Of a stretch of DNA of 64,000 bases, positions 1 to 64,000 are shown piece by piece; position 1 is the first letter of the stretch, and every line of letters begins with the position of its first letter. The translations under genes were made by a program, and so were the position numbers. The DNA comes from Halorussus salilacus (GTDB lineage: Archaea; Halobacteriota; Halobacteria; Halobacteriales; Haladaptataceae). Location of the stretch: the NCBI RefSeq assembly GCF_024138125.1, contig NZ_CP099994.1, forward strand, positions 62,001 through 126,000, read 5' to 3'. The notes under the pieces were generated by a model, which was not told the DNA's origin, ran no database searches, and saw only the letters and a list, made by a program, of their open reading frames with translations.

Positions 1-1468
1 CGTTGAGCACGACGAATGTGGGCGCGACCCCCTGCTCGACCGCGGTCTCGACGCTCGTCATCGTCATCGCGAACCCGCCGTCGCCCGCGACGCCGACGAC
101 GTCCTTGTCGGTGGTGATGGCCGCGCTCACGGCCGCGGGGGTCGCCCACCCCATCCCGCCGACGCCGCCCGACCCGAAGTAGGTCCGGACGCCCGGGGTC
201 TGGAGGTAGTTCAGGAGCCAGAAGCGGTTGTTGCCCGAGTCGGCGGTGACGATGGTGTCCTCGTCGACGACGCGCTCTATCTCCTTCACCGCGCGCTGGG
301 GCTTGACGGGCGAGGCGTCCGAGTCGCAGGCGGGGACCGAGAACGACTCGCGGGCCTCGGCGGCCCGGCCCCGTGGCCAGTCGCTCGCGCGGTCGTCGGC
401 GTCCTCGGACGCCGACGACCGCGCGTGTCCGTCCGGAGCTACGTCGGCGAGCGCCCGCAGGCTCTCGGCCGCGTCGCCGATGAGGCCCACGTCGGCGGGG
501 TAGACCCATCCCGCGTTCCGGGTGTCGACGTCGGCGTGGATGATGGTCTGCTCGTCGGGCCGGATGAACGAGGGGGCCTGCCAGTTGGTGTCCATCGGGT
601 TCATCCGACACCCCACCACGAGCAGGGCGTCGGCCTCGCTCACGACCCGGTTCGCGCCCTCGTGGCCGAACGAGCCGATGACCCCGCCCGCGAGGTCGTG
701 AGTCTCGGGAATCGTGGACTTGCCGAGGTAGGAGGTCACGACCACCGCGTCGTAGGCCTCGGCGACCGCTTCGAGTTCGTCGTAGGCCTGCGCGGCGTGG
801 ACACCGTTCCCGGCAATCACCGCGGGGCGCTCGGCGTCGCCGAGCGCCGCCGCGGCGTCGGCCACGTCGGAGTCGGTGGGCGCGGCGTCCCAGTTTCGGA
901 CCTGCTCGTCGGCGTCCCAGACCGGCGGTATCGGGTCCTCGGGGACCTCCTCGGTGACGGCGTCGCCGTCCAGAATGACCGCGGTCGGGCCGGGACGCCC
1001 CGCGGTGGCGTGCTTGAACGCCAACTGGACGCTCCGGAGGGTCTCGGTCGGCGAGCGCGGGAACCAGTGTTCCTTGGTCACGCCGTCCAAGATTTTGGGG
1101 AGGTTCAGACCGCCGTAGTCGCCTCTCGCTTGCTGGTAGGGCGCGAGCGTCGAGTAGTCACCGCGCTCGCTGGCCTCCGTGAGGACGACCATCGGCGACG
1201 ACGACAGGCGGGCCTCCATCTGTCCGATGGTGCCGAGACTGCCGATCCACGGTCCCTGTCCGGCCAGCACGCCCGGACTCTGGGTGAGTCGGCCGTACAC
1301 CTCGGCCATCACGCTCCCCTCGCGCTCGTCGCGCGGGCGGACCACGTCGACGTCGGAGTCGGGGAGTTCGTCGAGGAGTTCGATGACCCGCCCGCCGGGG
1401 TAGCCGAAGACGTACTCGACGCCCAACGCTTCGAGTTCGGCGACGAGTGCCTCGCTGGTCTCGGTCAT
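1..1468 (-). CDS. Thiamine-pyrophosphate enzyme (acetolactate synthase/decarboxylase family), 3' end cut by window edge
   Basis: The 489 visible codons cover nearly the three-domain TPP-enzyme fold. The N-terminal Pyr domain begins MTETSEALVAELEALG and has the VFGYPGG motif, then a Glu in a DEREGSVMAEVYGRLT segment where the family activates the cofactor. The central domain follows (VAGGVIGSFGHEG region). The C-terminal PP domain carries the Mg/TPP motif GDGGFAMT, with its distal Asn falling on the last visible codon. The family includes acetolactate synthase, oxalyl-CoA decarboxylase and sulfoacetaldehyde acetyltransferase; no small regulatory subunit lies upstream, so the substrate is open. 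A low-complexity Ser/Asp/Glu insert lies between the central and PP domains. The gene is transcribed leftward out of the window. Confidence 0.85.
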   Translation of the reverse strand, partial: MTETSEALVAELEALGVEYVFGYPGGRVIELLDELPDSDVDVVRPRDEREGSVMAEVYGRLTQSPGVLAGQGPWIGSLGTIGQMEARLSSSPMVVLTEASERGDYSTLAPYQQARGDYGGLNLPKILDGVTKEHWFPRSPTETLRSVQLAFKHATAGRPGPTAVILDGDAVTEEVPEDPIPPVWDADEQVRNWDAAPTDSDVADAAAALGDAERPAVIAGNGVHAAQAYDELEAVAEAYDAVVVTSYLGKSTIPETHDLAGGVIGSFGHEGANRVVSEADALLVVGCRMNPMDTNWQAPSFIRPDEQTIIHADVDTRNAGWVYPADVGLIGDAAESLRALADVAPDGHARSSASEDADDRASDWPRGRAAEARESFSVPACDSDASPVKPQRAVKEIERVVDEDTIVTADSGNNRFWLLNYLQTPGVRTYFGSGGVGGMGWATPAAVSAAITTDKDVVGVAGDGGFAMTMTSVETAVEQGVAPTFVVLN

Positions 1469-1646
1469 CGGTCCTCCAATCGAGGTTCGGTGATTCGGGA
1501 TTCGGACATGGCGATTGCTGGTCGAATCGACAGTATCCGGCAACTTTTGCTTGTCGGTTGTGTGATTGTTCTCGGGAGTGCCGTTGTATCTGGAAGGGGC
1601 GATTTGAGTGCGTTCGCTCGACCGTCGCAGATGTTCAGAATACCTC

Positions 1647-1661
1647 GAAAGCCCCCGCCCG
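1647..1661 (-). repeat. Solitary copy of the GGGCGGGGGCTTTC repeat end
   Basis: On the minus strand this reads cgggcgggggctttc, identical to one end of the hairpin element at 38085-38137 and of the element at 23396-23609. It lies in the 1469-1705 intergenic stretch. I could not find a matching GAAAGGGG partner end nearby, so it is probably a truncated remnant. Confidence 0.45.
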
Positions 1662-1705
1662 TGTCGTTTGGTCAGTCGGCTATTGCCGTGGTTAATCCGT
1701 CCCGC

Positions 1706-3055
1706 TCACTCGTCGTCGAACGGCCAGCTTCCGGTGTTGCGCATCCCCTCCTCGAAGCCCTCCTCGACGGTGGCGTCCCGAATCTCGGAGACGGGCTTGT
1801 GCTGGACCTCCCGGTCGCGTTCGGCGAGCTTCACCACGCCCGCCGCGAGGCCGACCGCGAGCTCCCGGAGGTCCCGGAGGTCGAGCTTGTCGAGGGTGTC
1901 GCCGTGGGTGTGTCCCCAGCCGCGGCCGCTCTCGCCGGACTTCGAGCGGGCCTGTGCCCCGGCGATGCCCTCCTGAACGAACGGCCAGTGGTCGCTGTGG
2001 GGTCGGATGTCGTCGCTCACCTCGATGGGCACGGCGAGCTCGTCGGCGACCTCCCGGAAGGCCTCGCCGATGGGGTCGAAGCCGTGGGTGTAGATATCGA
2101 GGTTCCGCGAGTAGCCCGCGCCGTCGACGTTGACGATGGACTTCACGCGGTCGCGGTCGTGGGTCTCGACCCAGTGGTACGCGCCGAAGAGGCCGACCTC
2201 CTCGGCCCCGAAGACGAGGAGGCGGACCCTCGTTTCGAGGTCGTCCTCGATTTCGGCGAGCAGGCGGCCCACCTCCGAGACGAGGACCGTGCCGACCCCG
2301 TTGTCGTTCGCGCCCTCGCCCACGTCGTGGGCGTCGACGTGGGCGGTCAGCAGGACCTCTTGGTCCGTGTCGGGACCGACGACGGCCTCGACGTTGCGCG
2401 ACTGGGTGGGTTCGTTGCGACACTCGACAGAGAGGTCGGCCTCGACCGCGCCGCCCTCGCAGTACCGGACGAGGCGGTCGCCGACCTCCTTGCTGACGCC
2501 GACCGCGGGAATCGGGCCGGGACCGTCCTCTTCGCCGATGCTCCCGGTCGGCGGGAGACAGCCCTCGATGTGGTTGTAGAAGAGGAAGGCGTCGGCACCG
2601 GCGTTGGCGGCGGCGTAGTACTTCTCGGCCCGGTGAATCCATCGGCCGTAGCCGTCGGGGGTGAGGCTGGAGGCCATCGCTATCTTGCCCTCCAAATCGG
2701 CCTCCTCGAAGTCCTCGGGCAGACCGTAGCCCACGTCGACGATTTCGGCGGTCACCTCGCCGCTCGGGGTGCCGGGGAGTTCGACCAGCTGGTAGCGCTC
2801 GTCGAAGACGTGGGTTCGGTCGCTCTCGACGGTCAGCGAGCAGTCCCCGCGCCACCAGCCGGGAATCCCGAACTCGGTGATGGTCGCGTCGCGGAGACCG
2901 TGGCCCTCGAAGGCCGCCTTCACCAGTTTGGCCCCCTCGGCCTCGCCCTCCTGTCCGGCCATCCGGTTGTCGATGTCGACGAGGTCCGAGAGGAGGTCCC
3001 ACGAGTGGGTGCTCGTGTACGCGTCGCCGACGAGTGCTGTGGGTAGGGTCGTCAT
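1706..3055 (-). CDS. M28-family zinc aminopeptidase
   Basis: A 449-residue M28 co-catalytic zinc peptidase, predicted to release N-terminal residues from peptides. The zinc-site motifs are visible in order: TAHVDAHD (His and catalytic Asp), GANDNG (bridging Asp), FGAEEVGLFG (Glu-Glu pair), VNVDGAG (Asp) and GHTHGDTLDK (final His). An N-terminal cap region and a PA-like insert (VGDRLVRY region) precede the second half of the catalytic core. I see no signal peptide, so it is probably cytoplasmic. I chose the ATG at 3055 (MTTLPTALVG); the upstream ATG at 3070 adds only MYLRH. It sits beside other peptide and amino-acid catabolic genes. Confidence 0.85.
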   Translation of the reverse strand: MTTLPTALVGDAYTSTHSWDLLSDLVDIDNRMAGQEGEAEGAKLVKAAFEGHGLRDATITEFGIPGWWRGDCSLTVESDRTHVFDERYQLVELPGTPSGEVTAEIVDVGYGLPEDFEEADLEGKIAMASSLTPDGYGRWIHRAEKYYAAANAGADAFLFYNHIEGCLPPTGSIGEEDGPGPIPAVGVSKEVGDRLVRYCEGGAVEADLSVECRNEPTQSRNVEAVVGPDTDQEVLLTAHVDAHDVGEGANDNGVGTVLVSEVGRLLAEIEDDLETRVRLLVFGAEEVGLFGAYHWVETHDRDRVKSIVNVDGAGYSRNLDIYTHGFDPIGEAFREVADELAVPIEVSDDIRPHSDHWPFVQEGIAGAQARSKSGESGRGWGHTHGDTLDKLDLRDLRELAVGLAAGVVKLAERDREVQHKPVSEIRDATVEEGFEEGMRNTGSWPFDDE

Positions 3056-3116
3056 GTGACGGAGATACAATCGGAGAGGAGCTACATGGGGATTTGGTTA
3101 CCGGAAGCCCGGGACT

Positions 3117-3152
3117 CTCGGCGATTCGCCGCGCTCGCGGCGAATCGCCGAG
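3117..3152. terminator. Perfect 16-bp inverted repeat (terminator-like hairpin)
   Basis: Arms 3117-3132 (ctcggcgattcgccgc) and 3137-3152 are exact complements around a 4-nt loop (gctc). The hairpin lies just beyond the end of the ridA remnant in its direction of transcription and upstream of the M28 gene. Its role as a terminator is inferred from position. Confidence 0.45.
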
Positions 3153-3189
3153 GGGTTCGAGACGGGGCCCCGTTCACCCGCCGGACCGG

Positions 3190-3388
3190 TCAGTCGAGCG
3201 ACACGACCGCGTCTACCTCGACCCGGAAGGGACCGGCGAGGTCGGCCACGCCCACCGTCGCCAGCGAGGTCGCCCGTCTCGGGGTCGAGGCCGACCTGCC
3301 CGGAGACGTACGCGCGGCCGTCCCCGACGATTCCCTGCGAGTACGCGCCGCCGGGTTCGGGCGCGTCGTCGGTTTCGATGACTTGCAT
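3190..3388 (-). pseudogene. ridA (YjgF/YER057c/UK114) remnant with internal deletion
   Basis: RidA proteins are about 125-residue trimers that hydrolyse reactive enamines/imines, for example those made by threonine dehydratase. The first 41 codons from the ATG at 3388 encode a clear RidA N-terminus (ETDDAPEPGGAYSQG, then YVSGQVGLDPETGDL). The reading frame then switches, and a different frame encodes the RidA C-terminus (TVGVADLAGPFRVEVDAVV, ending at the TGA at 3190-3192). Only about 66 codons remain, so roughly 55-60 central residues, including most of the active-site wall, are missing. The junction falls near an acctcgc stretch, consistent with microhomology deletion. A threonine dehydratase lies only 0.7 kb away. 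A collapsed assembly is the alternative. Confidence 0.75.
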
Positions 3389-3580
3389 CGGGGAGAGAGT
3401 CGGTAACGGGTGGCATAAAATCGGGCGACAGGGAGGTGACAGCAACGAAAGGGATGGAAACCGACAGGTGATAACGCAGTTTGTGTCGGGTGATATCGAA
3501 CGTTGCCTGTTGGGTCTTCGATATCTCAGTGCAGTCGGCACGAGCAGTTGCCTGAAATCCACGACGAATCGGAAGTTAAC

Positions 3581-3590
3581 ACATAAATCC
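3581..3590 (+). promoter_or_regulatory. TATA-like element of the TFS-like gene
   Basis: The A/T-rich acataaatcc lies 25-34 nt before the ATG at 3615, the spacing expected for a leaderless haloarchaeal transcript. It supports the internal ATG rather than upstream in-frame starts. Confidence 0.5.
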
Positions 3591-3614
3591 GACGGCCGTG
3601 TATCGTTCCGTTAT

Positions 3615-3932
3615 ATGCAATTCTGTGACGAGTGTGGGTCGCTGATGCACACCGAGGGCGAGAGATGGGTGTGTCGCTCCTGTGAGAACGAGGAGCCCCG
3701 GGACTCGCAAGCAGAAGCGGCGATGACGACACAGGACGGACAGCGGGACGACGGGGCACCCGCCGTGGCCGACGCGACTCAGGGCTCCACCGAGACGATG
3801 CAGGAGCCCTGTCCGGCCGAGGACTGCGACGGCGACCGAGCCGACTACGAGATGATGCCGAAGCCGGGCGGGTCCTACGAGGTTCGGCTGTTCACCTGCG
3901 TCGAGTGCGGCCACAAGTGGCGCGAATCCTGA
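3615..3932 (+). CDS. Transcription factor S-like protein (RPA12/RPB9/TFIIS family) lacking the acidic hairpin tip
   Basis: This 105-residue protein has the archaeal TFS layout. The N-terminal RPB9-like zinc ribbon has CDECG at residue 4 and CRSCE near residue 20. A flexible linker (AAMTTQDGQ) follows, then a C-terminal TFIIS-like ribbon ending CVECGHKWRES. TFS inserts into RNA polymerase and rescues arrested complexes through an Asp-Glu pair at the hairpin tip. Here that segment reads MPKPGGSYEVRLF: the expected acidic pair is replaced by Ser-Tyr. The first knuckle is CPAEDC (C-x4-C) rather than C-x2-C. It is therefore probably a diverged paralogue that binds polymerase without stimulating cleavage; the canonical copy should lie elsewhere. 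Confidence 0.8.
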   Translation: MQFCDECGSLMHTEGERWVCRSCENEEPRDSQAEAAMTTQDGQRDDGAPAVADATQGSTETMQEPCPAEDCDGDRADYEMMPKPGGSYEVRLFTCVECGHKWRES

Positions 3933-4079
3933 CGACGCATCTCGCGAACCACGCCGCCCACCTACGCACAGACCGCCACAGCGGGCTCTCGACTCCCGGG
4001 GATACTCGGTCTCAAGCACACACGTACTCCTCGAATCGAGGAATTCAGTCACGAGCGTCTTCGAATATTCGCGGTACGG

Positions 4080-5105
4080 CTACGCCCGCGAGTCCAGAAT
4101 CTCCTTCAGCTTCGCGGTCGAGAGGTTCCCGCCCGAGATGGGGAGCACCACCGTCTCGCCCGCGAGTTCGTCGCCGAGCGAGAGCGCGCCCGCGACGCTG
4201 GTCGCGGCCGCGCCCTCCGCGAGTACCGAGTCCGCAGTGAGCAGGCGGTAGATGGCGTCCCGGAGGTCGTCGTCCTCGACCAGCACCATGTCGGCGAGGT
4301 GCTCGCGCATGATTTCGAGCGGGAGGCCGAACGGCGTCCGGGTCTTGATGCCCTCGGCGAAGGTGTCGGCCTCCTCCTGGACCTCGATGACGCCCTCGCT
4401 CCACGCCCGATAGACGGCGTCCGCGCCGGTCGCCTGCACCCCGACCACGTCGGCACCGAGGAGCTTGCCGACCGTGAGACAGTACGCCGCGGCGCTGGAC
4501 CCGCCGCCGACCGGATTGATGAGCACGTCCACCTCGGGACAGTCCTCCATCACTTCGAGGCCCGCGCTCGCCCGGCCCGCGATGAGGTGGGGTTCGTTGC
4601 CGCCGTGAACGTACCGATACCCCTCCTCGGCGGCGAGTCCCTCAGCGACCTCGCGGGCCTCGTCCACGTCCCGGCCGCACTTGCGGACGGTCGCGCCGAG
4701 TCGCTCCATGTTCTGTATCTTGGTGGGGTTTTCGAGCGTCTCGGGTACGACGATGGTCGCGGGCACGCCGAACTCGCGGGCGGCGGTCGCCATCCCCTGC
4801 CCGTGATTGCCCATGCTCGACGTGATGAGACCGGTCTCGCGGAACTCCTCGTCGAGGTCGGCGACGAGGTTGTAGAACCCCCGAATCTTGAACGACCGGG
4901 TGGGCAGCACGTCCTCGCGCTTGAGGTAGACGTCGGCGTCGAGTTCTGCCGAGAGGTTCTCGCTTCGCACCAGCGGGGTGCGGGGGACGTACTCCTCGAC
5001 GACCTCGCGGGCTTCGTAGATATCGCGGGTCGTCGGCGGCGTCACGTCGTGGTACGGGAAGATGGTGGTCTCGTCCGGAGACTCGACCGGTTCGTATTCG
5101 GGCAT
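4080..5105 (-). CDS. Threonine/serine dehydratase (PLP fold-type II)
   Basis: A 341-residue enzyme expected to deaminate threonine or serine to 2-oxobutyrate or pyruvate. The PLP lysine is in the SFKIRG motif. The substrate loop is SSMGNHGQG, and the phosphate-binding glycine loop is PVGGGSSAAA. There is no C-terminal ACT regulatory domain, so it resembles catabolic (TdcB-like) enzymes rather than feedback-inhibited IlvA. Related fold-type II enzymes such as hydroxyaspartate ammonia-lyase cannot be excluded. It is monocistronic. Its product, an enamine/imine, is the RidA substrate, yet the nearby ridA is deleted. Confidence 0.85.
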   Translation of the reverse strand: MPEYEPVESPDETTIFPYHDVTPPTTRDIYEAREVVEEYVPRTPLVRSENLSAELDADVYLKREDVLPTRSFKIRGFYNLVADLDEEFRETGLITSSMGNHGQGMATAAREFGVPATIVVPETLENPTKIQNMERLGATVRKCGRDVDEAREVAEGLAAEEGYRYVHGGNEPHLIAGRASAGLEVMEDCPEVDVLINPVGGGSSAAAYCLTVGKLLGADVVGVQATGADAVYRAWSEGVIEVQEEADTFAEGIKTRTPFGLPLEIMREHLADMVLVEDDDLRDAIYRLLTADSVLAEGAAATSVAGALSLGDELAGETVVLPISGGNLSTAKLKEILDSRA

Positions 5106-5253
5106 CGACGGTCGAGTACGCGGGTGACTCGGTTAAAGGTTCACGGCGAGACACCGCCATCGTCGAGCGACCGACGGAATCCCGCACGAATTTCGGGTGA
5201 ATCGATGGGGCACCGGGCGAACCTATATCGGTCCGTAAGCCGAGGTATCGCGC

Positions 5254-5694
5254 ATGACCCGACTGGTACCCCTCCGAGACGCCGACGCCGACCTCGACTG
5301 GATCCGGTCGCTACTGGAGCGCGAGGGACTCCCGACTCGGGACCTCGGCGAGAAGGCCGACCGCTTCTTCGTCGGCGTCGCCGACGAAGAAGCGGTCGGG
5401 GTCGGCGCGGTCGAGGTCCACGGCGACTCGGGACTCCTCCGGTCGGTCGCGGTCGCGGAGGCCCACCGCGGAGAGGGCGTGGGGACGAGCATCTGCGCCG
5501 GACTGGAGGCGCGCGCGGCCGAGACGGGCGTCGAGGAGCTGTACCTGCTGACCACGACCGCATCGGACTTCTTCGACGCGCTCGGGTACGGGGAGGTCCC
5601 GCGAGAGTCGGCCCCGTCCGCGATCCGCGAGACGACCGAGTTCGCGGAGCTGTGTCCGGACTCGGCGGTCTGCATGCGGAAGGTCATCGAGTAG
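5254..5694 (+). CDS. GNAT acetyltransferase, ArsN2-like
   Basis: A 146-residue single-domain GNAT protein. The acetyl-CoA pyrophosphate loop is seen as AHRGEGVGTS. The tail has the ArsN2-type signature LLTTTASDFFDALGYGEVPRE, then TTEFAELCPDSAVCMRKV. ArsN2 proteins are linked to arsenic resistance by acetylating organoarsenicals, but no ars genes are nearby, so the substrate is inferred from similarity only. A TATA-like ctatatc at 5223-5229 lies 25-31 nt upstream of the ATG. The gene contains a near-perfect 39-nt palindrome (5358-5396), which encodes the strand-turn-strand DRFFVGVADEEAV. Confidence 0.75.
   Translation: MTRLVPLRDADADLDWIRSLLEREGLPTRDLGEKADRFFVGVADEEAVGVGAVEVHGDSGLLRSVAVAEAHRGEGVGTSICAGLEARAAETGVEELYLLTTTASDFFDALGYGEVPRESAPSAIRETTEFAELCPDSAVCMRKVIE
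5358..5396. repeat. Intragenic 19-bp inverted repeat with one-base centre
   Basis: The arms gaccgcttcttcgtcggcg and its exact complement flank a single t inside the ArsN2-like gene. At 39 nt this is far longer than expected by chance. It could be a transcript hairpin or a by-product of the encoded strand-turn-strand. Confidence 0.6.
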
Positions 5695-5704
5695 TTCGAC
5701 CGGG

Positions 5705-5737
5705 GACGAATCCGAGCGCGGGGCGCTCGGATTCGTC
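5705..5737 (+). terminator. Terminator-like hairpin after the ArsN2-like gene
   Basis: Arms 5705-5719 (gacgaatccgagcgc) and 5723-5737 are exact complements around ggg, starting 11 nt after the stop codon at 5694. No strong T-run follows. Confidence 0.45.
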
Positions 5738-5780
5738 TCCGTCCGGGGATTCATGGTGTGGCGACGCGTACGCCCAGAGC

Positions 5781-7250
5781 ATGACCGGCGACCGCGACGA
5801 GGACCGCGGGGAACTGCTGGACGCGATGGACTGGCTCCTGACTCGCTTCGAGGGCGACGATTCGGTCGCCTACGCCGAGGTGGCTGGCGTCTACCGCGAG
5901 AAGACCGACGCGGTGATCACCGACGACGGCCCCCGGAACGTCACCGCGTTCCCCGAGACGGGCGTGTGGTGTCGGGTCTTCGCCGACGGCGCGGCCGACT
6001 ACCGGTACACCACGAGCCTCAACGAGGAGAGCCTGGAGGACGTGGCGGCGCGAGCGATTCGGGGCGGGGAGTTCCTCGCGCAGGACGACCCCGCGCGCTT
6101 CGACGCCTACACCACCCACCGGGCGGTCCACGGCGGGTGGGCCGACGAGCCGATCCACTCGGTGGACGCCGAGTCGAAGGTCGAGGCGGTCGGCGAGGCC
6201 CTCGCCGCGACCGACGACCTCGCGCTCGACCGCGTCTGGGTCAACTACGCCGACGAACACGCGGAGGTGACCCTCGGGACGACGACCGGTAGCACCGTCA
6301 AGACGACGCTCGACCGCGCGAGCGTTACCTTCTCGCTCACTCCGGAAGAGGGCCCGAAGGTGAGCCGCCACGCCGGGTCGACCCGGGGAGCGGCGTTCCT
6401 CGACCGACTCCCGGCGGTCTTCGAGGACGCCGCCGCCGACGTTCGTTCGCTGTCGGCCGCGGAGCCGACCGACTCGCCCACCGGCGAGACGACCGTCGCG
6501 CTGAGTCCCGAGGCGGCCGGACAGCTGTTCCACCACGCCTCCCACCAGCTCGAGGCCGACGCGCGATACATGGGGATGAGTCCCCACTCGGTCGGCGACC
6601 GAATCGGTCCCGACGGCCTCGACATCGAGGACACCGTCCACGCGGGGTCGTGGGACGCGCTGGCGTTCGACGCCGAGGTCCGACCCGCGACGCCGGTCCA
6701 GTTGGTCGAGAGCGGGGAGGTCGCTCGACTGCTCCACAACACCGCCAGCGCGGCCGAGGACGAGACGTATCCGGCGGGCAACGCGGTCCCGAGCCTCGGC
6801 CTCGACCAGCCGCCACGAATCCACGCCCGCCATCTAGAGGTCGCTCCCGGCGACGCCACTCCCGGGGAACTCCGGGAGAGCGCCGACGTGTACGTCGAGC
6901 GGTTCGGCACGCCGCGGCTCCGCGACGAGTTCGAGCGCGCCCAGCGCGAGGGCGAGATGCCCCCGAGCGTGCTCTACGCGAGGGACGTGGCCGAGAAGAT
7001 GCCCGAGGGCGAGGACCGGTGGTGCGCCGACCTGCCGGTCGCGGAGGCCTACCGCCTCGACGGCGAGGAGCGCGCCGGACGCGTCGAGGGCGTGACCCTC
7101 GACTACGGCCCCGAGACGCTACGGAACGTCGCCCGACTCGGCGCGGTGCGCGCGACGGTGACCGGCGTCTGCGAGAAGCACAAGTCCCGGCTCCCGTACG
7201 CGGTGACGGCTCCCGGACTGCGACTGCGCGCGGCGTTGCGCGAGAAGTAG
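5781..7250 (+). CDS. TldD/PmbA family protein with degenerate metal site
   Basis: A 489-residue member of the TldD/PmbA (TldD/TldE) family, which in bacteria forms a heterodimeric metalloprotease processing small peptides such as microcin B17. The family layout is clear: the N-terminal domain has VAGVYREKTDAV and FPETGVWCRVFADG, and the C-terminal beta domain has TTVALSPEAAGQLF. The active-site helix that should read HEAxGH instead reads HHASH at residues 251-255: the catalytic Glu is His and one residue is missing. The usual downstream metal-binding Cys segment is also not evident. It therefore resembles the non-catalytic TldE partner or an inactive paralogue. No second family member lies in the window. 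Confidence 0.75.
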   Translation: MTGDRDEDRGELLDAMDWLLTRFEGDDSVAYAEVAGVYREKTDAVITDDGPRNVTAFPETGVWCRVFADGAADYRYTTSLNEESLEDVAARAIRGGEFLAQDDPARFDAYTTHRAVHGGWADEPIHSVDAESKVEAVGEALAATDDLALDRVWVNYADEHAEVTLGTTTGSTVKTTLDRASVTFSLTPEEGPKVSRHAGSTRGAAFLDRLPAVFEDAAADVRSLSAAEPTDSPTGETTVALSPEAAGQLFHHASHQLEADARYMGMSPHSVGDRIGPDGLDIEDTVHAGSWDALAFDAEVRPATPVQLVESGEVARLLHNTASAAEDETYPAGNAVPSLGLDQPPRIHARHLEVAPGDATPGELRESADVYVERFGTPRLRDEFERAQREGEMPPSVLYARDVAEKMPEGEDRWCADLPVAEAYRLDGEERAGRVEGVTLDYGPETLRNVARLGAVRATVTGVCEKHKSRLPYAVTAPGLRLRAALREK

Positions 7251-7289
7251 CGCGGGAGCGCGGAAGAGACGGGAGGGGGAACGCTGGCC

Positions 7290-8408
7290 TCAGTCGTCGG
7301 CCGGTGCCGACTCGGTGCCGTCGTCGGTGTCGGCCGCCGCGGGGGTCCCCTCCAGCTGCGCGTAGGGGTCGAAGCCCTGCTCGCTCTCGTAGAGGTGGCA
7401 GGCGACCGCCTGCTGGCCGTCGATGTCCGCCTTGCGTTCGAGCGGCGGGACCACCTTATCGCAGACCTCGCCGATGTAGTCGGGACACCGGTCCTTGAAC
7501 CGACAGCCGGTCGGGATGTCGATGACGTCGCCGACCTCGCCCTGCAGTTCGACGCGCTCGCGGCCCACGTCGGGGTCGGGCACCGGGACCGCGTTGATGA
7601 GCGACTGGGTGTAGGGATGCTGGGGGTCCTCGATGATCTGGTCGGTCGGCCCCTTCTCGACGATCTTGCCCATGTACATGATGGCGAGGCGGTCGCACAT
7701 GTGGCGCAACAGCGAGAGGTCGTGGCTGATGTAGACGACCGAGAGCCCGAACTCCTCGGTCATCCGCTCCAGCAACGAGAGGACGCCTGCCCGGAGGCTC
7801 ACGTCGAGCATCGACACCGGCTCGTCGGCCACGATGAAGTCGGGGTCGAGCACCAGCGCCCGCGCGATGGCGACCCGCTGGCGCTGGCCGCCCGACAGCT
7901 CGTGGGGGTACTGGTCGAAGTAGTGTTCGGCGGGTTCGAGCTCGGCGAACTCCAGCGCGCGCCGGACCCGCGCGGTCTCGTTGCGGATGTCGTGGATGCG
8001 TAGCGGTTCGGCGACGGTGTCGTACACCGTCATCCGGGGGTTGAGGCTCTCGAAGGGGTCCTGGAAGATCATCTGGGCGTTCTGGCGGAACTCCTTGAGC
8101 TCGGCGTCGCTGGCGTCCGAGAGCCGCTTGTCGTCGTAGTAGATGTCGCCGTCGGTCGGCTCGTGGAGCTTCACGAGCGACATCCCGGTGGTCGTCTTCC
8201 CGCAGCCGGACTCGCCCGCGAGCCCGAGCGTCTCGCCCTCCCGGAGTTCGAAGCTCACGCCGTCGACGGCGTGGACGTAGTCGGCCCCGCCCCCGGAGAC
8301 CGCGTTCATCATGCTCGCGATCCAGCCCTCGTCGACCTTGAAGTGCTTCTTGAGGTCCTCGACGCGCAGGAGCACGTCCTCGTCGGCGTAGTCGTCGGTG
8401 TAGCTCAT
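7290..8408 (-). CDS. Dipeptide/oligopeptide ABC transporter ATP-binding protein (DppF/OppF type)
   Basis: A 372-residue ATPase and the last gene of a five-gene peptide/nickel-type importer. Walker A is GESGCGKTT, the ABC signature is LSGGQRQR, and Walker B precedes [10 protein letters not shown]. The C-terminal oligopeptide-transporter extension has the Cys-rich [17 protein letters not shown] motif that in some relatives carries an Fe-S cluster. It begins directly after the stop codon of the preceding ATPase gene, indicating translational coupling. A 25-residue insert ([19 protein letters not shown]) follows the first strand. Confidence 0.9.
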
Positions 8409-9461
8409 TCAGTCATCACCTGCCTCCTCGATGACCGTCTGCTGGGCGGCGACCGTCTGGTTCCACGTCTCGGGGTCGTCGGCGTAGGGCCGCAACTCCT
8501 CGTCTATCTCGTCGGCGTAGTGGCAGTACGACCGGAGCCCGTTCTCGTGGTGGGGTTCGGGGAACTCCTCGGCGCACCTCTCGGTCGCCATCGGACACCG
8601 GTCGCGGAACCGACAGCCAGACGGCGGGTCGACCAGTTCCGGCGGGTAGCCCGCGATGGACAGCAGGTCCTGATCGGACAGCCGGATGTTGGGGAACGCC
8701 CGCTTCAGCCCGATAGTGTAGGGGTGGTACGGCCGCTCGAATATCTCCTCGACCGGCCCCTCCTCGGCGATCTGCCCGGCGTACATCACGATGACGCGGT
8801 CGCACGTCTCGGCGACGACGCTCACGTCGTGGGTGATGACCAGCATCGAGGAGTTGATCTCGTCTTGAATCTGGCTGATGCGCTTGAGAATCTGGTCCTG
8901 CATGATGACGTCGAGCGCCGTCGTGGGCTCGTCGGCCAGCACCAGGGAGGGGTCGAGCGCGAGCGCCATCGCTATCATCGCGCGCTGGCGCATCCCGCCA
9001 GAGAACTGGTGGGGGTAGTCGTCGGCCCGGTCGGGGTCGAGTCCCACGAGTTCGAACATCTCGGTCACGATTCGCTCGGACTCGGTGCGGCCGGTTCCCG
9101 GTCGGTGGGTCTCGATGGCCTCGACGATCTGCTCGCGGATGGTGTAGACCGGGTCGAGGCTGTTCATCGCCGACTGGGCGATCATCGATATCTCCTCCCA
9201 CTTGAGGCGTCGGCGCTCGGGGTCGGACATCGCGGTGAGGTCCTCGCCCTTGAAATCTATCTTCCCGCCGTTGACGTAGCCCTCGTCGGGCAGGATGCCG
9301 ATGATGGCCTTCGCGAGGGTGGTCTTTCCGCAACCGGACTCGCCGACGATGCCGAGGTTCTCGCCCTCTTCGAGTTCGAACGAGACCCCGTCGACCGCCT
9401 GAGCGGGCCCGCCCTCGGTTTCGTAGTACACTTCGAGGTCTTCGACTTCTAGTAGACTCAT
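8409..9461 (-). CDS. Dipeptide/oligopeptide ABC transporter ATP-binding protein (DppD/OppD type)
   Basis: A 350-residue ATPase partner of the DppF-type protein. It has Walker [10 protein letters not shown], signature [15 protein letters not shown], Walker B with [10 protein letters not shown], a switch His in [10 protein letters not shown], and the C-terminal [14 protein letters not shown] motif. Its start overlaps the stop of the permease gene upstream by 4 bp (ATGA), and its stop is flush with the next start. The two ATPases form the cytoplasmic motor for the adjacent permeases. Confidence 0.92.
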
Positions 9462-10435
9462 TGTAATTTGGGGTTAGTGATTTCCTCGTAGCCGCGGCCG
9501 ATGAGGAAGCCGCTGATCACGAGCAGGCCGATGCAGACGCCCGGCGGCACGAACCACCACCACGCGCCGAACTGGAGCGCCGAGTACGCCCGCGAGGCCT
9601 GAAGCATCGTCCCCCACGACACGGTGTTGGGGTCGCCCAGCCCGATGAACGAGACGCCCGCCTCGGTGAGGATGGCCCACGCGATGGCGAACGACCCGTA
9701 GAGGAACGACATCGGGAGCACGTTCGGCGCGAGGTGTCTGGAGATGATGTGCCAGTCGCTCGCGCCCGAGACCTTCGCGGCCTTGACGAACGGTCGCTCG
9801 CGCAACGAGAGCGCCTGCGACCGGATGACGCGCGCGGTCGAGCGCCACTGGAGGAGGATGAGCGCGAGGATGATGTTCCAGAGGCTCGGCCCGAGCACCG
9901 CGACCAGCACGATGACCGTCGGGAGCATGGGCATCCCGTACAGGAAGTCGACGATGCGCATCAGGAAGTCGTCGACCGTCCCGCCGTAGTAGCCCGCGAC
10001 CAGACCGACCATGGTGCCGATGCCAGCGGTGAACACCGCCGCGATGAGGCCGACCATCAGTGCGGCGCGGGTGCCGTACACGAGCTGGCTGAAGATGTCG
10101 AACCCCTCGGCCGTCGTTCCGAGGATGTAGCCGCTGTCTGCGCCCAGTATCGCCGGGTCGGCCCACTTCTCGATGAGCAGTTCGTCGGAGGTCTGGTACT
10201 GGCGGGTCAGCGGCCGGTGGGTCGCGATGTAGGGTGCGAAGATGGCGACGACCACGAAGAACGTCACCGTCAGCATCGACAGCTTCACCGACAGCTCGTC
10301 GGTCAGCATCCCCCAGTGTTCGCCGAGCGTCTCGCGCCACAGTCTGAACTGCCGTTGCCACTTGTTGACCTCCTCGCGCGAGGTGCTGTCGTCGAGGTCC
10401 GTGAATATCGAACTCGTGCTTTCTTCTTGTGCCAT
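9458..10435 (-). CDS. Dipeptide/oligopeptide ABC transporter permease (DppC/OppC type)
   Basis: A 325-residue inner permease. A long cytoplasmic N-terminus (residues 1-50) precedes the first membrane segment (LSMLTVTFFVVVAIFAPYI) and the OppC N-terminal motif. The BPD_transp_1 core follows, with the ATPase-coupling EAA-like loop near SGASDWHIISRHLAPNVLP. The C-terminal segment is VCIGLLVISGFLIGRGYEEI. It lies 4 nt after the DppB-type gene and overlaps the ATPase gene, so the operon is tightly coupled. Confidence 0.9.
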   Translation of the reverse strand: MAQEESTSSIFTDLDDSTSREEVNKWQRQFRLWRETLGEHWGMLTDELSVKLSMLTVTFFVVVAIFAPYIATHRPLTRQYQTSDELLIEKWADPAILGADSGYILGTTAEGFDIFSQLVYGTRAALMVGLIAAVFTAGIGTMVGLVAGYYGGTVDDFLMRIVDFLYGMPMLPTVIVLVAVLGPSLWNIILALILLQWRSTARVIRSQALSLRERPFVKAAKVSGASDWHIISRHLAPNVLPMSFLYGSFAIAWAILTEAGVSFIGLGDPNTVSWGTMLQASRAYSALQFGAWWWFVPPGVCIGLLVISGFLIGRGYEEITNPKLQ

Positions 10436-10439
10436 GGTT

Positions 10440-11417
10440 CTAGTCGTAAGTCACCCGCGGGTCGAGGTAGCCGTACGCCAAGTCGGCGATGAAGTTCAGG
10501 ATGATGATGGTCGCGGCCAGCACCATGAACGTCCCCTGCGCGACGGGGAAGTCACGGCGTAGCACCGCGTTCACCATCTCCCGACCGATTCCGGGCCACG
10601 CGAACACCGTCTCGATCAGGACGCTCCCGCCGACCGCGTAGCCGAGCGCGATGGCCGCCGCGGTCACGATGGGCAACAGGGCGTTTCGCGCGGCGTGTTT
10701 GAACATGATGGTCCGCTCCTTGAGCCCCTTCGCGCGACACACGTCGATGAAGTCCTCCGAGAGGACTTCGAGCATGCTGGAGCGCATGATGAGCAACGGA
10801 TACCCCATGTAGTAGTACGCCAGCACCGCCGCCGGGGCGACGAGGTGGCGAAGGAAGTCCACCGACGAAATCTTGTCCCAGAAGCCCGAGTGGCCCTGCC
10901 CGGCGCTGGTCATGCCGCTCATCGGGATGACGTCGAGGCCCGCACCGAAGATCCACAGCACCATCAGGCCGACCCAGAAGGTGGGGACGCTGCGAGCCAT
11001 CAGCGCGGTGATGACCGCGCTACGCTCGAACCGCGAGCCCCGATACCAGCCCGAGAGCACGCCCAGCGTGATGCCCGCGATGTACGCGATGACGAACGCG
11101 GTGAGCATCAGCACGAGCGTGTTCGGGAGGTAGGTCCAGATGACCTGCTTGACGGGCTCGTTGGAGTGGAACGACTGGCCGAAGTCCAGTACGGCCGCGT
11201 TCTGCAGGAACTTGATGTACTGGATGTGCAACGGCTGATTCAGGCCGTAGCTCGCGATTATCTGCTGGCGCGCCTCAGCGGTCATCTGCGAGGAGACGAC
11301 GAACGACGTCGGGTCGCCGGGCATCAGCCTGAACAACATGAACAGGACCGTGCCCACGGCCCAGAACGTTACAACTAATTGAAGTGACCGTCTAATTACA
11401 AAGCTGGCCTTTCCCAT
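10440..11417 (-). CDS. Dipeptide/oligopeptide ABC transporter permease (DppB/OppB type)
   Basis: A 325-residue permease with the DppB/OppB N-terminal signature. The first membrane segment is followed by RLMPGDPTSFVV and a helical extracytoplasmic loop (MTAEARQQIIASYGLNQP). Five more membrane segments follow, with the coupling loop near AKGLKERTIMFKHAARNALLP. It is separated by 73 nt from the binding-protein gene upstream and by 4 nt from DppC. Confidence 0.9.
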   Translation of the reverse strand: MGKASFVIRRSLQLVVTFWAVGTVLFMLFRLMPGDPTSFVVSSQMTAEARQQIIASYGLNQPLHIQYIKFLQNAAVLDFGQSFHSNEPVKQVIWTYLPNTLVLMLTAFVIAYIAGITLGVLSGWYRGSRFERSAVITALMARSVPTFWVGLMVLWIFGAGLDVIPMSGMTSAGQGHSGFWDKISSVDFLRHLVAPAAVLAYYYMGYPLLIMRSSMLEVLSEDFIDVCRAKGLKERTIMFKHAARNALLPIVTAAAIALGYAVGGSVLIETVFAWPGIGREMVNAVLRRDFPVAQGTFMVLAATIIILNFIADLAYGYLDPRVTYD

Positions 11418-11490
11418 GGCACTGAATCACATTATCCTCTGTGTCGCAACCTTAAAAAGTCTATCTTATTCCCGATTCTATTGAGGGTTT

Positions 11491-13209
11491 TTAACTTTCT
11501 GGCGTCTGAAGCAAATCTTCGTCATTCCAGGTGTAGCCAGCCTCTTCGAGACGGCTCCGGGCGGCGTCCATGCTCTCCTCGTACTCGGTGACGTCCTCGG
11601 TGTGGAGCGGCCCGTACGCGGGCGAGACGACGTTGAATCCCGGCTCGGGGAATCCGAACAGGATCTGGTCGACGATGGGCGTCCGCGGCAGGGTCTCGAC
11701 CATCGCCTTCCGGAGCGCCACGTCGTCGAGGCCCTCCTCGCGCTCGTTCGGGGTGAAGTGCCAGAACGAGGTCGCGGGGTTGGACTCGACACCGATCTGT
11801 TCGTTGTCCTGATTCTCGTTGAGCGAGCGGTCGATGCGGCCGAACGGCTCGTAGTTGAGTTCGCCGTTGTTGAGCAGCTCCCACACCGTCGAGGCCTCGG
11901 GGATGATGCGCCAGTAGCGCTCCTCGAAGTCGACCGACGCGAAGTGGTCGTCGAACCGGGTCATCCCGAACTCGCTGCCCTCCTCCCAGTAATCGAACTG
12001 GAGCGGACCGCTGCCGACGGGTTCGTCGATGGTCTGCTCGCTCGGGTCCTCCCGGTCTGCCCACATGTGCTCGGGGATGATCGGAATCTGGGTGGCGACG
12101 ATCTCGTTGAACGGCCCCAGCGGGTCGGACATGTTGATGCGGACCGTCTCGTCGTCGACGGCTTCCGCGCCCTCGATGTACTCGGTCTGGGTGGAGTAGT
12201 AGGGCACCTCGTTCTCGGTGATGTAGTTGAACGTGAACGCGACGTCCTCGGTGGTGAGGTCCTCGCCGTCGTGCCACGAGTGGTCGGTCCGGATGGTGTA
12301 CTCCATCGTGGTCTCGTCGACGCGCTCGAAGTCGGTGGCGAGGCTCACGTCCGTGTTGAACTCGGCGTTGTTGTCGAGTCGCAGGAGCGTGTCGTACATC
12401 ACCGTGAACTGGTAGACGTGCTTGTTCTCGCCGTTGTGACCGAGCGGGTTCATGGTCGACAGCGACTCGGGCCAGTACCCCTTCAGGACGGACTCGTCGC
12501 CCTGCATCTCGAGGTTGATCATCGTCCAGTAGGAGTTGTACCCAAGCGCCAGTCCGGGCTGCCAGTTGCCGGTCTGCTCGTTGTTGTACACGACGAGCAT
12601 CGGCATGTGGGTGATCGGCATCATCGGCACGTCGTCCATGAGGATCTGCTGGAGCTCGTGGACCTGCTCGATACGGGTATCGGCGTCGGGTTCGGCCATG
12701 TAGCCGTCGATGAGTTCGTCGACGTCGGAGTTCTCGTAGCCCGCGTAGTTGCCCTCGCCCTCGCCGGTGTTCGAGGAATGGAGCATGTTGTTGAACTCCA
12801 GCACCGGGTCGGGGGTGAAGAAGGTGTGCCACGTCGAGAAGCTGTAGTCGTACTCCTGGTCGACGCGGTTGAACAGGGTACCCCATTCGAGCACCTCGAC
12901 GTCGACGTCCAGTCCGAGGTCGCCGAGTTGCCGCGCGTTGAGGTTTATCGCGTCGTGGCGCGGCGGGTTGTAGCTCTGGGCGTTGTTGACGTAGGTGTAG
13001 GTCGGCAGCGCTTCGCCGTCGCCGCCCGATTCGGTCTCGGTGTCCGTACCGTCACCGCCGCCTTCGGTGGTTTCGGCCTCGGTCGTCGTTGTTTCGTCCT
13101 GACTGCCGCCGGTACACCCGGCAAGCGCAGTCAGACCGACGACACCGCTCGTTGCACCGGCTTTCGCCAAGAAGTCACGCCGCTTCGGGTCGATCTGCCT
13201 ATCCGGCAT
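11491..13209 (-). CDS. Tat-exported lipoprotein, SBP_bac_5 (peptide/nickel-type) binding protein, apparently circularly permuted
   Basis: This 572-residue extracytoplasmic ligand-binding protein heads the importer operon. The start at 13209 gives a Tat signal (KRRDFLAKAG, residues 9-17), a hydrophobic stretch, and a lipobox Cys at 32 (LTALAGC). A Thr/Glu/Gly-rich linker runs to about residue 67. The segment order is unusual. Residues 68-219 match what is normally the C-terminal part of SBP_bac_5 (LGLDVDVEVLEWGTLFNRV, FTPDPVLEFNNML, DDVPMMPITHMP). Residues about 240-572 match the normal N-terminal and middle parts (GYWPESLSTMNPL, HSWHDGEDLTTEDVAFTFNY) and end at the AGY motif (RSRLEEAGYTW), where the segment seen at residue 68 would normally continue. 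All expected segments are present once. Confidence 0.88.
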   Translation of the reverse strand: MPDRQIDPKRRDFLAKAGATSGVVGLTALAGCTGGSQDETTTTEAETTEGGGDGTDTETESGGDGEALPTYTYVNNAQSYNPPRHDAINLNARQLGDLGLDVDVEVLEWGTLFNRVDQEYDYSFSTWHTFFTPDPVLEFNNMLHSSNTGEGEGNYAGYENSDVDELIDGYMAEPDADTRIEQVHELQQILMDDVPMMPITHMPMLVVYNNEQTGNWQPGLALGYNSYWTMINLEMQGDESVLKGYWPESLSTMNPLGHNGENKHVYQFTVMYDTLLRLDNNAEFNTDVSLATDFERVDETTMEYTIRTDHSWHDGEDLTTEDVAFTFNYITENEVPYYSTQTEYIEGAEAVDDETVRINMSDPLGPFNEIVATQIPIIPEHMWADREDPSEQTIDEPVGSGPLQFDYWEEGSEFGMTRFDDHFASVDFEERYWRIIPEASTVWELLNNGELNYEPFGRIDRSLNENQDNEQIGVESNPATSFWHFTPNEREEGLDDVALRKAMVETLPRTPIVDQILFGFPEPGFNVVSPAYGPLHTEDVTEYEESMDAARSRLEEAGYTWNDEDLLQTPES

Positions 13210-13593
13210 AGAGCAGTACACAGCACACAACTATATTACCGTTTTGCGGAAGTACTGATAAGTTGTGTTTAATATATTGAACCCAACTATATCAATAAAT
13301 CATGATTGTTGATGTGGCGACGCGGGTCACGAAAGGATATCCTACCTACAGGTAATGCGGGCGGGAACCCGAAAATCGTCGGACACGATGCGGATAATCC
13401 GAAGACGAAACGGTCTAAAATCGTATCGATTAGCCACGTCCGATACGCAACCTGAGAGGTTCAACGACGAAATACTATCCACTCTCGTCTACATGAACTG
13501 AGAGACATATCTCTACAGAGCGTACATCTCGGGACGGGACACGGGAGAGGTGGTCCGAAACGACGACGTCGAGGCCGGGGCGCTCGATGAGAC
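13210..13593. other. 384-bp non-coding stretch upstream of the ABC transporter operon
   Basis: A/T-rich around 13225-13320, with overlapping TATA-like strings (for example ttaatatattg on plus at about 13269-13280) that could drive the leftward operon with a leader of about 40-50 nt. The rest shows no ORF with haloarchaeal codon bias. No riboswitch fold was recognised by eye. Confidence 0.5.
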
Positions 13594-14751
13594 TCAGCCA
13601 AGCCGACGTTCGAGGACGCCCCGATACGTCTCGGCCGTCGCCACCAGCTCGTCGAGCGCGACCGACTCGTCGACGGTGTGGGCGTCGTCCTCGATGCTTC
13701 CGGGCCCGAACACGAGCGTCGGGATGCCAGCCCGCGTGAGGAACCGCGCGTCGGTCCCGGCGTTGAAGCCGGTGACCTCGGCGTCGATTCCGACCTCGCG
13801 GGCGGCGTCGAGCGTCTCCCGCACGATGGCGGCGTCGCGGTCGACCTCCGACCCCGCGCTGAAGAGCCAGCGCTCGAACTCCACGTCTACGGGCTCCCCG
13901 TCGAGCGTGACGCCTTCGAGGGCGTCTGCGAGGCGGTCGTCGAAGACCGCGGGGTCGCGGTCGATGTCCGGGAGCGTCCGCCAGAAGACGGTCGCGGTCG
14001 CCTCGTCGGGAATGACGTTCGGCGCGAGCCCGCCGTCTATCTCGGTGATGCTGACCGAGGGGCCGGGTTCGAGCAAGTCGTGCTCTTGGGTCCGGACCTC
14101 GTCGTCGAGGGCCTCGACCCGGTCGAGGGCCTTCCGGAGGCCGTCGACGGCGTTGACCGCGCGGTCGGGCCGCCCGGAGTGGCCGCTCTCGCCCCGGACG
14201 GTGAGTTCGTAGCCCACGACGCCGTACTCCGCGATGGCGACCTGACACCGACTGGGTTCGCCGATGATGGCGGCGTCGGCCTCGACGCGCTCGGCGAGCG
14301 CCTCGGTGCCCGACCCGCCGCGCTCCTCGTCGACGGTGAACCCCAGAATCACCTCGCCGGGGTCGTCGTGGGACGCGAGGAACGCCTCGGCCGCGAGGAG
14401 TTTCGCGGCGAGCGCGCCCTTCATGTCGGCGGTCCCCCTGCCGACGAGTCGGTCGCCCTCCCGCCGGAGTTCGAAGGGGTCGGCCGTCCAGTCGTCGGGG
14501 TTCGCGGGCACCACGTCCATGTGGCCCGTGAGGAGCAGGCTCCCCTTCTCGGGGTCGCCAGCGCGTGCGACGACGTTCGGGCGACCCGGGTGGACCTCCC
14601 GGACCCCCACGTCGAAGTCGACGGGCGAGTCGTCGAGGCGCTCGACGAGGTACTCCGCGAGGACGCCCTCGTCGCCCGGGGGGTTGACCGTCTCCCGGGC
14701 GACGAGTTCGGCGAGCAGGTCGGCGAGGCCGTCGGCGTCGATGTCGGTCAT
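13594..14751 (-). CDS. M20 family metallohydrolase (ArgE/DapE/CPG2 type)
   Basis: A 385-residue M20 enzyme, expected to hydrolyse an N-acyl amino acid or small peptide with a dinuclear zinc site. The motifs are LLLTGHMDVVP (His, Asp), GRGTADMKGA (bridging Asp), FTVDEERGG (catalytic and metal Glu), IIGEPS (Asp/Glu position) and DDAHTVDES (last His). The dimerisation lid domain lies between about residues 165 and 280. The start at 14751 (MTDIDADGLADLL) is preferred over an upstream ATG adding 14 untypical residues. ArgE, DapE and carboxypeptidase activities cannot be told apart here. The gene sits beside a peptide importer, suggesting use of imported peptides. Confidence 0.87.
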   Translation of the reverse strand: MTDIDADGLADLLAELVARETVNPPGDEGVLAEYLVERLDDSPVDFDVGVREVHPGRPNVVARAGDPEKGSLLLTGHMDVVPANPDDWTADPFELRREGDRLVGRGTADMKGALAAKLLAAEAFLASHDDPGEVILGFTVDEERGGSGTEALAERVEADAAIIGEPSRCQVAIAEYGVVGYELTVRGESGHSGRPDRAVNAVDGLRKALDRVEALDDEVRTQEHDLLEPGPSVSITEIDGGLAPNVIPDEATATVFWRTLPDIDRDPAVFDDRLADALEGVTLDGEPVDVEFERWLFSAGSEVDRDAAIVRETLDAAREVGIDAEVTGFNAGTDARFLTRAGIPTLVFGPGSIEDDAHTVDESVALDELVATAETYRGVLERRLG

Positions 14752-14801
14752 TCGGCGGGGATAGGGAAGGCCCTGACTTAGCCGTTCGGGCACCGGAGAG
14801 G

Positions 14802-14841
14802 GGCGCGGTCGGGTCGCCGCGCGCGGCGACCCGACCGCGCC
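14802..14841. repeat. Perfect 40-bp palindrome
   Basis: The sequence ggcgcggtcgggtcgccgcg followed directly by its complement reads identically on both strands. It lies between the 3' end of the small membrane-protein gene and the 5' end of the M20 gene (both leftward), so it probably forms the terminator hairpin of the former. Confidence 0.6.
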
Positions 14842-14894
14842 GGGTTCGGACGACGCACGCGCTCAGACCTGTCTCTCGCCCCGCTCGACCCCGT

Positions 14895-15181
14895 CTACTC
14901 CCGGCCCCGCCGACGCTCTTCGTCGGCCTCGGCCTCGTAGCGCTCGGCGGTCATCTCGTCCTGTAGCTTGCGGCGGTACTCCCAGTATCCCGCCGCGACG
15001 ACGAGGAGTCCGAGAATCGCGCCCTGAACCGGTGACCCCCGAGCGCGAAGTAGGCGAACGCGCCGACCGCGAACAGCAGCGACAGACCGAGACTCAGCTT
15101 CGCGCGCCCCCGCCCGGCCGCCGGGAGTTCGACATACGAACGACATCCGGGTCGGCACGTATGAATGTTGGCGTTCCACAT
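14895..15181 (-). pseudogene. Small two-TM membrane protein, frameshifted by one base
   Basis: Two overlapping frames together make a sensible short membrane protein. The first frame gives YVELPAAGRGRAK, then a TM segment (LSLGLSLLFAVGAFAYFALG). The second continues SPVQGAILGLLVVAAGYW as TM2 and a charged tail (EYRRKLQDEMTAERYEAEAD). The switch falls in a run of five Gs (minus strand, about 15034-15038); a sixth G would restore one frame of about 95 codons. The start is uncertain; the ATG at 15181 is the only obvious start in the first frame. Family unknown. Confidence 0.6.
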
Positions 15182-15187
15182 TTATAT
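15177..15187. promoter_or_regulatory. Shared TATA-like element in a divergent intergenic region
   Basis: The near-symmetric catttatatcg lies about 25-35 nt before the M81 gene ATG at 15212. Read on the other strand, it would place a leftward start site near 15155 for the small membrane-protein gene. Confidence 0.45.
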
Positions 15188-15211
15188 CGTCGGCCCGCCA
15201 ATGGAGAGTGA

Positions 15212-16744
15212 ATGACTGACGAGACGGTACTCGTGGGGGAGTTCTCCCACGAGACGAACACCTTCGCCGTGCGGGCGACCGACCGCGCGGCGTTCGCCGA
15301 CCGCCGCGAGTACGTCGGCGAGGAGCTGGTCGCCGGACTCCGGGGGACCAACACCCCGGTCGGGGGCATCCTCGACGCCGCCGAGTCGGCGGGTCTGGAC
15401 CTCGTTCCGAGCGTCGCCGCGGCCGCCACGCCGGGCGGGCTCGTCACCGAGGACGCCTACGACTTCTACGCGGGCGAGATACTCTCGGCGGTCCGTGAGC
15501 GCGGCGATGACCTCGACGGCGTCGCGCTCTCGCTACACGGCGCGATGGTCCCGGAGGGCCGGACCGACGGGGAGGGCCCCCTGCTGTCGGCGGTCCGGGA
15601 GGCGGTCGGTCCCGACGTGCCGGTGGTCGCGACCCTCGACCTCCACGGCAACGTCACCGACGAGATGTGCGCAGCCGCCGACGCGCTGGTCGCGTTCGAG
15701 ACCTACCCCCACGTCGACATGGCCGAGACGGGGCGGCGCGCGACCCGGCTCCTCGTCGAGATGCTGCGAGAGGGTCGCGAGTACTCGATGCACGTCGAGC
15801 GCCCGCCGATGCTCCCGCTCGGCCCCCTCCAGAACACTCGCGGGGGGCCGATGGCCGACATCATGGCGACCGCGCGCCGGATCGAGGACCGCGACGGCGT
15901 GGCGAAGGTCAACGTCCTCCCGGGCTTCCACAAGGCCGACGTGCCCGCGATGGGCACCTCGGTCGTCGCGGTCGCCGACGACGAGTCGGCCGGAGTGCAC
16001 GCCGCCCGTGACCTCGCGGCCGAACTCTGGGAGATGCGCGAGGCGTTCGTCGGGGAGTTCCCCGACCCGATGGACGCGGTGGGTCGGGCGCTGCGGGCCG
16101 CCGACGCGAACCCCCCGGAGGCCGGACCCGTCGTGCTGGCCGACAGCGGCGACAACCCCGGCGGGGGCGGCACCGGCGACGAGACCGCGGTCCTGCGCGA
16201 ACTCATCGACCGCGGGGCGACGAACGCGGGCCTCGCGCTCGTCCACGACCCCGAGGCGGTCGCGGCCTGCGTCGAGGCGGGCGTCGGCGAGCGCGTCACC
16301 GTCACGCTCGGCGGGAAGGCCGAGGGGAGCTTCACGCCGCCCATCTGCGAGGCCGACGGCTACGTGGCGGCGATAACCGACGGCGAGTTCCGGAACGCGG
16401 GACCGATGGCGACCGGGACCGAGAACCACCTCGGCCGGACGGTCCTGTTCCGCTGCGGCGAGGGCGACGGCGTGCGCGTCATCCTGACCGAGAAGCGCAT
16501 CCAGCCCCTCGACGCCGAGATATGGCGGCACGTCGGCGTCCAGCCCGAGCGCCTCGACGTCGTCGCGGTCAAGAGCAACAACCACTACCGGGCCGCCTAC
16601 GAGCCGATGGCGAGCGAGGTCATCACGGTCAACAGCCCCGGCGTGGCGGCCTTCGACCCGAACCAGTACGACTACGACCGAATCCGGCGACCCAGGTTCC
16701 CCGTCGACGAGATGGCGGCCGACGACTACCCCGACTGGTACTGA
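15212..16744 (+). CDS. M81 family metallohydrolase (MlrC-like)
   Basis: A 510-residue MlrC/M81 protein. The N-terminal half is the DUF1485-type catalytic domain with the zinc motifs GEFSHETNTF, LSLHGAM (His) and ATLDLHGNVTD (Asp, His), plus the YPHVDMAETG motif. The C-terminal MlrC domain contains DSGDNPGGGGTGDET and later SNNHYRA. MlrC is known from microcystin and cyclic-peptide breakdown; archaeal members have no established substrate but are assumed to cleave amide bonds. It is monocistronic, with a TATA-like element about 28 nt upstream and a strong hairpin directly after the stop. It fits the peptide/amide catabolic neighbourhood. Confidence 0.88.
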   Translation: MTDETVLVGEFSHETNTFAVRATDRAAFADRREYVGEELVAGLRGTNTPVGGILDAAESAGLDLVPSVAAAATPGGLVTEDAYDFYAGEILSAVRERGDDLDGVALSLHGAMVPEGRTDGEGPLLSAVREAVGPDVPVVATLDLHGNVTDEMCAAADALVAFETYPHVDMAETGRRATRLLVEMLREGREYSMHVERPPMLPLGPLQNTRGGPMADIMATARRIEDRDGVAKVNVLPGFHKADVPAMGTSVVAVADDESAGVHAARDLAAELWEMREAFVGEFPDPMDAVGRALRAADANPPEAGPVVLADSGDNPGGGGTGDETAVLRELIDRGATNAGLALVHDPEAVAACVEAGVGERVTVTLGGKAEGSFTPPICEADGYVAAITDGEFRNAGPMATGTENHLGRTVLFRCGEGDGVRVILTEKRIQPLDAEIWRHVGVQPERLDVVAVKSNNHYRAAYEPMASEVITVNSPGVAAFDPNQYDYDRIRRPRFPVDEMAADDYPDWY

Positions 16745-16780
16745 CCGCTCGCGGGCGGCGAATCGCCGCCCGCGAGCGGT
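16744..16780 (+). terminator. 18-bp inverted repeat immediately after the M81 gene
   Basis: The arms accgctcgcgggcggcga and tcgccgcccgcgagcggt flank a single a and start on the last base of the stop codon. They form a likely transcript-end hairpin. Confidence 0.5.
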
Positions 16781-16818
16781 GGCGAACGCCGAGCGAGAAC
16801 GGTGGCGAACGCCGAGCG
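16778..16818. repeat. Two direct copies of an 18-mer
   Basis: ggtggcgaacgccgagcg occurs at 16778-16795 and again at 16801-16818 (period 23) just after the M81 hairpin. No coding function is apparent. Confidence 0.6.
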
Positions 16819-16909
16819 CCCGCTCGCGGTACCGAACGCGGGCCGCTCCGGCGGCCCGCGTTCTGCCGCGGAATCAGGTTTGAAATGCCCCGCCGCCGTC
16901 GGAGGGCGT

Positions 16910-18126
16910 ATGTCGGCCACCGGCGGGGACGGCGGCGAGCGACTGTTCGGCGGCTACGCGGGTCGGCTCCTCGTGGCCTGCTCGCTCGGGTGGGCGGCCC
17001 TGAGCGTCGGCCGGTTCGCGCTCGCGCCGATGCTCCCGGCCATCATCGAGGACCTCGCCATCACCCGGTTCGAGGCCGGTGTCGCGCTCTCGGCGCTGTG
17101 GGGTTTCTACGCGCTCCTGCAGTACCCCGGCGGTCGGCTCTCGGACGAACTCTCGCGCAAGACCCTGCTCATCGCGGGTCTCGGCCTGCTCGTCGCGGGG
17201 TTCGGGCTGTTCGCGGTGACGAGCGACTACGTCGCCTTCGTGGTCGCGGCGTCGGTCGTCGGCGTCGGCGCGGGGGTGTTCTCGACGCCCACCAAGGCGC
17301 TGATAACCGACCTGTTCGTCGTCCGGCGCGGGCAGGCGTTCGGCGTCCAGACCGCCGCGAGCGACGCGGGCGGCGCGGTCGCGAGCAGCGTCGCGGTCGC
17401 GGCGCTCGCGGTCGCGACCTGGCAGACCGCCTTCCTGCCCGTCGTCGCGCTGGTCGGACTCGCGCTCGTCATGCTCCACCTCTGGAGTCGCGAGCCCTAC
17501 TCGGTCGCGCGGGTGGACATGGACCTCCTCGACACGGGGCGTCGGCTGGTCGCCGACCCCGAGATACGGAACCTCACGCTGGTCTACTCGCTGTTCTCGT
17601 TCGCGTGGCAGGGCGCGACCGGCTTCCTCCCCGCCTTCCTGCAGGCCGACAAGGGGTTCTCGGCGGGGCTTGCGAGCGGCGCGTTCGCGGCGCTGTTCGC
17701 GGTCGGCATCGTCGTCAAGCCGGTCGCGGGCGCGCTGGGCGACCGGGCGACCCACGCGACGGTCGCCACGGCCGCGCTGGTGGTCGGGACGGTCGCGCTC
17801 GGGGCATCATCGCGCTCTCGGCCGCGCCGCTGGTGGTCGTCGCGGTGGTCGCGTTCTCGGCGGGGTTCATGTCGTTCCCGCCCGTGATGCAGACGTTCCT
17901 GATGGGGGTGTTCCCCGATTCGAGCATGGGCGGTGACATGGGCGCGACCCGGACCGTCTACCTCGGCGTGGGGGCGGTCGGTCCGGCCTACGTGGGGTAC
18001 GTCGCCGAGGTCGCCAGCTACACCGCGGCGTTCGTCGGACTGGCGGTCTGCCTGCTGGCGGCCGCCGGAATCCTGGTCGCGATGGTGTCGCCGTGGCGAG
18101 TCGACCTCCGGGCGGTCGCTCGGTGA
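16910..18126 (+). pseudogene. MFS transporter broken by a single-base frameshift
   Basis: The first about 298 codons encode a major-facilitator protein: TM1 SLGWAALSVGRFALAPMLP, the A-loop motif GGRLSDELSRK after TM2, then further TMs to ALVVGTVALGA. The frame then breaks at about 17803-17806 (plus strand ctcggggcatc). The next frame continues with the last three TMs (IIALSAAPLVVVAVVAFSAG, then PPVMQTFLMGVFPDSSMGG) and stops at 18126. Adding one G to the GGGG run restores about 405 codons with 12 TMs. The substrate is unknown; such haloarchaeal MFS proteins resemble oxalate/nitrate-type or sugar-acid carriers. Sequencing error is the alternative to true inactivation. Confidence 0.8.
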
Positions 18127-18230
18127 GAGGCAGAGGGAGAGGGACAGGGACAGGCAGAGGGAGAGGGACAGGGACAGGGAGAGGGACAGGGAGAGGGACA
18201 GGGAGAGGGACAGGGAGAAGCAGAGGAAAG
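18125..18230. repeat. Polypurine GGGACA/GGGAGA tandem repeat
   Basis: About 106 nt built from hexamers ggga[c/g]a with a few ggcaga variants. The 12-mer gggagagggaca recurs several times in phase. It starts at the MFS stop codon and precedes the CoA-transferase gene. It is G-rich on one strand, with GGG triplets every 6 nt, so triplex or quadruplex formation and slippage-prone length variation are possible. Confidence 0.8.
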
Positions 18231-18242
18231 ACGGACCCAATC

Positions 18243-18280
18243 GCGCCGGGCCACCGGCCCGCGGGCCGGTGGCCCGGCGC
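18243..18280. repeat. Perfect 38-bp palindrome
   Basis: The arms gcgccgggccaccggcccg and its exact complement meet with no spacer, directly downstream of the polypurine repeat and 43 nt before the CoA-transferase start. It is probably the terminator hairpin of the MFS gene. Confidence 0.6.
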
Positions 18281-18322
18281 TCGGGGCGAAGGTTTTTGTC
18301 CGTTCCGCCGACTCTCTGGGCC

Positions 18323-19518
18323 ATGACAGGCAAGATTCTGGAGGGAATCCGGGTTCTCGACCTCTCGACGTTCGTCACGGGCGGGTTCGCGACCCTGATG
18401 CTGGCGAATCAGGGCGCGGAAGTGATCAAGGTCGAGCGTCCGGACGCGGGCGACGACAACCGCCACTCCGGGCCGCCGTTCGTCGACGGCGAATCGCCCT
18501 ACTTCTGGACCGTGAACTACGGCAAGCGCAGCGTCGAGTTGGACCTCAAGTCCGAGGAGGGACTCGCCGCGCTCTACGACCTCGCGGAGACCGCCGACGT
18601 GTTCGTCCAGAACTACCGGCCCGGCACCGCCGAGCGCCTCCACGTCGACTACGACTCCATCCGGGACGTGAACGAGGACGTGGTCTACTGCGCCATCTCG
18701 GCGTTCGGCCAGACCGGGCCGTGGAGCCAGCGGCCGGGCTACGACCTGCTCGTGCAGGGGATGAGCGGCATCATGAGCGTGACCGGCGAGGCGGGCGGGC
18801 GGCCGGTCAAGGTGGGACTCCCCCAGACCGACCTCATCACCGGGATGTGGGCGGGATTCGGTATCTCGAACGCGCTGTACAAGCGCGAGCGGACCGGAGA
18901 GGGCGAGTACATCGACCTGGGGATGCTCGACGCCACCCTCCCGTGGCTCACCAAGCAGGCCGGGAAGGTGTTCGCCGGGGAGGAGCCGACCCGGATGGGG
19001 ACCAAGGACCCCGTGCTCGCGCCGTATCAGACCTACGAGACCGCCGACGGCCACATCAACGTCGCGTGCCTCAATCCGAAACTCTGGGGGCGTTCTGTGA
19101 GGCCATCGGGCGGCCCGACCTCCCCGAGGACGACCGATTCGAGACCAACGCCGACCGCGTCGAGCACATGGACGCGCTCGAAGCCGAGATAGAGGCCGAA
19201 CTCGCCGAGCGCACGACCGACGAGTGGATGGAGATTCTGGTCGAGGATTCGGGGGTTCCGGCGGGTCCGGTCCAGAGCGTCGAGGAGGCGCTGTACAACG
19301 AGCAGACCGAGGCCCGCGGCGTCGTGACCGAGGTAGCGGACGGCGACCGCGAGGTGCCGGTCGTCGAGCACCCCCTGAACTACGCGAACGCCGACAGCGG
19401 GTTCGAGTCGGCACCGCCGACGCTGGGCGAGGACAACCGGGAGCTGTTCCGCGAAATCGGCTACTCCGAGGCGGAGGTCGAGGCGCTGGCGGAGGCGGGC
19501 GTGTTCGGCGAGGAGTAG
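18323..19518 (+). pseudogene. CaiB/BaiF-type class III CoA-transferase, single-base frameshift
   Basis: A class III CoA-transferase moving CoA between acyl groups. The N-terminal Rossmann-like half is intact (VLDLSTFVTGGFATLMLANQ, VKVERPDAGDD, FGQTGPWSQRPGYD), and the catalytic-Asp region is GEGEYIDLGMLDATL. At about 19086-19091, after ACLNPKLW, the frame breaks in GGGGG. The next frame resumes with GAFCEAIGRPDLPEDDRF and ends VFGEE at 19518. One extra G gives a normal protein of about 398 residues, so the break may be a read error. The substrate cannot be read from sequence. The neighbours (Usp, MFS) do not define a pathway. Confidence 0.82.
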
Positions 19519-19603
19519 CCGACTCCCCGCGTCGGTCCCAAACCTCGGAGCCGGGAGCGGAGACAACACTGATTGGCGGGGACCTCGTATACCGTTCGTT
19601 GCC

Positions 19604-20500
19604 ATGTACGACCGCATCCTGATTCCCGTCGACGGGAGCGACGCCGCGAGGCGTGCGGCAGAGAGCGGGTTCAAGCTGGCCCAGTCGTTCGACGCGAGCG
19701 TCGACGTGCTCTACGTCCTCGACCGCGAAGCCAGACGGCTCGCACGGACCGACGACGAGAAGCGGGAACTCCGAGAGCGCGGCGAGCAGACGCTCGGGGA
19801 GGTCGAGGCCGTCGGCGCGGAGTTCGGCTGTGCGGTCGAGACGGCGCTTCTGGAGGGGAGGCCGTCGACTCGAATCTGCGAGTACGCGGCCGAACGGGAC
19901 GCCGACCTCGTCGCGATGGGTCGGGGAGCCCGGAGGGGCCTTCGGCGGCGGCTCCTCGGCGGCGTCACCGAGTACGTGCTGACCCACGGCGACGTCCCGG
20001 TGCTGGTCGTCCCGGAAAGCGAGCGCAGGCCGCGAGAGGGAATCGAGTACGAGCGACTGCTCCTGCCGACCGACGGCAGCGAGAACGCCGAAGCCGCGAC
20101 CGACCACGGTGTGGCCATAGCCGGACGCTTCCGGTCGAAGGTGCACGTCCTGAATGTCGCCGACCTGCAGTCGGCGGGCGGGCTGTTCAGCGCCGGGGGG
20201 CTCGAACGCGAGTTCGTCGAGCGTCTGGAGTCGCGGGGACGGGAGGCCACCCAGCGCGTCGCAGAGCGCATCGAGTCGCTCGCGCCCGACGTTGACTTCG
20301 AGACCGACGTGGTCCGGACCGCCGACTTCGACGGCGTCGCACCGGGTATCCACGACTACGCGGTGGACCGCGAGGTCGACCTCGTCGTCATGGGGTCACA
20401 CGGCCGTTCGAACCTCCGGAGCCAGCTCCTGGGGAGCGTCACGTCGGAGCTCCTGCGCGGCGGCGACCTCCCGGTGCTGGTCGTGAAGCGGGAGTCCTGA
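19604..20500 (+). CDS. Universal stress protein, two Usp domains
   Basis: A 298-residue tandem UspA protein. Domain 1 (residues 1-140) starts YDRILIPVDGSDAARRA, and domain 2 (about 147-298) starts YERLLLPTDGSENAEAA. Both end in the ATP-binding loop pattern G-x2-G-x9-G-S/T: GRGARRGLRRRLLGGV in the first is imperfect (Gly for Ser/Thr), while GSHGRSNLRSQLLGS in the second is canonical. Thus the second domain at least probably binds ATP. Cytosolic stress role inferred. It is separated from the CoA-transferase by 85 nt and appears independently transcribed. Confidence 0.9.
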   Translation: MYDRILIPVDGSDAARRAAESGFKLAQSFDASVDVLYVLDREARRLARTDDEKRELRERGEQTLGEVEAVGAEFGCAVETALLEGRPSTRICEYAAERDADLVAMGRGARRGLRRRLLGGVTEYVLTHGDVPVLVVPESERRPREGIEYERLLLPTDGSENAEAATDHGVAIAGRFRSKVHVLNVADLQSAGGLFSAGGLEREFVERLESRGREATQRVAERIESLAPDVDFETDVVRTADFDGVAPGIHDYAVDREVDLVVMGSHGRSNLRSQLLGSVTSELLRGGDLPVLVVKRES

Positions 20501-20550
20501 GCGTCCGTCCCGTGGCCGCAGAGCTCCGCGGTTCTGGAGCGCCGTTTCGG

Positions 20551-21348
20551 CTAATCGGAGTAGACTTCGACCTCGATATCGTGGTCGTGAGTGACCGTCT
20601 CTTTCTTCTGAAAGCCGGGGTCCAGCGTTGACGTGCTGACGTGTCCGACGTCCGCCTCGAAGGTGGCCTCGAACTTGTAGGTCCCCTCGGGGACTTGAGT
20701 ATCCTCATCTTGGAAGTACTGACTCACCCAGATGCCACCGACGTCTGTGTTCTTCGGATAACTCACATGGAGGTAGTCGTTACAGCACCCCGTGTCGACG
20801 CTGACGCTATTGTCGTCGTCGCCGACGAGTAGGAGTGAGAGTGGGTTCGGCGCACCGAGCGAACTGAGAGTGACATCCCAGAGGAAGCTCGCAGCTTCCT
20901 CAACGAGTTGTTCGCCCACCTCAGAGTCGTCGTCGTCTTGCTTATACGCGTTGTGCTCGTTGACCCAGTAACCGGTATCCGGAACGTCCACCGCATCGAG
21001 GTCGAACCGGACGTTTCGGGTGTTGGCGTACGCACCTTCGACGCTAGTTCGGGAGATGGCGAACGTGCCTGCCTGCTCGAACTGGTTGGTCTCTTGGCTG
21101 ATCATCTTCGCGCCGTTGATGTTCGACTGGAGTTCACACCAGTCTTCGTCAAGTCGCTCGACGACGCTCTTCTGCGTGCGGTCGTACGGTTCCTCCTTGC
21201 TGGCGAAGACCAGCGAAGGCCCGGAGGCAAGGGTTCCGAGCCCCGTCACGGCGGCTCCGGTTACGACGCCAGTCGTTCGCAGGAAATCGCGTCGAGAGGT
21301 GTTCGAGTGTGCTCGTTGCGACGAGTCAGGAGTGTTTCGCTTCTCCAT
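20551..21348 (-). CDS. Tat-exported protein of unknown function
   Basis: A 265-residue protein with a twin-arginine signal (TSRRDFLRTTG, residues 17-27) and hydrophobic stretch to LASGPSLVFA, consistent with cleavage near residue 50. There is no lipobox Cys. The mature part is rich in Asp, Asn and Thr with aromatic beta-type segments (GIWVSQYFQDED, YKFEATFEADV) and a Cys-Cys pair (TGCCNDY) plus one earlier Cys (DWCELQ), which may form disulfides outside the cell. I do not recognise the family. Codon choice is less GC-biased than in the neighbours, suggesting recent acquisition. Confidence 0.75.
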   Translation of the reverse strand: MEKRNTPDSSQRAHSNTSRRDFLRTTGVVTGAAVTGLGTLASGPSLVFASKEEPYDRTQKSVVERLDEDWCELQSNINGAKMISQETNQFEQAGTFAISRTSVEGAYANTRNVRFDLDAVDVPDTGYWVNEHNAYKQDDDDSEVGEQLVEEAASFLWDVTLSSLGAPNPLSLLLVGDDDNSVSVDTGCCNDYLHVSYPKNTDVGGIWVSQYFQDEDTQVPEGTYKFEATFEADVGHVSTSTLDPGFQKKETVTHDHDIEVEVYSD

Positions 21349-21497
21349 ACATCAGTACTGTTATACAAATATAAGTAATTTTCTAGCTTTATTTTACGTA
21401 ATTATTATTTGTTTCTTTGTACTTCGGGTAGCAACAGAGGAGTGTTCGCCCCATCTTCGACGCCAACACTAAATACGCCGATTAGCTACCAGTCCCC

Positions 21498-22682
21498 ATG
21501 GACGACGCGAATCCGGACCCGTGGGCCGCCAGCACCTTCGGGGTCCGCGAGTCACTGCGCGACCGCCTCGGCGAGAGCGTCGCGGTCGCCACCGTCTCGG
21601 ACGTCGAGGGCGCGGCCTACCGCCGTCCCGGCGCGAAGATGGTCCTCGACGACGACGACGAGGTCGGAGCCATCACCGCGGGGTGTCTCGAAGGTCCGGT
21701 CGCCGAGCTCGCCGACCGCGCGCTCGTCGACGGCCCGCTACGACAGACGTTCGACCTGACGAGCGAGGACGATACGTGGAGCTTCGGACTCGGATGCAAC
21801 GGCGTCATCGACGTGCTGGTCGAACCCGCAGACGGCAGTTTCGGGCCCGCGCTCGACCGGGTCACGGCGGGCGAGCGGGTCGCCCTCCTGACGGTGGTCG
21901 GTGGCGACCACCCCGCGCGGGTCGGTGCGCGGGCGGTGGCCGACCCGTCGGGCGGAATCGAGGCGACCGACGCCCGCGAACCGATTCCCGACGACGTGCT
22001 GGCCGGAGTTCGGGAGACCGCCCGCGAGTTCGCGGAATCGGGGCAATCCGACACCGTGGCGGTCGAGACCGACCGGGGGACCGCCGAGGTGTTCGTCGAC
22101 GGCTACGAGCCGACGCCCCAACTGCTCGTGTTCGGGAGCGACAACGACGTGCGCCCGGTGTCGCGGCTGGGGAGGGACGCCGGGTTCGAGGTCACGGTCG
22201 CGAGCGCGCGCGGCGCTCGTGCCGACGCCGAGCGGTTTCCGGCCGCGCATCGGGTGGTCGCCGCCCGGCCGACCGAGGTCGCAGAGGTGATAGAGCGCCC
22301 CGAGGACACCTACGCGGTCGTGATGTCCCACAACTTCGTCGACGACCGCCTCGCGCTGGAGGCCCTGCTCGACACCGCGGTGCCCTACGTCGGCGTGATG
22401 GGCCCGCGAAAGCGGTTCGAGGAGATGCGCGCGGCGTTGGCCGAGGAGGACGTTGGGCTCTCGGAGTCGGACCGCGAGCGCGTCGCGACGCCGGTCGGCC
22501 TCGACCTCGGCGGCGGCGAGCCGATGCAGGTCGCGCTCAGCGTGGTCTCGGAGGTCCTCGCGGTCGCCAACGGTCGCGAGGGCGGTCGGCTGACCCGCCG
22601 CGAGGAACCGATTCACCCGAGACCCGAGTCGGCGTCCTCGCCCGAGGACGAGTCGGCGTCGGACGACGCCGACTCGTCCTGA
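21498..22682 (+). CDS. XdhC/CoxI family protein (Mo-hydroxylase maturation)
   Basis: A 394-residue XdhC/CoxI protein. Family members bind molybdopterin cofactor and promote sulfuration and insertion into xanthine-dehydrogenase-type enzymes. The N-terminal XdhC domain has GAKMVLDDDDEVGAITAGCLEG, where the Cys-containing glycine-rich motif is characteristic. The C-terminal Rossmann-like domain runs from QLLVFGSDNDVRPV through YVGVMGPRKRFEEM. Its 3' end overlaps the convergent mocA-like gene by 70 bp within a 36-nt palindrome. It lies 1.7 kb from the CoxS/CoxL-type genes it should serve. Confidence 0.87.
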   Translation: MDDANPDPWAASTFGVRESLRDRLGESVAVATVSDVEGAAYRRPGAKMVLDDDDEVGAITAGCLEGPVAELADRALVDGPLRQTFDLTSEDDTWSFGLGCNGVIDVLVEPADGSFGPALDRVTAGERVALLTVVGGDHPARVGARAVADPSGGIEATDAREPIPDDVLAGVRETAREFAESGQSDTVAVETDRGTAEVFVDGYEPTPQLLVFGSDNDVRPVSRLGRDAGFEVTVASARGARADAERFPAAHRVVAARPTEVAEVIERPEDTYAVVMSHNFVDDRLALEALLDTAVPYVGVMGPRKRFEEMRAALAEEDVGLSESDRERVATPVGLDLGGGEPMQVALSVVSEVLAVANGREGGRLTRREEPIHPRPESASSPEDESASDDADSS

Positions 22683-23257
22683 AGGTCGCGCAAGTCTCCG
22701 AGCGTGTCCACGTCGCGGTGGATTCCGGGGTCGGCTACGTCGACCCACGCGACCGGTTCGGTTTCGAGGAGCACTCGGCCCCCGCGGTCGCCCTCGACTC
22801 CGGCCAGCGCGTCGAAGTACTCGGCCCCGAACAGGACGGGATTGCCGCGGCGACCGTCGTACCGCGGGGCCGCGATGGTCTCGCCCTCCGGCCCGCGGTC
22901 GCGGTAGGCCGAGAGGAGTCGCTCGACCGTCTCGACCGAGACGCGGGGCATGTCGCCGAGCGCGAACAGGACGGCCGCCGCGTCGCGCTGGCGGGCCGCC
23001 TCGACCCCGCGCCGGACCGAGGTGCTCTGACCCGCCCCGTGGTCGGGGTTTTCGAGGACCTCGACTGCGGGGGGAAGCGCAGCCACGACCCGCTCGGCGT
23101 CGTGGCCCACCACCGCGACGAGCGCATCGACGCTCGATTCCGCGAGCGTCCGGGTCGCGTGCGCGACGACCGGGTCGCCGTCGAGGGACGCGAGGAGTTT
23201 GTTCGACCCCTCGAACCGGCTGGCCGACCCGGCCGCGAGGACGACCCCGAGTATCAT
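22613..23257 (-). CDS. MobA-like NTP transferase (molybdenum cofactor cytidylyltransferase type)
   Basis: A 214-residue nucleotidyltransferase expected to add CMP to molybdopterin for xanthine-dehydrogenase-family enzymes (MocA role). The nucleotide-binding N-terminus is GVVLAAGSASRFEGSNKLL, the acidic motif is FALGDMPRVS, and a substrate segment is APRYDGRRGNPVLFG. The start at 23257 places this motif at residue 4. The acidic Ser/Asp tail overlaps the end of xdhC. Pairing with xdhC and the CoxS/CoxL genes supports the MocA assignment over generic MobA. Confidence 0.82.
   Translation of the reverse strand: MILGVVLAAGSASRFEGSNKLLASLDGDPVVAHATRTLAESSVDALVAVVGHDAERVVAALPPAVEVLENPDHGAGQSTSVRRGVEAARQRDAAAVLFALGDMPRVSVETVERLLSAYRDRGPEGETIAAPRYDGRRGNPVLFGAEYFDALAGVEGDRGGRVLLETEPVAWVDVADPGIHRDVDTLGDLRDLQDESASSDADSSSGEDADSGLG
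22645..22680. terminator. Perfect palindromic hairpin in the xdhC/mocA 3' overlap
   Basis: Arms 22645-22660 (aggacgagtcggcgtc) and 22665-22680 are exact complements around ggac. The hairpin encodes the acidic Ser/Asp tails of both convergent genes, so it can act as a bidirectional terminator while being translated on both strands. Confidence 0.6.
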
Positions 23258-23395
23258 CGTGCGTGAGGTGTGGTGTGGAGGCCCAAAGGTCTTCGGTGGA
23301 TGGCGAAGTCGTAGCGGAGATGTTCGACTTAGGAATTCAGTAAAAGTTCCCGTTCGCTTGCGACGAAACGGAGACAGCAAAGCCGAGAACGCCTT

Positions 23396-23609
23396 GAAAG
23401 CCCCCGCCCGCTCGCCACCGACGGACAAACCGCGTCCGTCGAGCCCTCGTTCGCACCGTCGGAGCACGCTCCGACGAGCCTGCGCTCGCTTCGCTCGCGC
23501 AGACTTCGCTCACGAGGAGGCCGCTCAGCGACATACCCGCGCTCTCCGCACCGCCCGCGCGGATATGTCGCTGAGGCGACTACATAAACGCGACCGGGCG
23601 GCCCCTTTC
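23396..23609 (-). repeat. 214-bp MITE-like element with GAAAGGGG...GGGGGCTTTC ends
   Basis: Read on the minus strand it starts gaaaggggccgcccggtcgcg and ends gcgggcgggggctttc, the same ends as the compact hairpin at 38085-38137, but with about 170 extra nt inside. The interior has its own inverted repeat, ctcagcgacatacccgcg paired with cgcgcggatatgtcgctgag (one mismatch and one extra base), near 23524-23575. No transposase is encoded. Confidence 0.55.
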
Positions 23610-23887
23610 ATCCCACCCGGTGGACTGTCTCCCCAGTCGTCGCCTCGTGGACTGGTCCACGGGCCGATTTCACGGTGGACCGTTCCACCCGGCGTCTGCG
23701 GGAGCGAAGCGACCGCAGGCTCGGAAGACGCGGTGCATCTTCCGGCGCGTGCTGGCGCGGCGTGCGGTTTGCGCCGCGCCAACCGCGCGAGGGACGAGCA
23801 CCACAGGGCGTGAGCGAAGCGAGCGCCCGAGAAGCGCAGTCGGTTGGGGAGGATGTGGGCTGCGGTCGCGGTGCTGTCGGTCGGACT

Positions 23888-24012
23888 GAAAGGGCCTGCG
23901 CGCTCGCGGCCGAAGGCCGTGGTCGCCTGCGCGGGCCACTATTTCGAGGCGCGAGCGAAGCGAGCGCCGACCAAATATCCCGCACAGCGACCGCGAGCGT
24001 GCAGGGGCTTTC
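23888..24012 (+). repeat. 125-bp MITE-like element with GAAAGGG...GGGGCTTTC ends
   Basis: Its ends gaaagggcctgcgcgctcgcgg and cgcgagcgtgcaggggctttc are imperfect inverted repeats of about 22 nt. They belong to the same end-type as the elements at 23396-23609 and 38085-38137, but the stem sequence differs. Confidence 0.5.
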
Positions 24013-24120
24013 TGCGTCGTCATCGAGGTAGTTACTTCAGGGTCAACGATTCTCTCGTCACCGAACCCATCATTTCCTAGCGGCCCCATCGCTTAGCCGC
24101 GTGGCCGTCGCCCTCGAAAC

Positions 24121-24297
24121 ATGGAGCGAGAGCTCGGCGAGGCGGCCGTCGTGTACGAATCGCCCGAGGACGACGAATCGGTCGAGACGCGGGTCCACTA
24201 CGTCGAGAGGTCGGTCGAGGAGTTCGAGGACGAGGCCGCGACCCTGCTGGACCGGATCGGCTCGCTGGCCGGTCCCGGCGAACGGGCGGGCGAGTAG
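24121..24297 (+). CDS. Short acidic hypothetical protein (58 aa)
   Basis: ATG at 24121 to TAG at 24297 encodes a 58-residue acidic protein (starts MERELGEAAVVYESPEDD, ends AGPGERAGE) with a predicted helix VEEFEDEAATLLDRIGSL. GC3 and acidity match real haloarchaeal genes, and no other frame in this stretch is better. It lies 71 nt upstream of the CoxS-type gene on the same strand. No family recognised. Confidence 0.5.
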   Translation: MERELGEAAVVYESPEDDESVETRVHYVERSVEEFEDEAATLLDRIGSLAGPGERAGE

Positions 24298-24368
24298 ACG
24301 GGCGCCAGGACGCCAGCAGGGGAGCACGCACCCGTTTTCGGGGCAACGTTTATGCGCCGCCCAGATAT

Positions 24369-24929
24369 ATGTCAGCACCTACCATGAGTACCGATGACGC
24401 TCCCCCCACCCTCGACTACCCCACCGAGGAGATAACCCTCTCGGTCAACGGCGAGGAGGTCACCGCCGATGTCGAACCGCGCCACAAGCTCTCGGACTTC
24501 CTCCGGGATTCGCAGGGACTACGCGGGGTACGGGTCGGGTGCGAACACGGGGTCTGTGGGGCCTGTACCGTCCTGCTGGACGGCGACGCCATCAAGTCGT
24601 GTCTGACCTACGCGGTGCAGGCCGACGGAAGGGAAGTCGAGACGGTCGAGGGACTCGCCGAGGACGGGACGCTCCACCCGATTCAGGAGTCGTTCCACGA
24701 GGAGCACGCCCTCCAGTGCGGATTCTGCACGAGCGGGTTCGTGATGGCGACCAAGGAACTGCTCGACGACGAACCCGACCCCGACGAAGAGGACATAGAG
24801 CGGGGACTCGCCGACAACATCTGTCGGTGTACGGGGTATCAGAACATCTACGACGCGGTCCTGCGCGCGGCCGACCGGATGGACGGCGAAGAGGCGGAGG
24901 GCGACGCGGGCGCGGAGGCGGAGAAATGA
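24369..24929 (+). CDS. [2Fe-2S] iron-sulfur subunit of a molybdenum hydroxylase (CoxS type)
   Basis: A 186-residue small subunit that passes electrons from the Mo centre to FAD. The plant-ferredoxin-like domain has the first cluster in VGCEHGVCGACTVLLDG with a further Cys in IKSCLTY. The C-terminal helical domain holds the second cluster in LQCGFCTSGF and NICRCTGYQN. The usual family length is about 160; the excess is an acidic N- and C-terminal extension. The ATG at 24384 is an alternative start, and a TATA-like gtttatg at 24348-24354 fits it better. It overlaps the large-subunit start by 4 bp (ATGA). Confidence 0.93.
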   Translation: MSAPTMSTDDAPPTLDYPTEEITLSVNGEEVTADVEPRHKLSDFLRDSQGLRGVRVGCEHGVCGACTVLLDGDAIKSCLTYAVQADGREVETVEGLAEDGTLHPIQESFHEEHALQCGFCTSGFVMATKELLDDEPDPDEEDIERGLADNICRCTGYQNIYDAVLRAADRMDGEEAEGDAGAEAEK

Positions 24930-27403
24930 GTTCGCGCCCACACGCGGAGGCCGAGTCGGGAGCCGAGACCGGAACGGACGCCGAGACCGAGGGCGAGGAG
25001 CGGTTCACGGGCCGGGGCCTCCGGCGCGTCGAGGACCGGCGCATCCTCACGGGCGAGGCCGAGTACGTCCACGACAGGGCCCCCGAGGGCGCGCTCCACA
25101 TGGCGCTGTACCGGAGCGTCCACGCCCACGCCGAGATCGAGGAGATAGACGCGAGCGCCGCCGAGGACCACCCCGGCTGTCACCTCGTGCTGACCGCCGA
25201 GGACCTCAAGGCCGAGTACAACCCCATGCCCGCGGGACTGGAGGGGTTCGAGGAGTGGTCGCTCGCCGACGGCAAGACGCGGTACGTCGGCGAACCCGTG
25301 GTGGCGGTGGTCGCCGACGACCGCTACGTCGCCGAGGACGCGGTGGATTTGGTGGACGTGCGCTACGAGACGCTCGACCCGGTCGTCGACCCCCGGGAGG
25401 CCCGCGAGGACGAGACGGTGGTCCACGAGGCGTTCGGGTCGAACGTCGCCGACCACGAGGAGCTCGCGTTCGGCGACCCCGAGGAAGCGTTCGAGGAGGC
25501 TGACCACGTCGTGGAGGGGTCCTACTCGTGGGGCCGCATCTCCGGGGTCCCGCTCGAAACCGCGGGCGTCGTGGCCGACTACGACGACGATTCGGACAGC
25601 TTCGACATCGACTGCAACATCCAGTTGCACACCCTCGTCGACGACACGGTGTACGAGACGCTGGGCTACGACCCCGACGACGTGCATCTGGACGTGCCGC
25701 CGGACGTGGGCGGGAGCTTCGGGACGAAGATCGCCATCCATCGCTACTGCTGTCTCGCCGCGATGGCGAGCAAGGAGCTGAACCGCCCCGTGGCGTTCGT
25801 CGAGGACCGCATCGAGAATCTGCAGGGCGGGGACATGCACTCGACCGAGCGCGAGTACGACGTGAAGCTCGCGGTCGACGACGACGGAACGATTCGGGGA
25901 CTGGACTTCTGGTTCGTCGACGACTTCGGCGCGTGGCCGCGCTACCCCGTGAATCAGGTGCTCAAACCCCTCTCGGTCCTCACCAACGCCTACGACGTTC
26001 GGGACGCCCGCTACGAGTACGACCTCGTGTTGACCAACAAGACCTGCCAGACCGCCTACCGGGGGTTCGGGGTCCCGGCCCACCTCTACGCGCTGGAGAT
26101 GATAGTGGACGAGGCCGCCGCGGAAATCGGGCTGGACCCGGACGTTCTCCGACGACGCAACCTCATCGAGTCCGACCAGATGCCCTACGAACTGCCCTCG
26201 AAGAACGTCTACGACTCGGGGGACTTCCCGGCGGCCATGGCGCACGTCCGGGAGAGGATCGAGCAAGAGCGCGACGGCGGCCTGCTCGACCCCGAGACGG
26301 TCGCGGAGAAGCGCGAGCAGGGCAAGTACCGAGGGGTCCGCCCGACGGTCCACATCGAACCCGGCGTCTCGGGGTCCGACTGGACCGACCGCCAGCGCTC
26401 GGACCGCGAGGGCCTCGACGACCGCGACCGCGAGGACGTGGCCGAACTCCCCGAACACCTCCGGGCGGAGATACGCGACGACGGCACCGTGCGAGCGTAC
26501 CTCGCGACCGACTCGTCTGGACAGGGCCACCAGACCCTCGTGACCCAGCTTCTGGCCGACGAGCTCGGAATCCTTCCCAGCGACGTCGAGGTGTCGTACC
26601 TCGACAGCGCCGAGGCCCCGACCGAGTACGGTTCCGCAGCATCGCGGATGGCGGTGATGGTCTCGGGCGCGGCCCAGGGGCTGGGCCGGACGCTGGCCGA
26701 GAATCTGGAGGCGCTGGCGAGCGAGGTCTGGGACTGCCCCGAGAGCGAGGTGACCTATCGGGACGGCGCGGTCGAGCGGGCGGGCGGCGAGACGCTGTCG
26801 CTCGCGGGTCTCGCGCAGCGAGACCGCGAGCGACCCGGAGACGACCGGCTCACGCGCGCGAGCTACGACTACGAGCATCCCGCGACCCAACTGGCCGACT
26901 TCGACGACGCGCTCGCCCGGAAGCTCCCGGTCTACCCGACCGCGGCGTTCGCCGCGAACGCCCCGGTCGTCGAGGTCGACGTGCAGACCGGCGAGGTCGA
27001 GATACTGAAGTTCTACTCCCTGCGGGACTGTGGCACCCAGCTCAATCCGATGATAGTCGAGGGGCAGGCCCACGGCGGTCTCGCGCAGGGCGTCGGCGCG
27101 GCCCTGCTGGAGGAGTTCGGCTACGACGAGTCGGGGCAGCCCCAGGCCATCACGATGTTCGACTATCGGCTCCCCTCCATCGAGAACGTCCCCGAGATGG
27201 AACTGGACCACTCCGAGACCCCCTCGCCGTTCACCGCCACGGGCGCGAAGGGGACCGGCGAGGGTGGGATGATAGACGGCCCGGCGAGCATCGCGTGTTC
27301 GATAAACGCCGCGCTGGAGCCGCTGGGCGTGAGCGCCGACCGGATTCCGTTCACGCCCGACCGGGTCCGAGAGCGAGTGCGCGAGACCGAGCGCGGAGAG
27401 TAA
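24926..27403 (+). CDS. Molybdenum hydroxylase large subunit (xanthine dehydrogenase/aldehyde oxidase family)
   Basis: An 825-residue Mo-pterin subunit that hydroxylates a carbon centre using water. An acidic N-terminal 28 residues precede the a/b hammerhead domain (RRVEDRRILTGEAEYVHD). MoCo-binding segments include VGGSFGTKIA, TAYRGFGVPAHLYALE and SSGQGHQTLVTQ, and the catalytic Glu lies in GAKGTGEGGMIDGP. The active-site loop reads AYRGFG, as in xanthine dehydrogenases, not the AYRCSFR of true CO dehydrogenase, so a heterocycle or aldehyde is the likelier substrate. It is 4-bp coupled to the Fe-S subunit. The FAD subunit is encoded 3 kb away on the other strand. Confidence 0.9.
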   Translation: MSSRPHAEAESGAETGTDAETEGEERFTGRGLRRVEDRRILTGEAEYVHDRAPEGALHMALYRSVHAHAEIEEIDASAAEDHPGCHLVLTAEDLKAEYNPMPAGLEGFEEWSLADGKTRYVGEPVVAVVADDRYVAEDAVDLVDVRYETLDPVVDPREAREDETVVHEAFGSNVADHEELAFGDPEEAFEEADHVVEGSYSWGRISGVPLETAGVVADYDDDSDSFDIDCNIQLHTLVDDTVYETLGYDPDDVHLDVPPDVGGSFGTKIAIHRYCCLAAMASKELNRPVAFVEDRIENLQGGDMHSTEREYDVKLAVDDDGTIRGLDFWFVDDFGAWPRYPVNQVLKPLSVLTNAYDVRDARYEYDLVLTNKTCQTAYRGFGVPAHLYALEMIVDEAAAEIGLDPDVLRRRNLIESDQMPYELPSKNVYDSGDFPAAMAHVRERIEQERDGGLLDPETVAEKREQGKYRGVRPTVHIEPGVSGSDWTDRQRSDREGLDDRDREDVAELPEHLRAEIRDDGTVRAYLATDSSGQGHQTLVTQLLADELGILPSDVEVSYLDSAEAPTEYGSAASRMAVMVSGAAQGLGRTLAENLEALASEVWDCPESEVTYRDGAVERAGGETLSLAGLAQRDRERPGDDRLTRASYDYEHPATQLADFDDALARKLPVYPTAAFAANAPVVEVDVQTGEVEILKFYSLRDCGTQLNPMIVEGQAHGGLAQGVGAALLEEFGYDESGQPQAITMFDYRLPSIENVPEMELDHSETPSPFTATGAKGTGEGGMIDGPASIACSINAALEPLGVSADRIPFTPDRVRERVRETERGE

Positions 27404-27455
27404 CGGACCCCCTAACGGGGCGAGGTTTACTTTCCTGCGGGTCGTTTCGGGAGGT

Positions 27456-27986
27456 ATGTCCGACCGGCGCGGCCGACGCGCGGAGCGACCCGGCAGGCAA
27501 ATCGAGGCCGCCGAGAGCAGGCGGCGACGGTCGTGGGACGGAAACAGCCTCGGCGCGGTGAGCGAGAAGGACCCGCTGGGGTTGCTACTCGACGACGCCG
27601 CCTACGTCTTCGCCGACGTCTCGGTGTTCAGCATCCCGATTCTCTACACCGTGATGATGACCTCGCCCGCGCGGTGGTACGGGACCAAGACCTCGGCGCT
27701 GGTCGCGTGGGCGGCGATGGTCGGCGTCGGGACCCTGATCCGCGGGGGGTGGGTTCGGCCCCTCGGCACGGACGTTCGCGGGTGGGTGTCGCTGACGCCG
27801 TGGCTGGTCCTGTTCCGGGTCGTCTACTTCAACGCCGCGCTCGCGGCCGCGGCCTACGGCGGAGAGGCGGCGGTACAACTCGGGTCGCCCGCAGGGTCGC
27901 TGGCTACCGGAGCGGTCGTCGGTGCGGTCTCGGTCGGGGTGTTCCCCCGGCTCGCGGAGTCGTTCTACCTGCGGGTGTCGGGGTGA
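27456..27986 (+). CDS. Hypothetical membrane protein (about 4 TM)
   Basis: A 176-residue protein with an Arg-rich, acidic-flanked N-terminus (residues 1-35) and hydrophobic segments at about 54-68 (VFSIPILYTVMM), 80-92 (LVAWAAMVGVGTL), 108-130 (TPWLVLFRVVYFNAALAAAA) and 146-164 (LATGAVVGAVSVGVF). It is likely an integral membrane protein. No family recognised. It starts 53 nt after the hydroxylase large subunit, with gtttactttc 25-32 nt upstream as its own TATA-like element. Confidence 0.7.
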   Translation: MSDRRGRRAERPGRQIEAAESRRRRSWDGNSLGAVSEKDPLGLLLDDAAYVFADVSVFSIPILYTVMMTSPARWYGTKTSALVAWAAMVGVGTLIRGGWVRPLGTDVRGWVSLTPWLVLFRVVYFNAALAAAAYGGEAAVQLGSPAGSLATGAVVGAVSVGVFPRLAESFYLRVSG

Positions 27987-28015
27987 GCCGACTCGTCCCG
28001 AGTTCGTCCGAGCGT

Positions 28016-28600
28016 CTATCGGAACTCGGTTTCCTCGGTCATCTCGTCGAGGTCGTTTTGAGCGTTCGAAAAGCGATACGCGACGTACACGCCGACGGTG
28101 ATGACGACGACGCTGACGGTTGTGGTCGATGCACCGATGGCAGTGAAAACCATGCTCTCGGGCGCGAACCAGAGGACGACCGCCGAGACACCGAACCCCG
28201 TACTTCCTCCAGAGAGAATCCACGGGATGTATGTGTAGTCTTTCCTACACCGTCGATACGCCTGTTTCGGTTCGTCGATGCTCTCGAGTTTGTCCTCTAA
28301 GTCGCCAAGGTCGTCGCGCGAGTCGAGGACTCGCCGGAGTATGACGCTGGCTTTCTCCCCGTCGAGGAGTTCGTCGGGAGAGTGGTCGTTGTCCGACCGG
28401 GAGACGTACTCGTACGCCTCTGCGACGACCGGACCGAGTTCGCCGCAAGCGTCGTTCCATCGGTCGTCTTGGATGTCTCGTACCTCCGACTTGTACCGCC
28501 CCTTTGGATGCTTGAGAAGTCGAAAAAGCAATCCTGCTAAAAGGCTCAAAAAAGCGAATACAGCGGTCAGCACTGTAGCGAGGAGTTCGAGGCCCGACAT
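28016..28600 (-). CDS. Three-TM membrane protein, second gene of a YwgA/SocA-like pair
   Basis: A 194-residue protein with one N-terminal TM (LLATVLTAVFAFLSLLAG), a cytosolic helical domain (residues about 27-125, rich in Arg/Asp/Glu), then two TMs (ILSGGSTGFGVSAVVLWF and SVVVITVGVYVAYRF). It begins 6 nt after the upstream gene, so the two form an operon. No family recognised. TM-plus-cytosolic architecture beside a SocA/YwgA-like protein fits a membrane effector or toxin, but that is inference. Codon usage is less GC-biased than in the flanking Mo-hydroxylase genes. Confidence 0.7.
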   Translation of the reverse strand: MSGLELLATVLTAVFAFLSLLAGLLFRLLKHPKGRYKSEVRDIQDDRWNDACGELGPVVAEAYEYVSRSDNDHSPDELLDGEKASVILRRVLDSRDDLGDLEDKLESIDEPKQAYRRCRKDYTYIPWILSGGSTGFGVSAVVLWFAPESMVFTAIGASTTTVSVVVITVGVYVAYRFSNAQNDLDEMTEETEFR

Positions 28601-28606
28601 CGGAAG

Positions 28607-29110
28607 CTACGCCGACGTTGAGTCCGCCGTCATCTCGGGGTATTCCATGTAGACGTACGACATGAGCGCCCCGAGCGACCGCATCGACTGCTTGTACTTT
28701 ACCCAGTGGAGAAGCTGCTGTTCGCGCTCCGAGAGTCGGTCGTACAGCTGTCCCGCCTTTCGTTTCCCCTTCGGCGTTAGCGCGAGTTCGTCGCCTTCGT
28801 ACTCGGAAGAGTGGAACTGCTCACGAGTCGGACGGACGTACTGGAACTCCGTGAGGCAGTCGAGAGCGCGGGCGACGCCGCTATCGTACGGGCCGTACTT
28901 CTTCGCAGTGAAGTCGAATCCGGCGCTCTTCTCGAAGTTCTCTTCGAGTTTCCGCTGGAGCAGAAACATCGCCTTCATCAGGCGCTTTCGACCGTAGAGG
29001 GGCCGAGAGTGGCCCTCCTCGTCCGGCGCGTAGAGGAGACGCAGTATCCACTCCTCACGGGTGCCGATTTCGCAAGTTCGCGAGGGGGGCATCGTCTCTC
29101 CTGTCGCCAT
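28607..29110 (-). CDS. YwgA/SocA (Panacea-related) helical protein, possible antitoxin or phage-response protein
   Basis: A 167-residue protein. Residues 40-110 show the pattern seen in YwgA/SocA-like and Panacea-related proteins: KRLMKAMFLLQRKLEENF, then FDFTAKKYGPYDSGVARAL, then a short beta/wing region and ALTPKGKRKAGQLY. The tail YVYMEYPEMTADS also matches that pattern. Such domains serve as antitoxins or phage-associated regulators. The assignment rests on eye-level motif matching only. It starts the two-gene operon with the membrane protein at 28016, and both sit in a lower-GC stretch that splits the Mo-hydroxylase genes. Confidence 0.55.
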   Translation of the reverse strand: MATGETMPPSRTCEIGTREEWILRLLYAPDEEGHSRPLYGRKRLMKAMFLLQRKLEENFEKSAGFDFTAKKYGPYDSGVARALDCLTEFQYVRPTREQFHSSEYEGDELALTPKGKRKAGQLYDRLSEREQQLLHWVKYKQSMRSLGALMSYVYMEYPEMTADSTSA

Positions 29111-29604
29111 AGTATATCTTGGACTCCTTAGTTAGACAGGTCGTATGTTGTTGGTAATGGGTCATTAATGTTGTCATCAGTAACGATGATAAAGAGAATC
29201 GGGTGAAAGATACATCTCCTCGGTGAGTCAGGCGTAGAACAGGCAGCTTCAATTCGAATTCGTATTCTAGAGATGGGTCGTATCCTGAAACGGTATTACG
29301 GTGGAAATACTGCAAAAAGTCTCGGAGTCGGCCCTCCGGCGTTGGCGCTACCTCGGTTGGCTCGGAGCCTACCGAGTTCATCTCGGTTGAGGGGTTGGGC
29401 CACGATTCCCCGTCACTTCGGGGATGTCAAGCGAAATTGGGTTTGGAGAGGCCACATCTGACGGTTCGGGTGTCACGACCAGCACGGAAATCGCCGTCGA
29501 ACTCGCCACCGCCACCGCGATGGACAACATCGGGATGAGGCTCGCACTCGGGAGGTCCGAGCGCCCATCGAGGCGCTGTCGGTCCGGAGCGCCAGAGCGA
29601 GCCG
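29111..29604. other. 494-bp low-GC region without a convincing gene
   Basis: 29111-29290 is A/T-rich with several TATA-like strings (agtatatctt, gtcattaatg) and probably holds the promoter of the leftward two-gene module. At 29424-29560 a plus-strand frame starting MSSEIGFGEATSDGSG has reasonable GC3, but it runs into the antisense of the CoxG-type gene and loses coding character, so it may be a gene remnant. Confidence 0.4.
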
Positions 29605-30108
29605 TCAGTCCTCCAGCGACGCCTCGGCGTCGGGCTTGGCCTCCAGTTTCGACTCGGCGGGGTCGCCCTCGCGGGCCGTCGCTTCGAGGTCCTCGAAGAA
29701 GTCGGTGACCAGTTTGTCGGTGACGCTCCCGAGCGCGCGCTGGCCGAGGCTGGCGATCATGCCCGAGACGTCGGTCCGGGCCGTCCACTGGGCGACCGTG
29801 CCGCCGTCGTCGCCCTCTCGGAGGTCCATCTCGGCCACGGCGTCGAACGCGTTCCGGGAAGCGCTCCCGTCGGCCTGCATCTCCAGCAGTTCGGGGCGGT
29901 CGGCGCGGGTGACCACCATCTCCACGTCGAAGGTGGGCTTGACGCTCCCGACCCCGACCGAGATGGTCGCGGTGACCTCGTGGGGCGACTCCAGTTCGAT
30001 GGAGTCGGTCCCGGGCGCGCAGTCGGCGAGCACGTCGGGGTCGGTGAAGTAGTTCCACAGTTCGTCTCGGGGCAGGTCTGACTCGAATTCGCCTTCGAAT
30101 TCCATCAT
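29605..30108 (-). CDS. CoxG-like SRPBCC protein
   Basis: A 167-residue single SRPBCC domain of the CoxG family: EFEGEFESDLPRDELWNYFTD, LADCAPGTDSIEL, SVGVGSVKPTFDVEMVV and a C-terminal amphipathic helix (SVTDKLVTDFFEDLEATA). CoxG proteins accompany aerobic Mo hydroxylases and are thought to tether or recruit the enzyme to the membrane. It lies 6 nt after the FAD-subunit gene in one operon. The acidic tail beyond residue 145 is variable. Confidence 0.87.
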   Translation of the reverse strand: MMEFEGEFESDLPRDELWNYFTDPDVLADCAPGTDSIELESPHEVTATISVGVGSVKPTFDVEMVVTRADRPELLEMQADGSASRNAFDAVAEMDLREGDDGGTVAQWTARTDVSGMIASLGQRALGSVTDKLVTDFFEDLEATAREGDPAESKLEAKPDAEASLED

Positions 30109-30114
30109 GGTGTA

Positions 30115-31041
30115 TCACTCGTCGGTCGGCACGTTCACGTCGGTCTCGCCGTTCGTCGCGCGGTCGTACGAGAGCGCGAGCGACCGGCGGGCGTACTCGC
30201 CCGCGACTTCCTCCTTGAACTCGCGGTCGGCGTGCATCTCCCCTTCGGGGTCGGCCGCCTCGGTCGCGGCCGCGGCGGCGGCGTCGAGCGCCGCCGCCGA
30301 GAGCGGTTCGTCCTCGACTGCGGCCTCGGCGTCCTCGACCCGCAGGGGAACGTCGGCGGCGTTCGCCAGCGCGAGGAGGGCCTCCTCGACGACCGGAGCG
30401 TCGGCGTCCGGGTCGTCCACGCGAACCGCGGTCGCGGCGCTGACGGTCGGCCACGTCTGCGCCGCTGGCTTGAGTTCGAGGAACGCCATCCCGGTCCGGG
30501 CGGGCGGGAAGGGGTCGGTCGGGATTCGTGCGGCCGCGATAATCTCGTCCTCGCCGAGGTCGGTGAACATGTACGCGACGAAGTAGTCGGAGACGGGGAC
30601 CTCGCGCTCGCCGTCGGCGGAGACGAGTTCGAGCGTCGCGTCGAGCGCGAGGAGCGCGGCGGGGTAGTTCCCCGCGGGGTCGGCCTCGCCGACGCTCCCG
30701 CCGAGGGTGCCGCGGTTTCGGACGCTCGGCCCGGCGATCTGCTCGGCGGCCTCCGGGAGCATCGGGACGCGCTCGGCCAGCAGGTCCGAGCGCTCGATGG
30801 TCCGGTGGGTGGTCATCGCGCCGACGGCGACGGCGTCGCCGTCGGCGCGTTCGGCGACGTAGTCGAGGTCCTCGACCGCGTTGAGGTCGACGAGGTGGTC
30901 GGGCGTCGCGAGTCGGTTGGCCATCACGATTCCCAGCGACTGGTTTCCCGCCAGCAGTTCGGCGTCCTCGCGGTCGGCCAGCACCTCTGCGGCCTCGGCG
31001 ACGGTCGTCGGTCGGTGGTATTCGAACGGAGCCGGTTTCAT
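30115..31041 (-). CDS. FAD-binding subunit of a molybdenum hydroxylase (CoxM type)
   Basis: A 308-residue medium subunit. The N-terminus is PFEYHRPTTVAEAAEVLAD, and the FAD-binding loops are AGNQSLGIVMANR (in place of the usual AGGQSL) and VRNRGTLGGSVGEADPAGNYP. The C-terminal CO_deh_flav_C domain includes ARTGMAFLELKPAAQTWPTVSAA. The start at 31041 (MKPAPFEYHRP) is preferred over 31137. It completes the three-subunit enzyme with the genes at 24369-27403, but is encoded apart on the opposite strand with CoxG. Confidence 0.9.
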   Translation of the reverse strand: MKPAPFEYHRPTTVAEAAEVLADREDAELLAGNQSLGIVMANRLATPDHLVDLNAVEDLDYVAERADGDAVAVGAMTTHRTIERSDLLAERVPMLPEAAEQIAGPSVRNRGTLGGSVGEADPAGNYPAALLALDATLELVSADGEREVPVSDYFVAYMFTDLGEDEIIAAARIPTDPFPPARTGMAFLELKPAAQTWPTVSAATAVRVDDPDADAPVVEEALLALANAADVPLRVEDAEAAVEDEPLSAAALDAAAAAATEAADPEGEMHADREFKEEVAGEYARRSLALSYDRATNGETDVNVPTDE

Positions 31042-31074
31042 ATCGGTGGTGGTACGTGTGCGATTTGCGAGCGG

Positions 31075-31140
31075 TGCGTGAAATTCGCCGAAAGCGTCCC
31101 GGTTTCGGCCGGGAAATCGGTGAATCCGAAACTTCACGCA
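31075..31140. promoter_or_regulatory. Interrupted inverted repeat in a divergent promoter region
   Basis: tgcgtgaa (31075-31082) and ttcacgca (31133-31140) are exact 8-nt complements 50 nt apart, between the divergent CoxM-type and cyclase genes. The right half abuts a TATA-like gttataaacc at 31146-31155. A paired operator is possible. Confidence 0.3.
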
Positions 31141-31278
31141 CGACTGTTATAAACCTTGGCGTGAATACCCATACCAATGCCGAGGGTCTCGGAGTCCGAA
31201 CCGGCGTTTCGTTCCGGTATCCCGGCCAACCTTTAAGCCCCTGCCGCGTCGTCTCATGGATTCAGAGGAGTTCACGAT

Positions 31279-32043
31279 ATGTTAGACGGATACGAAATGT
31301 ACGACCTGACCCAGCCGTGGTGTCAGGACACGCCCGCGTGGCCGACCTACGACAACCCGAAGGTGTGGTACGAGAAGAGCCTCGACACCGAGAAGGTCAA
31401 CGGTCAGAAGATAGAGTTCATGAACCACACCGGCACCCACCTCGACGGCGAGAAGCACTTCGTCGCGAGCGGCCGGGACATCGAGTCGATGCCCCTCGAC
31501 GAACTGGTGGGTGACGCCGTCATCGCCGACATCTCCGACAAAGTGGGCGACTACGACGTGTACACAAGCGACATGATAGAGGACGTGGTGGACGTACAGG
31601 AGGGCGACATCCTGTTCGTCCACACGGGCTATCAGAAGTACGCGTGGCACCGCGAGGAGGCCGACCCCCACGCGTTCTTCTGCAAGCACCCCGGCCCGAA
31701 TCAGGAGTTCGCCGACTGGTGCAGGGAGAAGGACCTCAACTACCTGATTCTGGACTGCGGGAGCGCCGACCACCCGATGAACACCGTGGTTCGGGACGTG
31801 CGCCCCGAACTCGCCGCGGAGGCCCGCGAGCACCTCGGCGTCGACGACTTGGACGATATCTTCCCGCCGGAGGGCTACCAGCTGATGCACACCGAACTGT
31901 TCCCCGAGGGCATCGTCCACGTCGAGAACGCACAGGTCCCCGAGGAACTCCTGAACGAGCGCGTCCAGATAGGAACCTTCCCGTGGCGGTTCCGCGGCGG
32001 CGAGTCGTCGGTGTGTCGCTGCGTGGCGTTCAGAGAGGAGTGA
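31279..32043 (+). CDS. Cyclase/kynurenine-formamidase-type hydrolase
   Basis: A 254-residue cyclase-family metal hydrolase related to kynurenine formamidase and isatin hydrolase. The signature is MNHTGTHLDGEKHF, matching HxGTHxDxPxHF with Pro replaced by Lys. A later metal or active-site segment is LDCGSADHP. The start is supported by gaggag 8-13 nt upstream, a rare Shine-Dalgarno-like signal here; a 9-codon ORF from 31256 overlaps the start. A TATA-like ctttaagcc lies at 31231-31239. Hydrolysis of a cyclic amide or formamide fits the neighbouring Mo hydroxylase and hydantoinase. Confidence 0.85.
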   Translation: MLDGYEMYDLTQPWCQDTPAWPTYDNPKVWYEKSLDTEKVNGQKIEFMNHTGTHLDGEKHFVASGRDIESMPLDELVGDAVIADISDKVGDYDVYTSDMIEDVVDVQEGDILFVHTGYQKYAWHREEADPHAFFCKHPGPNQEFADWCREKDLNYLILDCGSADHPMNTVVRDVRPELAAEAREHLGVDDLDDIFPPEGYQLMHTELFPEGIVHVENAQVPEELLNERVQIGTFPWRFRGGESSVCRCVAFREE

Positions 32044-32085
32044 GTTCGGGACGCGAGTTCGCGGGTCGGTCCGCCCGCCGAACGA

Positions 32086-33978
32086 CTACTCCCGCGGCCG
32101 AACCGGCAACTCAACGTGGGTCGGATTCTCTCGGTCGTGGTACACCGTGTTCGTCGCCACCTCGTACTCCCGGTCGCCGTACAGCGGCCCGCCGGTGTTG
32201 TGGTTCACGTCGTAGCGCGGGAAGTTCGACGAGGAGATATCGAGCCGAATCCGATGCCCTTCCGCGAACACGTTCGCGGTCGGGTACGGCTCCATGTAGA
32301 ACTCGTAGACCTCGCCGGGTTCGACGAAGTCGGGGTGGTCGCGATACCCCCGGTAGCGGGCGCGACAGATTGAATCGGAGAGATTGAGCGCGAACCCGTT
32401 CGGGAACTCCTCGCTCGGTGGGTACTCGTCGATGAGCTTCGCGGTGAAGTCGGTGTCGGCGGCGTCGGTCGAGGCGTAGACTCGGACCCGAATCGGTCCC
32501 GCGATCTCCACGGCCTCGTCGAGGGGCGGCGTCCGGAAGACCAGCACGTCGTCGCGCTCTTCGAGGGGCCGGTACGGTTCGTCGGCGAAGTAGGTGTCCT
32601 CGCGCGTGCGCTGGTCGTAGCCGCCTCGGCCCGTGATGTCCTGCAGTTTTCGCTCCGCGAGGGGGTACTCCAGTATCGACTCCTCGCGGGGTTCGTAGGT
32701 GATGTACGACGAGCAGTTGCCCCCCAGCGTGGGAACCGGGTCCTTCGGGTCGAACTCGTAGGTCGTCGCGGAGTCGGCGACGTCGGGACGCTCGCGAGCG
32801 AGCGTCCCGTCGGCGTGCGCGAAGTACTTCGTGAACTCGGTGTCGGGGAGGGGCCACTCGTCGGCCTCGCGCCACTCGCCGCCGTGGAAGACGCGCCGGT
32901 CGCCCACCCGGCGGCCGTCGCCGCCGCCCATCCGGAAGTACTGGACCGTCGGCTGGTCGCTCCACGTCCCTTTGCCCTTGAGGTAGTGGTCGAAAAAGCG
33001 CAAGCGCGTCTCCTGGTAGTCCCTGAGCGCCCGCTCGCCGAACTCGACCTCGCCCGAGTAGGACTTGTTCCACGACGGCAGGGGGTAGGAGTCCCAGCCG
33101 TGGGTCCACGGCCCCATCAGGAGGAAGTGGTCGCTGTCCTTCCGGTCGGCGAGCGCCTCGAAGTTGTCGCAGGTCGCCTTGGTGTACGAGTCGTACCACG
33201 CGCCCGAGTAGACGGTCGGCACGTCGGCGCTCTCGTCGTAGTAGCGCTCGAAGTTGATGCCGGGCGACTGCCAGAGTTCGTCGGCGGCGTCGCCCGACCC
33301 GGCGATGTCGAACAGCCAGTCCTCGTAGTCGGGGACGTGCCGGAGCGGGGACTGCCCGCGATGTATCGGGCCGTCGGAGAGCACCTCGCGAACGTCCACG
33401 TTGGCGAGTCGTTGCTGGACATCGGGGTCCTCCAGCGCGCGCTCGGCGAACCCGCCGCCCAGCGTCAGCGCCCAGCAGAGCCACCGCAGTTCGAACGCGC
33501 CGTTGTGCCGGAAGGTGGCCGTCCGGCCGTTGGCCGCGCCCTGATTCACGAACATGGCTTCGAGGTGGGGTGGGTCCTGCGTGGCGAGCGCAGACTGGAC
33601 CCACGCGCCGTAGGAGGTGCCGAAGGTGCCGACCTGCCCGTCGCAGTACTCTCGGTCTGCGAGCCACTCGACGGTGTCGTGGCCGTCCTCGGCCTCGTTG
33701 GCGAAGATGTAGAAGTCGCCCTCGCTGTCGAAGCGCCCACGGCAGTCCTGAATGGCGACGACGTAGCCGCGCTCGGCGTACCACTCGCCGTGGCGCTCCA
33801 TCCGCCCGCGCTTGCCGTAGGGGGTGCGGTCGAGCAGCGCGGGCTTGGGGTCTGCGACCGGGTCGCCCGTCTCGGGGTCGGCGGGTCGGTAGACGTCGGT
33901 CGCGAGTTCGGTCCCGTCGCGGGTCTCGACCGGGACGTTCAGCTCGGCGTGGACGCCGTAAGTGGGTTCGGTTACCAT
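32086..33978 (-). CDS. CocE/NonD family alpha/beta hydrolase (X-Pro dipeptidyl-peptidase S15 type)
   Basis: A 630-residue serine hydrolase. The S15-type catalytic domain starts VPVETRDGTELATDVYRPAD. The nucleophile elbow is GTFGTSYGAWVQ (Ser in GTSYG), and the His region is LLMGPWTHGWDS. The C-terminal jelly-roll domain (FRTPPLDEAVEIAGPIRVRV onward) is complete. Family members cleave Xaa-Pro peptides, cocaine-type esters or glutaryl-acyl groups, so the substrate is open. No signal peptide is seen. The start at 33978 (MVTEPTYG) is chosen because the ATG at 34005 adds only an untypical leader. Confidence 0.87.
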   Translation of the reverse strand: MVTEPTYGVHAELNVPVETRDGTELATDVYRPADPETGDPVADPKPALLDRTPYGKRGRMERHGEWYAERGYVVAIQDCRGRFDSEGDFYIFANEAEDGHDTVEWLADREYCDGQVGTFGTSYGAWVQSALATQDPPHLEAMFVNQGAANGRTATFRHNGAFELRWLCWALTLGGGFAERALEDPDVQQRLANVDVREVLSDGPIHRGQSPLRHVPDYEDWLFDIAGSGDAADELWQSPGINFERYYDESADVPTVYSGAWYDSYTKATCDNFEALADRKDSDHFLLMGPWTHGWDSYPLPSWNKSYSGEVEFGERALRDYQETRLRFFDHYLKGKGTWSDQPTVQYFRMGGGDGRRVGDRRVFHGGEWREADEWPLPDTEFTKYFAHADGTLARERPDVADSATTYEFDPKDPVPTLGGNCSSYITYEPREESILEYPLAERKLQDITGRGGYDQRTREDTYFADEPYRPLEERDDVLVFRTPPLDEAVEIAGPIRVRVYASTDAADTDFTAKLIDEYPPSEEFPNGFALNLSDSICRARYRGYRDHPDFVEPGEVYEFYMEPYPTANVFAEGHRIRLDISSSNFPRYDVNHNTGGPLYGDREYEVATNTVYHDRENPTHVELPVRPRE

Positions 33979-34160
33979 ACCCCACATCTTTCGGACGAGT
34001 GCCAAATACGTTGTCCCCCGTGAGCCGGGGTGCCGGACACCTGAGGCTCGGTCCTACCGGATGGTGTCTGGTTTCCGATAGCGTGGACGGCGGCTTACGC
34101 TCGCGGAGTCTCGGCTCCCGAATCGCGGAGATGCCGGTCGGACCCCGGGACCGAGCCGGG

Positions 34161-35594
34161 TCACTCCCCGAGGACCTTCCGGGACCACTTCAGGATGACG
34201 TCGTCGGTCTCGGCCATCCACTCGACCATCGTCTCTTCGAGGTCGGCCCGGAGGTCCCGGTACTCGGGGTGGTCGGCCAGATTGTGGAGTTCGTGGGGGT
34301 CCTCCCGGAGGTCGTAGAGTTCGTCGCGGTCGGGCGCGTTGTAGACGTACTTGTACCGGTCGGTCCGGACCATCCGCTGGGAGTAGAGTCCGAACTCGTC
34401 GCCGTGGTACTCCGCGAACAGCGTCTCGGGCCAGTCGTCGGGGACCTCCCCGCACAGGAGCGGAAGGACGCTCCGGCCGTCGATGTCCTCGGGCGGTTCG
34501 ACCCCGCCGAGTTCGAGGAAGGTCGGCATCAGGTCGAGCAGGCGGACGAACTCCTCGCAGGTCGTCCCGGGGTCGATTTCGCCCGGCCACCGGACCATCA
34601 GCGGGACGTGGTAGGTCTGCTCGTACATCATCGGTCCCTTGTTGAACTGGCGGTGGCTCCCGGTGAAGTCGCCGTGGTCGGCGGCGTGGAACACCGCGGT
34701 GTCGTCGGCGAGGCCCGACTCGTCGAGCGCGTCGAGGATGCGGCCGATCTGGTCGTCGATGAAGGTGACGAACCCGAAGTACTTCGCGACCGCCTCGGCC
34801 CAGTCGTCCCAGTCGAGGCCGTCGACGCCCCGGTATTCGAGGTAATTCTCGTGGACCGCGGGCTTGCCCTCGTAGGTCTCGTCGAACGACCCCCACGGCT
34901 CGATGTCGTCGGGGTCGTACATCGAGGCGTAAGGGTCGGGCACCGTGTAGGGGTGGTGGGGGCCGACGAAGTCGGTCCGGTGGAAGAACGGTTCGTCGAG
35001 CGATTCGCCGTCCCGGATGCGCTCGACAGTCCGCTCGGCGAGGTAGTAGGTCCGGGTCGCCTCCTTCGGCATCGTCGTCTTGGCCGCGATGAGTTCGGGG
35101 TCGGGATTGTCGGTGTAGATGGTCTCTTCGAGTTCGGCTTCCTCGGGGTCGACGCCGAGTTCGCGCTGGTACTCGCGGAAGTCGGCGTCCTCGTCGTCGT
35201 GGCCGCCGTCGCCGCCGCCGAGGTACTCGAAGCCGAAGTCGGCGGGCCGCTGGTCGCGGCCGACGTGCCACTTTCCGGCGTAGCTGTTGTCGTAGCCCGC
35301 GTCAGCGAGCAACTCCCCGAAGGTGGGAATCTCCTCGGGGAAGTTCAGGCGCACCGCGTCGGGTTCGTGGCAGTTGTTCAGCATGCCGTGGTTATGGGGA
35401 TACAGCCCCGAGAGGAGCGACCCGCGGGCGCTGGTACAGATGCTGATGGGGGTGTAGGCCTTCGTGAAGCGCATCCCCTCCTCCTGCAGGCGGTCCATGT
35501 TCGGCGTCCGAACGTCGGGGCCGTCGGGCGCGGAGACGTCGTATCGCTCCTGGTCGGTGAGCAGGAGGACGACGTTCGGGTCGCGGTTTCTCAT
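34161..35594 (-). CDS. Sulfatase family hydrolase
   Basis: A 477-residue alkaline-phosphatase-superfamily sulfatase. It opens NVVLLLTDQERYDV (metal-binding Asp at 14). The formylglycine site is ISICTSARGSLLSG (Cys53 to Arg57), where the usual Pro of C-x-P-x-R is Ser. The second metal segment is HAADHGDFTGSHRQF, and the C-terminal subdomain includes LYDLREDPHELHNL. It has no signal peptide and is probably cytoplasmic, as in choline-sulfatase-like enzymes. No sulfatase-activating enzyme is in the window. The substrate is unknown. Confidence 0.87.
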   Translation of the reverse strand: MRNRDPNVVLLLTDQERYDVSAPDGPDVRTPNMDRLQEEGMRFTKAYTPISICTSARGSLLSGLYPHNHGMLNNCHEPDAVRLNFPEEIPTFGELLADAGYDNSYAGKWHVGRDQRPADFGFEYLGGGDGGHDDEDADFREYQRELGVDPEEAELEETIYTDNPDPELIAAKTTMPKEATRTYYLAERTVERIRDGESLDEPFFHRTDFVGPHHPYTVPDPYASMYDPDDIEPWGSFDETYEGKPAVHENYLEYRGVDGLDWDDWAEAVAKYFGFVTFIDDQIGRILDALDESGLADDTAVFHAADHGDFTGSHRQFNKGPMMYEQTYHVPLMVRWPGEIDPGTTCEEFVRLLDLMPTFLELGGVEPPEDIDGRSVLPLLCGEVPDDWPETLFAEYHGDEFGLYSQRMVRTDRYKYVYNAPDRDELYDLREDPHELHNLADHPEYRDLRADLEETMVEWMAETDDVILKWSRKVLGE

Positions 35595-35719
35595 GGCGAG
35601 ACCACTCCGTCGTAGCCGTTATACCTTGCCCCGCTCGCACGCCGGTCCGGAGGCCCCGTCGGCGTCGGCGGTTCGAAATCTCGGTTCGAACCGCCGAACG
35701 AGGAAAATTTCACCGGTGC

Positions 35720-35730
35720 TTTTAAATCAA
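35720..35730 (+). promoter_or_regulatory. TATA-like element for the permease transcript
   Basis: ttttaaatcaa lies 30-40 nt before the ATG of the short upstream ORF at 35760 and about 100 nt before the permease start. This places the upstream ORF inside the 5' leader. Confidence 0.45.
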
Positions 35731-35759
35731 TTGTCTTTCCATTGGTAGGTGTGCCAGTC

Positions 35760-35834
35760 ATGAGTACCGTTATCACTTCGCGCACGGACGCGGGAACCGG
35801 GCGGCGTTCGGTGACCGGAGGCGGTCGGGCATGA
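35760..35834 (+). CDS. 24-codon upstream ORF coupled to the permease
   Basis: ATG at 35760 opens a 24-residue basic, Thr/Arg-rich peptide (MSTVITSRTDAG, then ending GGGRA). Its TGA overlaps the permease start (gcATGAgc, 35831-35834). It lies downstream of the only good TATA-like element. It may be a leader peptide controlling permease translation by coupling, or a chance ORF. Confidence 0.4.
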   Translation: MSTVITSRTDAGTGRRSVTGGGRA

Positions 35835-37423
35835 GCGGAGACGAGTCCGAAGGGCCGGTAGACCCCCACGGTCCGGCGACCGACCCGGACCCCGACGACC
35901 CCGAGGCCGCGAGCTTCGTCGAGTACGGCATCGAGGACAAACCGCCGCTGGGCGAGTCCACCCTGCTGGGCTTCCAGCACTACCTGACGATGATCGGCGC
36001 GACGGTCGCCATCCCCCTCGCGCTCGCTACCACGATGGGGATGCCCGACGAACAGGTCGGCCGACTCATCGGGACCTTCTTCGTGGTCTCGGGCATCGCC
36101 ACCCTCGCCCAGACCACCATCGGGAACCGGTATCCCATCGTACAGGGCGGGACGTTCTCGATGCTCGCCCCGGCCATCGCCATCATCGGCGTCATCGGCG
36201 CGAACGGACTGGGCTGGGAGATCATGATACGCGAGCTGATGGGCGCGGTCATCGTGGCCGGAGTGGTCGAGGTGCTCATCGGCTACTTCGGCGTGATGGG
36301 CGCGCTCAAGCGCTACATGAGCCCGGTGGTCATCGCGCCGGTCATCGCGCTCATCGGTCTCGCGCTGTTCAACTCCCCCCAGATTTCGACCGCGGAGGGC
36401 CAGAACTGGTGGTTGCTCGGACTGACGCTCGTGCTCATCGTGGCGTTCTCCCAGTACCTCGACAAGTACCACCGGACGTTCCGGCTCTACCCGGTCCTGC
36501 TGGGCATCGGCACGGCGTGGGTCATCGCGGCGGTACTGTCGGTGACCGGGTTCTACGCCGCCGACTCGGCGAGCTACGTCGACCTCGCGGCGGTCGCGAG
36601 CGCGCCCGCGGTCCAGCCCATCTACCCCTTCCAGTGGGGGATGCCGCTGTTCACGCCGGGGTTCATCATCGGGATGATAGCCGGGATGCTGGCGTCGGCC
36701 ATCGAGAGCTTCGGCGACTACCACGCGGTCGCCCGGATGGCCGGGAAGGGCGCGCCCTCGAAGAAGCGCATCGACCACGGCATCGGCATGGAGGGGCTCG
36801 GCAACGCGTTCGCCGGAATCATGGGCACCGGCAACGGCTCGACCTCCTACACCGAGAACGTGGGTGCCATCGGCATCACGGGCGTCGCGAGCAGGCATGT
36901 GGTCCAGATCGGGGCCATCGTGATGCTGGTCGCGGGCTACGTCGGCTACGTCGGCCAGCTGTTCGCCACGATTCCGAACCCCATCGTCGGCGGGCTCTAC
37001 ATCGCCATGTTCGGCCAGATCGCGGCGGTCGGGCTCTCCCAGCTCAAGTTCGTCGACCTCGACAGCAACCGGAACGTGTTCATCGTCGGCCTCGCGCTGT
37101 TCGCGGGCCTCGCCATCCCGTCGTACATGGGCAACGTCGAGGGCGGCGCGGCCGGGTTCCAGGAGGGACTCGCCGCGGTTCCGGCGCTCGGTCCCATCCT
37201 CGGCACCGAGGTCGTCGCGACCACCGTCTTCGTCATCGGCTCGACCGGGATGGCGGTCGGCGGCATCATCGCGTTCTTCCTCGACAACACCGTCGAGGGC
37301 ACGCCCGAGGAGCGCGGCGTGACCGAACTCGAAGCGATGTCCGAGGACGAGGGCGACTTCCAGTCGTTCTGGGACCGCGTCGGCGGGCCCGATTCCGAGG
37401 ACCGCGCCGGGCGCGCCGACTGA
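35831..37423 (+). CDS. NCS2 family uracil/xanthine permease
   Basis: A 530-residue nucleobase:cation symporter-2 with about 12-14 TM segments. The first half has ESTLLGFQHYLTMIGATV (TM1), a GTF-rich re-entrant region (RYPIVQGGTFSMLAP, TM3) and the acidic TM8 motif GMLASAIESFGDYHAVA. The TM10 signature GNGSTSYTENVGAIGITG is typical of the family. The extended acidic N-terminus (residues 1-40) is a haloarchaeal trait. It should import uracil, xanthine or a related ring; together with the hydantoinase at 38251 and the Mo hydroxylase it suggests purine/pyrimidine use. Confidence 0.92.
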   Translation: MSGDESEGPVDPHGPATDPDPDDPEAASFVEYGIEDKPPLGESTLLGFQHYLTMIGATVAIPLALATTMGMPDEQVGRLIGTFFVVSGIATLAQTTIGNRYPIVQGGTFSMLAPAIAIIGVIGANGLGWEIMIRELMGAVIVAGVVEVLIGYFGVMGALKRYMSPVVIAPVIALIGLALFNSPQISTAEGQNWWLLGLTLVLIVAFSQYLDKYHRTFRLYPVLLGIGTAWVIAAVLSVTGFYAADSASYVDLAAVASAPAVQPIYPFQWGMPLFTPGFIIGMIAGMLASAIESFGDYHAVARMAGKGAPSKKRIDHGIGMEGLGNAFAGIMGTGNGSTSYTENVGAIGITGVASRHVVQIGAIVMLVAGYVGYVGQLFATIPNPIVGGLYIAMFGQIAAVGLSQLKFVDLDSNRNVFIVGLALFAGLAIPSYMGNVEGGAAGFQEGLAAVPALGPILGTEVVATTVFVIGSTGMAVGGIIAFFLDNTVEGTPEERGVTELEAMSEDEGDFQSFWDRVGGPDSEDRAGRAD

Positions 37424-37487
37424 GCCCGGCCGCGACCCCGAATCCGACCGACCGCTTTATCACGACCGACTGCCAACGATTCGCCCG

Positions 37488-37904
37488 ATGACCGACGTGA
37501 CGGACGCGCTCGCCGACGGCGAGCGCGTGCGCGACCGCTTCCCGCTCCGGACCGGCGGGTCGGTCGCGCTGACGGACGACGGCCTGCTCGTCGCGACCGG
37601 CGACTCGGTGATTCGCATCGACCGCGACGACATCGCCGAGATAACGGTCGAGGACTTCGACTGGTTCGTCGGCCTGCTGAGCGTCGTCCTCGTGGGGTGG
37701 GGGCTCTACTCCACCCGGCGGGACCTCCTGCTCGGCCTCGGGTTCGCGGCGTTCGGCGCGGCGAGCTGCTACTGGACGTATCGAAAGCGCGGAAAGGCCC
37801 GCATCAAGGTGGCCGGGCGGCCCAAGCCGGTGTCGGTGTTCCCCGCCGACCCCGGGGCGTTCACCGACGCGATGGAGGCCGAGGTGGCCGTGGACTCGGA
37901 CTAG
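37488..37904 (+). CDS. Hypothetical two-TM protein (138 aa)
   Basis: A small protein with an N-terminal beta-rich part (SVALTDDGLLVATGDSVIRI, like a PH/bPH fold strand pair), two hydrophobic segments (VGLLSVVLVGWGLY and LLGLGFAAFGAASCYW), then basic and acidic strands to VAVDSD. A TATA-like ctttatca at 37455-37462 lies 26-33 nt before the ATG, indicating leaderless transcription separate from the permease. No named family recognised. Confidence 0.7.
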   Translation: MTDVTDALADGERVRDRFPLRTGGSVALTDDGLLVATGDSVIRIDRDDIAEITVEDFDWFVGLLSVVLVGWGLYSTRRDLLLGLGFAAFGAASCYWTYRKRGKARIKVAGRPKPVSVFPADPGAFTDAMEAEVAVDSD

Positions 37905-38084
37905 GACCGCTCGATTCTGTCCCGGTCGGTGGCGCTGTCGACGGGAATCGGCCGGTGACACGGGCCACAGGTGGGACTTCCGAAAGACTGCGCTTCGTCG
38001 TCGCGCCGTCGGCGCGACTGCTCGGAAGAGCTCCGCTCTTCCGGCGCTTGTCTTTCGACTTCCCACTCGCTCCGCTCGCGGGAA

Positions 38085-38137
38085 TGAAAGGGGCCGCCCG
38101 GTCGCGGGCCTGCGGCCCGCGACCGGGCGGGGGCTTT
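38085..38137 (+). repeat. Compact hairpin element, GAAAGGGG...GGGGGCTTTC
   Basis: The arms gaaaggggccgcccggtcgcg (extended by ggcc) and ggcccgcgaccgggcgggggctttc are complementary except for a 4-nt bulge near the base. The loop is tgc. The ends match the elements at 23396-23609 and, more loosely, 23888-24012. It is intergenic, between 37904 and 38251. Confidence 0.6.
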
Positions 38138-38250
38138 CTGAGACGGCTTCCCTACGGTCGTTCCAGCGATTGCCGTCCAGAACGCGAAACTCTCGCCCGT
38201 ATCTCGGAGGGGATAGCTCTAAGTCGCGCTAGTCTGATATGAGGTGTGTT

Positions 38251-39699
38251 ATGGAAGGACAAGCAGACCTGCGGGTCGTGAACGCCCGCGTCGTCACGCC
38301 GAGCGGAAGCATCGACGGCGGGGTCGCGGCCCGAGACGGCGAAATCGTCGCGGTCGGTGCCGACCGCAACCTCCCGGACGCCGACCGGACCGTCGACGCG
38401 GAGGGCAACTACCTGATTCCGGGCTTCGTCGACCCCCACGTCCACTGGGGGCTATCCCGGTACGAGTACGACTACCACGAGGGGCTGGCCCACGACTTCG
38501 AGACCGAGACCCGCGGGGCGGTCCACGGCGGCGTCACGACGGTGGTGAACTTCCTGCTCCAGCCCGACCCCTACCTGCCCGACATGGACTTCTTCCGCGA
38601 AGTCGGCCGGGAGAACTCCTACATCGACTTCGCGTACCACGCCATCGTCCATCAGGACCACCACGTCGAGGAGATAGCGGGGCTGGCCGAGGAGGGCGTC
38701 CGGTCGTTCAAGGTGTTCTTCAACTGGTACAAGCACGCCTCGCCCGAACTCGGCATCGACCACTCGGACGCCGGGCGCGTGTACAAGGTACTGGACAAGG
38801 TCTCGGAAATCAACGGCGGCGTCGTGATGTTCCACGCCGAGAACGAGGACCTCGCGGTCGAGCGCCGGAGGGAATTGCAGGAGGACGGCCGCAACGACCT
38901 CGAAGCGTGGTCCGAGAGCGCGCCCAACATCTGCGAGGCGATGCAGATCGAGCAGATCGGCAGGCTGACCGAGTACACCGACTCCAGAGCGTACGTCGTC
39001 CACATGTCCACCGGCGAGGGCGTCGACATCTGCGAGCGATTCCAGGAGCGGGGCGTCAACCTCCACGCCGAGACCCTGCCCGCGTTCCTCGCCCACACCA
39101 AGGACGAGGCGGAACTGGGCGTCTGGGGCAAGATCTCGCCGCCGCTCCGGGGCGAGGCGAGCAAAAAGCGCCTCTGGGAGGGGCTTCGAAACGGCACGGT
39201 CGAGTATCTGGGCACCGACCACTGTCCGCACAAGATCGAGTTCAAGGAGAAGGGCGAGGGCAAACACGGCGACATCTGGGAGGCCATCCCGGGCGACAAC
39301 AACGGCATCGAGTACTTCCTCCCGGTGATGATGCACGAGGGCGTGAACAAGAACCGCATCTCGATGGAGCGACTCGTGGAGGTCGCCTGCGAGAACAACG
39401 CCAAGCGCTGGGGGCTCTACCCCCGGAAGGGGGCGCTCGCGGAAGGTTCGGACGCCGACATGGTGGTCGTGGACCTAGAGAAGTCGGCGGTCGTGGACGA
39501 CGACTTCTACCACACGATGGAACCCAGATATTCGACCTTCCACGGGCAGGAACTCACCGGCCTGCCGACCCACACCATCGTCGGCGGCGAGGTCGTGGTC
39601 GAGGACGGGCAACTGCAGGTCGAGAAGGGCGGTCGGGAGTTCCTGGCGCGCGGGCCGGAGGGCGTGGTCCGGAGCCGACGAGACTCTCCGACTACGTAA
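38251..39699 (+). CDS. Dihydropyrimidinase/hydantoinase-type amidohydrolase
   Basis: A 482-residue cyclic amidohydrolase expected to open a hydantoin, dihydropyrimidine or similar ring amide. The metal motifs are FVDPHVHW, a carbamylated Lys in VRSFKVFFNWY, VVMFHAEN (His), YVVHMSTGEG (His) and LGTDHCPHK (Asp). It resembles D-hydantoinase/allantoinase-group proteins, but the exact ring is unknown. The ATG at 38239 is 4 codons upstream; 38251 (MEGQADLRVVNARV) better matches the family N-terminus. The NCS2 permease upstream is a plausible importer. Confidence 0.87.
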   Translation: MEGQADLRVVNARVVTPSGSIDGGVAARDGEIVAVGADRNLPDADRTVDAEGNYLIPGFVDPHVHWGLSRYEYDYHEGLAHDFETETRGAVHGGVTTVVNFLLQPDPYLPDMDFFREVGRENSYIDFAYHAIVHQDHHVEEIAGLAEEGVRSFKVFFNWYKHASPELGIDHSDAGRVYKVLDKVSEINGGVVMFHAENEDLAVERRRELQEDGRNDLEAWSESAPNICEAMQIEQIGRLTEYTDSRAYVVHMSTGEGVDICERFQERGVNLHAETLPAFLAHTKDEAELGVWGKISPPLRGEASKKRLWEGLRNGTVEYLGTDHCPHKIEFKEKGEGKHGDIWEAIPGDNNGIEYFLPVMMHEGVNKNRISMERLVEVACENNAKRWGLYPRKGALAEGSDADMVVVDLEKSAVVDDDFYHTMEPRYSTFHGQELTGLPTHTIVGGEVVVEDGQLQVEKGGREFLARGPEGVVRSRRDSPTT

Positions 39700-39737
39700 C
39701 TTCGACCCGTTCGCCAACCGAATCGAAGACCGCGGGC

Positions 39738-39769
39738 ACGAACTCCTCGCCGAGCGGCGAGGAGTTCGT
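39738..39769 (+). terminator. Terminator-like hairpin after the hydantoinase gene
   Basis: Arms 39738-39751 (acgaactcctcgcc) and 39756-39769 are exact complements around gagc, 39 nt after the stop at 39699. Confidence 0.45.
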
Positions 39770-39878
39770 ACACCCGACTGCGGCCGTGGCGGAACTTCCC
39801 GACGAGTTCCCGCCGACCGAAGAGGTCGAAGGGCAGACCACCGCGGGATTCATGTCGCTCGCGCCCAACAACGTGTTG

Positions 39879-41216
39879 ATGAGTTCGTCACCACCCGGCC
39901 CGAAGGGCGAACCGCTGTTCGGTAGCAGTCGTCGGTACGCCCGCGACCCGTTCCGGTTCCTGTCGGCCTGCGAGCAGGCGTACGGCGACGTGGTCCAGTT
40001 CGACCTCGGCCCGATTCCGACCTACCTGTTGACCGACCCGGCCGACGTAGAGCGAGTGCTGGTCTCGGAGGCCGACCGGTATCGCAAGCCGGACTTCCAG
40101 GACGACGCGCTCGGCGACCTGCTGGGGAAGGGACTCCTGCTCAGCGAGGGCCAGACGTGGCGCGAGCAACGCGAACTCGCGAATCCGGCGTTCTCACCGG
40201 GTCGCGTGACGGGGTTCGTCGACGACATCGTGAGCCACAGCGACGACCTGCTGGCCGACTGGGCCGACGGCGCGCAGGTCGACGTAGAGCGCGACATGAC
40301 CGAGGTGACGCTCGCGGTCATCGTGGACCTCATGCTCGGCACCGACCTGAACGACCGCCGAGTCCGGACCATCCGGGAGGCGCTGGAACCGCTCGGGGCG
40401 CGCTTCGAACCGGACCCGGTCCGGTTCGCCGCCCCGCAGTGGTTGCCGATGCCCGGCGACGGCGAGTACCGGAGCGCGGTCGAGACGATGGAGACCGTCA
40501 TCGACGACATCGTGGCCGAGCGCCGGGGCACCCACGGCGACCCCGAGAGCGACGAGGGGCCCGACGACCTGCTCTCGATTCTATTGCGCGCGCGGGACCG
40601 CGGCGAGCAGTCGGACACCCAGATTCGCGACGAGGTGATGACGATGCTGTTGGCGGGCCACGACACCACCGCGCTCACCCTGACCTACGCGTGGTACCTG
40701 CTGTCTCAGCATCCCGACGCCGAGCGGCGAGTCCACGACGAACTCGACGATGTCCTCGGCGGCGACCCGCCGACGATGGCCGACGTTCGACGGCTCGACT
40801 ACGTCGAGCGCGTCGTCGACGAGGCGATGCGCCTCTACCCGCCGGTGTACACGATGTTCCGGGAGCCGAAGACGGACGCGGAACTCGGCGGCTACCGGAT
40901 TCCGGAGGGTTCGGCCATCATGCTCTCCCAGTGGGCGATGCACCGCTCGGAGCGCTACTGGGACCGCCCCGATTCGTTCGATCCCGACAGGTGGACGCGC
41001 GAGACCGACCGGCCGCGGTTCGCCTACTTCCCCTTCGGCGGCGGTCCCCGCCACTGCATCGGAAAGCACCTCGCCAAGCTGGAGGCCACGCTCATCCTCG
41101 CCCGGACAGGCCAGCGCTACCGACTCGAATACCTCGGAGACCGCGAGCCCGAACTGCTACCGTCGCTGACGATGCACCCCCGGAACGGCATGCCGATGCG
41201 GGTCCGCGAGCGGTAG
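39879..41216 (+). CDS. Cytochrome P450
   Basis: A 445-residue soluble P450 monooxygenase. The oxygen-activation I-helix motif is AGHDTTALT, the ExxR motif is DEAMRLYPP, and the haem-thiolate loop FPFGGGPRHCIGKHLA contains the axial Cys. The N-terminus SSSPPGPKGEPLFGSSRRYA is typical of haloarchaeal P450s of the CYP174-like group and has no membrane anchor. The ATG at 39852 is an alternative start. Redox partners are not in the window. The substrate is unknown; terpenoid or fatty-acid hydroxylation is usual for such enzymes. Confidence 0.92.
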   Translation: MSSSPPGPKGEPLFGSSRRYARDPFRFLSACEQAYGDVVQFDLGPIPTYLLTDPADVERVLVSEADRYRKPDFQDDALGDLLGKGLLLSEGQTWREQRELANPAFSPGRVTGFVDDIVSHSDDLLADWADGAQVDVERDMTEVTLAVIVDLMLGTDLNDRRVRTIREALEPLGARFEPDPVRFAAPQWLPMPGDGEYRSAVETMETVIDDIVAERRGTHGDPESDEGPDDLLSILLRARDRGEQSDTQIRDEVMTMLLAGHDTTALTLTYAWYLLSQHPDAERRVHDELDDVLGGDPPTMADVRRLDYVERVVDEAMRLYPPVYTMFREPKTDAELGGYRIPEGSAIMLSQWAMHRSERYWDRPDSFDPDRWTRETDRPRFAYFPFGGGPRHCIGKHLAKLEATLILARTGQRYRLEYLGDREPELLPSLTMHPRNGMPMRVRER

Positions 41217-41379
41217 CCCGCGACTCGGTCCCGCAGTAGTCGCCGAGGACCCCGAGCCGTCTTGCGCCGGGGCGTCGGTCCGGGGACGACCCACCTCCCC
41301 CTCCCGTCGAACCGCTACGCCCCCGTCGCGCCCTGCCCCTTCCCCGCCGCTTTTGGCCCCTGCCACGCAACTCCCGTTC

Positions 41380-43050
41380 ATGCCAGACCCGGACCTCGAC
41401 AGATTCACGTCCCGACGCTCCACGACGTACGCCCCGAACGGCGTGGTCGCCACGAGCCAGCCGCTCGCCGCGGAGGCGGGCGTCCAGACGCTGCGCGAGG
41501 GCGGCAACGCCTTCGACGCGGCGGTCGCCACGGCGGCGGCGCTGAACGTGGTCGAACCCACCAGCACGGGCCTCGGCGGCGACGTGTTCGCGCTCTACCG
41601 GACCGCCGACGGCGAGGTGGGCGCGATGCGGTCGTGCGGTGGCGCGCCCGCCGACGCCACCATCGAGAACGTCCGCGCGGCCCTGGCGGAGAAGGACGAC
41701 ATCTCCGAGTACTACCCCGACGACGGCGGCTACGCGGTCGACGACACCGAGGACGCCGGGATGCCGTTCTACGGCCCGCACGCGGTCACGGTCCCGGGAA
41801 CGGCCCGCGGGTGGGAGGCCACCGTCGAGGAACTCGGTCGGCTCTCGCTCGCCGACGTTCTGGCACCCGCCATCGAGTACGCCACCGGCGGCTATCCCGT
41901 CTCGGAGGTCATCGCCTCCTACTGGTCGGGCGCAGAGGACCTGTTCACCGACGAGAACGCCCGCGAGGCGTATCTGCAGGACGGGTCGGCCCCGGAAGTC
42001 GGAGAGATGGCGACCCTCCCGCGACTCGGCGAGTCGATGCGCAAGATCGCCGAGCGGGGTGCCGACGTGGTGTACGAGGGCGAGATCGCCGAACAGATAG
42101 CGGGAGAAGTCCAGAAACACGGCGGCTTCATGACCGTCGAGGACCTCGCCGATTTCGAGCCCGAATTCATCGACCCCGTCTCGACGACGTACAACGGCGC
42201 GCAGATTTACGAGCTCCCGCCGAACAATCAGGGGCTCATCGCGCTCGAAACCCTCAACATCGCCGAGGAACTCGGCGCGGGCGAGTACCCCCTCGACTCG
42301 CCCGAGCGCGTCCACTACTTCGCGGAGGCCACGAAGCGGGCGTTCCACGACGGCCACCGACACATCACCGACCCCGAGTACGAGGAGATTCCGCCGCTCA
42401 ATTCGAAGGACTACGCCGCCGAGCGCGCCGACGAGGTCGGCGAGACAGCCAGCGACGTGTCGTTCGGCGTGCCGAACGCGAACGCCGAGGACGCCGACAC
42501 CGTCCTGCTCACGGCGGCCGACGACGAGGGCAACGTCGTCTCGTACATCAACTCCCGGTTCGCCGGGTTCGGGTCGGGACTCGTCGCGGGCGACACGGGC
42601 ATCGCGCTCCAGAACCGCGGGGCCTCCTTCTCGCTCGACCCCGAGCATCCCAACAGCCTCGAACCCGGCAAGCGACCGTTCCACACCCTCATCCCGGCGG
42701 TCGCGAAGTTCGGCGAGGACGACTGGGCGGCGTTCGGCGTGATGGGCGGCTACATGCAACCCCAGGGCCACGTCCAAGTCATCTCGAATATCGTCGATTA
42801 CGACATGCCCCTGCAGGCCGCGCTCGATTACCCGCGCTGGCGCTACCGCGAGGACGGGTCGCTCGCGGTCGAGGGGCGGATGGACGGCACCCTCCAGACG
42901 AAGCTCGCACGGATGGGCCACGACGTGCGCGTGCTTCCCCCCGTCTCGTTCGGCGGTGCGCAGGTGACGCGACTCGAAGAGACCGACGACGGCGACGTGC
43001 TCTCGGGCGCGACCGAGCCCCGGAAGGACGGCACCGCGTCGGGATACTGA
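41380..43050 (+). CDS. Gamma-glutamyltransferase-family Ntn hydrolase
   Basis: A 556-residue GGT-type proenzyme. N-terminal GGT segments are VQTLREGGNAFDAAVA and EPTSTGLGGDVFALY. The autoprocessing/nucleophile region is DADTVLLTAADDEGNVVS; the first Thr aligns with the catalytic Thr at the new N-terminus of the small subunit. Later motifs are INSRFAGFGSG and RPFHTLIPAV. It has no signal peptide, unlike bacterial periplasmic GGTs, so it may act inside the cell on gamma-glutamyl or acyl-amide compounds. Start chosen at 41380 (MPDPDLDRF). Confidence 0.88.
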   Translation: MPDPDLDRFTSRRSTTYAPNGVVATSQPLAAEAGVQTLREGGNAFDAAVATAAALNVVEPTSTGLGGDVFALYRTADGEVGAMRSCGGAPADATIENVRAALAEKDDISEYYPDDGGYAVDDTEDAGMPFYGPHAVTVPGTARGWEATVEELGRLSLADVLAPAIEYATGGYPVSEVIASYWSGAEDLFTDENAREAYLQDGSAPEVGEMATLPRLGESMRKIAERGADVVYEGEIAEQIAGEVQKHGGFMTVEDLADFEPEFIDPVSTTYNGAQIYELPPNNQGLIALETLNIAEELGAGEYPLDSPERVHYFAEATKRAFHDGHRHITDPEYEEIPPLNSKDYAAERADEVGETASDVSFGVPNANAEDADTVLLTAADDEGNVVSYINSRFAGFGSGLVAGDTGIALQNRGASFSLDPEHPNSLEPGKRPFHTLIPAVAKFGEDDWAAFGVMGGYMQPQGHVQVISNIVDYDMPLQAALDYPRWRYREDGSLAVEGRMDGTLQTKLARMGHDVRVLPPVSFGGAQVTRLEETDDGDVLSGATEPRKDGTASGY

Positions 43051-43086
43051 GCGCTCTCGACCCACTCGTTCGCGTCTCCTTCCGGG

Positions 43087-43374
43087 CTACTCGTTCGCGC
43101 CCTCGCCCTCTTGGTCGCGAACTTCCCCGCCTTCCTCACCTTCCCCGCCTACCCCGCCTTCGCTGTTCGCGGTGTCACCGTCCGGCGATTCCGCGGAGCC
43201 CCGCTCCGCGGAATCGCCGTCGATGGGTATCTCGGTCGGCTCGCGCCCCTCCGTCCACGGCTCGGACTCCCCGGTGCGCCAAGCGCCGAGGGCGTAGCCG
43301 ACCGCGAACGTCAACGCGAGCGCGAGGAGTCTGCCGAGCGTCGAGTCCCCGCCGGTTCGGGTCTGTCGGGCCAT
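43087..43374 (-). CDS. Small single-TM protein with acidic low-complexity tail
   Basis: A 95-residue protein with one TM (LLALALTFAVGYALGAW) followed by an acidic Gly/Glu/Ser-rich tail to the C-terminus, probably membrane-anchored with a disordered domain. An inverted repeat at 43183-43219 (arms cggcgattccgcgga) falls in the tail coding region. It is convergent with the GGT gene. No family recognised. Confidence 0.6.
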   Translation of the reverse strand: MARQTRTGGDSTLGRLLALALTFAVGYALGAWRTGESEPWTEGREPTEIPIDGDSAERGSAESPDGDTANSEGGVGGEGEEGGEVRDQEGEGANE

Positions 43375-43414
43375 GTGAGCACCGACGGGCGAGAGCGACT
43401 TTGCGGTTGCGGCG

Positions 43415-43792
43415 TCACCCCTCGTGGCGGCGCACCTTGTCGAGAAAGCCTTCGAGGGGTTCCCGAATCGTGACCTCGGTCACCTTCCCCTCGTCGGTGT
43501 CGTACGCGATGATTCCGGCCTCCTCCAGCTTCGGGAGGTGGTTGTGGTGCAACGCGGTGGCTATCTGGGTCCGCTTTATCATCGAGACGTTGTCGGGCGG
43601 TTGCTGGAACTCCCGGCCCGCGACCTCGTCGGTGAGTCGCTCGATGGGGACCGGCATCGGTTGACCGTCGAGACACGCGATGGCGTGTCGTCGGTATCGC
43701 TCGCTGAGAAGCGCCAGAACCTCGTCAACTCCGATTGCCGACCCGCCGCGGTCGTCTTCGTCGTCGCCGCCCGCGGCGGAATCGCCTGCCAT
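43415..43792 (-). CDS. Winged-helix regulator-like protein (haloarchaeal DUF7344 type)
   Basis: A 125-residue protein with an acidic N-terminus then a predicted winged helix: VDEVLALLSERYRRHAIACL, IERLTDEVAG, ATALHHNHLPKLEEAGII, and the wing AYDTDEGKVTEVTI. The ALHHxHLPKLEEAGI pattern is common in haloarchaeal DNA-binding-like small proteins. It is probably a transcriptional regulator or adaptor. It lies downstream of sufB on the same strand with a 141-nt gap and an A/T-containing promoter region. Confidence 0.75.
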   Translation of the reverse strand: MAGDSAAGGDDEDDRGGSAIGVDEVLALLSERYRRHAIACLDGQPMPVPIERLTDEVAGREFQQPPDNVSMIKRTQIATALHHNHLPKLEEAGIIAYDTDEGKVTEVTIREPLEGFLDKVRRHEG

Positions 43793-43933
43793 ATTTATCG
43801 GGACTGGCTTCTCCCCTAAACGATTGTCGCATTCCGACGCCCGCCCCGGATATAAACACCGCTCGTCGTAAGGGTCGGCGCGCGGGGAGAGAAACGGGCG
43901 GGGTTGCCTGGGGAGCGAGTGAACCGGCGGGAG

Positions 43934-45361
43934 CTATCCGAGACTCCCCTCCATTTCGAGTTCGATGAGTCGGTTCATCTCGACGGCGTACTCGATGGGC
44001 AGTTCCTCGGTCAGCGGTTCGATGAACCCGGAAACGATCATCTGCTTGGCGTCGTCGTCGTCGAGTCCCCGCGACTGGAGGTAGAAGACGTCCTCGTCGC
44101 CGATTTTGCCGACCGTCGCCTCGTGGGCGACGTCGACCTTGTTCTCGTCGATCTCCATGTACGGCATCGTGTCCGACGTGCTCTCGTTGTCGAACATCAG
44201 CGCGTCACACTCGACGCTCGTACTCGAATGCTCTGCGCCGTCGCTGATGTGGACGAGCCCGCGGTAGTTCGTGCGCCCGCCGTCCTTCGAAATCGACTTC
44301 GACTCGATGGTGGACTTCGTGCGCGGGGCGTTGTGGTAGACCTTCGCGCCGGTGTCGATGTCTTGGCCCTCACCCGCGAACGCGATACTGATGTGGTTCG
44401 CAGAGGCCCCTCGGCCCTTCAGAATCGAACACGGGTACAGCATGGTGGCCTTCGAGCCCATGCTTCCGGAGACCCACTCCATGCGCCCGCCAGCCTCGAC
44501 CAGCGCGCGCTTGGTGTTGAGGTTGAACGTGTTCTTCGACCAGTTCTGCACCGTCGAGTACTGGACGTGGGCGTCTTCTTTCACGAAGACTTCCACACCG
44601 CCGGAGTGGAGGTTGTGCGTGCCGTATTTGGGCGCGCTACACCCCTCGATGTAGTGGACTTCGCTCCCGGGTTCGGCGATGATGAGGGTGTGCTCGAACT
44701 GGCCCATCCCTTCCGAGTTCATCCGGAAGTACGCCTGCACGGGCATCTCGACCGTCACGTCCTCGGGGACGTAGACGAACGAGCCGCCACTCCACACCGC
44801 GCCGTGGAGCGCGGCGAACTTGTTGTCGCTCGGCGGGACGCAGGAGGTCATGAAGTGCTCTTTGACGAGGTCGGGATGCTCTTGGACGGCCTCGTCCATG
44901 TTCATGAAGACGACGCCCTTCTGTTCCCACTGCTCCTGCATGTTCTGGTAGACGACCTCCGACTCGTACTGCGCGCCGACGCCCGACAGCGCCTTGCGCT
45001 CGGCCTCCGGAATCCCCAGTTTCTCGAAGGTGTCCTGGATGTCCTCGGGCAGGTCGTCCCAGCTGTCTGCGCCCGCGCGCTTGTCGACGTCGGGCCGGAT
45101 GTACGGGACGATCTCACCGACGTCGAGTTCCGAGAGGTCGGGCTGGCCCGGCCAGTCGGTCGGCATCGGCATGTTCTGGTAGTGTTCGAGCGCGCGCAGA
45201 CGCCGGTCGAGCATCCACTCGGGCTCGTCCTTGTCCTCGCTGATGAGTCGGACAACCTCCTCGGTCAGCCCCTTCTCGGACCTGACCGCCGAGCGCTCTT
45301 CTTTCTTGAACGCGAAGCGCTCCTCCGTGTTTGTCTCCTGAAGCTCCTCGTCTGTGCTCAT
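43934..45361 (-). CDS. sufB: Fe-S cluster assembly protein SufB
   Basis: A 475-residue SufB scaffold with the beta-helix core: SDNKFAALHGAVWSGGSFVY, IEGCSAPKYGTHNLHSGGVE and ATMLYPCSILKGRGASANH. The C-terminal cluster-ligand region includes VHISDGAEHSSTSVECDALM and the helical tail GFIEPLTEELPIEYAVEMNRL. SufB normally works as SufBC2D. Here neither sufC nor sufD is adjacent (the neighbours are a winged-helix gene and tatA), which is unusual. It is either a relocated single copy or a second paralogue. Confidence 0.92.
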   Translation of the reverse strand: MSTDEELQETNTEERFAFKKEERSAVRSEKGLTEEVVRLISEDKDEPEWMLDRRLRALEHYQNMPMPTDWPGQPDLSELDVGEIVPYIRPDVDKRAGADSWDDLPEDIQDTFEKLGIPEAERKALSGVGAQYESEVVYQNMQEQWEQKGVVFMNMDEAVQEHPDLVKEHFMTSCVPPSDNKFAALHGAVWSGGSFVYVPEDVTVEMPVQAYFRMNSEGMGQFEHTLIIAEPGSEVHYIEGCSAPKYGTHNLHSGGVEVFVKEDAHVQYSTVQNWSKNTFNLNTKRALVEAGGRMEWVSGSMGSKATMLYPCSILKGRGASANHISIAFAGEGQDIDTGAKVYHNAPRTKSTIESKSISKDGGRTNYRGLVHISDGAEHSSTSVECDALMFDNESTSDTMPYMEIDENKVDVAHEATVGKIGDEDVFYLQSRGLDDDDAKQMIVSGFIEPLTEELPIEYAVEMNRLIELEMEGSLG

Positions 45362-45480
45362 GTGCCCTAGTTCGGTACCGAAGCCTCTTAACTTCGGTGT
45401 CGAAGGAGGGTCTGAAGAAACCGAAAGTGGTTACGGAGGTCGCGAGAAGGGACCGAGAGAACCGCGAGAAATGGACCGCG

Positions 45481-45735
45481 TTACGCGTCGGCGTCGACGT
45501 TGGTCTCGGTCTCGACGCCGGTGTCGGCGTCGGCCTCGATCTCGGGGTCCTGCATCTCGTTGAGCTCCTCCTCGATCTCTTGGCGGCCCTTCTTGAACTC
45601 GCCCATGGCCTCGCCGGTCGAGCGGGCGAGCTTGGGAATCTTGTTCGCGCCGAACAGCAGGACGGCGATGAGGAGTATCACCATCATCTCCATCCCGCCC
45701 GGGATTGGTCCGAACAGTGGGATCATCTCTACCAT
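45481..45735 (-). CDS. tatA: Twin-arginine translocase subunit TatA
   Basis: An 84-residue TatA. The N-terminal TM is MEMMVILLIAVLLFGANKIP with the typical FG-x-x-x-I/L-P hinge, then the amphipathic helix KLARSTGEAMGEFKKGRQEI and an acidic tail. It forms the protein-conducting assembly for folded Tat substrates, several of which (for example those at 13209 and 55922) are in this window. It is monocistronic. Confidence 0.9.
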   Translation of the reverse strand: MVEMIPLFGPIPGGMEMMVILLIAVLLFGANKIPKLARSTGEAMGEFKKGRQEIEEELNEMQDPEIEADADTGVETETNVDADA

Positions 45736-45904
45736 CTCTACCTCATCGTTTGGCCCCTCACTTGTAGGCTTTTCCCCCGAGGATTCGAACCGGCTATCGG
45801 CCGCCGTCAGCCGTCTCTGCGGCTCTGGGTGGATTTCGGCGCGGTACGCAAAACGCCGAACCGCCGCCGACCGGCGGGGCGGTCCCGAATCGAAGTCCGG
45901 ACGG

Positions 45905-45913
45905 GATTTATAC
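45905..45913 (+). promoter_or_regulatory. TATA-like element supporting a GTG start
   Basis: gatttatac lies 23-31 nt before the GTG at 45936, the spacing expected for a leaderless transcript. Confidence 0.45.
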
Positions 45914-45935
45914 GCTGGCGGCCGAACCGACTCGC

Positions 45936-46352
45936 GTGACCGACCCCGCGACCCGCGCCGAGGAGTACGTCCTCGACGCCCACACCGAGACGGTCGAGAC
46001 CGTCCTGCGATGCGCCGACGCCGTGGCGGCCGACTGGGACGGCCCCGCGACCGCGCGCCGCGCGGTCGCGGGGCCGCTCCGCCGGGAACTCGAATCGGCG
46101 GGAGCGTGGACGCGTCTCCCGGAAGTCCTCGCGGGCGCGGTCGAGGCGGCCGGGTTCTCGCTCCCGGCGGCCCCGGTCGCGGCCCCGCCCTACGTCGCGG
46201 TCACGAGTCGCGGGCCGGTCCTTCGCGCGACGGTCTCGGCGGGGCGGCTGGTCGTCCTCCTGCGAGCGTTCGAGGTCGAGCGCGCCGATTCGGTCCGGTA
46301 CGTCCGCGGGCCGGAGACCCCCCGAGAAGCGGTGTGCGCGACGCTGGAGTAG
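45936..46352 (+). CDS. Hypothetical protein (138 aa, GTG start)
   Basis: A 138-residue acidic protein without TM segments. An N-terminal helix bundle (TRAEEYVLDAHTETVETVL) is followed by a beta-rich half (PPYVAVTSRGPVLRATVSAG, VVLLRAFEVERADSVRYVRG). The reading frame has typical haloarchaeal GC3, and the GTG start is supported by a TATA-like element. Family not recognised. It lies upstream of the terminal oxidase gene on the same strand. Confidence 0.65.
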   Translation: MTDPATRAEEYVLDAHTETVETVLRCADAVAADWDGPATARRAVAGPLRRELESAGAWTRLPEVLAGAVEAAGFSLPAAPVAAPPYVAVTSRGPVLRATVSAGRLVVLLRAFEVERADSVRYVRGPETPREAVCATLE

Positions 46353-46462
46353 GAGTGGCGAATCGGCCGAGCGGCGATACGCGCTTTCGAGCGAGAGCGG
46401 CGATAAGGGTTTTCGTGCAGTCCGATGTAGGGCACTGGCGGGGGAACCCTCGGGGGGTACAC

Positions 46463-48184
46463 ATGTTAACTGCTCTCACGATACTGCTCTGCGTCGGACT
46501 GGTGGGCATCGGGGCGTTCCGCTTTCGGGACCGGCTTCCCGATCTGCCCGACGTCGTCGACCTGTACGTCGGACTCCCCGACGAACTCCGGAACAAGCCG
46601 CCGGGCGTGACCCGGTGGCTCACCACGGTCGACCACAAGGACATCGGCGTCCTGTACATCGTCTTCGGCGCTGGCGCGGGGCTGTGGGGTGCCATCGACG
46701 CCGTGATGCTCCGGACGGAACTGCTCACGCCCGGGGTCAACGTCGTGAGCGCGGGGATGTACAACGCCCTGTTCACGATGCACGGGCTGACGATGCTGTT
46801 CCTGTTCGTCACGCCCGTCCTGTTCGGGCTGGCGAACTACCTCCTGCCGGTGCTCATCGGAGCCGACGACATGGCGTTCCCGCGCATCAACGCCATCGCG
46901 TTCTGGCTGCTCCCGCCCGCGTTGGTCCTCATCCGGTTCGGACTGTTCTCGGACCTGCTCGGCATCGGGCTCCTCGCGCCGCCCGAGACCGGGTGGACGA
47001 TGTACGTCCCGATGACCGCAGAGATGGCGAACCCACAGATAGACGTGCTGTTGCTCGGTCTCCACCTCTCGGGAGTCTCCACCACGCTCGGCGCGATAAA
47101 CTTCATCGTGACCATCTTCACCGAGCGCGCCGACGACGTGGGCTGGGAGGAACTCGACATCTTCTCGTGGACGATGCTGACGACCGCTGGCATCGTCCTG
47201 TTCGCGTTCCCTCTGCTCGGGAGCGCCCTCATCATGCTCCTGCTCGACCGCAACTTCGGAACCACCTTCTTCGCGGTCGAGGGCGGCGGGCCGATGCTCT
47301 GGCAACACCTGTTCTGGTTCTTCGGCCACCCCGAGGTCTACATTCTCGTGTTGCCGCCGCTGGGCCTGCTGAGCTTCATCATCCCGAAGTTCTCCGGCCG
47401 GAAGCTGTTCGGGTTCAAGTTCGTGGTGTACTCGACGCTCGCCATCGGCGTCCTGAGCTTCGGCGTCTGGGCTCACCACATGTTCTCCACGGGCATGGAC
47501 CCCCGCATCCGGGGGTCGTTCATGGCGGTCTCGATAGCCATCGCGGTCCCCTCGGCGGTCAAGACGTTCAACTGGATCACCACCATGTACAACGGCCGGA
47601 TACGGCTCGCGACCCCGATGCTGTTCTGCGTCGGTTCCATCGCCAACTTCATCGTCGGCGGGGTCACCGGGGTCTTCCTCGCGTCGGTTCCAGTCGACCT
47701 CGTGCTCCACGACACCTACTACGTGGTCGGCCACTTCCACCTCATCCTCGCGGGTACCATCCTGTTCGCGATGTTCGCGGCGAACTACTACTGGTACCCG
47801 CTCATCACCGGCCGGATGTTCGACCGCCGCCTCGCGAAGGTCCACTTCTGGGGGACGTTCGCCACCGTCATGCCCCTGTTCTTCGTTCTGCTGGTGATCG
47901 GGATGGACGGGCTTCCCCGGCGGCTGGCGGGCTTCCCGGCGGAGTTCGCGCTGGCCCAGCAGGTCGCGACGGTGCTGGCGTACGTCCTCATGGCGTTCCA
48001 GCTGGTGTGGCTCTGGAACATGCTCCACACCTACCGCACGGGCGAGACGCTCGACGACCCCGACCCGTGGAACCTCAAGGAGACCGGCTTCTTCACCCGC
48101 GAGTGGCGGTGGTTCGAGGCGCGGTTCGAGCGCGAACGCGGGCGCGTCCGTTCGGACTCGCGCGACCCCGGAGACGACGACTAG
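46463..48184 (+). CDS. Haem-copper terminal oxidase subunit I (A-type)
   Basis: A 573-residue, 12-plus-TM catalytic subunit that reduces O2 and pumps protons. Low-spin haem His is in TMHGLTMLFLF. CuB and cross-linked Tyr ligands are in FFGHPEVYI. The CuB His pair is in WAHHMF. The haem ligands are in VVGHFHLIL. Proton-path residues are visible: Asp in ADDMAFPRINAIAFW (D path), Glu in HPEVY, and Lys in VPSAVKTFNW (K path), so it is a standard A1-type enzyme. Subunits II and III are not in the window. An acidic C-terminal tail follows the last TM. It overlaps the convergent DUF6789-type gene by 4 bp. Confidence 0.93.
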   Translation: MLTALTILLCVGLVGIGAFRFRDRLPDLPDVVDLYVGLPDELRNKPPGVTRWLTTVDHKDIGVLYIVFGAGAGLWGAIDAVMLRTELLTPGVNVVSAGMYNALFTMHGLTMLFLFVTPVLFGLANYLLPVLIGADDMAFPRINAIAFWLLPPALVLIRFGLFSDLLGIGLLAPPETGWTMYVPMTAEMANPQIDVLLLGLHLSGVSTTLGAINFIVTIFTERADDVGWEELDIFSWTMLTTAGIVLFAFPLLGSALIMLLLDRNFGTTFFAVEGGGPMLWQHLFWFFGHPEVYILVLPPLGLLSFIIPKFSGRKLFGFKFVVYSTLAIGVLSFGVWAHHMFSTGMDPRIRGSFMAVSIAIAVPSAVKTFNWITTMYNGRIRLATPMLFCVGSIANFIVGGVTGVFLASVPVDLVLHDTYYVVGHFHLILAGTILFAMFAANYYWYPLITGRMFDRRLAKVHFWGTFATVMPLFFVLLVIGMDGLPRRLAGFPAEFALAQQVATVLAYVLMAFQLVWLWNMLHTYRTGETLDDPDPWNLKETGFFTREWRWFEARFERERGRVRSDSRDPGDDD

Positions 48185-48624
48185 ACGCTCGCGCCCGCTT
48201 CGCGCCCGACATCCACGTCGTCCAACTGCGCGTACACCGCGCCCATGATGTAGCCGTACGCGAGATGCGCGAGGAGCGTGAGCGCCAGATACGGAACGAC
48301 GAGCGGGAAATCGACGCCCGGCGACCCGGTGAGCGCGAACGCGACCCAGAGGACGGCCGCGAACAGCAGGCCCCGGACCGCCGGGTCGGGACCGCCCGGG
48401 AGGTAGTCCTCGACAGCGACGAACACCAGCGGCCACGCGAACACGCCCGCGAGAACGAAGAGGGCGAACCCGAGCGCGAGGCGCTCGGGCGTGCCGACGA
48501 ACGACGCGATGGCCTCGAAGATGCCGATGCGGTAGCCCGTCTCCACGTCGGTCACGACGAGACCCAGCGTCAGCACCGCGGTTCCGGCGACCCCGCCAGC
48601 CACCGCCCGAATCGCCTTGTTCAT
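48181..48624 (-). CDS. Small membrane protein (DUF6789-like, about 4 TM)
   Basis: A 147-residue protein with TM segments at about 4-22 (IRAVAGGVAGTAVLTLGLVV), 50-70 (ALGFALFVLAGVFAWPLVFV), 82-98 (RGLLFAAVLWVAFALTG) and 108-132 (PYLALTLLAHLAYGYIMGAVY). Such proteins are common next to haloarchaeal oxidase genes; the DUF assignment is from memory of the pattern. It is convergent with, and overlaps, the oxidase gene by 4 bp. Confidence 0.7.
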   Translation of the reverse strand: MNKAIRAVAGGVAGTAVLTLGLVVTDVETGYRIGIFEAIASFVGTPERLALGFALFVLAGVFAWPLVFVAVEDYLPGGPDPAVRGLLFAAVLWVAFALTGSPGVDFPLVVPYLALTLLAHLAYGYIMGAVYAQLDDVDVGREAGASV

Positions 48625-48756
48625 ACGTGAATTGCCGGGTTCGTCCCCAAGAAAGTTTCCGCCACCGAGGCTCGCTGGGCCGGTAGGGCCCCCGGAGGAA
48701 GTCGGCCAGTCAGACCGCCGCTGGGTCGACGGGACGGTCCGACTGACGGCGGGCCG

Positions 48757-49065
48757 TCAGTCGGACCGCCCCGCCCACCGCACCACCCGAAAGCGGTCGT
48801 AGCCGCCGTACGCGAGTTCGAGCGCGCCGACCCACCAGTTCCACTTCTCGGGGAGCGAGAGGTCGGGCGGGGCGTCGTGGAGGTTGTCGACGACCACGTC
48901 GGCGGTCAGCTCTCGGCCCATGTCGGCCCCGAACTGCCCGGAGTCGGCGAGGTCGCGGGCCTGGCGCACGACTACTCGTCTGGCACCCGCGTTGCCGTCG
49001 AACTCCTCGGCGAGCTGTCGTTCGAATCGCTGATCCATTTCGGTCTCCGTCCTCCGAGTCTCCAT
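48757..49065 (-). CDS. Conserved hypothetical protein (102 aa)
   Basis: A soluble acidic protein: QRFERQLAEEFDGNAGARRV, ARDLADSGQFGADMGRELTAD, then SLPEKWNWWVGALELAYGGY. No family recognised, though the Trp-rich C-terminal segment looks conserved. The ATG at 49038 (MDQRFERQ) is an alternative start. It lies 42 nt downstream of the TFB gene on the same strand, so it may be cotranscribed. Confidence 0.65.
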   Translation of the reverse strand: METRRTETEMDQRFERQLAEEFDGNAGARRVVVRQARDLADSGQFGADMGRELTADVVVDNLHDAPPDLSLPEKWNWWVGALELAYGGYDRFRVVRWAGRSD

Positions 49066-49107
49066 GCTCCGGATTCTCCCTTCGGTCGCGAACGAGGCTA
49101 CGGCCGC

Positions 49108-50070
49108 TCAGTTATAAAGTCCGATGGCCTTGATCTGCTCCTGATACCGGTTGCGGATGGTGACCTCGGTCACCTGCGCGACGTCGGCGACCTCGCGCTG
49201 GGTCTTCTTCTCGTTGCAGAGCAGCGAGGCGGCGTAGATGGCGGCGGCGGCGTAGCCGGTCGGCGACTTGCCCGAGAGCAGGCCCTTCTCGGCGGTCACG
49301 TCGATTATCTCGTTCGCCTTCGACTGGACCTCCTCGCTGAGTTCGAGCTCCGAGGAGAACCGCGGGACGTACTTCTTCGGGTCGACGGGCTCCATCCCGA
49401 GTCCGAGCTCCTGAGAGATGTAGCGATAGGTCCGTCCGATCTCCTTGCGCTCGACACGCGAGACCTCCGCGACCTCCTCCAACGAGCGCGGGATGCCCTC
49501 CTTGCGGCAGGCCGCGTAGAGCGCGGAGGTGGCGACGCCCTCGATGGAGCGTCCCCGGATGAGGTCCTCCTTGAGCGCGCGCCGGTAGATGACCGACGCG
49601 ACCTCCTGTACGGAGCGCGGGACCCCCAGCGCCGAGGCCATCCGGTTGAGTTCGCTCAGCGCGAACTGGAGGTTGCGCTCGCCCGCGTCCTTGGTTCGGA
49701 TGCGCTCTTGCCACTTGCGCAGGCGGTGCATCTGACTGCGCTTCTCCGAGGAGAGCGACCGACCGTAGGCGTCCTTGTCCTTCCAGTCGATGGTGGTCGT
49801 CAGCCCCTTGTCGTGCATCGTGTTGGTGGTCGGCGCGCCGACCCGGCTCTTCTTCTGTCGCTCGGAGTGGTTGAACGCGCGCCACTCGGGCCCGCGGTCG
49901 ACGTTGCGCTCCTCGACGACCAGCCCGCAGTCTTCACAGATCAGCTCGCTTCCGCCAGCGTCGGCGACGAGGGACTTCGACTCGCACTCGGGACACGTAG
50001 TCTCGCTGTCGGTCTCTTCTCGCTCCTCGGTCGTCGCCTCAGCCTCGCGCTGGCGGATGGGGCCGGTCAT
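49108..50070 (-). CDS. Transcription initiation factor TFB
   Basis: A 320-residue archaeal TFIIB homologue. An acidic N-terminal 22 residues precede the zinc ribbon ([14 protein letters not shown], then ICEDCGLVV). The B-reader/linker is [20 protein letters not shown]. Two cyclin repeats begin near [17 protein letters not shown] and [18 protein letters not shown], and the DNA-contacting C-terminal helix-turn-helix is [19 protein letters not shown]. Haloarchaea carry several TFBs, so this may be one of many and not the general one. The acidic N-terminus is longer than in canonical TFBs. Confidence 0.93.
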
Positions 50071-50180
50071 GGGTCTGTGGTAGGTAAGGTGGTGTCACAG
50101 ATAAACCCTCCGCGGAGTCTCCGACCGTCACCGACACCTGCGCTCGAACCGGAAGGCGAAAGCCGCGCTCGGACCGGGAA

Positions 50181-50187
50181 TTTATTA
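50181..50187 (+). promoter_or_regulatory. TATA-like element of the 95-aa gene
   Basis: tttatta lies 24-30 nt before the ATG at 50211 in the divergent region with TFB. Confidence 0.4.
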
Positions 50188-50210
50188 CTCGCCTCGTCGG
50201 CGTCATCGAC

Positions 50211-50498
50211 ATGGCATCGACGAGACCCACCGTCTACACGGTCGACGAGTACGACCCCCTCGAATTCGACGCGGTCCTCGTGCGCGAGAACGCGGTCGTC
50301 TGCGTCGACGGAACCGACGAGGTTCGGATGGTCCCGATGGACAAGGTCAACCACGTCGACGGCGACCCGGACGAGATGCTGATAGAGCGCGAACTCCCCG
50401 ACACCTTCTACGGCGGCGGCGAGTACGGGTTCGTGAACGTCGAGGAGTACCCCGAACTCCGCCAACACCTCGAAGAACTGGCGGCCGAGGAGTACTGA
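50211..50498 (+). CDS. Conserved hypothetical protein (95 aa)
   Basis: A small acidic, mostly beta protein: VYTVDEYDPLEFDAVLVREN, AVVCVDGTDEVRMVPMDKV, then FYGGGEYGFVNVEEYPEL and a C-terminal helix. No domain recognised. It is transcribed divergently from TFB with its own TATA-like element. Confidence 0.65.
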   Translation: MASTRPTVYTVDEYDPLEFDAVLVRENAVVCVDGTDEVRMVPMDKVNHVDGDPDEMLIERELPDTFYGGGEYGFVNVEEYPELRQHLEELAAEEY

Positions 50499-50513
50499 CA
50501 CGACGGCCGCGGT

Positions 50514-51563
50514 TCAGAACGACACCAGCGGCTTGATGACGCCGTCCTCCTTCGACGCCATCAGTTCGAACGCCTCGTCCACGTCGGCGAAGTCGAACTC
50601 GTGGGTCGTCATGGGCGTCGGGTCCACCCGGCCGGTGTCGAGCAGTCGAAGGAGCCGCCGGAGTCGCAGGCGGCCGCCGGGACACAGGTCGGTCACGATG
50701 TCCTTCTCGGCCATGCCGACGCCCCACGCCTCGCGGGGAATCCCGACGGTCTCGCCCTCGCCGTAGTAGCCGACGTTCGAGATGGTCCCGCCGGGTTTCG
50801 TGACCGCGACGCAGTCGGCGAGGGTCTCCTCGCGCCCGAGCGCCTCGATGGCGGCGTCGACGCCCTCGCCGTCGGTGAGTTCGGTGATCCGCTCGACCGG
50901 GTCGTGTTCGGTGAAATCGACCACCTCGTCGGCCCCGTACTCGCGGGCGAGGTCCTGGCGCTCGGGGACGCTCTCGACCGCGAAGATTCGGCCCGCGCCC
51001 CGGAGGCTCGCGCCCTTGGTCGCCATCAGTCCGACCGGTCCCTGCGCGAAGACCGCGACGGTCCCGCCCACCGGAATCGCGGCGTTCTCGGCGGCCGCGA
51101 ACCCGGTGCTCATCATGTCGCAGACGTAGACCGCCTCCTCGTCGGCGACGCCCTCCGGAATCGCCGCGAGGTTGGCGTCGGCCTCGTTGACGTGGGCGTA
51201 CTCCGCGAATATCCCGTCCTTCTCGTTGGCGAACTTCCACCCGCCGAGCGGCCCGCCCGACTGGGAGGGGTGGCCGTCCTGAGCGGCCGCCGACCCCCAC
51301 TCGGGGGTGATCGCTCCGACCGCGACCCGGTCGCCTTCCGCGAACTCCTCGACCGCCTCGCCGACCGCCTCGACGATTCCGACGGCCTCGTGGCCGAGCG
51401 TGAGGTTCTCGCGGTCGCCGATGGCTCCGTGGACGGTGTGTACGTCGGAGGTGCAGACGAGTCCCTTCGTCGGCCGGAGTATCGCGTCGTTCGGCCCCGG
51501 TTCAGGTCGCTCCTTCTCGACGATGTCGGTCTCTCCGATTCCGTTCATCACGAATGCTTGCAT
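50514..51563 (-). CDS. Zinc alcohol dehydrogenase, TbADH-like (secondary alcohol / 2,3-butanediol type)
   Basis: A 349-residue medium-chain dehydrogenase very close in pattern to the Thermoanaerobacter/Clostridium beijerinckii secondary ADHs: CTSDVHTVHGAIGDREN, LTLGHEAVG, ITPEWG, GGWKFANEKDGIFAEY. The catalytic zinc ligands are Cys37, His58 and Asp149. The four-Cys structural zinc loop is absent, as in TbADH. At the end of the second Rossmann strand the sequence is AVESVPERQ. Glu197 takes the place of TbADH Gly198, which predicts NAD(H) rather than NADP(H). It is co-oriented with and 69 nt downstream of the E1 beta gene. Acetoin/butanediol metabolism is possible. Confidence 0.87.
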   Translation of the reverse strand: MQAFVMNGIGETDIVEKERPEPGPNDAILRPTKGLVCTSDVHTVHGAIGDRENLTLGHEAVGIVEAVGEAVEEFAEGDRVAVGAITPEWGSAAAQDGHPSQSGGPLGGWKFANEKDGIFAEYAHVNEADANLAAIPEGVADEEAVYVCDMMSTGFAAAENAAIPVGGTVAVFAQGPVGLMATKGASLRGAGRIFAVESVPERQDLAREYGADEVVDFTEHDPVERITELTDGEGVDAAIEALGREETLADCVAVTKPGGTISNVGYYGEGETVGIPREAWGVGMAEKDIVTDLCPGGRLRLRRLLRLLDTGRVDPTPMTTHEFDFADVDEAFELMASKEDGVIKPLVSF

Positions 51564-51632
51564 TCTGGATTCCTCCGGATTGGACACGACGCGGATGTGC
51601 ATAGCTCTCCCGGCGGACCGCGAGCGGGCGGC

Positions 51633-52601
51633 CTACGCAGACAGCGCGCGCTCGATGCCCCGGCGGATGCGGTCGGCGTCCGGCCGATAGGCGTCCTCGC
51701 GGGCGAACAGCGGGAAGGGAACGTCGTAGCCGGTCACGCGCTCGACCGGCGCTTCGAGGTGGTAGAGCGCGTCGTCGTTGATGCGCGCGAGTATCTCGGC
51801 CGCGAAGCCGCCGGTCCGGGGTGCCTCGTGGACCACGACGCAGCGGCCGGTCTTGCGTACCGAGTCGAGGACCGCCTCGGTGTCCATCGGCGAGACGGTC
51901 CGGAGGTCGACGACCTCGACGCTCGCGTCGAGGTCGTCGACCGCGTCGAGCGTCTCGGGCACCATGCCGCCCCACGCGACCGCGGTCGCGTCCTCGCCCT
52001 CGGCGACGACCGCGGCCTCACCGAGCGGGACGACGTGGTCGCCCTCGGGGACCGACTCGCGGGTGGCGCGGTAGAGGCGAGTCGGTTCGAGGAAGACAAC
52101 AGGGTCGGGGTCGCGAATCGACGCGGCGAGCAGGCCCTTTCCGTCGGCGGGGTTCGACGGCACCGCGACCTTCAGGCCGGGGACGTGGGCCCACCCCGCC
52201 TCGAAGCTCTCCGAGTGGAGTTCGAGCGCCCGGATACCGCCGCCGTAGGGCATCCGGATGGTCAGCTGGCAGTTCAGGGTCCCGCGGGTCCGAGCCCGCA
52301 TCCGGGCGGCGTGCTGCTGTATCTGGTGGAACGCCTGATACGCGAAGCTCGCGAACTGTATCTCGGCCACCGGCTTCAGGCCGTAGGCCGCGAGGCCGAC
52401 GCCCATCCCGACGATCCCGGCCTCCGCGACCGGCGTGTCGTACACCCTGTCGGGGTACGTCTCGGCGAGTTCCCGCGTCGCCCGGAACACCCCGCCGTTG
52501 ACGCCCACGTCCTCGCCGTACACCACGACCGAGTCGTCGCGGGCCAGCTCCTCGTCGAGCGCCTGCCGAATCGCCTCCACGAGCCTGAGTTCATTCGTCA
52601 C
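51633..52601 (-). CDS. 2-oxoacid dehydrogenase E1 component, beta subunit
   Basis: A 322-residue transketolase-like beta subunit (PdhB/BkdB/AcoB group). Segments: LRLVEAIRQALDEELARDDS, VYGEDVGVNGGVFRATREL, MGVGLAAYGLKPVAEIQF, and the C-terminal transketolase_C domain with EVVDLRTVSPMDTEAV. It completes the active site with the alpha subunit. Translation starts at GTG (52599-52601), overlapping the alpha-subunit gene by 11 bp. No E2 or E3 genes follow; an alcohol dehydrogenase does instead. Substrate (pyruvate, branched-chain 2-oxoacid or acetoin) cannot be assigned. Confidence 0.9.
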   Translation of the reverse strand: MTNELRLVEAIRQALDEELARDDSVVVYGEDVGVNGGVFRATRELAETYPDRVYDTPVAEAGIVGMGVGLAAYGLKPVAEIQFASFAYQAFHQIQQHAARMRARTRGTLNCQLTIRMPYGGGIRALELHSESFEAGWAHVPGLKVAVPSNPADGKGLLAASIRDPDPVVFLEPTRLYRATRESVPEGDHVVPLGEAAVVAEGEDATAVAWGGMVPETLDAVDDLDASVEVVDLRTVSPMDTEAVLDSVRKTGRCVVVHEAPRTGGFAAEILARINDDALYHLEAPVERVTGYDVPFPLFAREDAYRPDADRIRRGIERALSA

Positions 52602-53700
52602 GCTCGGACCCCTCCGTTCGCTCTCGGTCGTACTGCCCGGTTCGCCCTCGTTCGAACTCCGCGCGCTGCTCGCGGAGCGCGGGCGGAATCTCCGCGAATA
52701 CGTGGTCGAACATCTCGGCGGGGTCGACGCCCTCCCGGCCCGCTCGGGCGCGCTCTATCTCGTCGGCCAGTTCCTCCTCGATTCGATTCTCGACGGCGTC
52801 GATCTCCGCCTCGTCCAGCACGTCCTCGCCGAGGAGGTATCGCTCGAACCGGTCGATGGGGTCGCGGGCGGCCCACTCCGCTTCTTCCTCCTCGGTCCGA
52901 TAGACGGTGGGGTCGTCGCTGGTGGTGTGCATCGACCGCCGGTAGGTCAGCGCCTCGACGAGCACGGGGTCGCCCCCGCGGGCCGACTCCAGCGCGTGGC
53001 GGACGACCGCGTGGACCCCCAGCACGTCGTTGCCGTCGACCTGTATCCCCTCGATTCCAGCCGCGACCGCCTTCTGGGCCAGCGTCTCGGCGCGGGTCTG
53101 GACGCCCCGGGGCGTCGAGATAGCGTACTGGTTGTTCTGACAGAGGAAGACGACGTGGGAGTCGAACACCCCCGCCATGTTCATCGCCTCGTACACGTCG
53201 CCCTGACTGGTCGCGCCGTCGCCGAAGTACGAGAGGGTCGCCTCGGCGGCACCCGTCATCTCCTGACCCCACCCCACGCCAGCGGCGTGGAGCGGCTGGG
53301 ACCCCACCGGAATCGACGGCGGGAAGTTCCCGCCCGAGACCTCCGCGCCCTCCTCCATCCCGAGCGCGTACCACAGCAGACGGTGGACCGGCGTGCCGCG
53401 CGCGAGGTAGGCCCCGCCCTCGCGGAACGACGGCACCATCCACCCGCCCTCCGCGAGCGCGAGCGCGGAGCCGATCTGGGCGGCCTCCTGTCCGATTCCG
53501 GGCGCGTAGGTGCCGAGTTCGCCCCGGCGTTGCAACGCCACCGCGCGCTCGTCGACCCGCCGCGAGAGCTTCATCAGCCGGTACATCTCGCGCAGGGTCT
53601 CCTCGTCGAGGTCCGGCGCTTCCGACTCGTCGAGGTCCCCGTCCTCGTCGAGGGCCTGCACGTACTGTATCGAGAACTCCGCTACTTGCTCGCGAACCAC
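52591..53700 (-). CDS. 2-oxoacid dehydrogenase E1 component, alpha subunit
   Basis: A 369-residue TPP-binding alpha subunit. The E1 alpha start region is LREMYRLMKLSRRVDERAVA. The TPP motif is YFGDGATSQGDVYEAMNMAG with a downstream QNNQYAIST (GDG...NN). The phosphorylation-loop region includes RSMHTTSDDPTVYR. Translation probably starts at GTG (53700), since tatttagg at 53722-53729 lies 22-29 nt upstream, fitting a leaderless transcript. The order is E1 alpha, E1 beta, ADH. The C-terminal tail (RTGQYDRERTEGSERDE) is acidic and overlaps E1 beta. Confidence 0.9.
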   Translation of the reverse strand: MVREQVAEFSIQYVQALDEDGDLDESEAPDLDEETLREMYRLMKLSRRVDERAVALQRRGELGTYAPGIGQEAAQIGSALALAEGGWMVPSFREGGAYLARGTPVHRLLWYALGMEEGAEVSGGNFPPSIPVGSQPLHAAGVGWGQEMTGAAEATLSYFGDGATSQGDVYEAMNMAGVFDSHVVFLCQNNQYAISTPRGVQTRAETLAQKAVAAGIEGIQVDGNDVLGVHAVVRHALESARGGDPVLVEALTYRRSMHTTSDDPTVYRTEEEEAEWAARDPIDRFERYLLGEDVLDEAEIDAVENRIEEELADEIERARAGREGVDPAEMFDHVFAEIPPALREQRAEFERGRTGQYDRERTEGSERDE

Positions 53701-53721
53701 GCAGGCGCTACCACGGCATGG

Positions 53722-53729
53722 TATTTAGG
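53722..53729 (-). promoter_or_regulatory. TATA-like element of the E1 alpha/beta operon
   Basis: On the minus strand cctaaata lies 22-29 nt before the GTG at 53700. This supports a leaderless mRNA with GTG initiation. Confidence 0.5.
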
Positions 53730-53767
53730 TGACGTTGCCGAGACGCGCAGGTCGGCGGGCGGCGGGT

Positions 53768-53799
53768 CGGCGGGCGGCCGACCGGTCGGCCGCCCGCCG
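53768..53799. repeat. Perfect 32-bp palindrome
   Basis: cggcgggcggccgacc is followed directly by its exact complement. It lies between the GNAT gene 3' end and the E1 alpha promoter and is a likely terminator hairpin for the leftward GNAT gene. Confidence 0.55.
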
Positions 53800-53831
53800 G
53801 TGGGCGCGACGGTGCGGTTGGCGCGACCCCA

Positions 53832-54301
53832 CTACCGCACCCGCTTTTCCATGACAATCTCGTCGTACTCGCGGAAGTCCAGCGGATACGGCCCCGTCTT
53901 CTCGTAGCCGCGGCTCCGGTAGAAGTCGGGAGGAAGGGGTGGTCCTCGGGCGTCGTGAGCCGAACCACGTCGCGACCCCACTCGCGAACGACCTCCTCGG
54001 CGAAGCCCAGCAGACGACCGCCGATTCCCTCGCCCTTCCAGTCCTCGTGGACGCCGAGGCGGCTGAGTTTCACCCGCTCGGAATCGGTCACTTCGAGTCG
54101 GACGCCGCCGACGACCGCTTCCTCCACCTCGGCGACGAACACCCGGTTCTCGCGGGGCCACTCCGAGACGTCGTCGGCGGTCGCCGACCCCGCCTTGGCG
54201 GGGAACCCGAGGCGGCGGTTCTCCGCGTACGCGCTCCGGTACACCTCTGCGAGCCGTTCGGCGTCGTCGGCGACGGCCTCCCGGATTCGAGGGTCGTCCA
54301 T
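53832..54301 (-). pseudogene. GNAT acetyltransferase with single-base frameshift
   Basis: The first about 123 codons encode a GNAT domain: DDPRIREAVADDAERLAEVY, EEAVVGGVRLEV, the acetyl-CoA loop HEDWKGEGIGGRLLGFAEE, and LTTPEDHPFL. The frame then breaks in a CCC run (about 53930). The next frame completes the domain with PDFYRSRGYEKTGPYPLDF and EIVMEKRVR. One extra C restores a normal GNAT of about 156 residues. The substrate is unknown. A sequencing error is as likely as inactivation. Confidence 0.8.
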
Positions 54302-54373
54302 GCGCGGTCGTGTTCGGGGACCCACAAATGAGTTTCCGTGGTCCGGCTGCGATTCCGGTCCGTCACCGCGTAC

Positions 54374-54381
54374 ATTTAAAC
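54374..54381 (+). promoter_or_regulatory. TATA-like element of the M24 peptidase gene
   Basis: atttaaac lies 24-31 nt before the ATG at 54405 in the divergent region with the GNAT gene, fitting leaderless transcription. Confidence 0.5.
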
Positions 54382-54404
54382 CGAATCGCGCGCAAGCTCA
54401 CGAC

Positions 54405-55514
54405 ATGAACGTCTTCGAGGAGCGAACCCGGCGGTGTCGGGACCGACTCGCCGAGGTAGGTGCCGACGCCGCGGTCCTGTTCCCGAGTACCAATCTGTTC
54501 TACGCCTCGGGGTTCCGCGAGGAGCCGATGGAGCGACACCTGTTCCTGTTCGTCCCCCGAGACGGCGACCCCGTCTTCGTCGCGCCCGAGATGTACGACG
54601 AGCAGATTCGGGACGCCTCGTGGGTCGAGGACCTCCGGCTGTGGGCCGACGGCGAGGACCCCGGCGGGCTCGTCGCCGACCTCGCCGACGAGATGGACCT
54701 GCGCGGCGGTCGCCTCCTCGTTGACGACACCATGTGGGCGCTGTTCACCCAGGACCTCCGGGAGACGCTTCCGGACGCCACGTTCGGCCTCGCCAGCGAG
54801 GTGTTCGACGACCTCCGAGTGCGCAAGGACGAGGCCGAGCTCGACGCGCTCCGGGAAGCCGGAGCGCTCGCCGACGAGGTCAGCGTCGCGGCCCGCGAAC
54901 TGGGCGAGGACGCCGTCGGGATGACCGAGACCGAACTCGCCGACGAGATCGACCGCCTGCTCTCGGCGCGCGGCGGCGAGGGCCTCTCGTTCGAGACCGT
55001 GGTGGGGTCGGGTCCGAACGGCGCGAAGCCCCACCACCGCCACGGCGACCGAGAGATAGAGCGCGGCGACCCCGTGGTGCTTGACTTCGGCGCGTCCGTC
55101 GGCGGCTACCCCGGCGACCAGACCCGAACGGTCGTGTTCGCGGGCGACCCGCCGGAGGGTTACGAGGAAGTCCACGAGACGGTGCTGGAGGCCCAGCGGG
55201 CCGCGGTGCAAGCGGTCGAACCCGGCGTCCCCGCCGCGGAGATTGACCGGGCCGCGCGCGAGGTCATCGAGTCGGCGGGCTACGGCGAGCAGTTCACCCA
55301 CCGCACGGGCCACGGCGTCGGCCTCGACGTTCACGAGCACCCGTACATCGTCGAAGGCAACGAGACGGAACTCGAACCGGGGATGGTGTTCAGCGTCGAA
55401 CCCGGCGTCTACCTCCCCGGGGAGTTCGGCGTCCGCATCGAGGACCTCGTGGTGGTCACCGACGAGGGCTTCGAGCGCCTCAACGACTCCCCGAGAGCGT
55501 GGGAACCGCTCTGA
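54405..55514 (+). CDS. M24 family Xaa-Pro aminopeptidase-like protein
   Basis: A 369-residue creatinase/prolidase-fold peptidase. The N-terminal domain (1-130) has ADAAVLFPSTNLFYASGF. The pita-bread domain carries the dinuclear metal ligands: VVLDFGAS (Asp), YPGDQTRTVVF (Asp), HRTGHGVGLDVHEHP (His), VFSVEPGVYLPG (Glu) and VRIEDLVVV (Glu). The active site is complete, so it should release N-terminal residues before proline. It has its own leaderless-type promoter and is followed by a small gene on the same strand. Confidence 0.9.
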   Translation: MNVFEERTRRCRDRLAEVGADAAVLFPSTNLFYASGFREEPMERHLFLFVPRDGDPVFVAPEMYDEQIRDASWVEDLRLWADGEDPGGLVADLADEMDLRGGRLLVDDTMWALFTQDLRETLPDATFGLASEVFDDLRVRKDEAELDALREAGALADEVSVAARELGEDAVGMTETELADEIDRLLSARGGEGLSFETVVGSGPNGAKPHHRHGDREIERGDPVVLDFGASVGGYPGDQTRTVVFAGDPPEGYEEVHETVLEAQRAAVQAVEPGVPAAEIDRAAREVIESAGYGEQFTHRTGHGVGLDVHEHPYIVEGNETELEPGMVFSVEPGVYLPGEFGVRIEDLVVVTDEGFERLNDSPRAWEPL

Positions 55515-55534
55515 GCGACAGTCACACCCGGACC

Positions 55535-55798
55535 ATGACCTACCTGAGCCACACCGTCCGGTCGCTCCTGCGCGACCCGATTCCGGGCGAGACCGTCCGG
55601 CTCGTGTTGACCCTCGCGGAGGCGACGACTCCCGACGAGGTTCGCGCCGAGGTCGAATCGCTGGACGGCGACTTCCACCGCGAACTCCAGTTCGACAGGG
55701 TCCTCGTGACGGTCGGACACGAGCGGTTGGAGGCCGTCTGTTCGCTCGACGGCGTGACCGAGGTCGAGACCGACGCCGTCGTGGGGTATCCGTCGTAG
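55535..55798 (+). CDS. Hypothetical small protein (87 aa)
   Basis: A soluble mixed alpha/beta protein: YLSHTVRSLLRDPIPGETV, VLTLAEATTPDEVRAEVESL, VLVTVGHERLEAVCSL, TEVETDAVVGYPS. The repeated beta-alpha-beta layout resembles a small ferredoxin-like fold, but no family is recognised. The start at 55535, 20 nt after the M24 stop, is preferred over an in-frame ATG at 55499 that overlaps that gene. Probable cotranscription with M24. Confidence 0.6.
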   Translation: MTYLSHTVRSLLRDPIPGETVRLVLTLAEATTPDEVRAEVESLDGDFHRELQFDRVLVTVGHERLEAVCSLDGVTEVETDAVVGYPS

Positions 55799-55921
55799 CG
55801 ACCCCGCCGGGGGTGGCGGGCCAGCATTCAGACCGGACCGAGCAGGCCAGCACACGGACCGCGCGAGCAAGCAACTTGAAGTGATGGAGCGGCGTACAGG
55901 TGTGCGGGGAAATGGGGGAGC

Positions 55922-57079
55922 ATGCACGAGAAGACCGAACGGCACACGAGAGCCATCCACGACGAGTCGGTGGCGACGATGGGGCGGCGGCGGTTCATGG
56001 ACACACTTCTGGGTCTCGGATTCGGCGCGCTCTCGGCCGCGTTTCTGACAGCCGAGGACGTGCGGGCCGCGAGCGACGACGAGGTGCCGGTGGTGTACGG
56101 ACTGGTTCGCGAGGGCGAGGAACTTCAGCCGCGGCGCAAGAGCGTCCCGGCCGACTGGTACGACGACTTCCGGACCGCGGTCGCGGCGAACCGCCGACTC
56201 GGCGCGGTCGAGACCGACGACGTTGCTAGCTCGGCCGTCGAGCCCGGCGAGTACGGCGGCGCAAACGCCGCCATCCGCGTCGAGGTCACGAGCGAGGACG
56301 CCCGCGGGGAGGTCCCCGAGGAGTTCGAGCAGGTGCCGGTCGAGGTCGAGAAGGTAGCGCGGGTCGAGTCCGGCGAAGCCACCGAGCGCGGGGACGACTC
56401 GACCGCCCCGGGCTCCGAATCGGAAGATTCGGAGCCCGAGACGGTCGAGGGCGGCATCCCCGGGAGCGTCACCATCGGGAGCGAGGACCTCTACGGCACG
56501 CTCGCACCAGCGATGCGCGACCCCGAGGACGGGTCGCTGTACTTCGCCACCGCGAACCACATCTACGACGGCAGCGACAACGGCGGCCAGCCGCTCTACC
56601 TCCTCGACGGGGGCAAGACCAGAATCGGGACGGTCGAGACTGGGTATCCCGAGTCGGACCTGGTCTGTGCGACCCCGGAATCGGAGTTCGAACCCCTCCA
56701 CGAGATTCGGAACGGCTCGCCCGGGCGCGTCCTCGGGCAGTTCACGCGGGTCGGCCTCTCGGACCTGAAGGCGGAGGGCGAATCGCTCGAAAAGATCGGC
56801 GTCAAGACCGGCCACACGACCGGGAAGATACAGGCGGTCGACGGCTTCACCTGCGCGTACGGGGCCGTCTGCAAGCGCGGCCAGCTCAAGTGGGGCAGCG
56901 AATCGGACTTCACGGACGGCGACAGCGGCTCGGTCAACTTCCACGCCGACCCCGAGAACCCGGACGCCGGGGTGCTTGTCGGCGGACTCAACAACGCCCG
57001 GACGTGGTGGCCCGGCGAGAACTACATCTGGGGCACCGGCGCGTACCACATCACCGAGAAGCACGGTTTCACGTTCTGA
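55922..57079 (+). CDS. Tat-exported trypsin-like serine protease
   Basis: A 385-residue secreted protein. The twin-arginine motif is GRRRFMDTLLG (residues 21-31), with cleavage probably near AEDVRAAS (about residue 50). An acidic Ser/Glu linker (about 147-177) precedes a chymotrypsin-fold domain. The triad is readable: His213 in FATANHIYDG, Asp246 in YPESDLVCA and Ser335 in FTDGDSGSVNF. Two Cys (CAYGAVC) may form a disulfide. Trypsin-fold proteases are uncommon in haloarchaea, which mostly secrete subtilisins. The substrate is unknown. A 12-bp inverted repeat lies in the linker coding region near 56409-56438. Confidence 0.75.
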   Translation: MHEKTERHTRAIHDESVATMGRRRFMDTLLGLGFGALSAAFLTAEDVRAASDDEVPVVYGLVREGEELQPRRKSVPADWYDDFRTAVAANRRLGAVETDDVASSAVEPGEYGGANAAIRVEVTSEDARGEVPEEFEQVPVEVEKVARVESGEATERGDDSTAPGSESEDSEPETVEGGIPGSVTIGSEDLYGTLAPAMRDPEDGSLYFATANHIYDGSDNGGQPLYLLDGGKTRIGTVETGYPESDLVCATPESEFEPLHEIRNGSPGRVLGQFTRVGLSDLKAEGESLEKIGVKTGHTTGKIQAVDGFTCAYGAVCKRGQLKWGSESDFTDGDSGSVNFHADPENPDAGVLVGGLNNARTWWPGENYIWGTGAYHITEKHGFTF

Positions 57080-57098
57080 GGACGGCCGACGCCCACCT

Positions 57099-57467
57099 CT
57101 ACTCCTGCTCGGTAATCGCGTCGTCCTTCTCGCTCGGCGCGCCGACGACGAACACCCGGCCGTCCGAGAGCGCCTCCAGTTGTCGCCACGTCTCCGGCGG
57201 GACGACCACGAAGTCGCCCGCTCGGAGGTCGAAGGTCTCCTCCTCGTCGCCGCCCTGCACGGTCATCACGAACTCGCCGTCGGTGACGTAGTAGAGTTCC
57301 TCCTGAGCCTCGTGGCGGTGCCAGTTGTTGGTCTCGCCCGTCTCGAACTCCCAGACGCTGGGGCGCATCTCGTCGGGTCGTAGCTGGTAGCCCACCGCCC
57401 TGAGTCGGGGTTCGATGCCCTCCACGTCGCGCGGTTCGAGGTCGTCCAGACTGGTCTTCTCGTACAT
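57099..57467 (-). CDS. Cupin domain protein
   Basis: A 122-residue single cupin. Cupin motif 1 is NNWHRHEAQEELYYVTDGEF (two His, Glu and Gly in order). Motif 2 is DLRAGDFVVVPPETWRQLEA, in which the usual His is replaced. The metal site may therefore have only three ligands. It may be an enzyme or a sensor; the substrate is unknown. Monocistronic, convergent with the protease gene. Confidence 0.8.
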   Translation of the reverse strand: MYEKTSLDDLEPRDVEGIEPRLRAVGYQLRPDEMRPSVWEFETGETNNWHRHEAQEELYYVTDGEFVMTVQGGDEEETFDLRAGDFVVVPPETWRQLEALSDGRVFVVGAPSEKDDAITEQE

Positions 57468-57555
57468 GGGAGGTCCTTCGACGCGCGGCGGGAAAAGCGT
57501 GGAGGCGGACGAGCGCGAATCGGTGGTCGGTTCGCCCCCATCGAATCCGGCCCGC

Positions 57556-58158
57556 TCAGCCGGTCGTCTGGCTGTACTTCTCGACCCACTCCTGCAGGGT
57601 GATGCCCATCGCCGACTGGGTGATGGCGTTCGAACTCGCGGAGTTGGCGCTCTTGACGAGTTCGGCTTCGAGGGTCCGTTTGGGCACCTCGCCGAGGAAG
57701 TGGGGAATCGCGCGCTGGACCGCGAGGGGACACCCGACCTCGTGGGCCAGCGCGTACCCCGACAGCGAGTGGGGTATCTCCTCGGTGGCGTAGGTCGGGT
57801 CGGGGTCGAGCAGTTCGTCGTCGTCGATGTGGTCGACGTACTCGTAGCACTTGCCCACGTCGTGGAGCAGGCAGGCCGCCCGAATCACGTCGAAGTCCGG
57901 GTCGGCACCGTGGAAGTCGCGCTGTTGCTCGGCCGAGTCGACCGCGATGCGGGTCACCCCGCGGACGTGTTCGACGTTCGTGACCTCGTGGATGTTCCAC
58001 GCGTAGGGAACGTCCGAGATATCCCGCCACCCGCCGCGTTCGAGGCCCAGCACCCACGCTTCGACGACCTTCTCGCGGAGCGACTCGTCGGCTACGTCGG
58101 CGATCTCGGGGAAGGCGTCCCGCACCTGTGCGTCGTAGTCGGGGGTCTCGTCGGACAT
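57556..58158 (-). CDS. HD-domain phosphohydrolase-like protein
   Basis: A 200-residue HD-superfamily protein. The metal motifs are NIHEVTNVEHVRGVTRI (His residues), ACLLHDVGKCYEYVDH (HD pair) and the later HSLSGYALAHEVG and AIPHFLG. A nucleotide phosphohydrolase or phosphodiesterase is expected. The C-terminal helix ends VEKYSQTTG. The substrate is unknown. Upstream lies a strong hairpin (58200-58232) on the boundary with the transporter gene. Confidence 0.82.
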   Translation of the reverse strand: MSDETPDYDAQVRDAFPEIADVADESLREKVVEAWVLGLERGGWRDISDVPYAWNIHEVTNVEHVRGVTRIAVDSAEQQRDFHGADPDFDVIRAACLLHDVGKCYEYVDHIDDDELLDPDPTYATEEIPHSLSGYALAHEVGCPLAVQRAIPHFLGEVPKRTLEAELVKSANSASSNAITQSAMGITLQEWVEKYSQTTG

Positions 58159-58199
58159 GATTCAGTGGTCTCCGGGGCGGAACGTAATGGTTCGTGTCT

Positions 58200-58232
58200 C
58201 GGGCGCGACCGCGCGGCGCGCGGTCGCGCCCG
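58200..58232. terminator. 15-bp inverted repeat between HD and transporter genes
   Basis: Arms 58200-58214 (cgggcgcgaccgcgc) and 58218-58232 are exact complements around ggc. It is a likely terminator for the leftward transporter gene. Confidence 0.45.
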
Positions 58233-58285
58233 GGTCGGAATCGCTCCCGAATCGGAATCGCTCCCGGGTCGGAATCGTCCCCGAG
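58232..58285. repeat. About three tandem copies of a 17-mer
   Basis: Units gggtcggaatcgctccc, gaatcggaatcgctccc and gggtcggaatcgtcccc follow directly after the hairpin, with a partial fourth. They lie just beyond the transporter 3' end. Confidence 0.6.
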
Positions 58286-58302
58286 TCGGGAGGTCGAGGC
58301 TC

Positions 58303-59577
58303 CTACCCCAGCACCCCGAATCCGAACTGGGCGTACGGCCAGAAGTAGTGGAGGCCGACGCCGACCGCGGCCGCCGGGACGGTGGTGTAGATGGTGGCGA
58401 TGATGGCGGCCTTCATGTCGATGGCCATCAGCGGGAACAGCGCGTCGCCGTCCTGACTGATGGCGTTGGCCGCGAGCGCGGAGAAGGGAACCTCGCCGCT
58501 GGCGTATATCGTGGCGAACACGATCTGGGGCGCACACCCCGGAATGAGCCCGAGCGCGGCGCCCGCGAGCGGTGCGAGAATCCCCGCGGCGGCGGCCAGC
58601 GCGCCGATATCGAGCGCGAATATCGCCATGGTGTACTCGTAGACGAGGTAGGCCCCGATGACCCAGACCGTGACCATGGCCGTCTCCATCGCCGCGTGCT
58701 GGAAGGTGTCGTAGGCGCTCGCGAACGACTCGCGGATGCGACCGGCCTCGCCCGGTCCGACGTAGTGGCGTCCGACGAAGTAGAGGTAGAACGAGAGGGC
58801 CGTCCCCGTGAGACCCGCGACCGTGAACACGCCCGAGAAGGTGGGCGCGAATTCGAGCGCGACCTCGGGCGCGCCGCGGCGCAGGTACTCCACGCCCGCC
58901 GCCAACCCCACGACGGCCGCTATCCACCAGACGACGTGGGCCGCGTGGGTGAACTTCGTCACGGCGGCCCGCGAGACGAACGGGATGCCGGGCGAACCGC
59001 GGGCCGTCCCGTGGTTGTGCGGGTGGTCGCAGGCGGCCGCCTGCGACCCGCCGCGGGCGGGCGACTCGGACCCGGAGATGCTCGGCCCGCCGTCTGCGAC
59101 GCTCGTCGTGGCGAACCCGCCGTCGGTCATCGGGCGGCCGATTCGCTCGACCGCGCTGTCGACGCGGCCGACGCCCATCCCCCAGAAGTCGATCATGTAC
59201 CCGAAGGCGACGCCCGCGACGAACGCCATGGCGTAGGCGTAGAGGGCGGCCTCGGGTGCCAGCGCGAGGATGACGAACGCCGAGTCGCCCGCCGTCGCGG
59301 CGAGCGCCGCGACGACGGTGCCGAAGCTGACCTTCCCGCGGATGTACAGCGGCATCGCGACTATCGCGCCGCCGCAACCGGGCGTGAGACCGAGGAGCCC
59401 GCCAGCCAGCGGTTGGAACCGCTCGTTTTGCTCAAGCATCTCGACGAGCCGTCCGCCCGACCGGTACTGGACCAGACCGAACACCAGCACGGTCAGCGCG
59501 ACGAACGCGCTGACCTGCACGAAGCCGTCGCGAACGGAGAACACGAGGATGTCCAGCGCCTCGTCGACCCCTATCAT
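58303..59577 (-). CDS. Putative 10-TM metal (manganese-type) transporter
   Basis: A 424-residue membrane protein with the two-repeat layout of putative manganese/heavy-metal exporters (ArsP_2-like). Repeat 1 has AGGLLGLTPGCGGAIVAMPLY and repeat 2 has GAALGLIPGCAPQIVFATIY, each with a Pro-Gly-Cys motif in a TM. About ten TMs are visible. The central cytosolic loop contains a His-rich stretch (CDHPHNHG), likely metal-sensing or delivering, encoded within a perfect 24-nt palindrome region (59025-59048). Start at 59577 (MIGVDEALDIL). The upstream region (59602-59700) is A/T-rich, with tctattttttaga as a possible operator. Confidence 0.78.
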   Translation of the reverse strand: MIGVDEALDILVFSVRDGFVQVSAFVALTVLVFGLVQYRSGGRLVEMLEQNERFQPLAGGLLGLTPGCGGAIVAMPLYIRGKVSFGTVVAALAATAGDSAFVILALAPEAALYAYAMAFVAGVAFGYMIDFWGMGVGRVDSAVERIGRPMTDGGFATTSVADGGPSISGSESPARGGSQAAACDHPHNHGTARGSPGIPFVSRAAVTKFTHAAHVVWWIAAVVGLAAGVEYLRRGAPEVALEFAPTFSGVFTVAGLTGTALSFYLYFVGRHYVGPGEAGRIRESFASAYDTFQHAAMETAMVTVWVIGAYLVYEYTMAIFALDIGALAAAAGILAPLAGAALGLIPGCAPQIVFATIYASGEVPFSALAANAISQDGDALFPLMAIDMKAAIIATIYTTVPAAAVGVGLHYFWPYAQFGFGVLG

Positions 59578-59800
59578 CGCGACCCCCTCCGTTCGGACCA
59601 ACGGCGAGAGCCGAGATATTGCGAGACGAATCTATTTTTTAGACGCATCAAAACCTGCTTCTTCTCGCTCGGACTTATATTCTTCGGATGGATTAATTCT
59701 CGGTGCCGGACCGCCGACAGCCGCGGCTACGCTCGTTCGCGCGACGGGCGGCGGAGAATCAATCGGCCGGGAAGGGTCGATTCCGTCTCGGTCTTCCGAA

Positions 59801-60517
59801 CTACGTCTCGTCTTTCTGGACCGTCTCGCGCCCGATGAACCGGGGACGCTCGTCGATGGCGAGGAAGTTGTTCACGTCCTCGCGGGCCTCCTTCGCCTTG
59901 CCCTTCTCGGGGTCGTAGTCTCGGCTCCCCTCGCTTCCCAGCGCGTCGTAGAGTTTGTCCAAGTCCTCGAAGTAGAGTTCGGCGATTCCGTCGAACTCCG
60001 CGTTCTCCGGGTCGGTCGGCAGGACGGTCGCGTACCGGACCACGCCCTCGATTTCGCGGGCGATGGGCGTGTGGTTGTCCTGCCAGTACTCGACGAACTC
60101 CTCGTGGGTCATCCCGTCCTGTCGGACGAGGAACGCCGAGTGCTTGTAGAGACCGTCGGTATCACCGTCCACCTCGTCCTTCTGGAGAATCTCCTCGCCG
60201 ATGAACCGGGGTCTGCGGTCGATGTCGAGGAAGTTGTCGACATCCTCGCGGGCCTCCTTCGCTTTGCCCCTCTCGGGGTCGTAGTCTCGGCTCCCCTCGC
60301 TTCCCAGCGCGTCGTGGAGCGCATCGAGGTCCTCGAAGTAGAGTTCGGCGATGCCGTCGAACTCGGCGTTCTCGGGGTCGGTCGGCAGGACGGTCTGGTA
60401 GCGCGTGACGCCCTCGATCTCGCGGGCGATGGGGGTGTGCTCGTTCTGCCAGTGGTCGACGAACTCCTCGTGGGTCGTGTCGTCCCGTCGTACCAGCAAG
60501 GCGACGTGTTTGTACAT
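59801..60517 (-). CDS. EthD-family protein, tandemly duplicated domain
   Basis: A 238-residue protein made of two nearly identical about 119-residue EthD-like (dimeric alpha/beta barrel) domains: residues 1-117 (HVALLVRRDDTTHEEFVDHW, REIEGVTRYQTVLPTDPENA) and about 122-238 (KHSAFLVRQDGMTHEEFVEY, REIEGVVRYATVLPTDPENA). DNA identity between halves is also very high, so the duplication is recent. EthD-like proteins usually act as homodimers, so the fusion probably mimics a dimer. The function is unclear; EthD is tied to ether and hydroquinone degradation. Confidence 0.85.
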   Translation of the reverse strand: MYKHVALLVRRDDTTHEEFVDHWQNEHTPIAREIEGVTRYQTVLPTDPENAEFDGIAELYFEDLDALHDALGSEGSRDYDPERGKAKEAREDVDNFLDIDRRPRFIGEEILQKDEVDGDTDGLYKHSAFLVRQDGMTHEEFVEYWQDNHTPIAREIEGVVRYATVLPTDPENAEFDGIAELYFEDLDKLYDALGSEGSRDYDPEKGKAKEAREDVNNFLAIDERPRFIGRETVQKDET

Positions 60518-60686
60518 GACTGGACCGTCGGCGGGATTTCCAATAAATCCGCCGATAGACCGACGGGATTCGGGCCGGGCGGCGTCTCGCGCCGGAGGCT
60601 GGCGGAAGGCGGCGGAGCCTCGGTACGCTTATTTCGGGGTCCTTCCATCCTAAAGTACTTGTATTCACGCCCGGATTCATCCGGCA

Positions 60687-61643
60687 ATGGTCGTCGTTAT
60701 CCTCGGTGACACCGAGACGTTCAAAGAACATCAGCTCGTGGGAGAAGCGGTCGAGGAACGGGGCGAGGAGGCGGTCGTGGTCGACGTCGACCGCTGGCCG
60801 GGAGACGCCCCACTCGAACACACGGTCGCCAGCGGCGAACTGGTGTTGGGAGAGCCGATTCCGGTCGACGACGTGACCGGCGTGTTCTCGATGATACAGA
60901 CGGTCTTCCCCGAGTTCGTCCCGACCTACGACTGGTTCGACGAGAAACCGGAGCGGCACGCGTACACCCAACTTCGGGAGTGGCAACAGACCGTGCAGTC
61001 GATGCTGGCCGTGTTCGAAGCCCACGGAGCGAGGATAGCGGCCTCTCCGGTCGACCGGTACTGGAACTTTCATCGGCCGTTGATGCTCGAACTGTACGAC
61101 GAGGACGGTATTCCCGTGCCGGAGACGACGTTCACCAACGACCCCGAGCGCGTCGAGGAGTTCGTCGAGGCCCACTCGAAGGCGGTCGTCCAGCCGGTCA
61201 ACGGCGGTCGCGGCCTCGAACTGATACGCCCGTCCGACCTCGAACCGGAACGACTGGAGAAGATGGCCGGTGCTCCGATAAAACTCCAGGAGTTCGCTCC
61301 CGGTGACGACACGCGGGGGTACGTGGTCGACGGGGAGTTCGCCGGGATGGTCCGATACGACTACGACTCGGACGCCATCTCGTTCCAGAGTCCGTCGGTC
61401 GACTACGGGGACATCGAGTCGGTCGCGCTCTCTCCCGGCCCGGACCTCCGCGAGACGGTCGTCCGCGCGGGGGAACTCTCCCCGTCGGCGTACGCCGCCG
61501 TCGACGTGCGACTCACCGACGACGGCGAGTTCACCGTGCTGGAGAGCAACACGCCCGGCCGGTTCGCGGCCCACGACCTCGCCGGGTCGACCGACGTGGC
61601 CGATGCCATCGCCGAGTATCTGGTCGAGTCGGCGGCCGAATAG
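60687..61643 (+). CDS. ATP-grasp protein 1, graspetide-synthetase-like (MvdC/MvdD type) with degenerate ATP site
   Basis: A 318-residue protein with the RimK/MvdD architecture. The N-terminal domain is VVVILGDTETFKEHQLVGEA, a central segment is VPETTFTNDPERVEEFVEAH, and the ATP-grasp core follows with KLQEFAPGDDTRGYVVDGE, AAVDVRLTDDG and VLESNTPGRFAAHD. Mg-binding residues (Asp273, Glu286, Asn288) are kept, as is Arg210. Both usual ATP-contacting lysines seem replaced: Arg130 in NFHRPLMLE and Gln169 in AVVQPVNGG. It may therefore be an inactive partner or have altered cofactor use. Its paralogue follows 95 nt downstream. It would act on a peptide; see the acidic peptide at 62816. Confidence 0.75.
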   Translation: MVVVILGDTETFKEHQLVGEAVEERGEEAVVVDVDRWPGDAPLEHTVASGELVLGEPIPVDDVTGVFSMIQTVFPEFVPTYDWFDEKPERHAYTQLREWQQTVQSMLAVFEAHGARIAASPVDRYWNFHRPLMLELYDEDGIPVPETTFTNDPERVEEFVEAHSKAVVQPVNGGRGLELIRPSDLEPERLEKMAGAPIKLQEFAPGDDTRGYVVDGEFAGMVRYDYDSDAISFQSPSVDYGDIESVALSPGPDLRETVVRAGELSPSAYAAVDVRLTDDGEFTVLESNTPGRFAAHDLAGSTDVADAIAEYLVESAAE

Positions 61644-61738
61644 CCGCCCGACGGCTCCCGCTTCCCGGGCGACCGTCCGGGTCACCCCGCTCGGTATCAC
61701 ACGTAGTTTTTTACTCTCAGGATGGATTATGCAAACCA

Positions 61739-62665
61739 ATGACGGTTGTACTTATCGGGGAGGCCGAGTACAAGGAATTCGAACTGCTCTCGGACGCGAT
61801 AGAAGACAGGGGCGGGGAACCGGTCGTGTGGGACACGACCGACTGGCCGAGCGACGTTCCGGTGACCTACGACGTGGGGAGCGACACGGTCACCGTCGAG
61901 CGCGAGTTCCGCGTCGAAGAGGTGACGGCCGTCTTCCCGTGGGTACACCACATCTTCCACCCCGCCCTGTCCCGGTACGCAGACGAGTTCGAGGAGCACG
62001 GAACCGAGAGCGTGTTCATGATAGCAGACCAGTGGCGGGGCGTCTTCCGTTCACTGCTCGGTCTGTTCGAGAACCACGGCGCGACGGTGTTCTATCCGCC
62101 GGGGGCCCAGCAGTACGACGACTGGAAACCGTTACAGCTCGAACAGCTCGCGATGGCGGGGGTCTCGGTTCCGGACACCGTGTTCACCACCGACCCGGAC
62201 CGCGTCCGCGAGTTCGTCGCGGAACACGGCGAGGTCGTCTACAAGCCGGTCGCCGACTCGACGCGACCGAATCGACTGTCCGAGAGCGACCTCGGGGACG
62301 CGCCGCTCGACCGACTGTCGAACGCGCCCGTCCAGTTTCAGGAGTACGCCCCGGGCGACGACGTCCGGGCGTACTTCCTCGACGGCGAGGTCGTCGGCGC
62401 GAGTCGCTACGAGATCGACGATTGGACGTACAAGTCGGTCGGTCGCGTCGACGACGCCGAACCGGTGGACCTCCGGGAGGAGGTTCGACGCGACGTCGAA
62501 CGCGCCGCCCGCGTCTCTCCGATTCGGTTCGGGGCGGTCGACTTGCGTGTCACGGACGACGAACACGCCCTTCTGGAGGTCAATCCCGGTCCCCGATTCG
62601 CGTTCCACGACCTCCACGGTGCCACGGACATCGCCGGTGTCCTCGCCGACGCGCTGGTCGAGTGA
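61739..62665 (+). CDS. ATP-grasp protein 2, graspetide-synthetase-like (MvdC/MvdD type)
   Basis: A 308-residue paralogue of the upstream gene with intact catalytic residues: Lys130 (WKPLQLEQLAMAG), Lys169 (VVYKPVADST), Arg210 (GDDVRAYFLDGE), Asp268 (FGAVDLRVTDD), and Glu280/Asn282 (LLEVNPGPRFAF). MvdC/MvdD-family enzymes join Asp/Glu side chains to Thr/Ser/Lys in ribosomal peptides using ATP. An N-terminal segment (DTTDWPSDVPVTY) resembles the DT-R-P region of those enzymes. The gene ends 150 nt before a convergent 32-residue acidic peptide gene. Modification of that peptide is inferred from position and family only. Confidence 0.78.
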   Translation: MTVVLIGEAEYKEFELLSDAIEDRGGEPVVWDTTDWPSDVPVTYDVGSDTVTVEREFRVEEVTAVFPWVHHIFHPALSRYADEFEEHGTESVFMIADQWRGVFRSLLGLFENHGATVFYPPGAQQYDDWKPLQLEQLAMAGVSVPDTVFTTDPDRVREFVAEHGEVVYKPVADSTRPNRLSESDLGDAPLDRLSNAPVQFQEYAPGDDVRAYFLDGEVVGASRYEIDDWTYKSVGRVDDAEPVDLREEVRRDVERAARVSPIRFGAVDLRVTDDEHALLEVNPGPRFAFHDLHGATDIAGVLADALVE

Positions 62666-62772
62666 GACTCAGGGGTAGGCGGTCTCGCGTCTCGACTCGG
62701 ACCGACGACGGTCTACGCGACCCCTCAGCTCACGATGGTTGCGTCGGCCGTCGAAAAAATCGATTCTGGCGG

Positions 62773-62802
62773 CCGTCGGCGAGCGCTCGCGCTCGCCGAC
62801 GG
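62773..62802 (-). terminator. Hairpin followed by a T-run, ending the peptide transcript
   Basis: On the minus strand, 13-bp arms (ccgtcggcgagcg and its complement) flank cgag, starting 13 nt after the peptide stop at 62816. Then about 14 nt further on lies tttttt (62754-62759). This is the most terminator-like structure in the window. Confidence 0.65.
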
Positions 62803-62815
62803 TCGGACCAGTCGT

Positions 62816-62914
62816 CTACTGCGAGTCCCAGGTGGGGTCGCTGGTGTACATGGTCTGTTCGCGGTCTTCGAGATCCTCTTCCTCGCCGAGGGCTTCGATG
62901 AATGTTTCCATCAT
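62816..62914 (-). CDS. 32-residue acidic peptide, candidate modified-peptide (RiPP) precursor
   Basis: ATG at 62914 (or 62911) to TAG at 62816-62818 encodes 32 residues. The first half is acidic and helical (METFIEALGEEED and LEDRE). The tail TMYTSDPTWDSQ is rich in Thr/Ser plus Asp/Trp/Tyr, the side chains that ATP-grasp graspetide enzymes join. It has its own promoter (TATA-like ttaatt at about 62943-62948 with an A-rich BRE-like stretch) and a hairpin/T-run after the stop. It lies between two convergent ATP-grasp genes and a membrane M50 protease. Real expression and modification are inference; plus-strand frames here lack coding bias. Confidence 0.55.
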   Translation of the reverse strand: MMETFIEALGEEEDLEDREQTMYTSDPTWDSQ

Positions 62915-62939
62915 GCTACATTGTGTAATGGTAACCGGT

Positions 62940-62956
62940 GTCAATTAAATCTTTTC
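62940..62956 (-). promoter_or_regulatory. Promoter of the acidic peptide gene
   Basis: On the minus strand agaaaagatttaattga: an A-rich BRE-like part followed by a TATA-like ttaatt 29-35 nt before the ATG at 62914. It is the clearest haloarchaeal-type promoter in the window and lies in an A/T-rich island. Confidence 0.55.
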
Positions 62957-63034
62957 TAGTTATATCTAACAATTAAGAGCCTCCGCTACGAAAGTGAGAC
63001 GAGCTGTGGTGGCGACCGGCTCGCTCCCGGCCGT

Positions 63035-64000
63035 TCAGCGACCGGACGCCGACCGGACCGTTCGGAAGCGCTCGACGATACCGAAGTACGATTCGGCGTA
63101 GATGACGACGAGCACACAGAGGACGGCGAGTGACCCCGCGACGTCACCGACGAGATATCCGACCGCCAGATTCACCGCGAATCCGACGATAGCGAACCCG
63201 TAGGAGACGGCGGCGTACGCCGCTTGCCACGTCGGGCGGCGCTCCTTGAGGTCCGTTATCCCGCGCGTTCGAACGTTGCGTTCGTCCAGCAAGTCGGTCA
63301 TCAGCAGATAGCCGTCGCCGTGGATGAGCGGATTGAGGGCGGCGACTTGGAGATTGAAACAGAGGAGCCCCGCCACTGCGACGCCCGGATGCGGCCAGAG
63401 CGTGTAGTAGAGCGCGAACATCCCCAGCGTCCAGAGGAGGCCGTAGGCCGGTCCGGCGAGGGTGTTCCACATCCGGCGGTTCCGCGGGAGGACCCAGCCG
63501 CCGTGGGTCCGCGTGACGACCGCGGGAATCACGCCGTTGAGAATGGACACGCCGAACGACGGGTCCAGTCCCTGTTTCCGAGCGGTGTGGTAGTGTCCGA
63601 GTTCGTGGACGACGACCGAGCAAATCACCATCGGGATGAGAACCGGGGCCGAGTCGAGGAGGTAGCGAATCGGGTGGTCGAGGAACGGCCCGGCGAGCCT
63701 CGACGCCGTCGCGACCCACAGCGCTCCGGTGAGACACAGAAGCAGTCCGACCCCGAGCGCGCGGTGCCACAGTCGGATGTCCTCGGGCGGTCGGACTCGC
63801 TCGACCGGCGCGCCGTCCCTGACGAAGTCCTTCTCGTCCATCTCCCGGAGGACGGCCGCCGCTCCGGAGTCGTGTCGCTCCGTCTCGGCGATGAGTTCGT
63901 CGATGGACAGCTCCGTCGACTTCTCTCTCATGGTCTCGACCACCACCTCGGGGACCTGCTTGAACCGGTCGTCGGGCGACCGAATCCGGTACTTCCCGTC
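63035..64000 (-). CDS. M50 (site-2-protease-like) membrane metalloprotease, 5' end beyond the window
   Basis: At least 322 codons, open to the window edge. The visible N-terminal 75 residues form a cytosolic helical or winged-helix-like part (SPDDRFKQVPEVVVETM, ELSIDELIAETERHD, AAVLREMDEKDFVRDG). About six TM segments follow, with the zinc motif VVHELGHYHTARKQG and a later NPLIHGDGYLLMTDLLDERN, giving the third metal-binding Asp. Similar M50 proteins accompany RiPP clusters, where they mature or export a peptide. It is co-oriented with the acidic peptide gene, which starts 120 nt downstream. The usual small-protein substrate role is inferred. Confidence 0.82.
   Translation of the reverse strand, partial: DGKYRIRSPDDRFKQVPEVVVETMREKSTELSIDELIAETERHDSGAAAVLREMDEKDFVRDGAPVERVRPPEDIRLWHRALGVGLLLCLTGALWVATASRLAGPFLDHPIRYLLDSAPVLIPMVICSVVVHELGHYHTARKQGLDPSFGVSILNGVIPAVVTRTHGGWVLPRNRRMWNTLAGPAYGLLWTLGMFALYYTLWPHPGVAVAGLLCFNLQVAALNPLIHGDGYLLMTDLLDERNVRTRGITDLKERRPTWQAAYAAVSYGFAIVGFAVNLAVGYLVGDVAGSLAVLCVLVVIYAESYFGIVERFRTVRSASGR

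Follow-up and report, generated by a model that had tools for sequence, protein, structure and literature searches.

What does a TFS-type factor do once the Asp-Glu (DE) pair of its C-terminal hairpin tip has gone? The question is raised by a 105-aa protein, for which we coined the name TFS-C in this analysis, encoded in a 64,000-nucleotide stretch of DNA (the window, bases 62001-126000 of a 342-kb contig) from a four-contig haloarchaeal genome. Basal transcription factors are regarded as vertically inherited core genes, and TFS-C is a modified basal factor that behaves as an accessory gene, with a new tip under the strongest constraint within the protein. We consider it somewhat probable (roughly 55%) that TFS-C is an accessory, non-catalytic TFS paralogue, horizontally spread, which binds RNA polymerase (RNAP) and antagonises or tunes the canonical factors TFS-A and TFS-B. 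Computation supports the gene itself, the tip change, the presence of two canonical paralogues, the action of purifying selection at the tip, the TFS-A origin and the horizontal spread.

The open reading frame was confirmed at exactly 3615-3932 (+) and encodes a two-zinc-ribbon protein of the TFS/RPB9 type (Table 1). A longer in-frame ATG at 3378 was rejected as the start, conservation beginning at the ATG at 3615, and conservation from that ATG together with the upstream block also led to rejection of a chance ORF or a wrong start. Both Cys4 zinc ribbons are present: C4 and C7 are kept in 97 of 98 TFS-C sequences and C20, C23, C66, C71, C95 and C98 in all 98. The N-terminal ribbon is ordinary, with C-x2-C twice, and the C-x4-C spacing foreseen for the first knuckle was confirmed as that of the C-terminal ribbon (CPAEDC, aa 66-71). 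The TATA-like box upstream suggests a putatively leaderless mRNA; scans for sigma-70-type promoters and intrinsic terminators, whose models do not cover archaeal promoters, gave no match.

Table 1 Features of the TFS-C locus (window coordinates)
Feature	Position	Strand	Basis
TFS-C coding sequence, 105 aa, stop included	3615..3932	+	open frame; full-length conservation from the ATG in 98 distinct 105-aa coding sequences
N-terminal zinc ribbon, aa 1-29, C4 C7 C20 C23	3615..3701	+	PF02150, 6.5e-9
Linker, aa 30-65 (proximal 30-43, distal 44-65)	3702..3809	+	comparison with sister TFS-A; within-family conservation
C-terminal zinc ribbon, aa 66-105, C66 C71 C95 C98	3810..3929	+	cysteine conservation; AlphaFold2 model
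First C-ribbon knuckle, C-x4-C, CPAEDC, aa 66-71	3810..3827	+	sequence; common to DE-bearing sisters
Hairpin tip core, aa 82-92, PKPGGSYEVRL, replacing the Asp-Glu tip	3858..3890	+	omega 0.017
Promoter-like block directly 5' of the TFS-C ATG	3555..3614	+	typically the sole upstream DNA common to copies
TATA-like box CATAAATC, about 29 nt before the ATG	3582..3589	+	upstream-block comparison

The tip of TFS-C reads MPKPGGSYEVRLF, and the other two TFS proteins of the same genome have IRAADESETRFF (TFS-A) and TGAADEPPTRFF (TFS-B). The original prediction, that the tip region is PKPGGSYEV with no Asp-Glu pair, was borne out, PKPGGSYEVRL standing there instead and DE being absent from 98/98 sequences. 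The altered tip, whose conservation among orthologues had been proposed as a check, proved invariant, well above what chance would give, at P82, K83, P84, G85, G86, S87, E89, R91 and L92 in the same 98, a set that leans to closer relatives: 115 orthologous loci (at least 60% identity, full length) gave 101 distinct coding sequences, of which 98 encode 105 aa and three of 104 aa were excluded from the count. Nine more distant relatives (69-80% identity) likewise carry a PKPGG-(S/A)-YEV tip, and the early-branching variants are PKPGGAYEV (locus L143) and PEPRGSYEV (copy 1 of locus L132). Parsimony counts over a tree of 106 distinct coding sequences, some more distant ones among them, gave 4 nonsynonymous against 107 synonymous changes in tip core 82-92 and 751 against 665 in the rest of the protein (Fisher p 2e-28), with approximate omega values of 0.017 for the tip core and 0.281 overall. 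The tip is thus the most constrained part of TFS-C, and its omega argues for a selected replacement, not decay; a degenerate, drifting paralogue was rejected on the same value. In TFS-A and TFS-B, too, the DE tip is better conserved than the remainder of the protein, as expected for functional tips, and the strong conservation of the new tip would fit a regulator role. The loss of DE with all eight cysteines retained counts in favor of a non-catalytic paralogue.

The search for a second, canonical TFS gene, which the original prediction had suggested, returned two, TFS-A and TFS-B, both with DE and both on the 3.04-Mb contig; a genome devoid of any other TFS, the finding that was to speak against the prediction, is therefore not what we have here, and TFS-C as the sole TFS of its genome was rejected. 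Both paralogues, all with DE, occur in 31/31 genomes, namely the window's own and 30 further ones, of which 29 were picked as TFS-C holders and one (G131) for a divergent DE-less copy. In a protein tree of 106 rows and 109 columns (few for so many rows), which contained no TFS4 sequence, TFS-B forms one clade and TFS-C groups with L132 copy 1 in a clade inside TFS-A (SH-aLRT 100). A wider clade (SH-aLRT 98) joins TFS-C to the DE-bearing proteins of L132 (copy 2) and L133-L136, which already carry the C-x4-C knuckle; the position of L132 copy 1, which falls among the TFS-C rows on a long branch, is uncertain in detail. That the nearest relatives share C-x4-C yet keep DE indicates that TFS-C arose from TFS-A, and computation supports this origin within haloarchaeal TFS-A. 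At L132 (1718-2416) a DE-less and a DE-bearing TFS gene, the latter with C-x4-C, stand in tandem in one genome.

Identity between the TFS-C family consensus and the five DE-bearing TFS-A sisters is lowest for the tip (17%) and the distal linker (28%) and higher for the proximal linker (61%), the N-ribbon (81% on average) and, in the C-ribbon, the strand (71%) and the end (88%); the hairpin is one residue shorter than that of TFS-A in the alignment. TFS-C thus shares with haloarchaeal TFS-A and TFS-B the two zinc ribbons and a similar N-ribbon and C-ribbon frame, and nests within TFS-A, but differs in lacking the Asp-Glu tip, in its shorter hairpin and remodelled distal linker, and in its patchy, apparently horizontal distribution; C-x4-C is common only to its nearest TFS-A relatives. 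The new invariant tip and the conserved distal linker, both unlike canonical TFS, could also point to a double ribbon recruited off RNAP as an adaptor binding some other protein, DNA or RNA, which we regard as very improbable, as the N-ribbon and proximal linker stay so close to those of the sister TFS-A.

The claim that the rest of the protein is well kept held for the N-ribbon, which passes Pfam PF02150 (36 bits, cut-off 25.2), but not for the C-ribbon, which falls below the Pfam TFIIS cut-off (PF01096, 16.4 bits against 21), nor for the whole protein, which falls below that of NCBIfam TFS_arch (37.8 bits against 64.75). TFS-C further departs from canonical TFS/TFIIS in lacking the DE tip and having PKPGGS and E-x-RL. 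Its AlphaFold2 model, a weak one (mean pLDDT 72, pTM 0.37, tip block 63), has two zinc ribbons and a poorly defined linker. Fold matches comprised RPA12, its counterparts in Pol III and Pol IV, RPB9 and TFS4 (7oqy, E 1.5e-3); whole chains superposed at an rmsd of about 13-18 Å, so that only single ribbons fit; the C-ribbon alone superposed with modest scores on RPA12 7obb_I (rmsd 2.1 Å, 46 residues, Z 4.9) and TFIIS 1tfi (2.6 Å, 48 residues, Z 4.8). The layout of the RPA12/RPB9/RPC11/TFS fold superfamily (PF02150 N-ribbon, linker, TFIIS-like C-ribbon) was found in TFS-C, at Z of at most 5.5 and modest model confidence.

This N-ribbon/linker/C-ribbon layout is shared with RPB9 (Pol II), RPA12 (Pol I) and RPC10/RPC11 (Pol III), among which the best PDB sequence matches (RPB9 and RPC10) and the best fold matches, RPB9 chains included, are found. 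TFS-C might accordingly act in the manner of RPB9, bound stably to RNAP by its N-ribbon and linker, with the C-ribbon staying out of the pore, where it would serve architecture or fidelity, and no competition at the active site. In RPB9, as in TFS-C, the C-ribbon is devoid of an active acid pair, and a hairpin devoid of that pair is the most invariant region of TFS-C. We nevertheless judge this role unlikely, since the tip is of the cleavage type in TFS-A, from which TFS-C derives, and since its patchy presence and broken copies, described below, would be odd for a polymerase subunit. RPB9, RPA12 and RPC10/RPC11 are stable subunits, with RPA12 and RPC10 keeping a SADE tip, whereas TFS-C is dispensable.

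Across the class, 135 TFS-C matches with 69-100% identity were counted by hand from the match listing in 130 of 391 genomes, with nine family codes and with two copies in five of the 130; counted matches span residues 1 to at least 98, and shorter ones (such as those in G170, G333, G063, G313 and G317) were excluded, as was the match in G160, which contains a stop. TFS-C is present in three of the eight genomes of the window's own genus. A strict tip DNA pattern, which misses variants such as the PKPGGAYEV of G002, was found in 17 of 294 genomes of the phylum, corresponding to 17/53 of the own order and 0/241 others. Among plasmid records, 24 held a TFS-C match (limit 1e-3), 17 of them over at least 97% of its length with 82.9-94.3% identity; the plasmids bearing these 17 near-full-length copies measure 133-540 kb, and chromosomes carry TFS-C too. 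Intact copies occur in culturable Haloferax, Haloarcula and Halorubrum species (per record titles), making the role of TFS-C directly testable. Plasmid pNRC200 of Halobacterium NRC-1 has only a disrupted copy, with the tip gone. This copy (L020, 7001-7300) continues into a frame of unrelated sequence that carries the annotation ATP-binding protein. Further damaged copies were found at L139, L149, L150 and L151, the L149 genome having an intact one as well. The damaged copies imply that TFS-C is dispensable, and the lack of a full-length match in 261/391 genomes that it is not needed for basic transcription.

Multiplication of tfs genes in Halobacteria has been reported (excerpts of PMC5715097), and Supplementary Table 1 of that paper may list the TFS-C gene. 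Most full-length members on public plasmid records are already annotated as "DNA-directed RNA polymerase subunit M". A description of the TFS-C family was not found in the literature searched, which included excerpts of PMC5715097, PMC8448823, PMC7289017, PMC9501531 and PMC2643942; new here are the haloarchaeal family, the tip as a selected replacement, the TFS-A origin and the probable horizontal spread.

TFS-C has probably spread horizontally between haloarchaea. In 30 genomes (the window's own included, G131 left out), median pairwise pS was 0.190 for TFS-C, 0.476 for TFS-A and 0.485 for TFS-B, and amino-acid identity 0.914, 0.667 and 0.692, respectively; as 29 of these genomes hold the copies scoring best against the window, TFS-C divergence is lowered by the choice, the label counts given below being less affected. 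Identity between families was 0.905 for TFS-C against 0.657 (TFS-A) and 0.673 (TFS-B), and within families 0.924 against 0.849 and 0.844. Amino-acid distances of TFS-C correlated poorly with those of TFS-A (Spearman 0.16) and TFS-B (0.09), compared with 0.34 between the latter two; for pS the values were -0.01, 0.27 and 0.33, the correlation of TFS-C with TFS-B thus being not much below that of TFS-A with TFS-B. Family labels changed 15 times on the TFS-C tree against six and four times on the TFS-A and TFS-B trees (five families, minimum four), and genus labels 19 times against 14 and 14. Constraint at the codon level, as opposed to recent spread, could also lower pS in TFS-C, but the evidence favors transfer: the contrast within and between families is weak, the label counts point the same way, and codon choice is fixed and differs among the cysteines, with mostly TGT at C4, C7, C20, C23 and C66 and mostly TGC at C71, C95 and C98.

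Over 6105 pairs from 111 loci, the median reach of DNA similarity between copies was 53 bp upstream of the ATG (quartiles 39-68) and 5 bp beyond the stop (1-21), typical copies sharing only the ORF and about 50 bp upstream. When ORFs of at least 80 aa within 5 kb were compared at 86 loci, no neighbor family recurred in at least six loci except ABC ATPases (nine), overlapping frames of the gene itself aside, and an operon or mobile-element partner was rejected. A few loci have a longer segment around TFS-C in common, up to about 900 bp, with no clear element ends in the part of the comparison that was listed; in L053, L055, L047, L056 and L102 it includes, about 150-370 bp past the stop, what looks by eye like a small convergent ORF or its remains, and the block there may be what is left of the segment originally transferred. 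L034, L038 and L042 have a different upstream block, like tacgtacgtagattcattta, in place of the common one, which suggests a possible promoter exchange.

By analogy with known factors, we infer that TFS-C binds RNAP, lacks cleavage activity and antagonises the canonical paralogues. It would dock as TFS, RPA12 and RPC11 do, with the N-ribbon on lobe and jaw, the proximal half of the linker along the jaw and the C-ribbon in the NTP-entry funnel, where a Pro-Lys-Pro-Gly-Gly-Ser hairpin would be unable to provide the two acids needed for RNA cleavage. Loss of cleavage would be expected because the DE pair holds the second magnesium for that reaction (PMC5715097, excerpt). Displacement of TFS-A and TFS-B would then alter pausing, recovery from backtracking or initiation when TFS-C is made. 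TFS-C would be a natural counterpart of dominant-negative DE-to-AA mutants: TFS1-AA and TFIIS-AA, in which the acid pair is likewise removed from an otherwise TFS-like protein, are inhibitors, and acid-less mutants impair transcription (PMC5715097, Discussion, excerpt), but those are laboratory mutants, and TFS-C occurs naturally, is under selection and has a near-invariant tip of its own. The family would have originated by TFS-A duplication, with remodelling of the distal linker and the tip. Subsequently TFS-C would have been passed among haloarchaea as a stand-alone gene that brings a short promoter along.

In the TFS4-RNAP structure (PMC8448823, excerpt), the N-ribbon is placed between the lobe and the jaw, strands contributed by the proximal linker extend the jaw, and the distal linker is packed against the C-ribbon, which does not extend through the pore. 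From this layout we infer that the parts retained in TFS-C would be those expected to dock, and the changed parts those expected to act in the funnel. As the TFS4 C-ribbon does not extend through the pore, occupancy of the funnel and blocked cleavage need not coincide. The C-ribbon of TFS-C is moreover net acidic (5 K/R, 10 D/E), as is that of TFS-A (7 and 10) and unlike the basic one of TFS4, so that its entry into the acidic funnel is not obvious.

The parallel drawn with inactive TFS paralogues of other archaea is functionally apt, Sulfolobales TFS4 also being an accessory DE-less paralogue beside a canonical TFS, with a shortened hairpin (PMC5715097 and PMC8448823, excerpts), but it does not extend to identity. 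In TFS4 the tip bears two or three lysines, the C-ribbon is basic and expression is induced by virus (same excerpts); TFS4 impairs transcription through its lysine tip. TFS-C has a single tip lysine (K83, 98/98), an acidic C-ribbon and a wide distribution in another class, and scores 25.4 bits against the NCBIfam TFS4 model, TransFacS4 (cut-off 120). Judged by sequence, TFS-C is not TFS4 and has a separate origin, inside haloarchaeal TFS-A, in a tree that had no TFS4 sequence. An independently evolved, potent global inhibitor of the TFS4 type, serving dormancy or antiviral defence from plasmids and chromosomes, seems slightly less probable still than an RPB9-like role. The lost DE pair and the hairpin shortened, by one residue in TFS-C, recall TFS4 (PMC5715097, excerpt), and TFS-C is accessory and apparently moves horizontally, as defence genes often do; set against these are the single tip lysine, the near absence of recurrent neighbors and the failure to find a viral copy. 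In viral_contigs, peptide patterns matched four stretches and another pattern search 19, none of which was confirmed, and tblastn with TFS-C found no copy in phages; a virus-borne gene was rejected on these searches.

If TFS-C restrains RNAP, as in the non-catalytic reading we favor, the conversion of cleavage-factor paralogues into polymerase regulators would have taken place at least twice in archaea, each time with a different tip. A bolder version, which we put forward only tentatively, makes TFS-C a transferable RNAP regulator: a DE-less TFS evolved independently in haloarchaea, working by its own mechanism without the TFS4 lysine cluster and moving between the chromosomes and megaplasmids of different families as a promoter-plus-ORF unit, might serve as a portable brake in stress, infection or plasmid upkeep.

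Just upstream of TFS-C in the window, a RidA/L-PSP gene at 3190-3388 (-) retains its start (MQVIETDDAPEPGGAYSQGIV) and also its end (FRVEVDAVVSLD), the latter in a different frame, with the middle gone, and, as read from these frames, is an internally deleted remnant.

Follow-up and report, generated by a model that had tools for sequence, protein, structure and literature searches.

A circularly permuted SBP_bac_5 lipoprotein in a DppBCDF-type operon of Halorussus salilacus, and its permuted relatives

Substrate-binding proteins (SBPs) of the SBP_bac_5 family (PF00496, Cluster C) usually match the family profile in one co-linear run, a trait that is common among them rather than strictly defining. 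A gene on the minus strand of the Halorussus salilacus genome, located within a 64-kb window (the whole stretch of DNA that was analysed), encodes a 572-residue protein that gives no such run, raising the question of whether its segments have exchanged places, and whether it is alone in this. An initial annotation, made from the sequence, had read it as a circularly permuted and probably functional binding protein, and had taken it for a single oddity.

Block order and predicted fold

The open reading frame, its strand, its coordinates and its lipoprotein signal are as first annotated. The gene and its parts, with the evidence for each, are:

11491..13209, minus strand: circularly permuted SBP_bac_5 lipoprotein, 572 amino acids (open reading frame, Pfam, AppA and canonical-only HMMs)
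13114..13209, minus strand: residues 1-32, twin-arginine signal (RR at 10-11) with lipobox LAGC and Cys32 (motif reading; matching layout in haloarchaeal relatives)
13009..13113, minus strand: residues 33-67, acidic low-complexity linker (sequence reading)
12502..13008, minus strand: residues 68-236, C-terminal block of ordinary SBP_bac_5 proteins (canonical-only C-half HMM; PF00496 287-367; AppA 363-484)
12472..12561, minus strand: residues 217-246, junction between the former C-terminus and the former N-terminus (alignment of relatives; predicted model)
11533..12498, minus strand: residues 238-559, N-terminal and middle block of ordinary SBP_bac_5 proteins, ending at the AGY helix (canonical-only N-half HMM; PF00496 6-285)
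11494..11532, minus strand: residues 560-572, short conserved tail after AGY, corresponding to the cut hairpin (kept in relatives)

PF00496 matches the protein significantly (183 bits; cut-off 32.4), aligning in two stretches whose order is reversed: profile positions 6-285 correspond to residues 290-566, and positions 287-367 to residues 56-149. The protein accordingly counts as a permuted member of the family. The sequence of AppA (1xoc) aligns in the same manner, its residues 52-346 with residues 271-561 and its residues 363-484 with residues 74-197. To avoid circularity, HMMs were also built solely from canonical-order proteins, 26 in all, including Escherichia coli DppA, OppA, NikA and GsiB, in which the blocks score in normal order. 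On the 572-residue protein, the N-half model matches residues 238-559 (205 bits) and the C-half model residues 80-216 (86 bits); against 1000 shuffled copies of the protein, these models gave no match at E 10.

Each block occurs once, which argues for permutation, as first annotated, rather than duplication or fusion. The residue assignments made at that time stand in substance and shift at their edges. Residues 68-219 are indeed the normal C-terminal portion, in a block that runs on to about residue 236; residues ~240-572 hold the normal N-terminal and middle portions, but the protein does not stop exactly at the AGY motif, as had been stated; it continues for 15 residues past it in a tail that is conserved in relatives.

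The alternative of two fused, unrelated domains, or of a duplication, in which the C-terminal block resembles the family by chance, is suggested by the modest Pfam match of that block taken alone (27 bits), but is very improbable and was rejected by the profile comparisons: in addition to the C-half score and the unmatched shuffles, hhalign assigns the N-terminal block of the permuted family to the canonical C-half with 99.8% probability and to the canonical N-half with 0.6%. The single closed fold predicted for the chain also speaks against it. A divergent but co-linear member of SBP_bac_5 was likewise rejected, since the profile alignment proposed initially yields no co-linear end-to-end match. 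At the level of sequence, we regard it as confirmed that the lipoprotein carries an SBP_bac_5 fold in circularly permuted order, the sole reading that fits both the profiles and the order conserved in relatives.

An AlphaFold2 model, computed from an alignment of 65 permuted sequences, is a single fold (pLDDT 92, pTM 0.89), predicted to close into the two lobes of Cluster C, a question that the initial annotation had left to structure prediction. The first block, folded alone and without an alignment, reached a pLDDT of 37, and that model was set aside. Residues 170-507 of the model superpose on AppA 17-358 by VIA-align (Z 23.7, rmsd 4.3, 331 residues); the superposition is limited to this range, leaving residues 1-169 unaligned, because sequential aligners cannot score a rotated order. 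Such aligners found no full-length co-linear structure match in the PDB. Among the PDB sequence matches listed, none starts in the first block, the best stretches beginning at profile position 166 or later, and none of the solved-structure matches listed has a permuted chain order.

The chain is cut in the hairpin just past the AGY helix, near profile position 285 of PF00496; in the permuted members tested, the profile breaks without exception within positions 283-296. Permuted members start just before the strand that follows this hairpin in ordinary proteins, and nearly all of them end shortly after the AGY helix, a few with an added tail. All subclades of permuted SBPs are cut in this same hairpin.

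Distribution of the permuted order

Full-length relatives co-linear with the 572-residue protein were recovered from a search of 145 haloarchaeal genomes, at 75 to ~30% identity. Relatives in other genera keep the order at 68-77% identity, and those across phyla at ~30%, complete genomes and plasmids included. Of 141 haloarchaeal genomes, at least 88 (106 minus 18 whose best junction-profile match is weaker) contain a match to a profile confined to the junction with an E-value no higher than 2.6e-56, and the junction is crossed by all 150 of the junction-profile matches listed. This homologue survey, which had been suggested with the initial annotation, upholds the permutation and places the supposed oddity in a large permuted family. 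An assembly or rearrangement artefact limited to the H. salilacus genome, named at the outset as grounds for abandoning the permutation, is refuted by the recurrence of the order in other genera and phyla, across many independent assemblies, complete genomes and plasmids, and retains a negligible probability.

H. salilacus itself encodes three further permuted paralogues (L004, L007 and L008), together with canonical ones, of which L001, L005 and L009 show both blocks in N-C order and L002 and L003 do so by the canonical profiles. Across the collected loci, the canonical-only HMMs gave C-N order in 111 ORFs and N-C order in 28, some of these ORFs being overlapping fetches of one gene; the assignments agree fully with the first classification. 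In the species-genome collection, the permuted order occurs in Pseudomonadota, Bacillota, Spirochaetota, Deinococcota, Thermodesulfobacteriota and Nitrososphaeria, bacterial prevalence being sampled unevenly. The scan was ranked by likeness to a haloarchaeal query; because of this ranking, and because bacteria that are not halophiles also match (Neorhizobium, Microvirga, Roseomonas, Ketogulonicigenium), we claim no enrichment in halophiles among bacteria.

Few transport proteins have been studied as much as Cluster C SBPs. Their permuted branch, present in a majority of the haloarchaeal genomes sampled and in several bacterial phyla, nevertheless has no label of its own in Pfam, in NCBIfam models or in public annotation; plasmid records name its members merely ‘ABC transporter substrate-binding protein’.

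Two canonical-order haloarchaeal SBPs (L121:1063-2808 and L113:5722-7497) reach unusually high scores against the profiles of the permuted family (267-268 bits for N, 114-119 bits for C), and are possibly unpermuted sisters or a reversal. In a Spirochaetales MAG (L072:2-928 and 5671-7305), a canonical SBP operon lies immediately upstream of a permuted one.

Operon and likely function

The genes that surround the SBP are:

10440..11417, minus strand: DppB-type permease (PF00528, PF19300)
9458..10435, minus strand: DppC-type permease (PF00528)
8409..9461, minus strand: DppD-type ATPase with oligo_HPY (PF00005, PF08352)
7290..8408, minus strand: DppF-type ATPase with oligo_HPY (PF00005, PF08352)
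13594..14793, minus strand: M20 peptidase, upstream and on the same strand as the SBP (PF01546, PF07687)
15212..16744, plus strand: M81/MlrC metallopeptidase, divergent (PF07364, PF07171)

The operon is intact, as first described, with the SBP followed by two permeases and two oligo_HPY ATPases; this DppABCDF-type gene set keeps the order SBP-B-C-D-F in relatives, and permease and ATPase genes adjoin the SBP in bacterial permuted relatives. The type of peptidase beside the SBP varies, close relatives in Halogeometricum, Haladaptatus and a Halobacteriales MAG having a divergent M28 peptidase instead. Elsewhere in the window, a short tandem array at 18125-18226, of period 6 or 12 (GAGAGG / AGGGAGAGGGAC; 17 copies at period 6), sits between MFS and CoA-transferase genes.

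Its place at the head of a DppBCDF-type operon, next to peptidase genes, makes it most likely that the gene encodes an ordinary peptide-importer SBP, and from the M20, M81 and M28 neighbours we infer peptide import as its best assignment. In the alignment, Asp134 occupies the column of the Asp that anchors the amino group of the peptide ligand in DppA. Against this assignment, other ligands of SBP_bac_5 proteins include nickel, heme, opines and sugars, the adjacent peptidase type differs among relatives, and the site in the column of DppA Arg355 is not conserved. The initial view that the protein is probably functional gains support from the 70-77% identity kept in other genera, the intact operon and the confident closed fold of the model.

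A receptor for chemotaxis or sensing, in place of an importer subunit, would resemble a sister haloarchaeal clade of permuted SBPs that stands alone, but is improbable for a gene that heads a complete BCDF operon, as do those of its close relatives. We consider it very probable, in sum, that the protein serves a DppBCDF-type peptide importer as its substrate-binding lipoprotein, with the usual chain order circularly permuted. The chain is opened at a surface hairpin in the C-terminal lobe, and a short linker connects the original C-terminus with the original N-terminus. Export would probably proceed by the Tat pathway, followed by lipidation at Cys32, so that the acidic linker, now entering the C-terminal lobe, would tether the protein to the membrane; the chain is predicted to fold into an ordinary two-lobed clam-shell, in whose cleft a ligand, probably a peptide, would be bound and then passed to the permease pair.

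The sister clade comprises L007 and L008 (H. salilacus, G000:C1:1273729 and 1248304), as well as L090, L093-L095, L100, L101, L105-L109, L112, L114, L115, L119 and L120. No Opp/Dpp-type permease gene was found in their flanks of ~6 kb, where L095 has only a distant ATPase match; these SBPs are orphan binding proteins, perhaps acting as receptors.

Origin of the permutation and relation to known systems

A tandem duplication that lost its outer ends may have given rise to the permuted gene. In a tree of rearranged sequences, the 572-residue protein and the bacterial members belong to a main permuted clade (support 99/96), outside which fall a second haloarchaeal group and two divergent archaeal proteins, L127 and L103 (the latter from Nitrososphaeria). 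Forcing all permuted proteins into a single clade was rejected (p 0.003); forcing the main clade and the second group together was not (p 0.17), in a test whose groups were named after the tree had been seen. These comparisons suggest more than one origin of the permutation, always at the same loop, and we leave it at a suggestion because of this late choice of groups and the long branches in the tree. The outlying L127:1733-3496 encodes a PGF-CTERM C-terminal anchor, and L103:4262-6193 a long tail with a hydrophobic segment as C-terminal membrane anchor.

As to the cause of the order (and not the identity of the protein), selection for moving the membrane anchor from the N-terminal to the C-terminal lobe would suit the haloarchaeal members, which are Tat lipoproteins, and the two divergent archaeal members with C-terminal anchors; tethering has also been suggested to favour permutation in the Cluster B protein TpMglB-2 (PMC4990184). 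By motif reading, however, members in Halomonas, Natronospirillum, rhodobacteral and rhizobial species have cleavable signals without a lipobox and are probably free in the periplasm. With many Gram-negative members thus lacking a lipobox, anchoring is not a general explanation, and we think such selection unlikely. A broader proposal, which we advance tentatively and with somewhat less than even confidence, is that circular permutation of Cluster C SBPs has happened repeatedly, in archaea and in bacteria, always in the same C-terminal-lobe hairpin, which would make this loop a natural hotspot for permutation and the order an adaptation instead of a frozen accident. The family is a natural experiment in what chain order and the position of the membrane anchor mean for a binding protein's folding, export and docking, and it offers biosensor designers a scaffold already permuted by nature.

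The 572-residue protein shares with AppA, DppA, OppA and NikA (PF00496, Cluster C) homology over the whole chain, a two-lobed fold in the model and BCDF operon partners; unlike them, it has its C-terminal block first and its termini in a hairpin of the C-terminal lobe. In the open-access literature searched, a permuted Cluster C SBP is nowhere described; other literature may contain one. The nearest precedent is TpMglB-2 (Tp0684; ‘Type Ic / Cluster Bc’), an ABC substrate-binding lipoprotein with a natural circular permutation that many species share (PMC4990184). Both are natural circular permutations of an ABC SBP, but TpMglB-2 has the Cluster B sugar-binding fold, belongs to another branch of the superfamily, is cut elsewhere and occurs mainly in treponemes and Gram-positive bacteria, whereas the 572-residue protein matches SBP_bac_5 and its PDB sequence relatives are of Cluster C, not of the Type I/Cluster B sugar-binding fold. 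The permuted branch could be named ‘Cluster Cc’, on the model of ‘Cluster Bc’.
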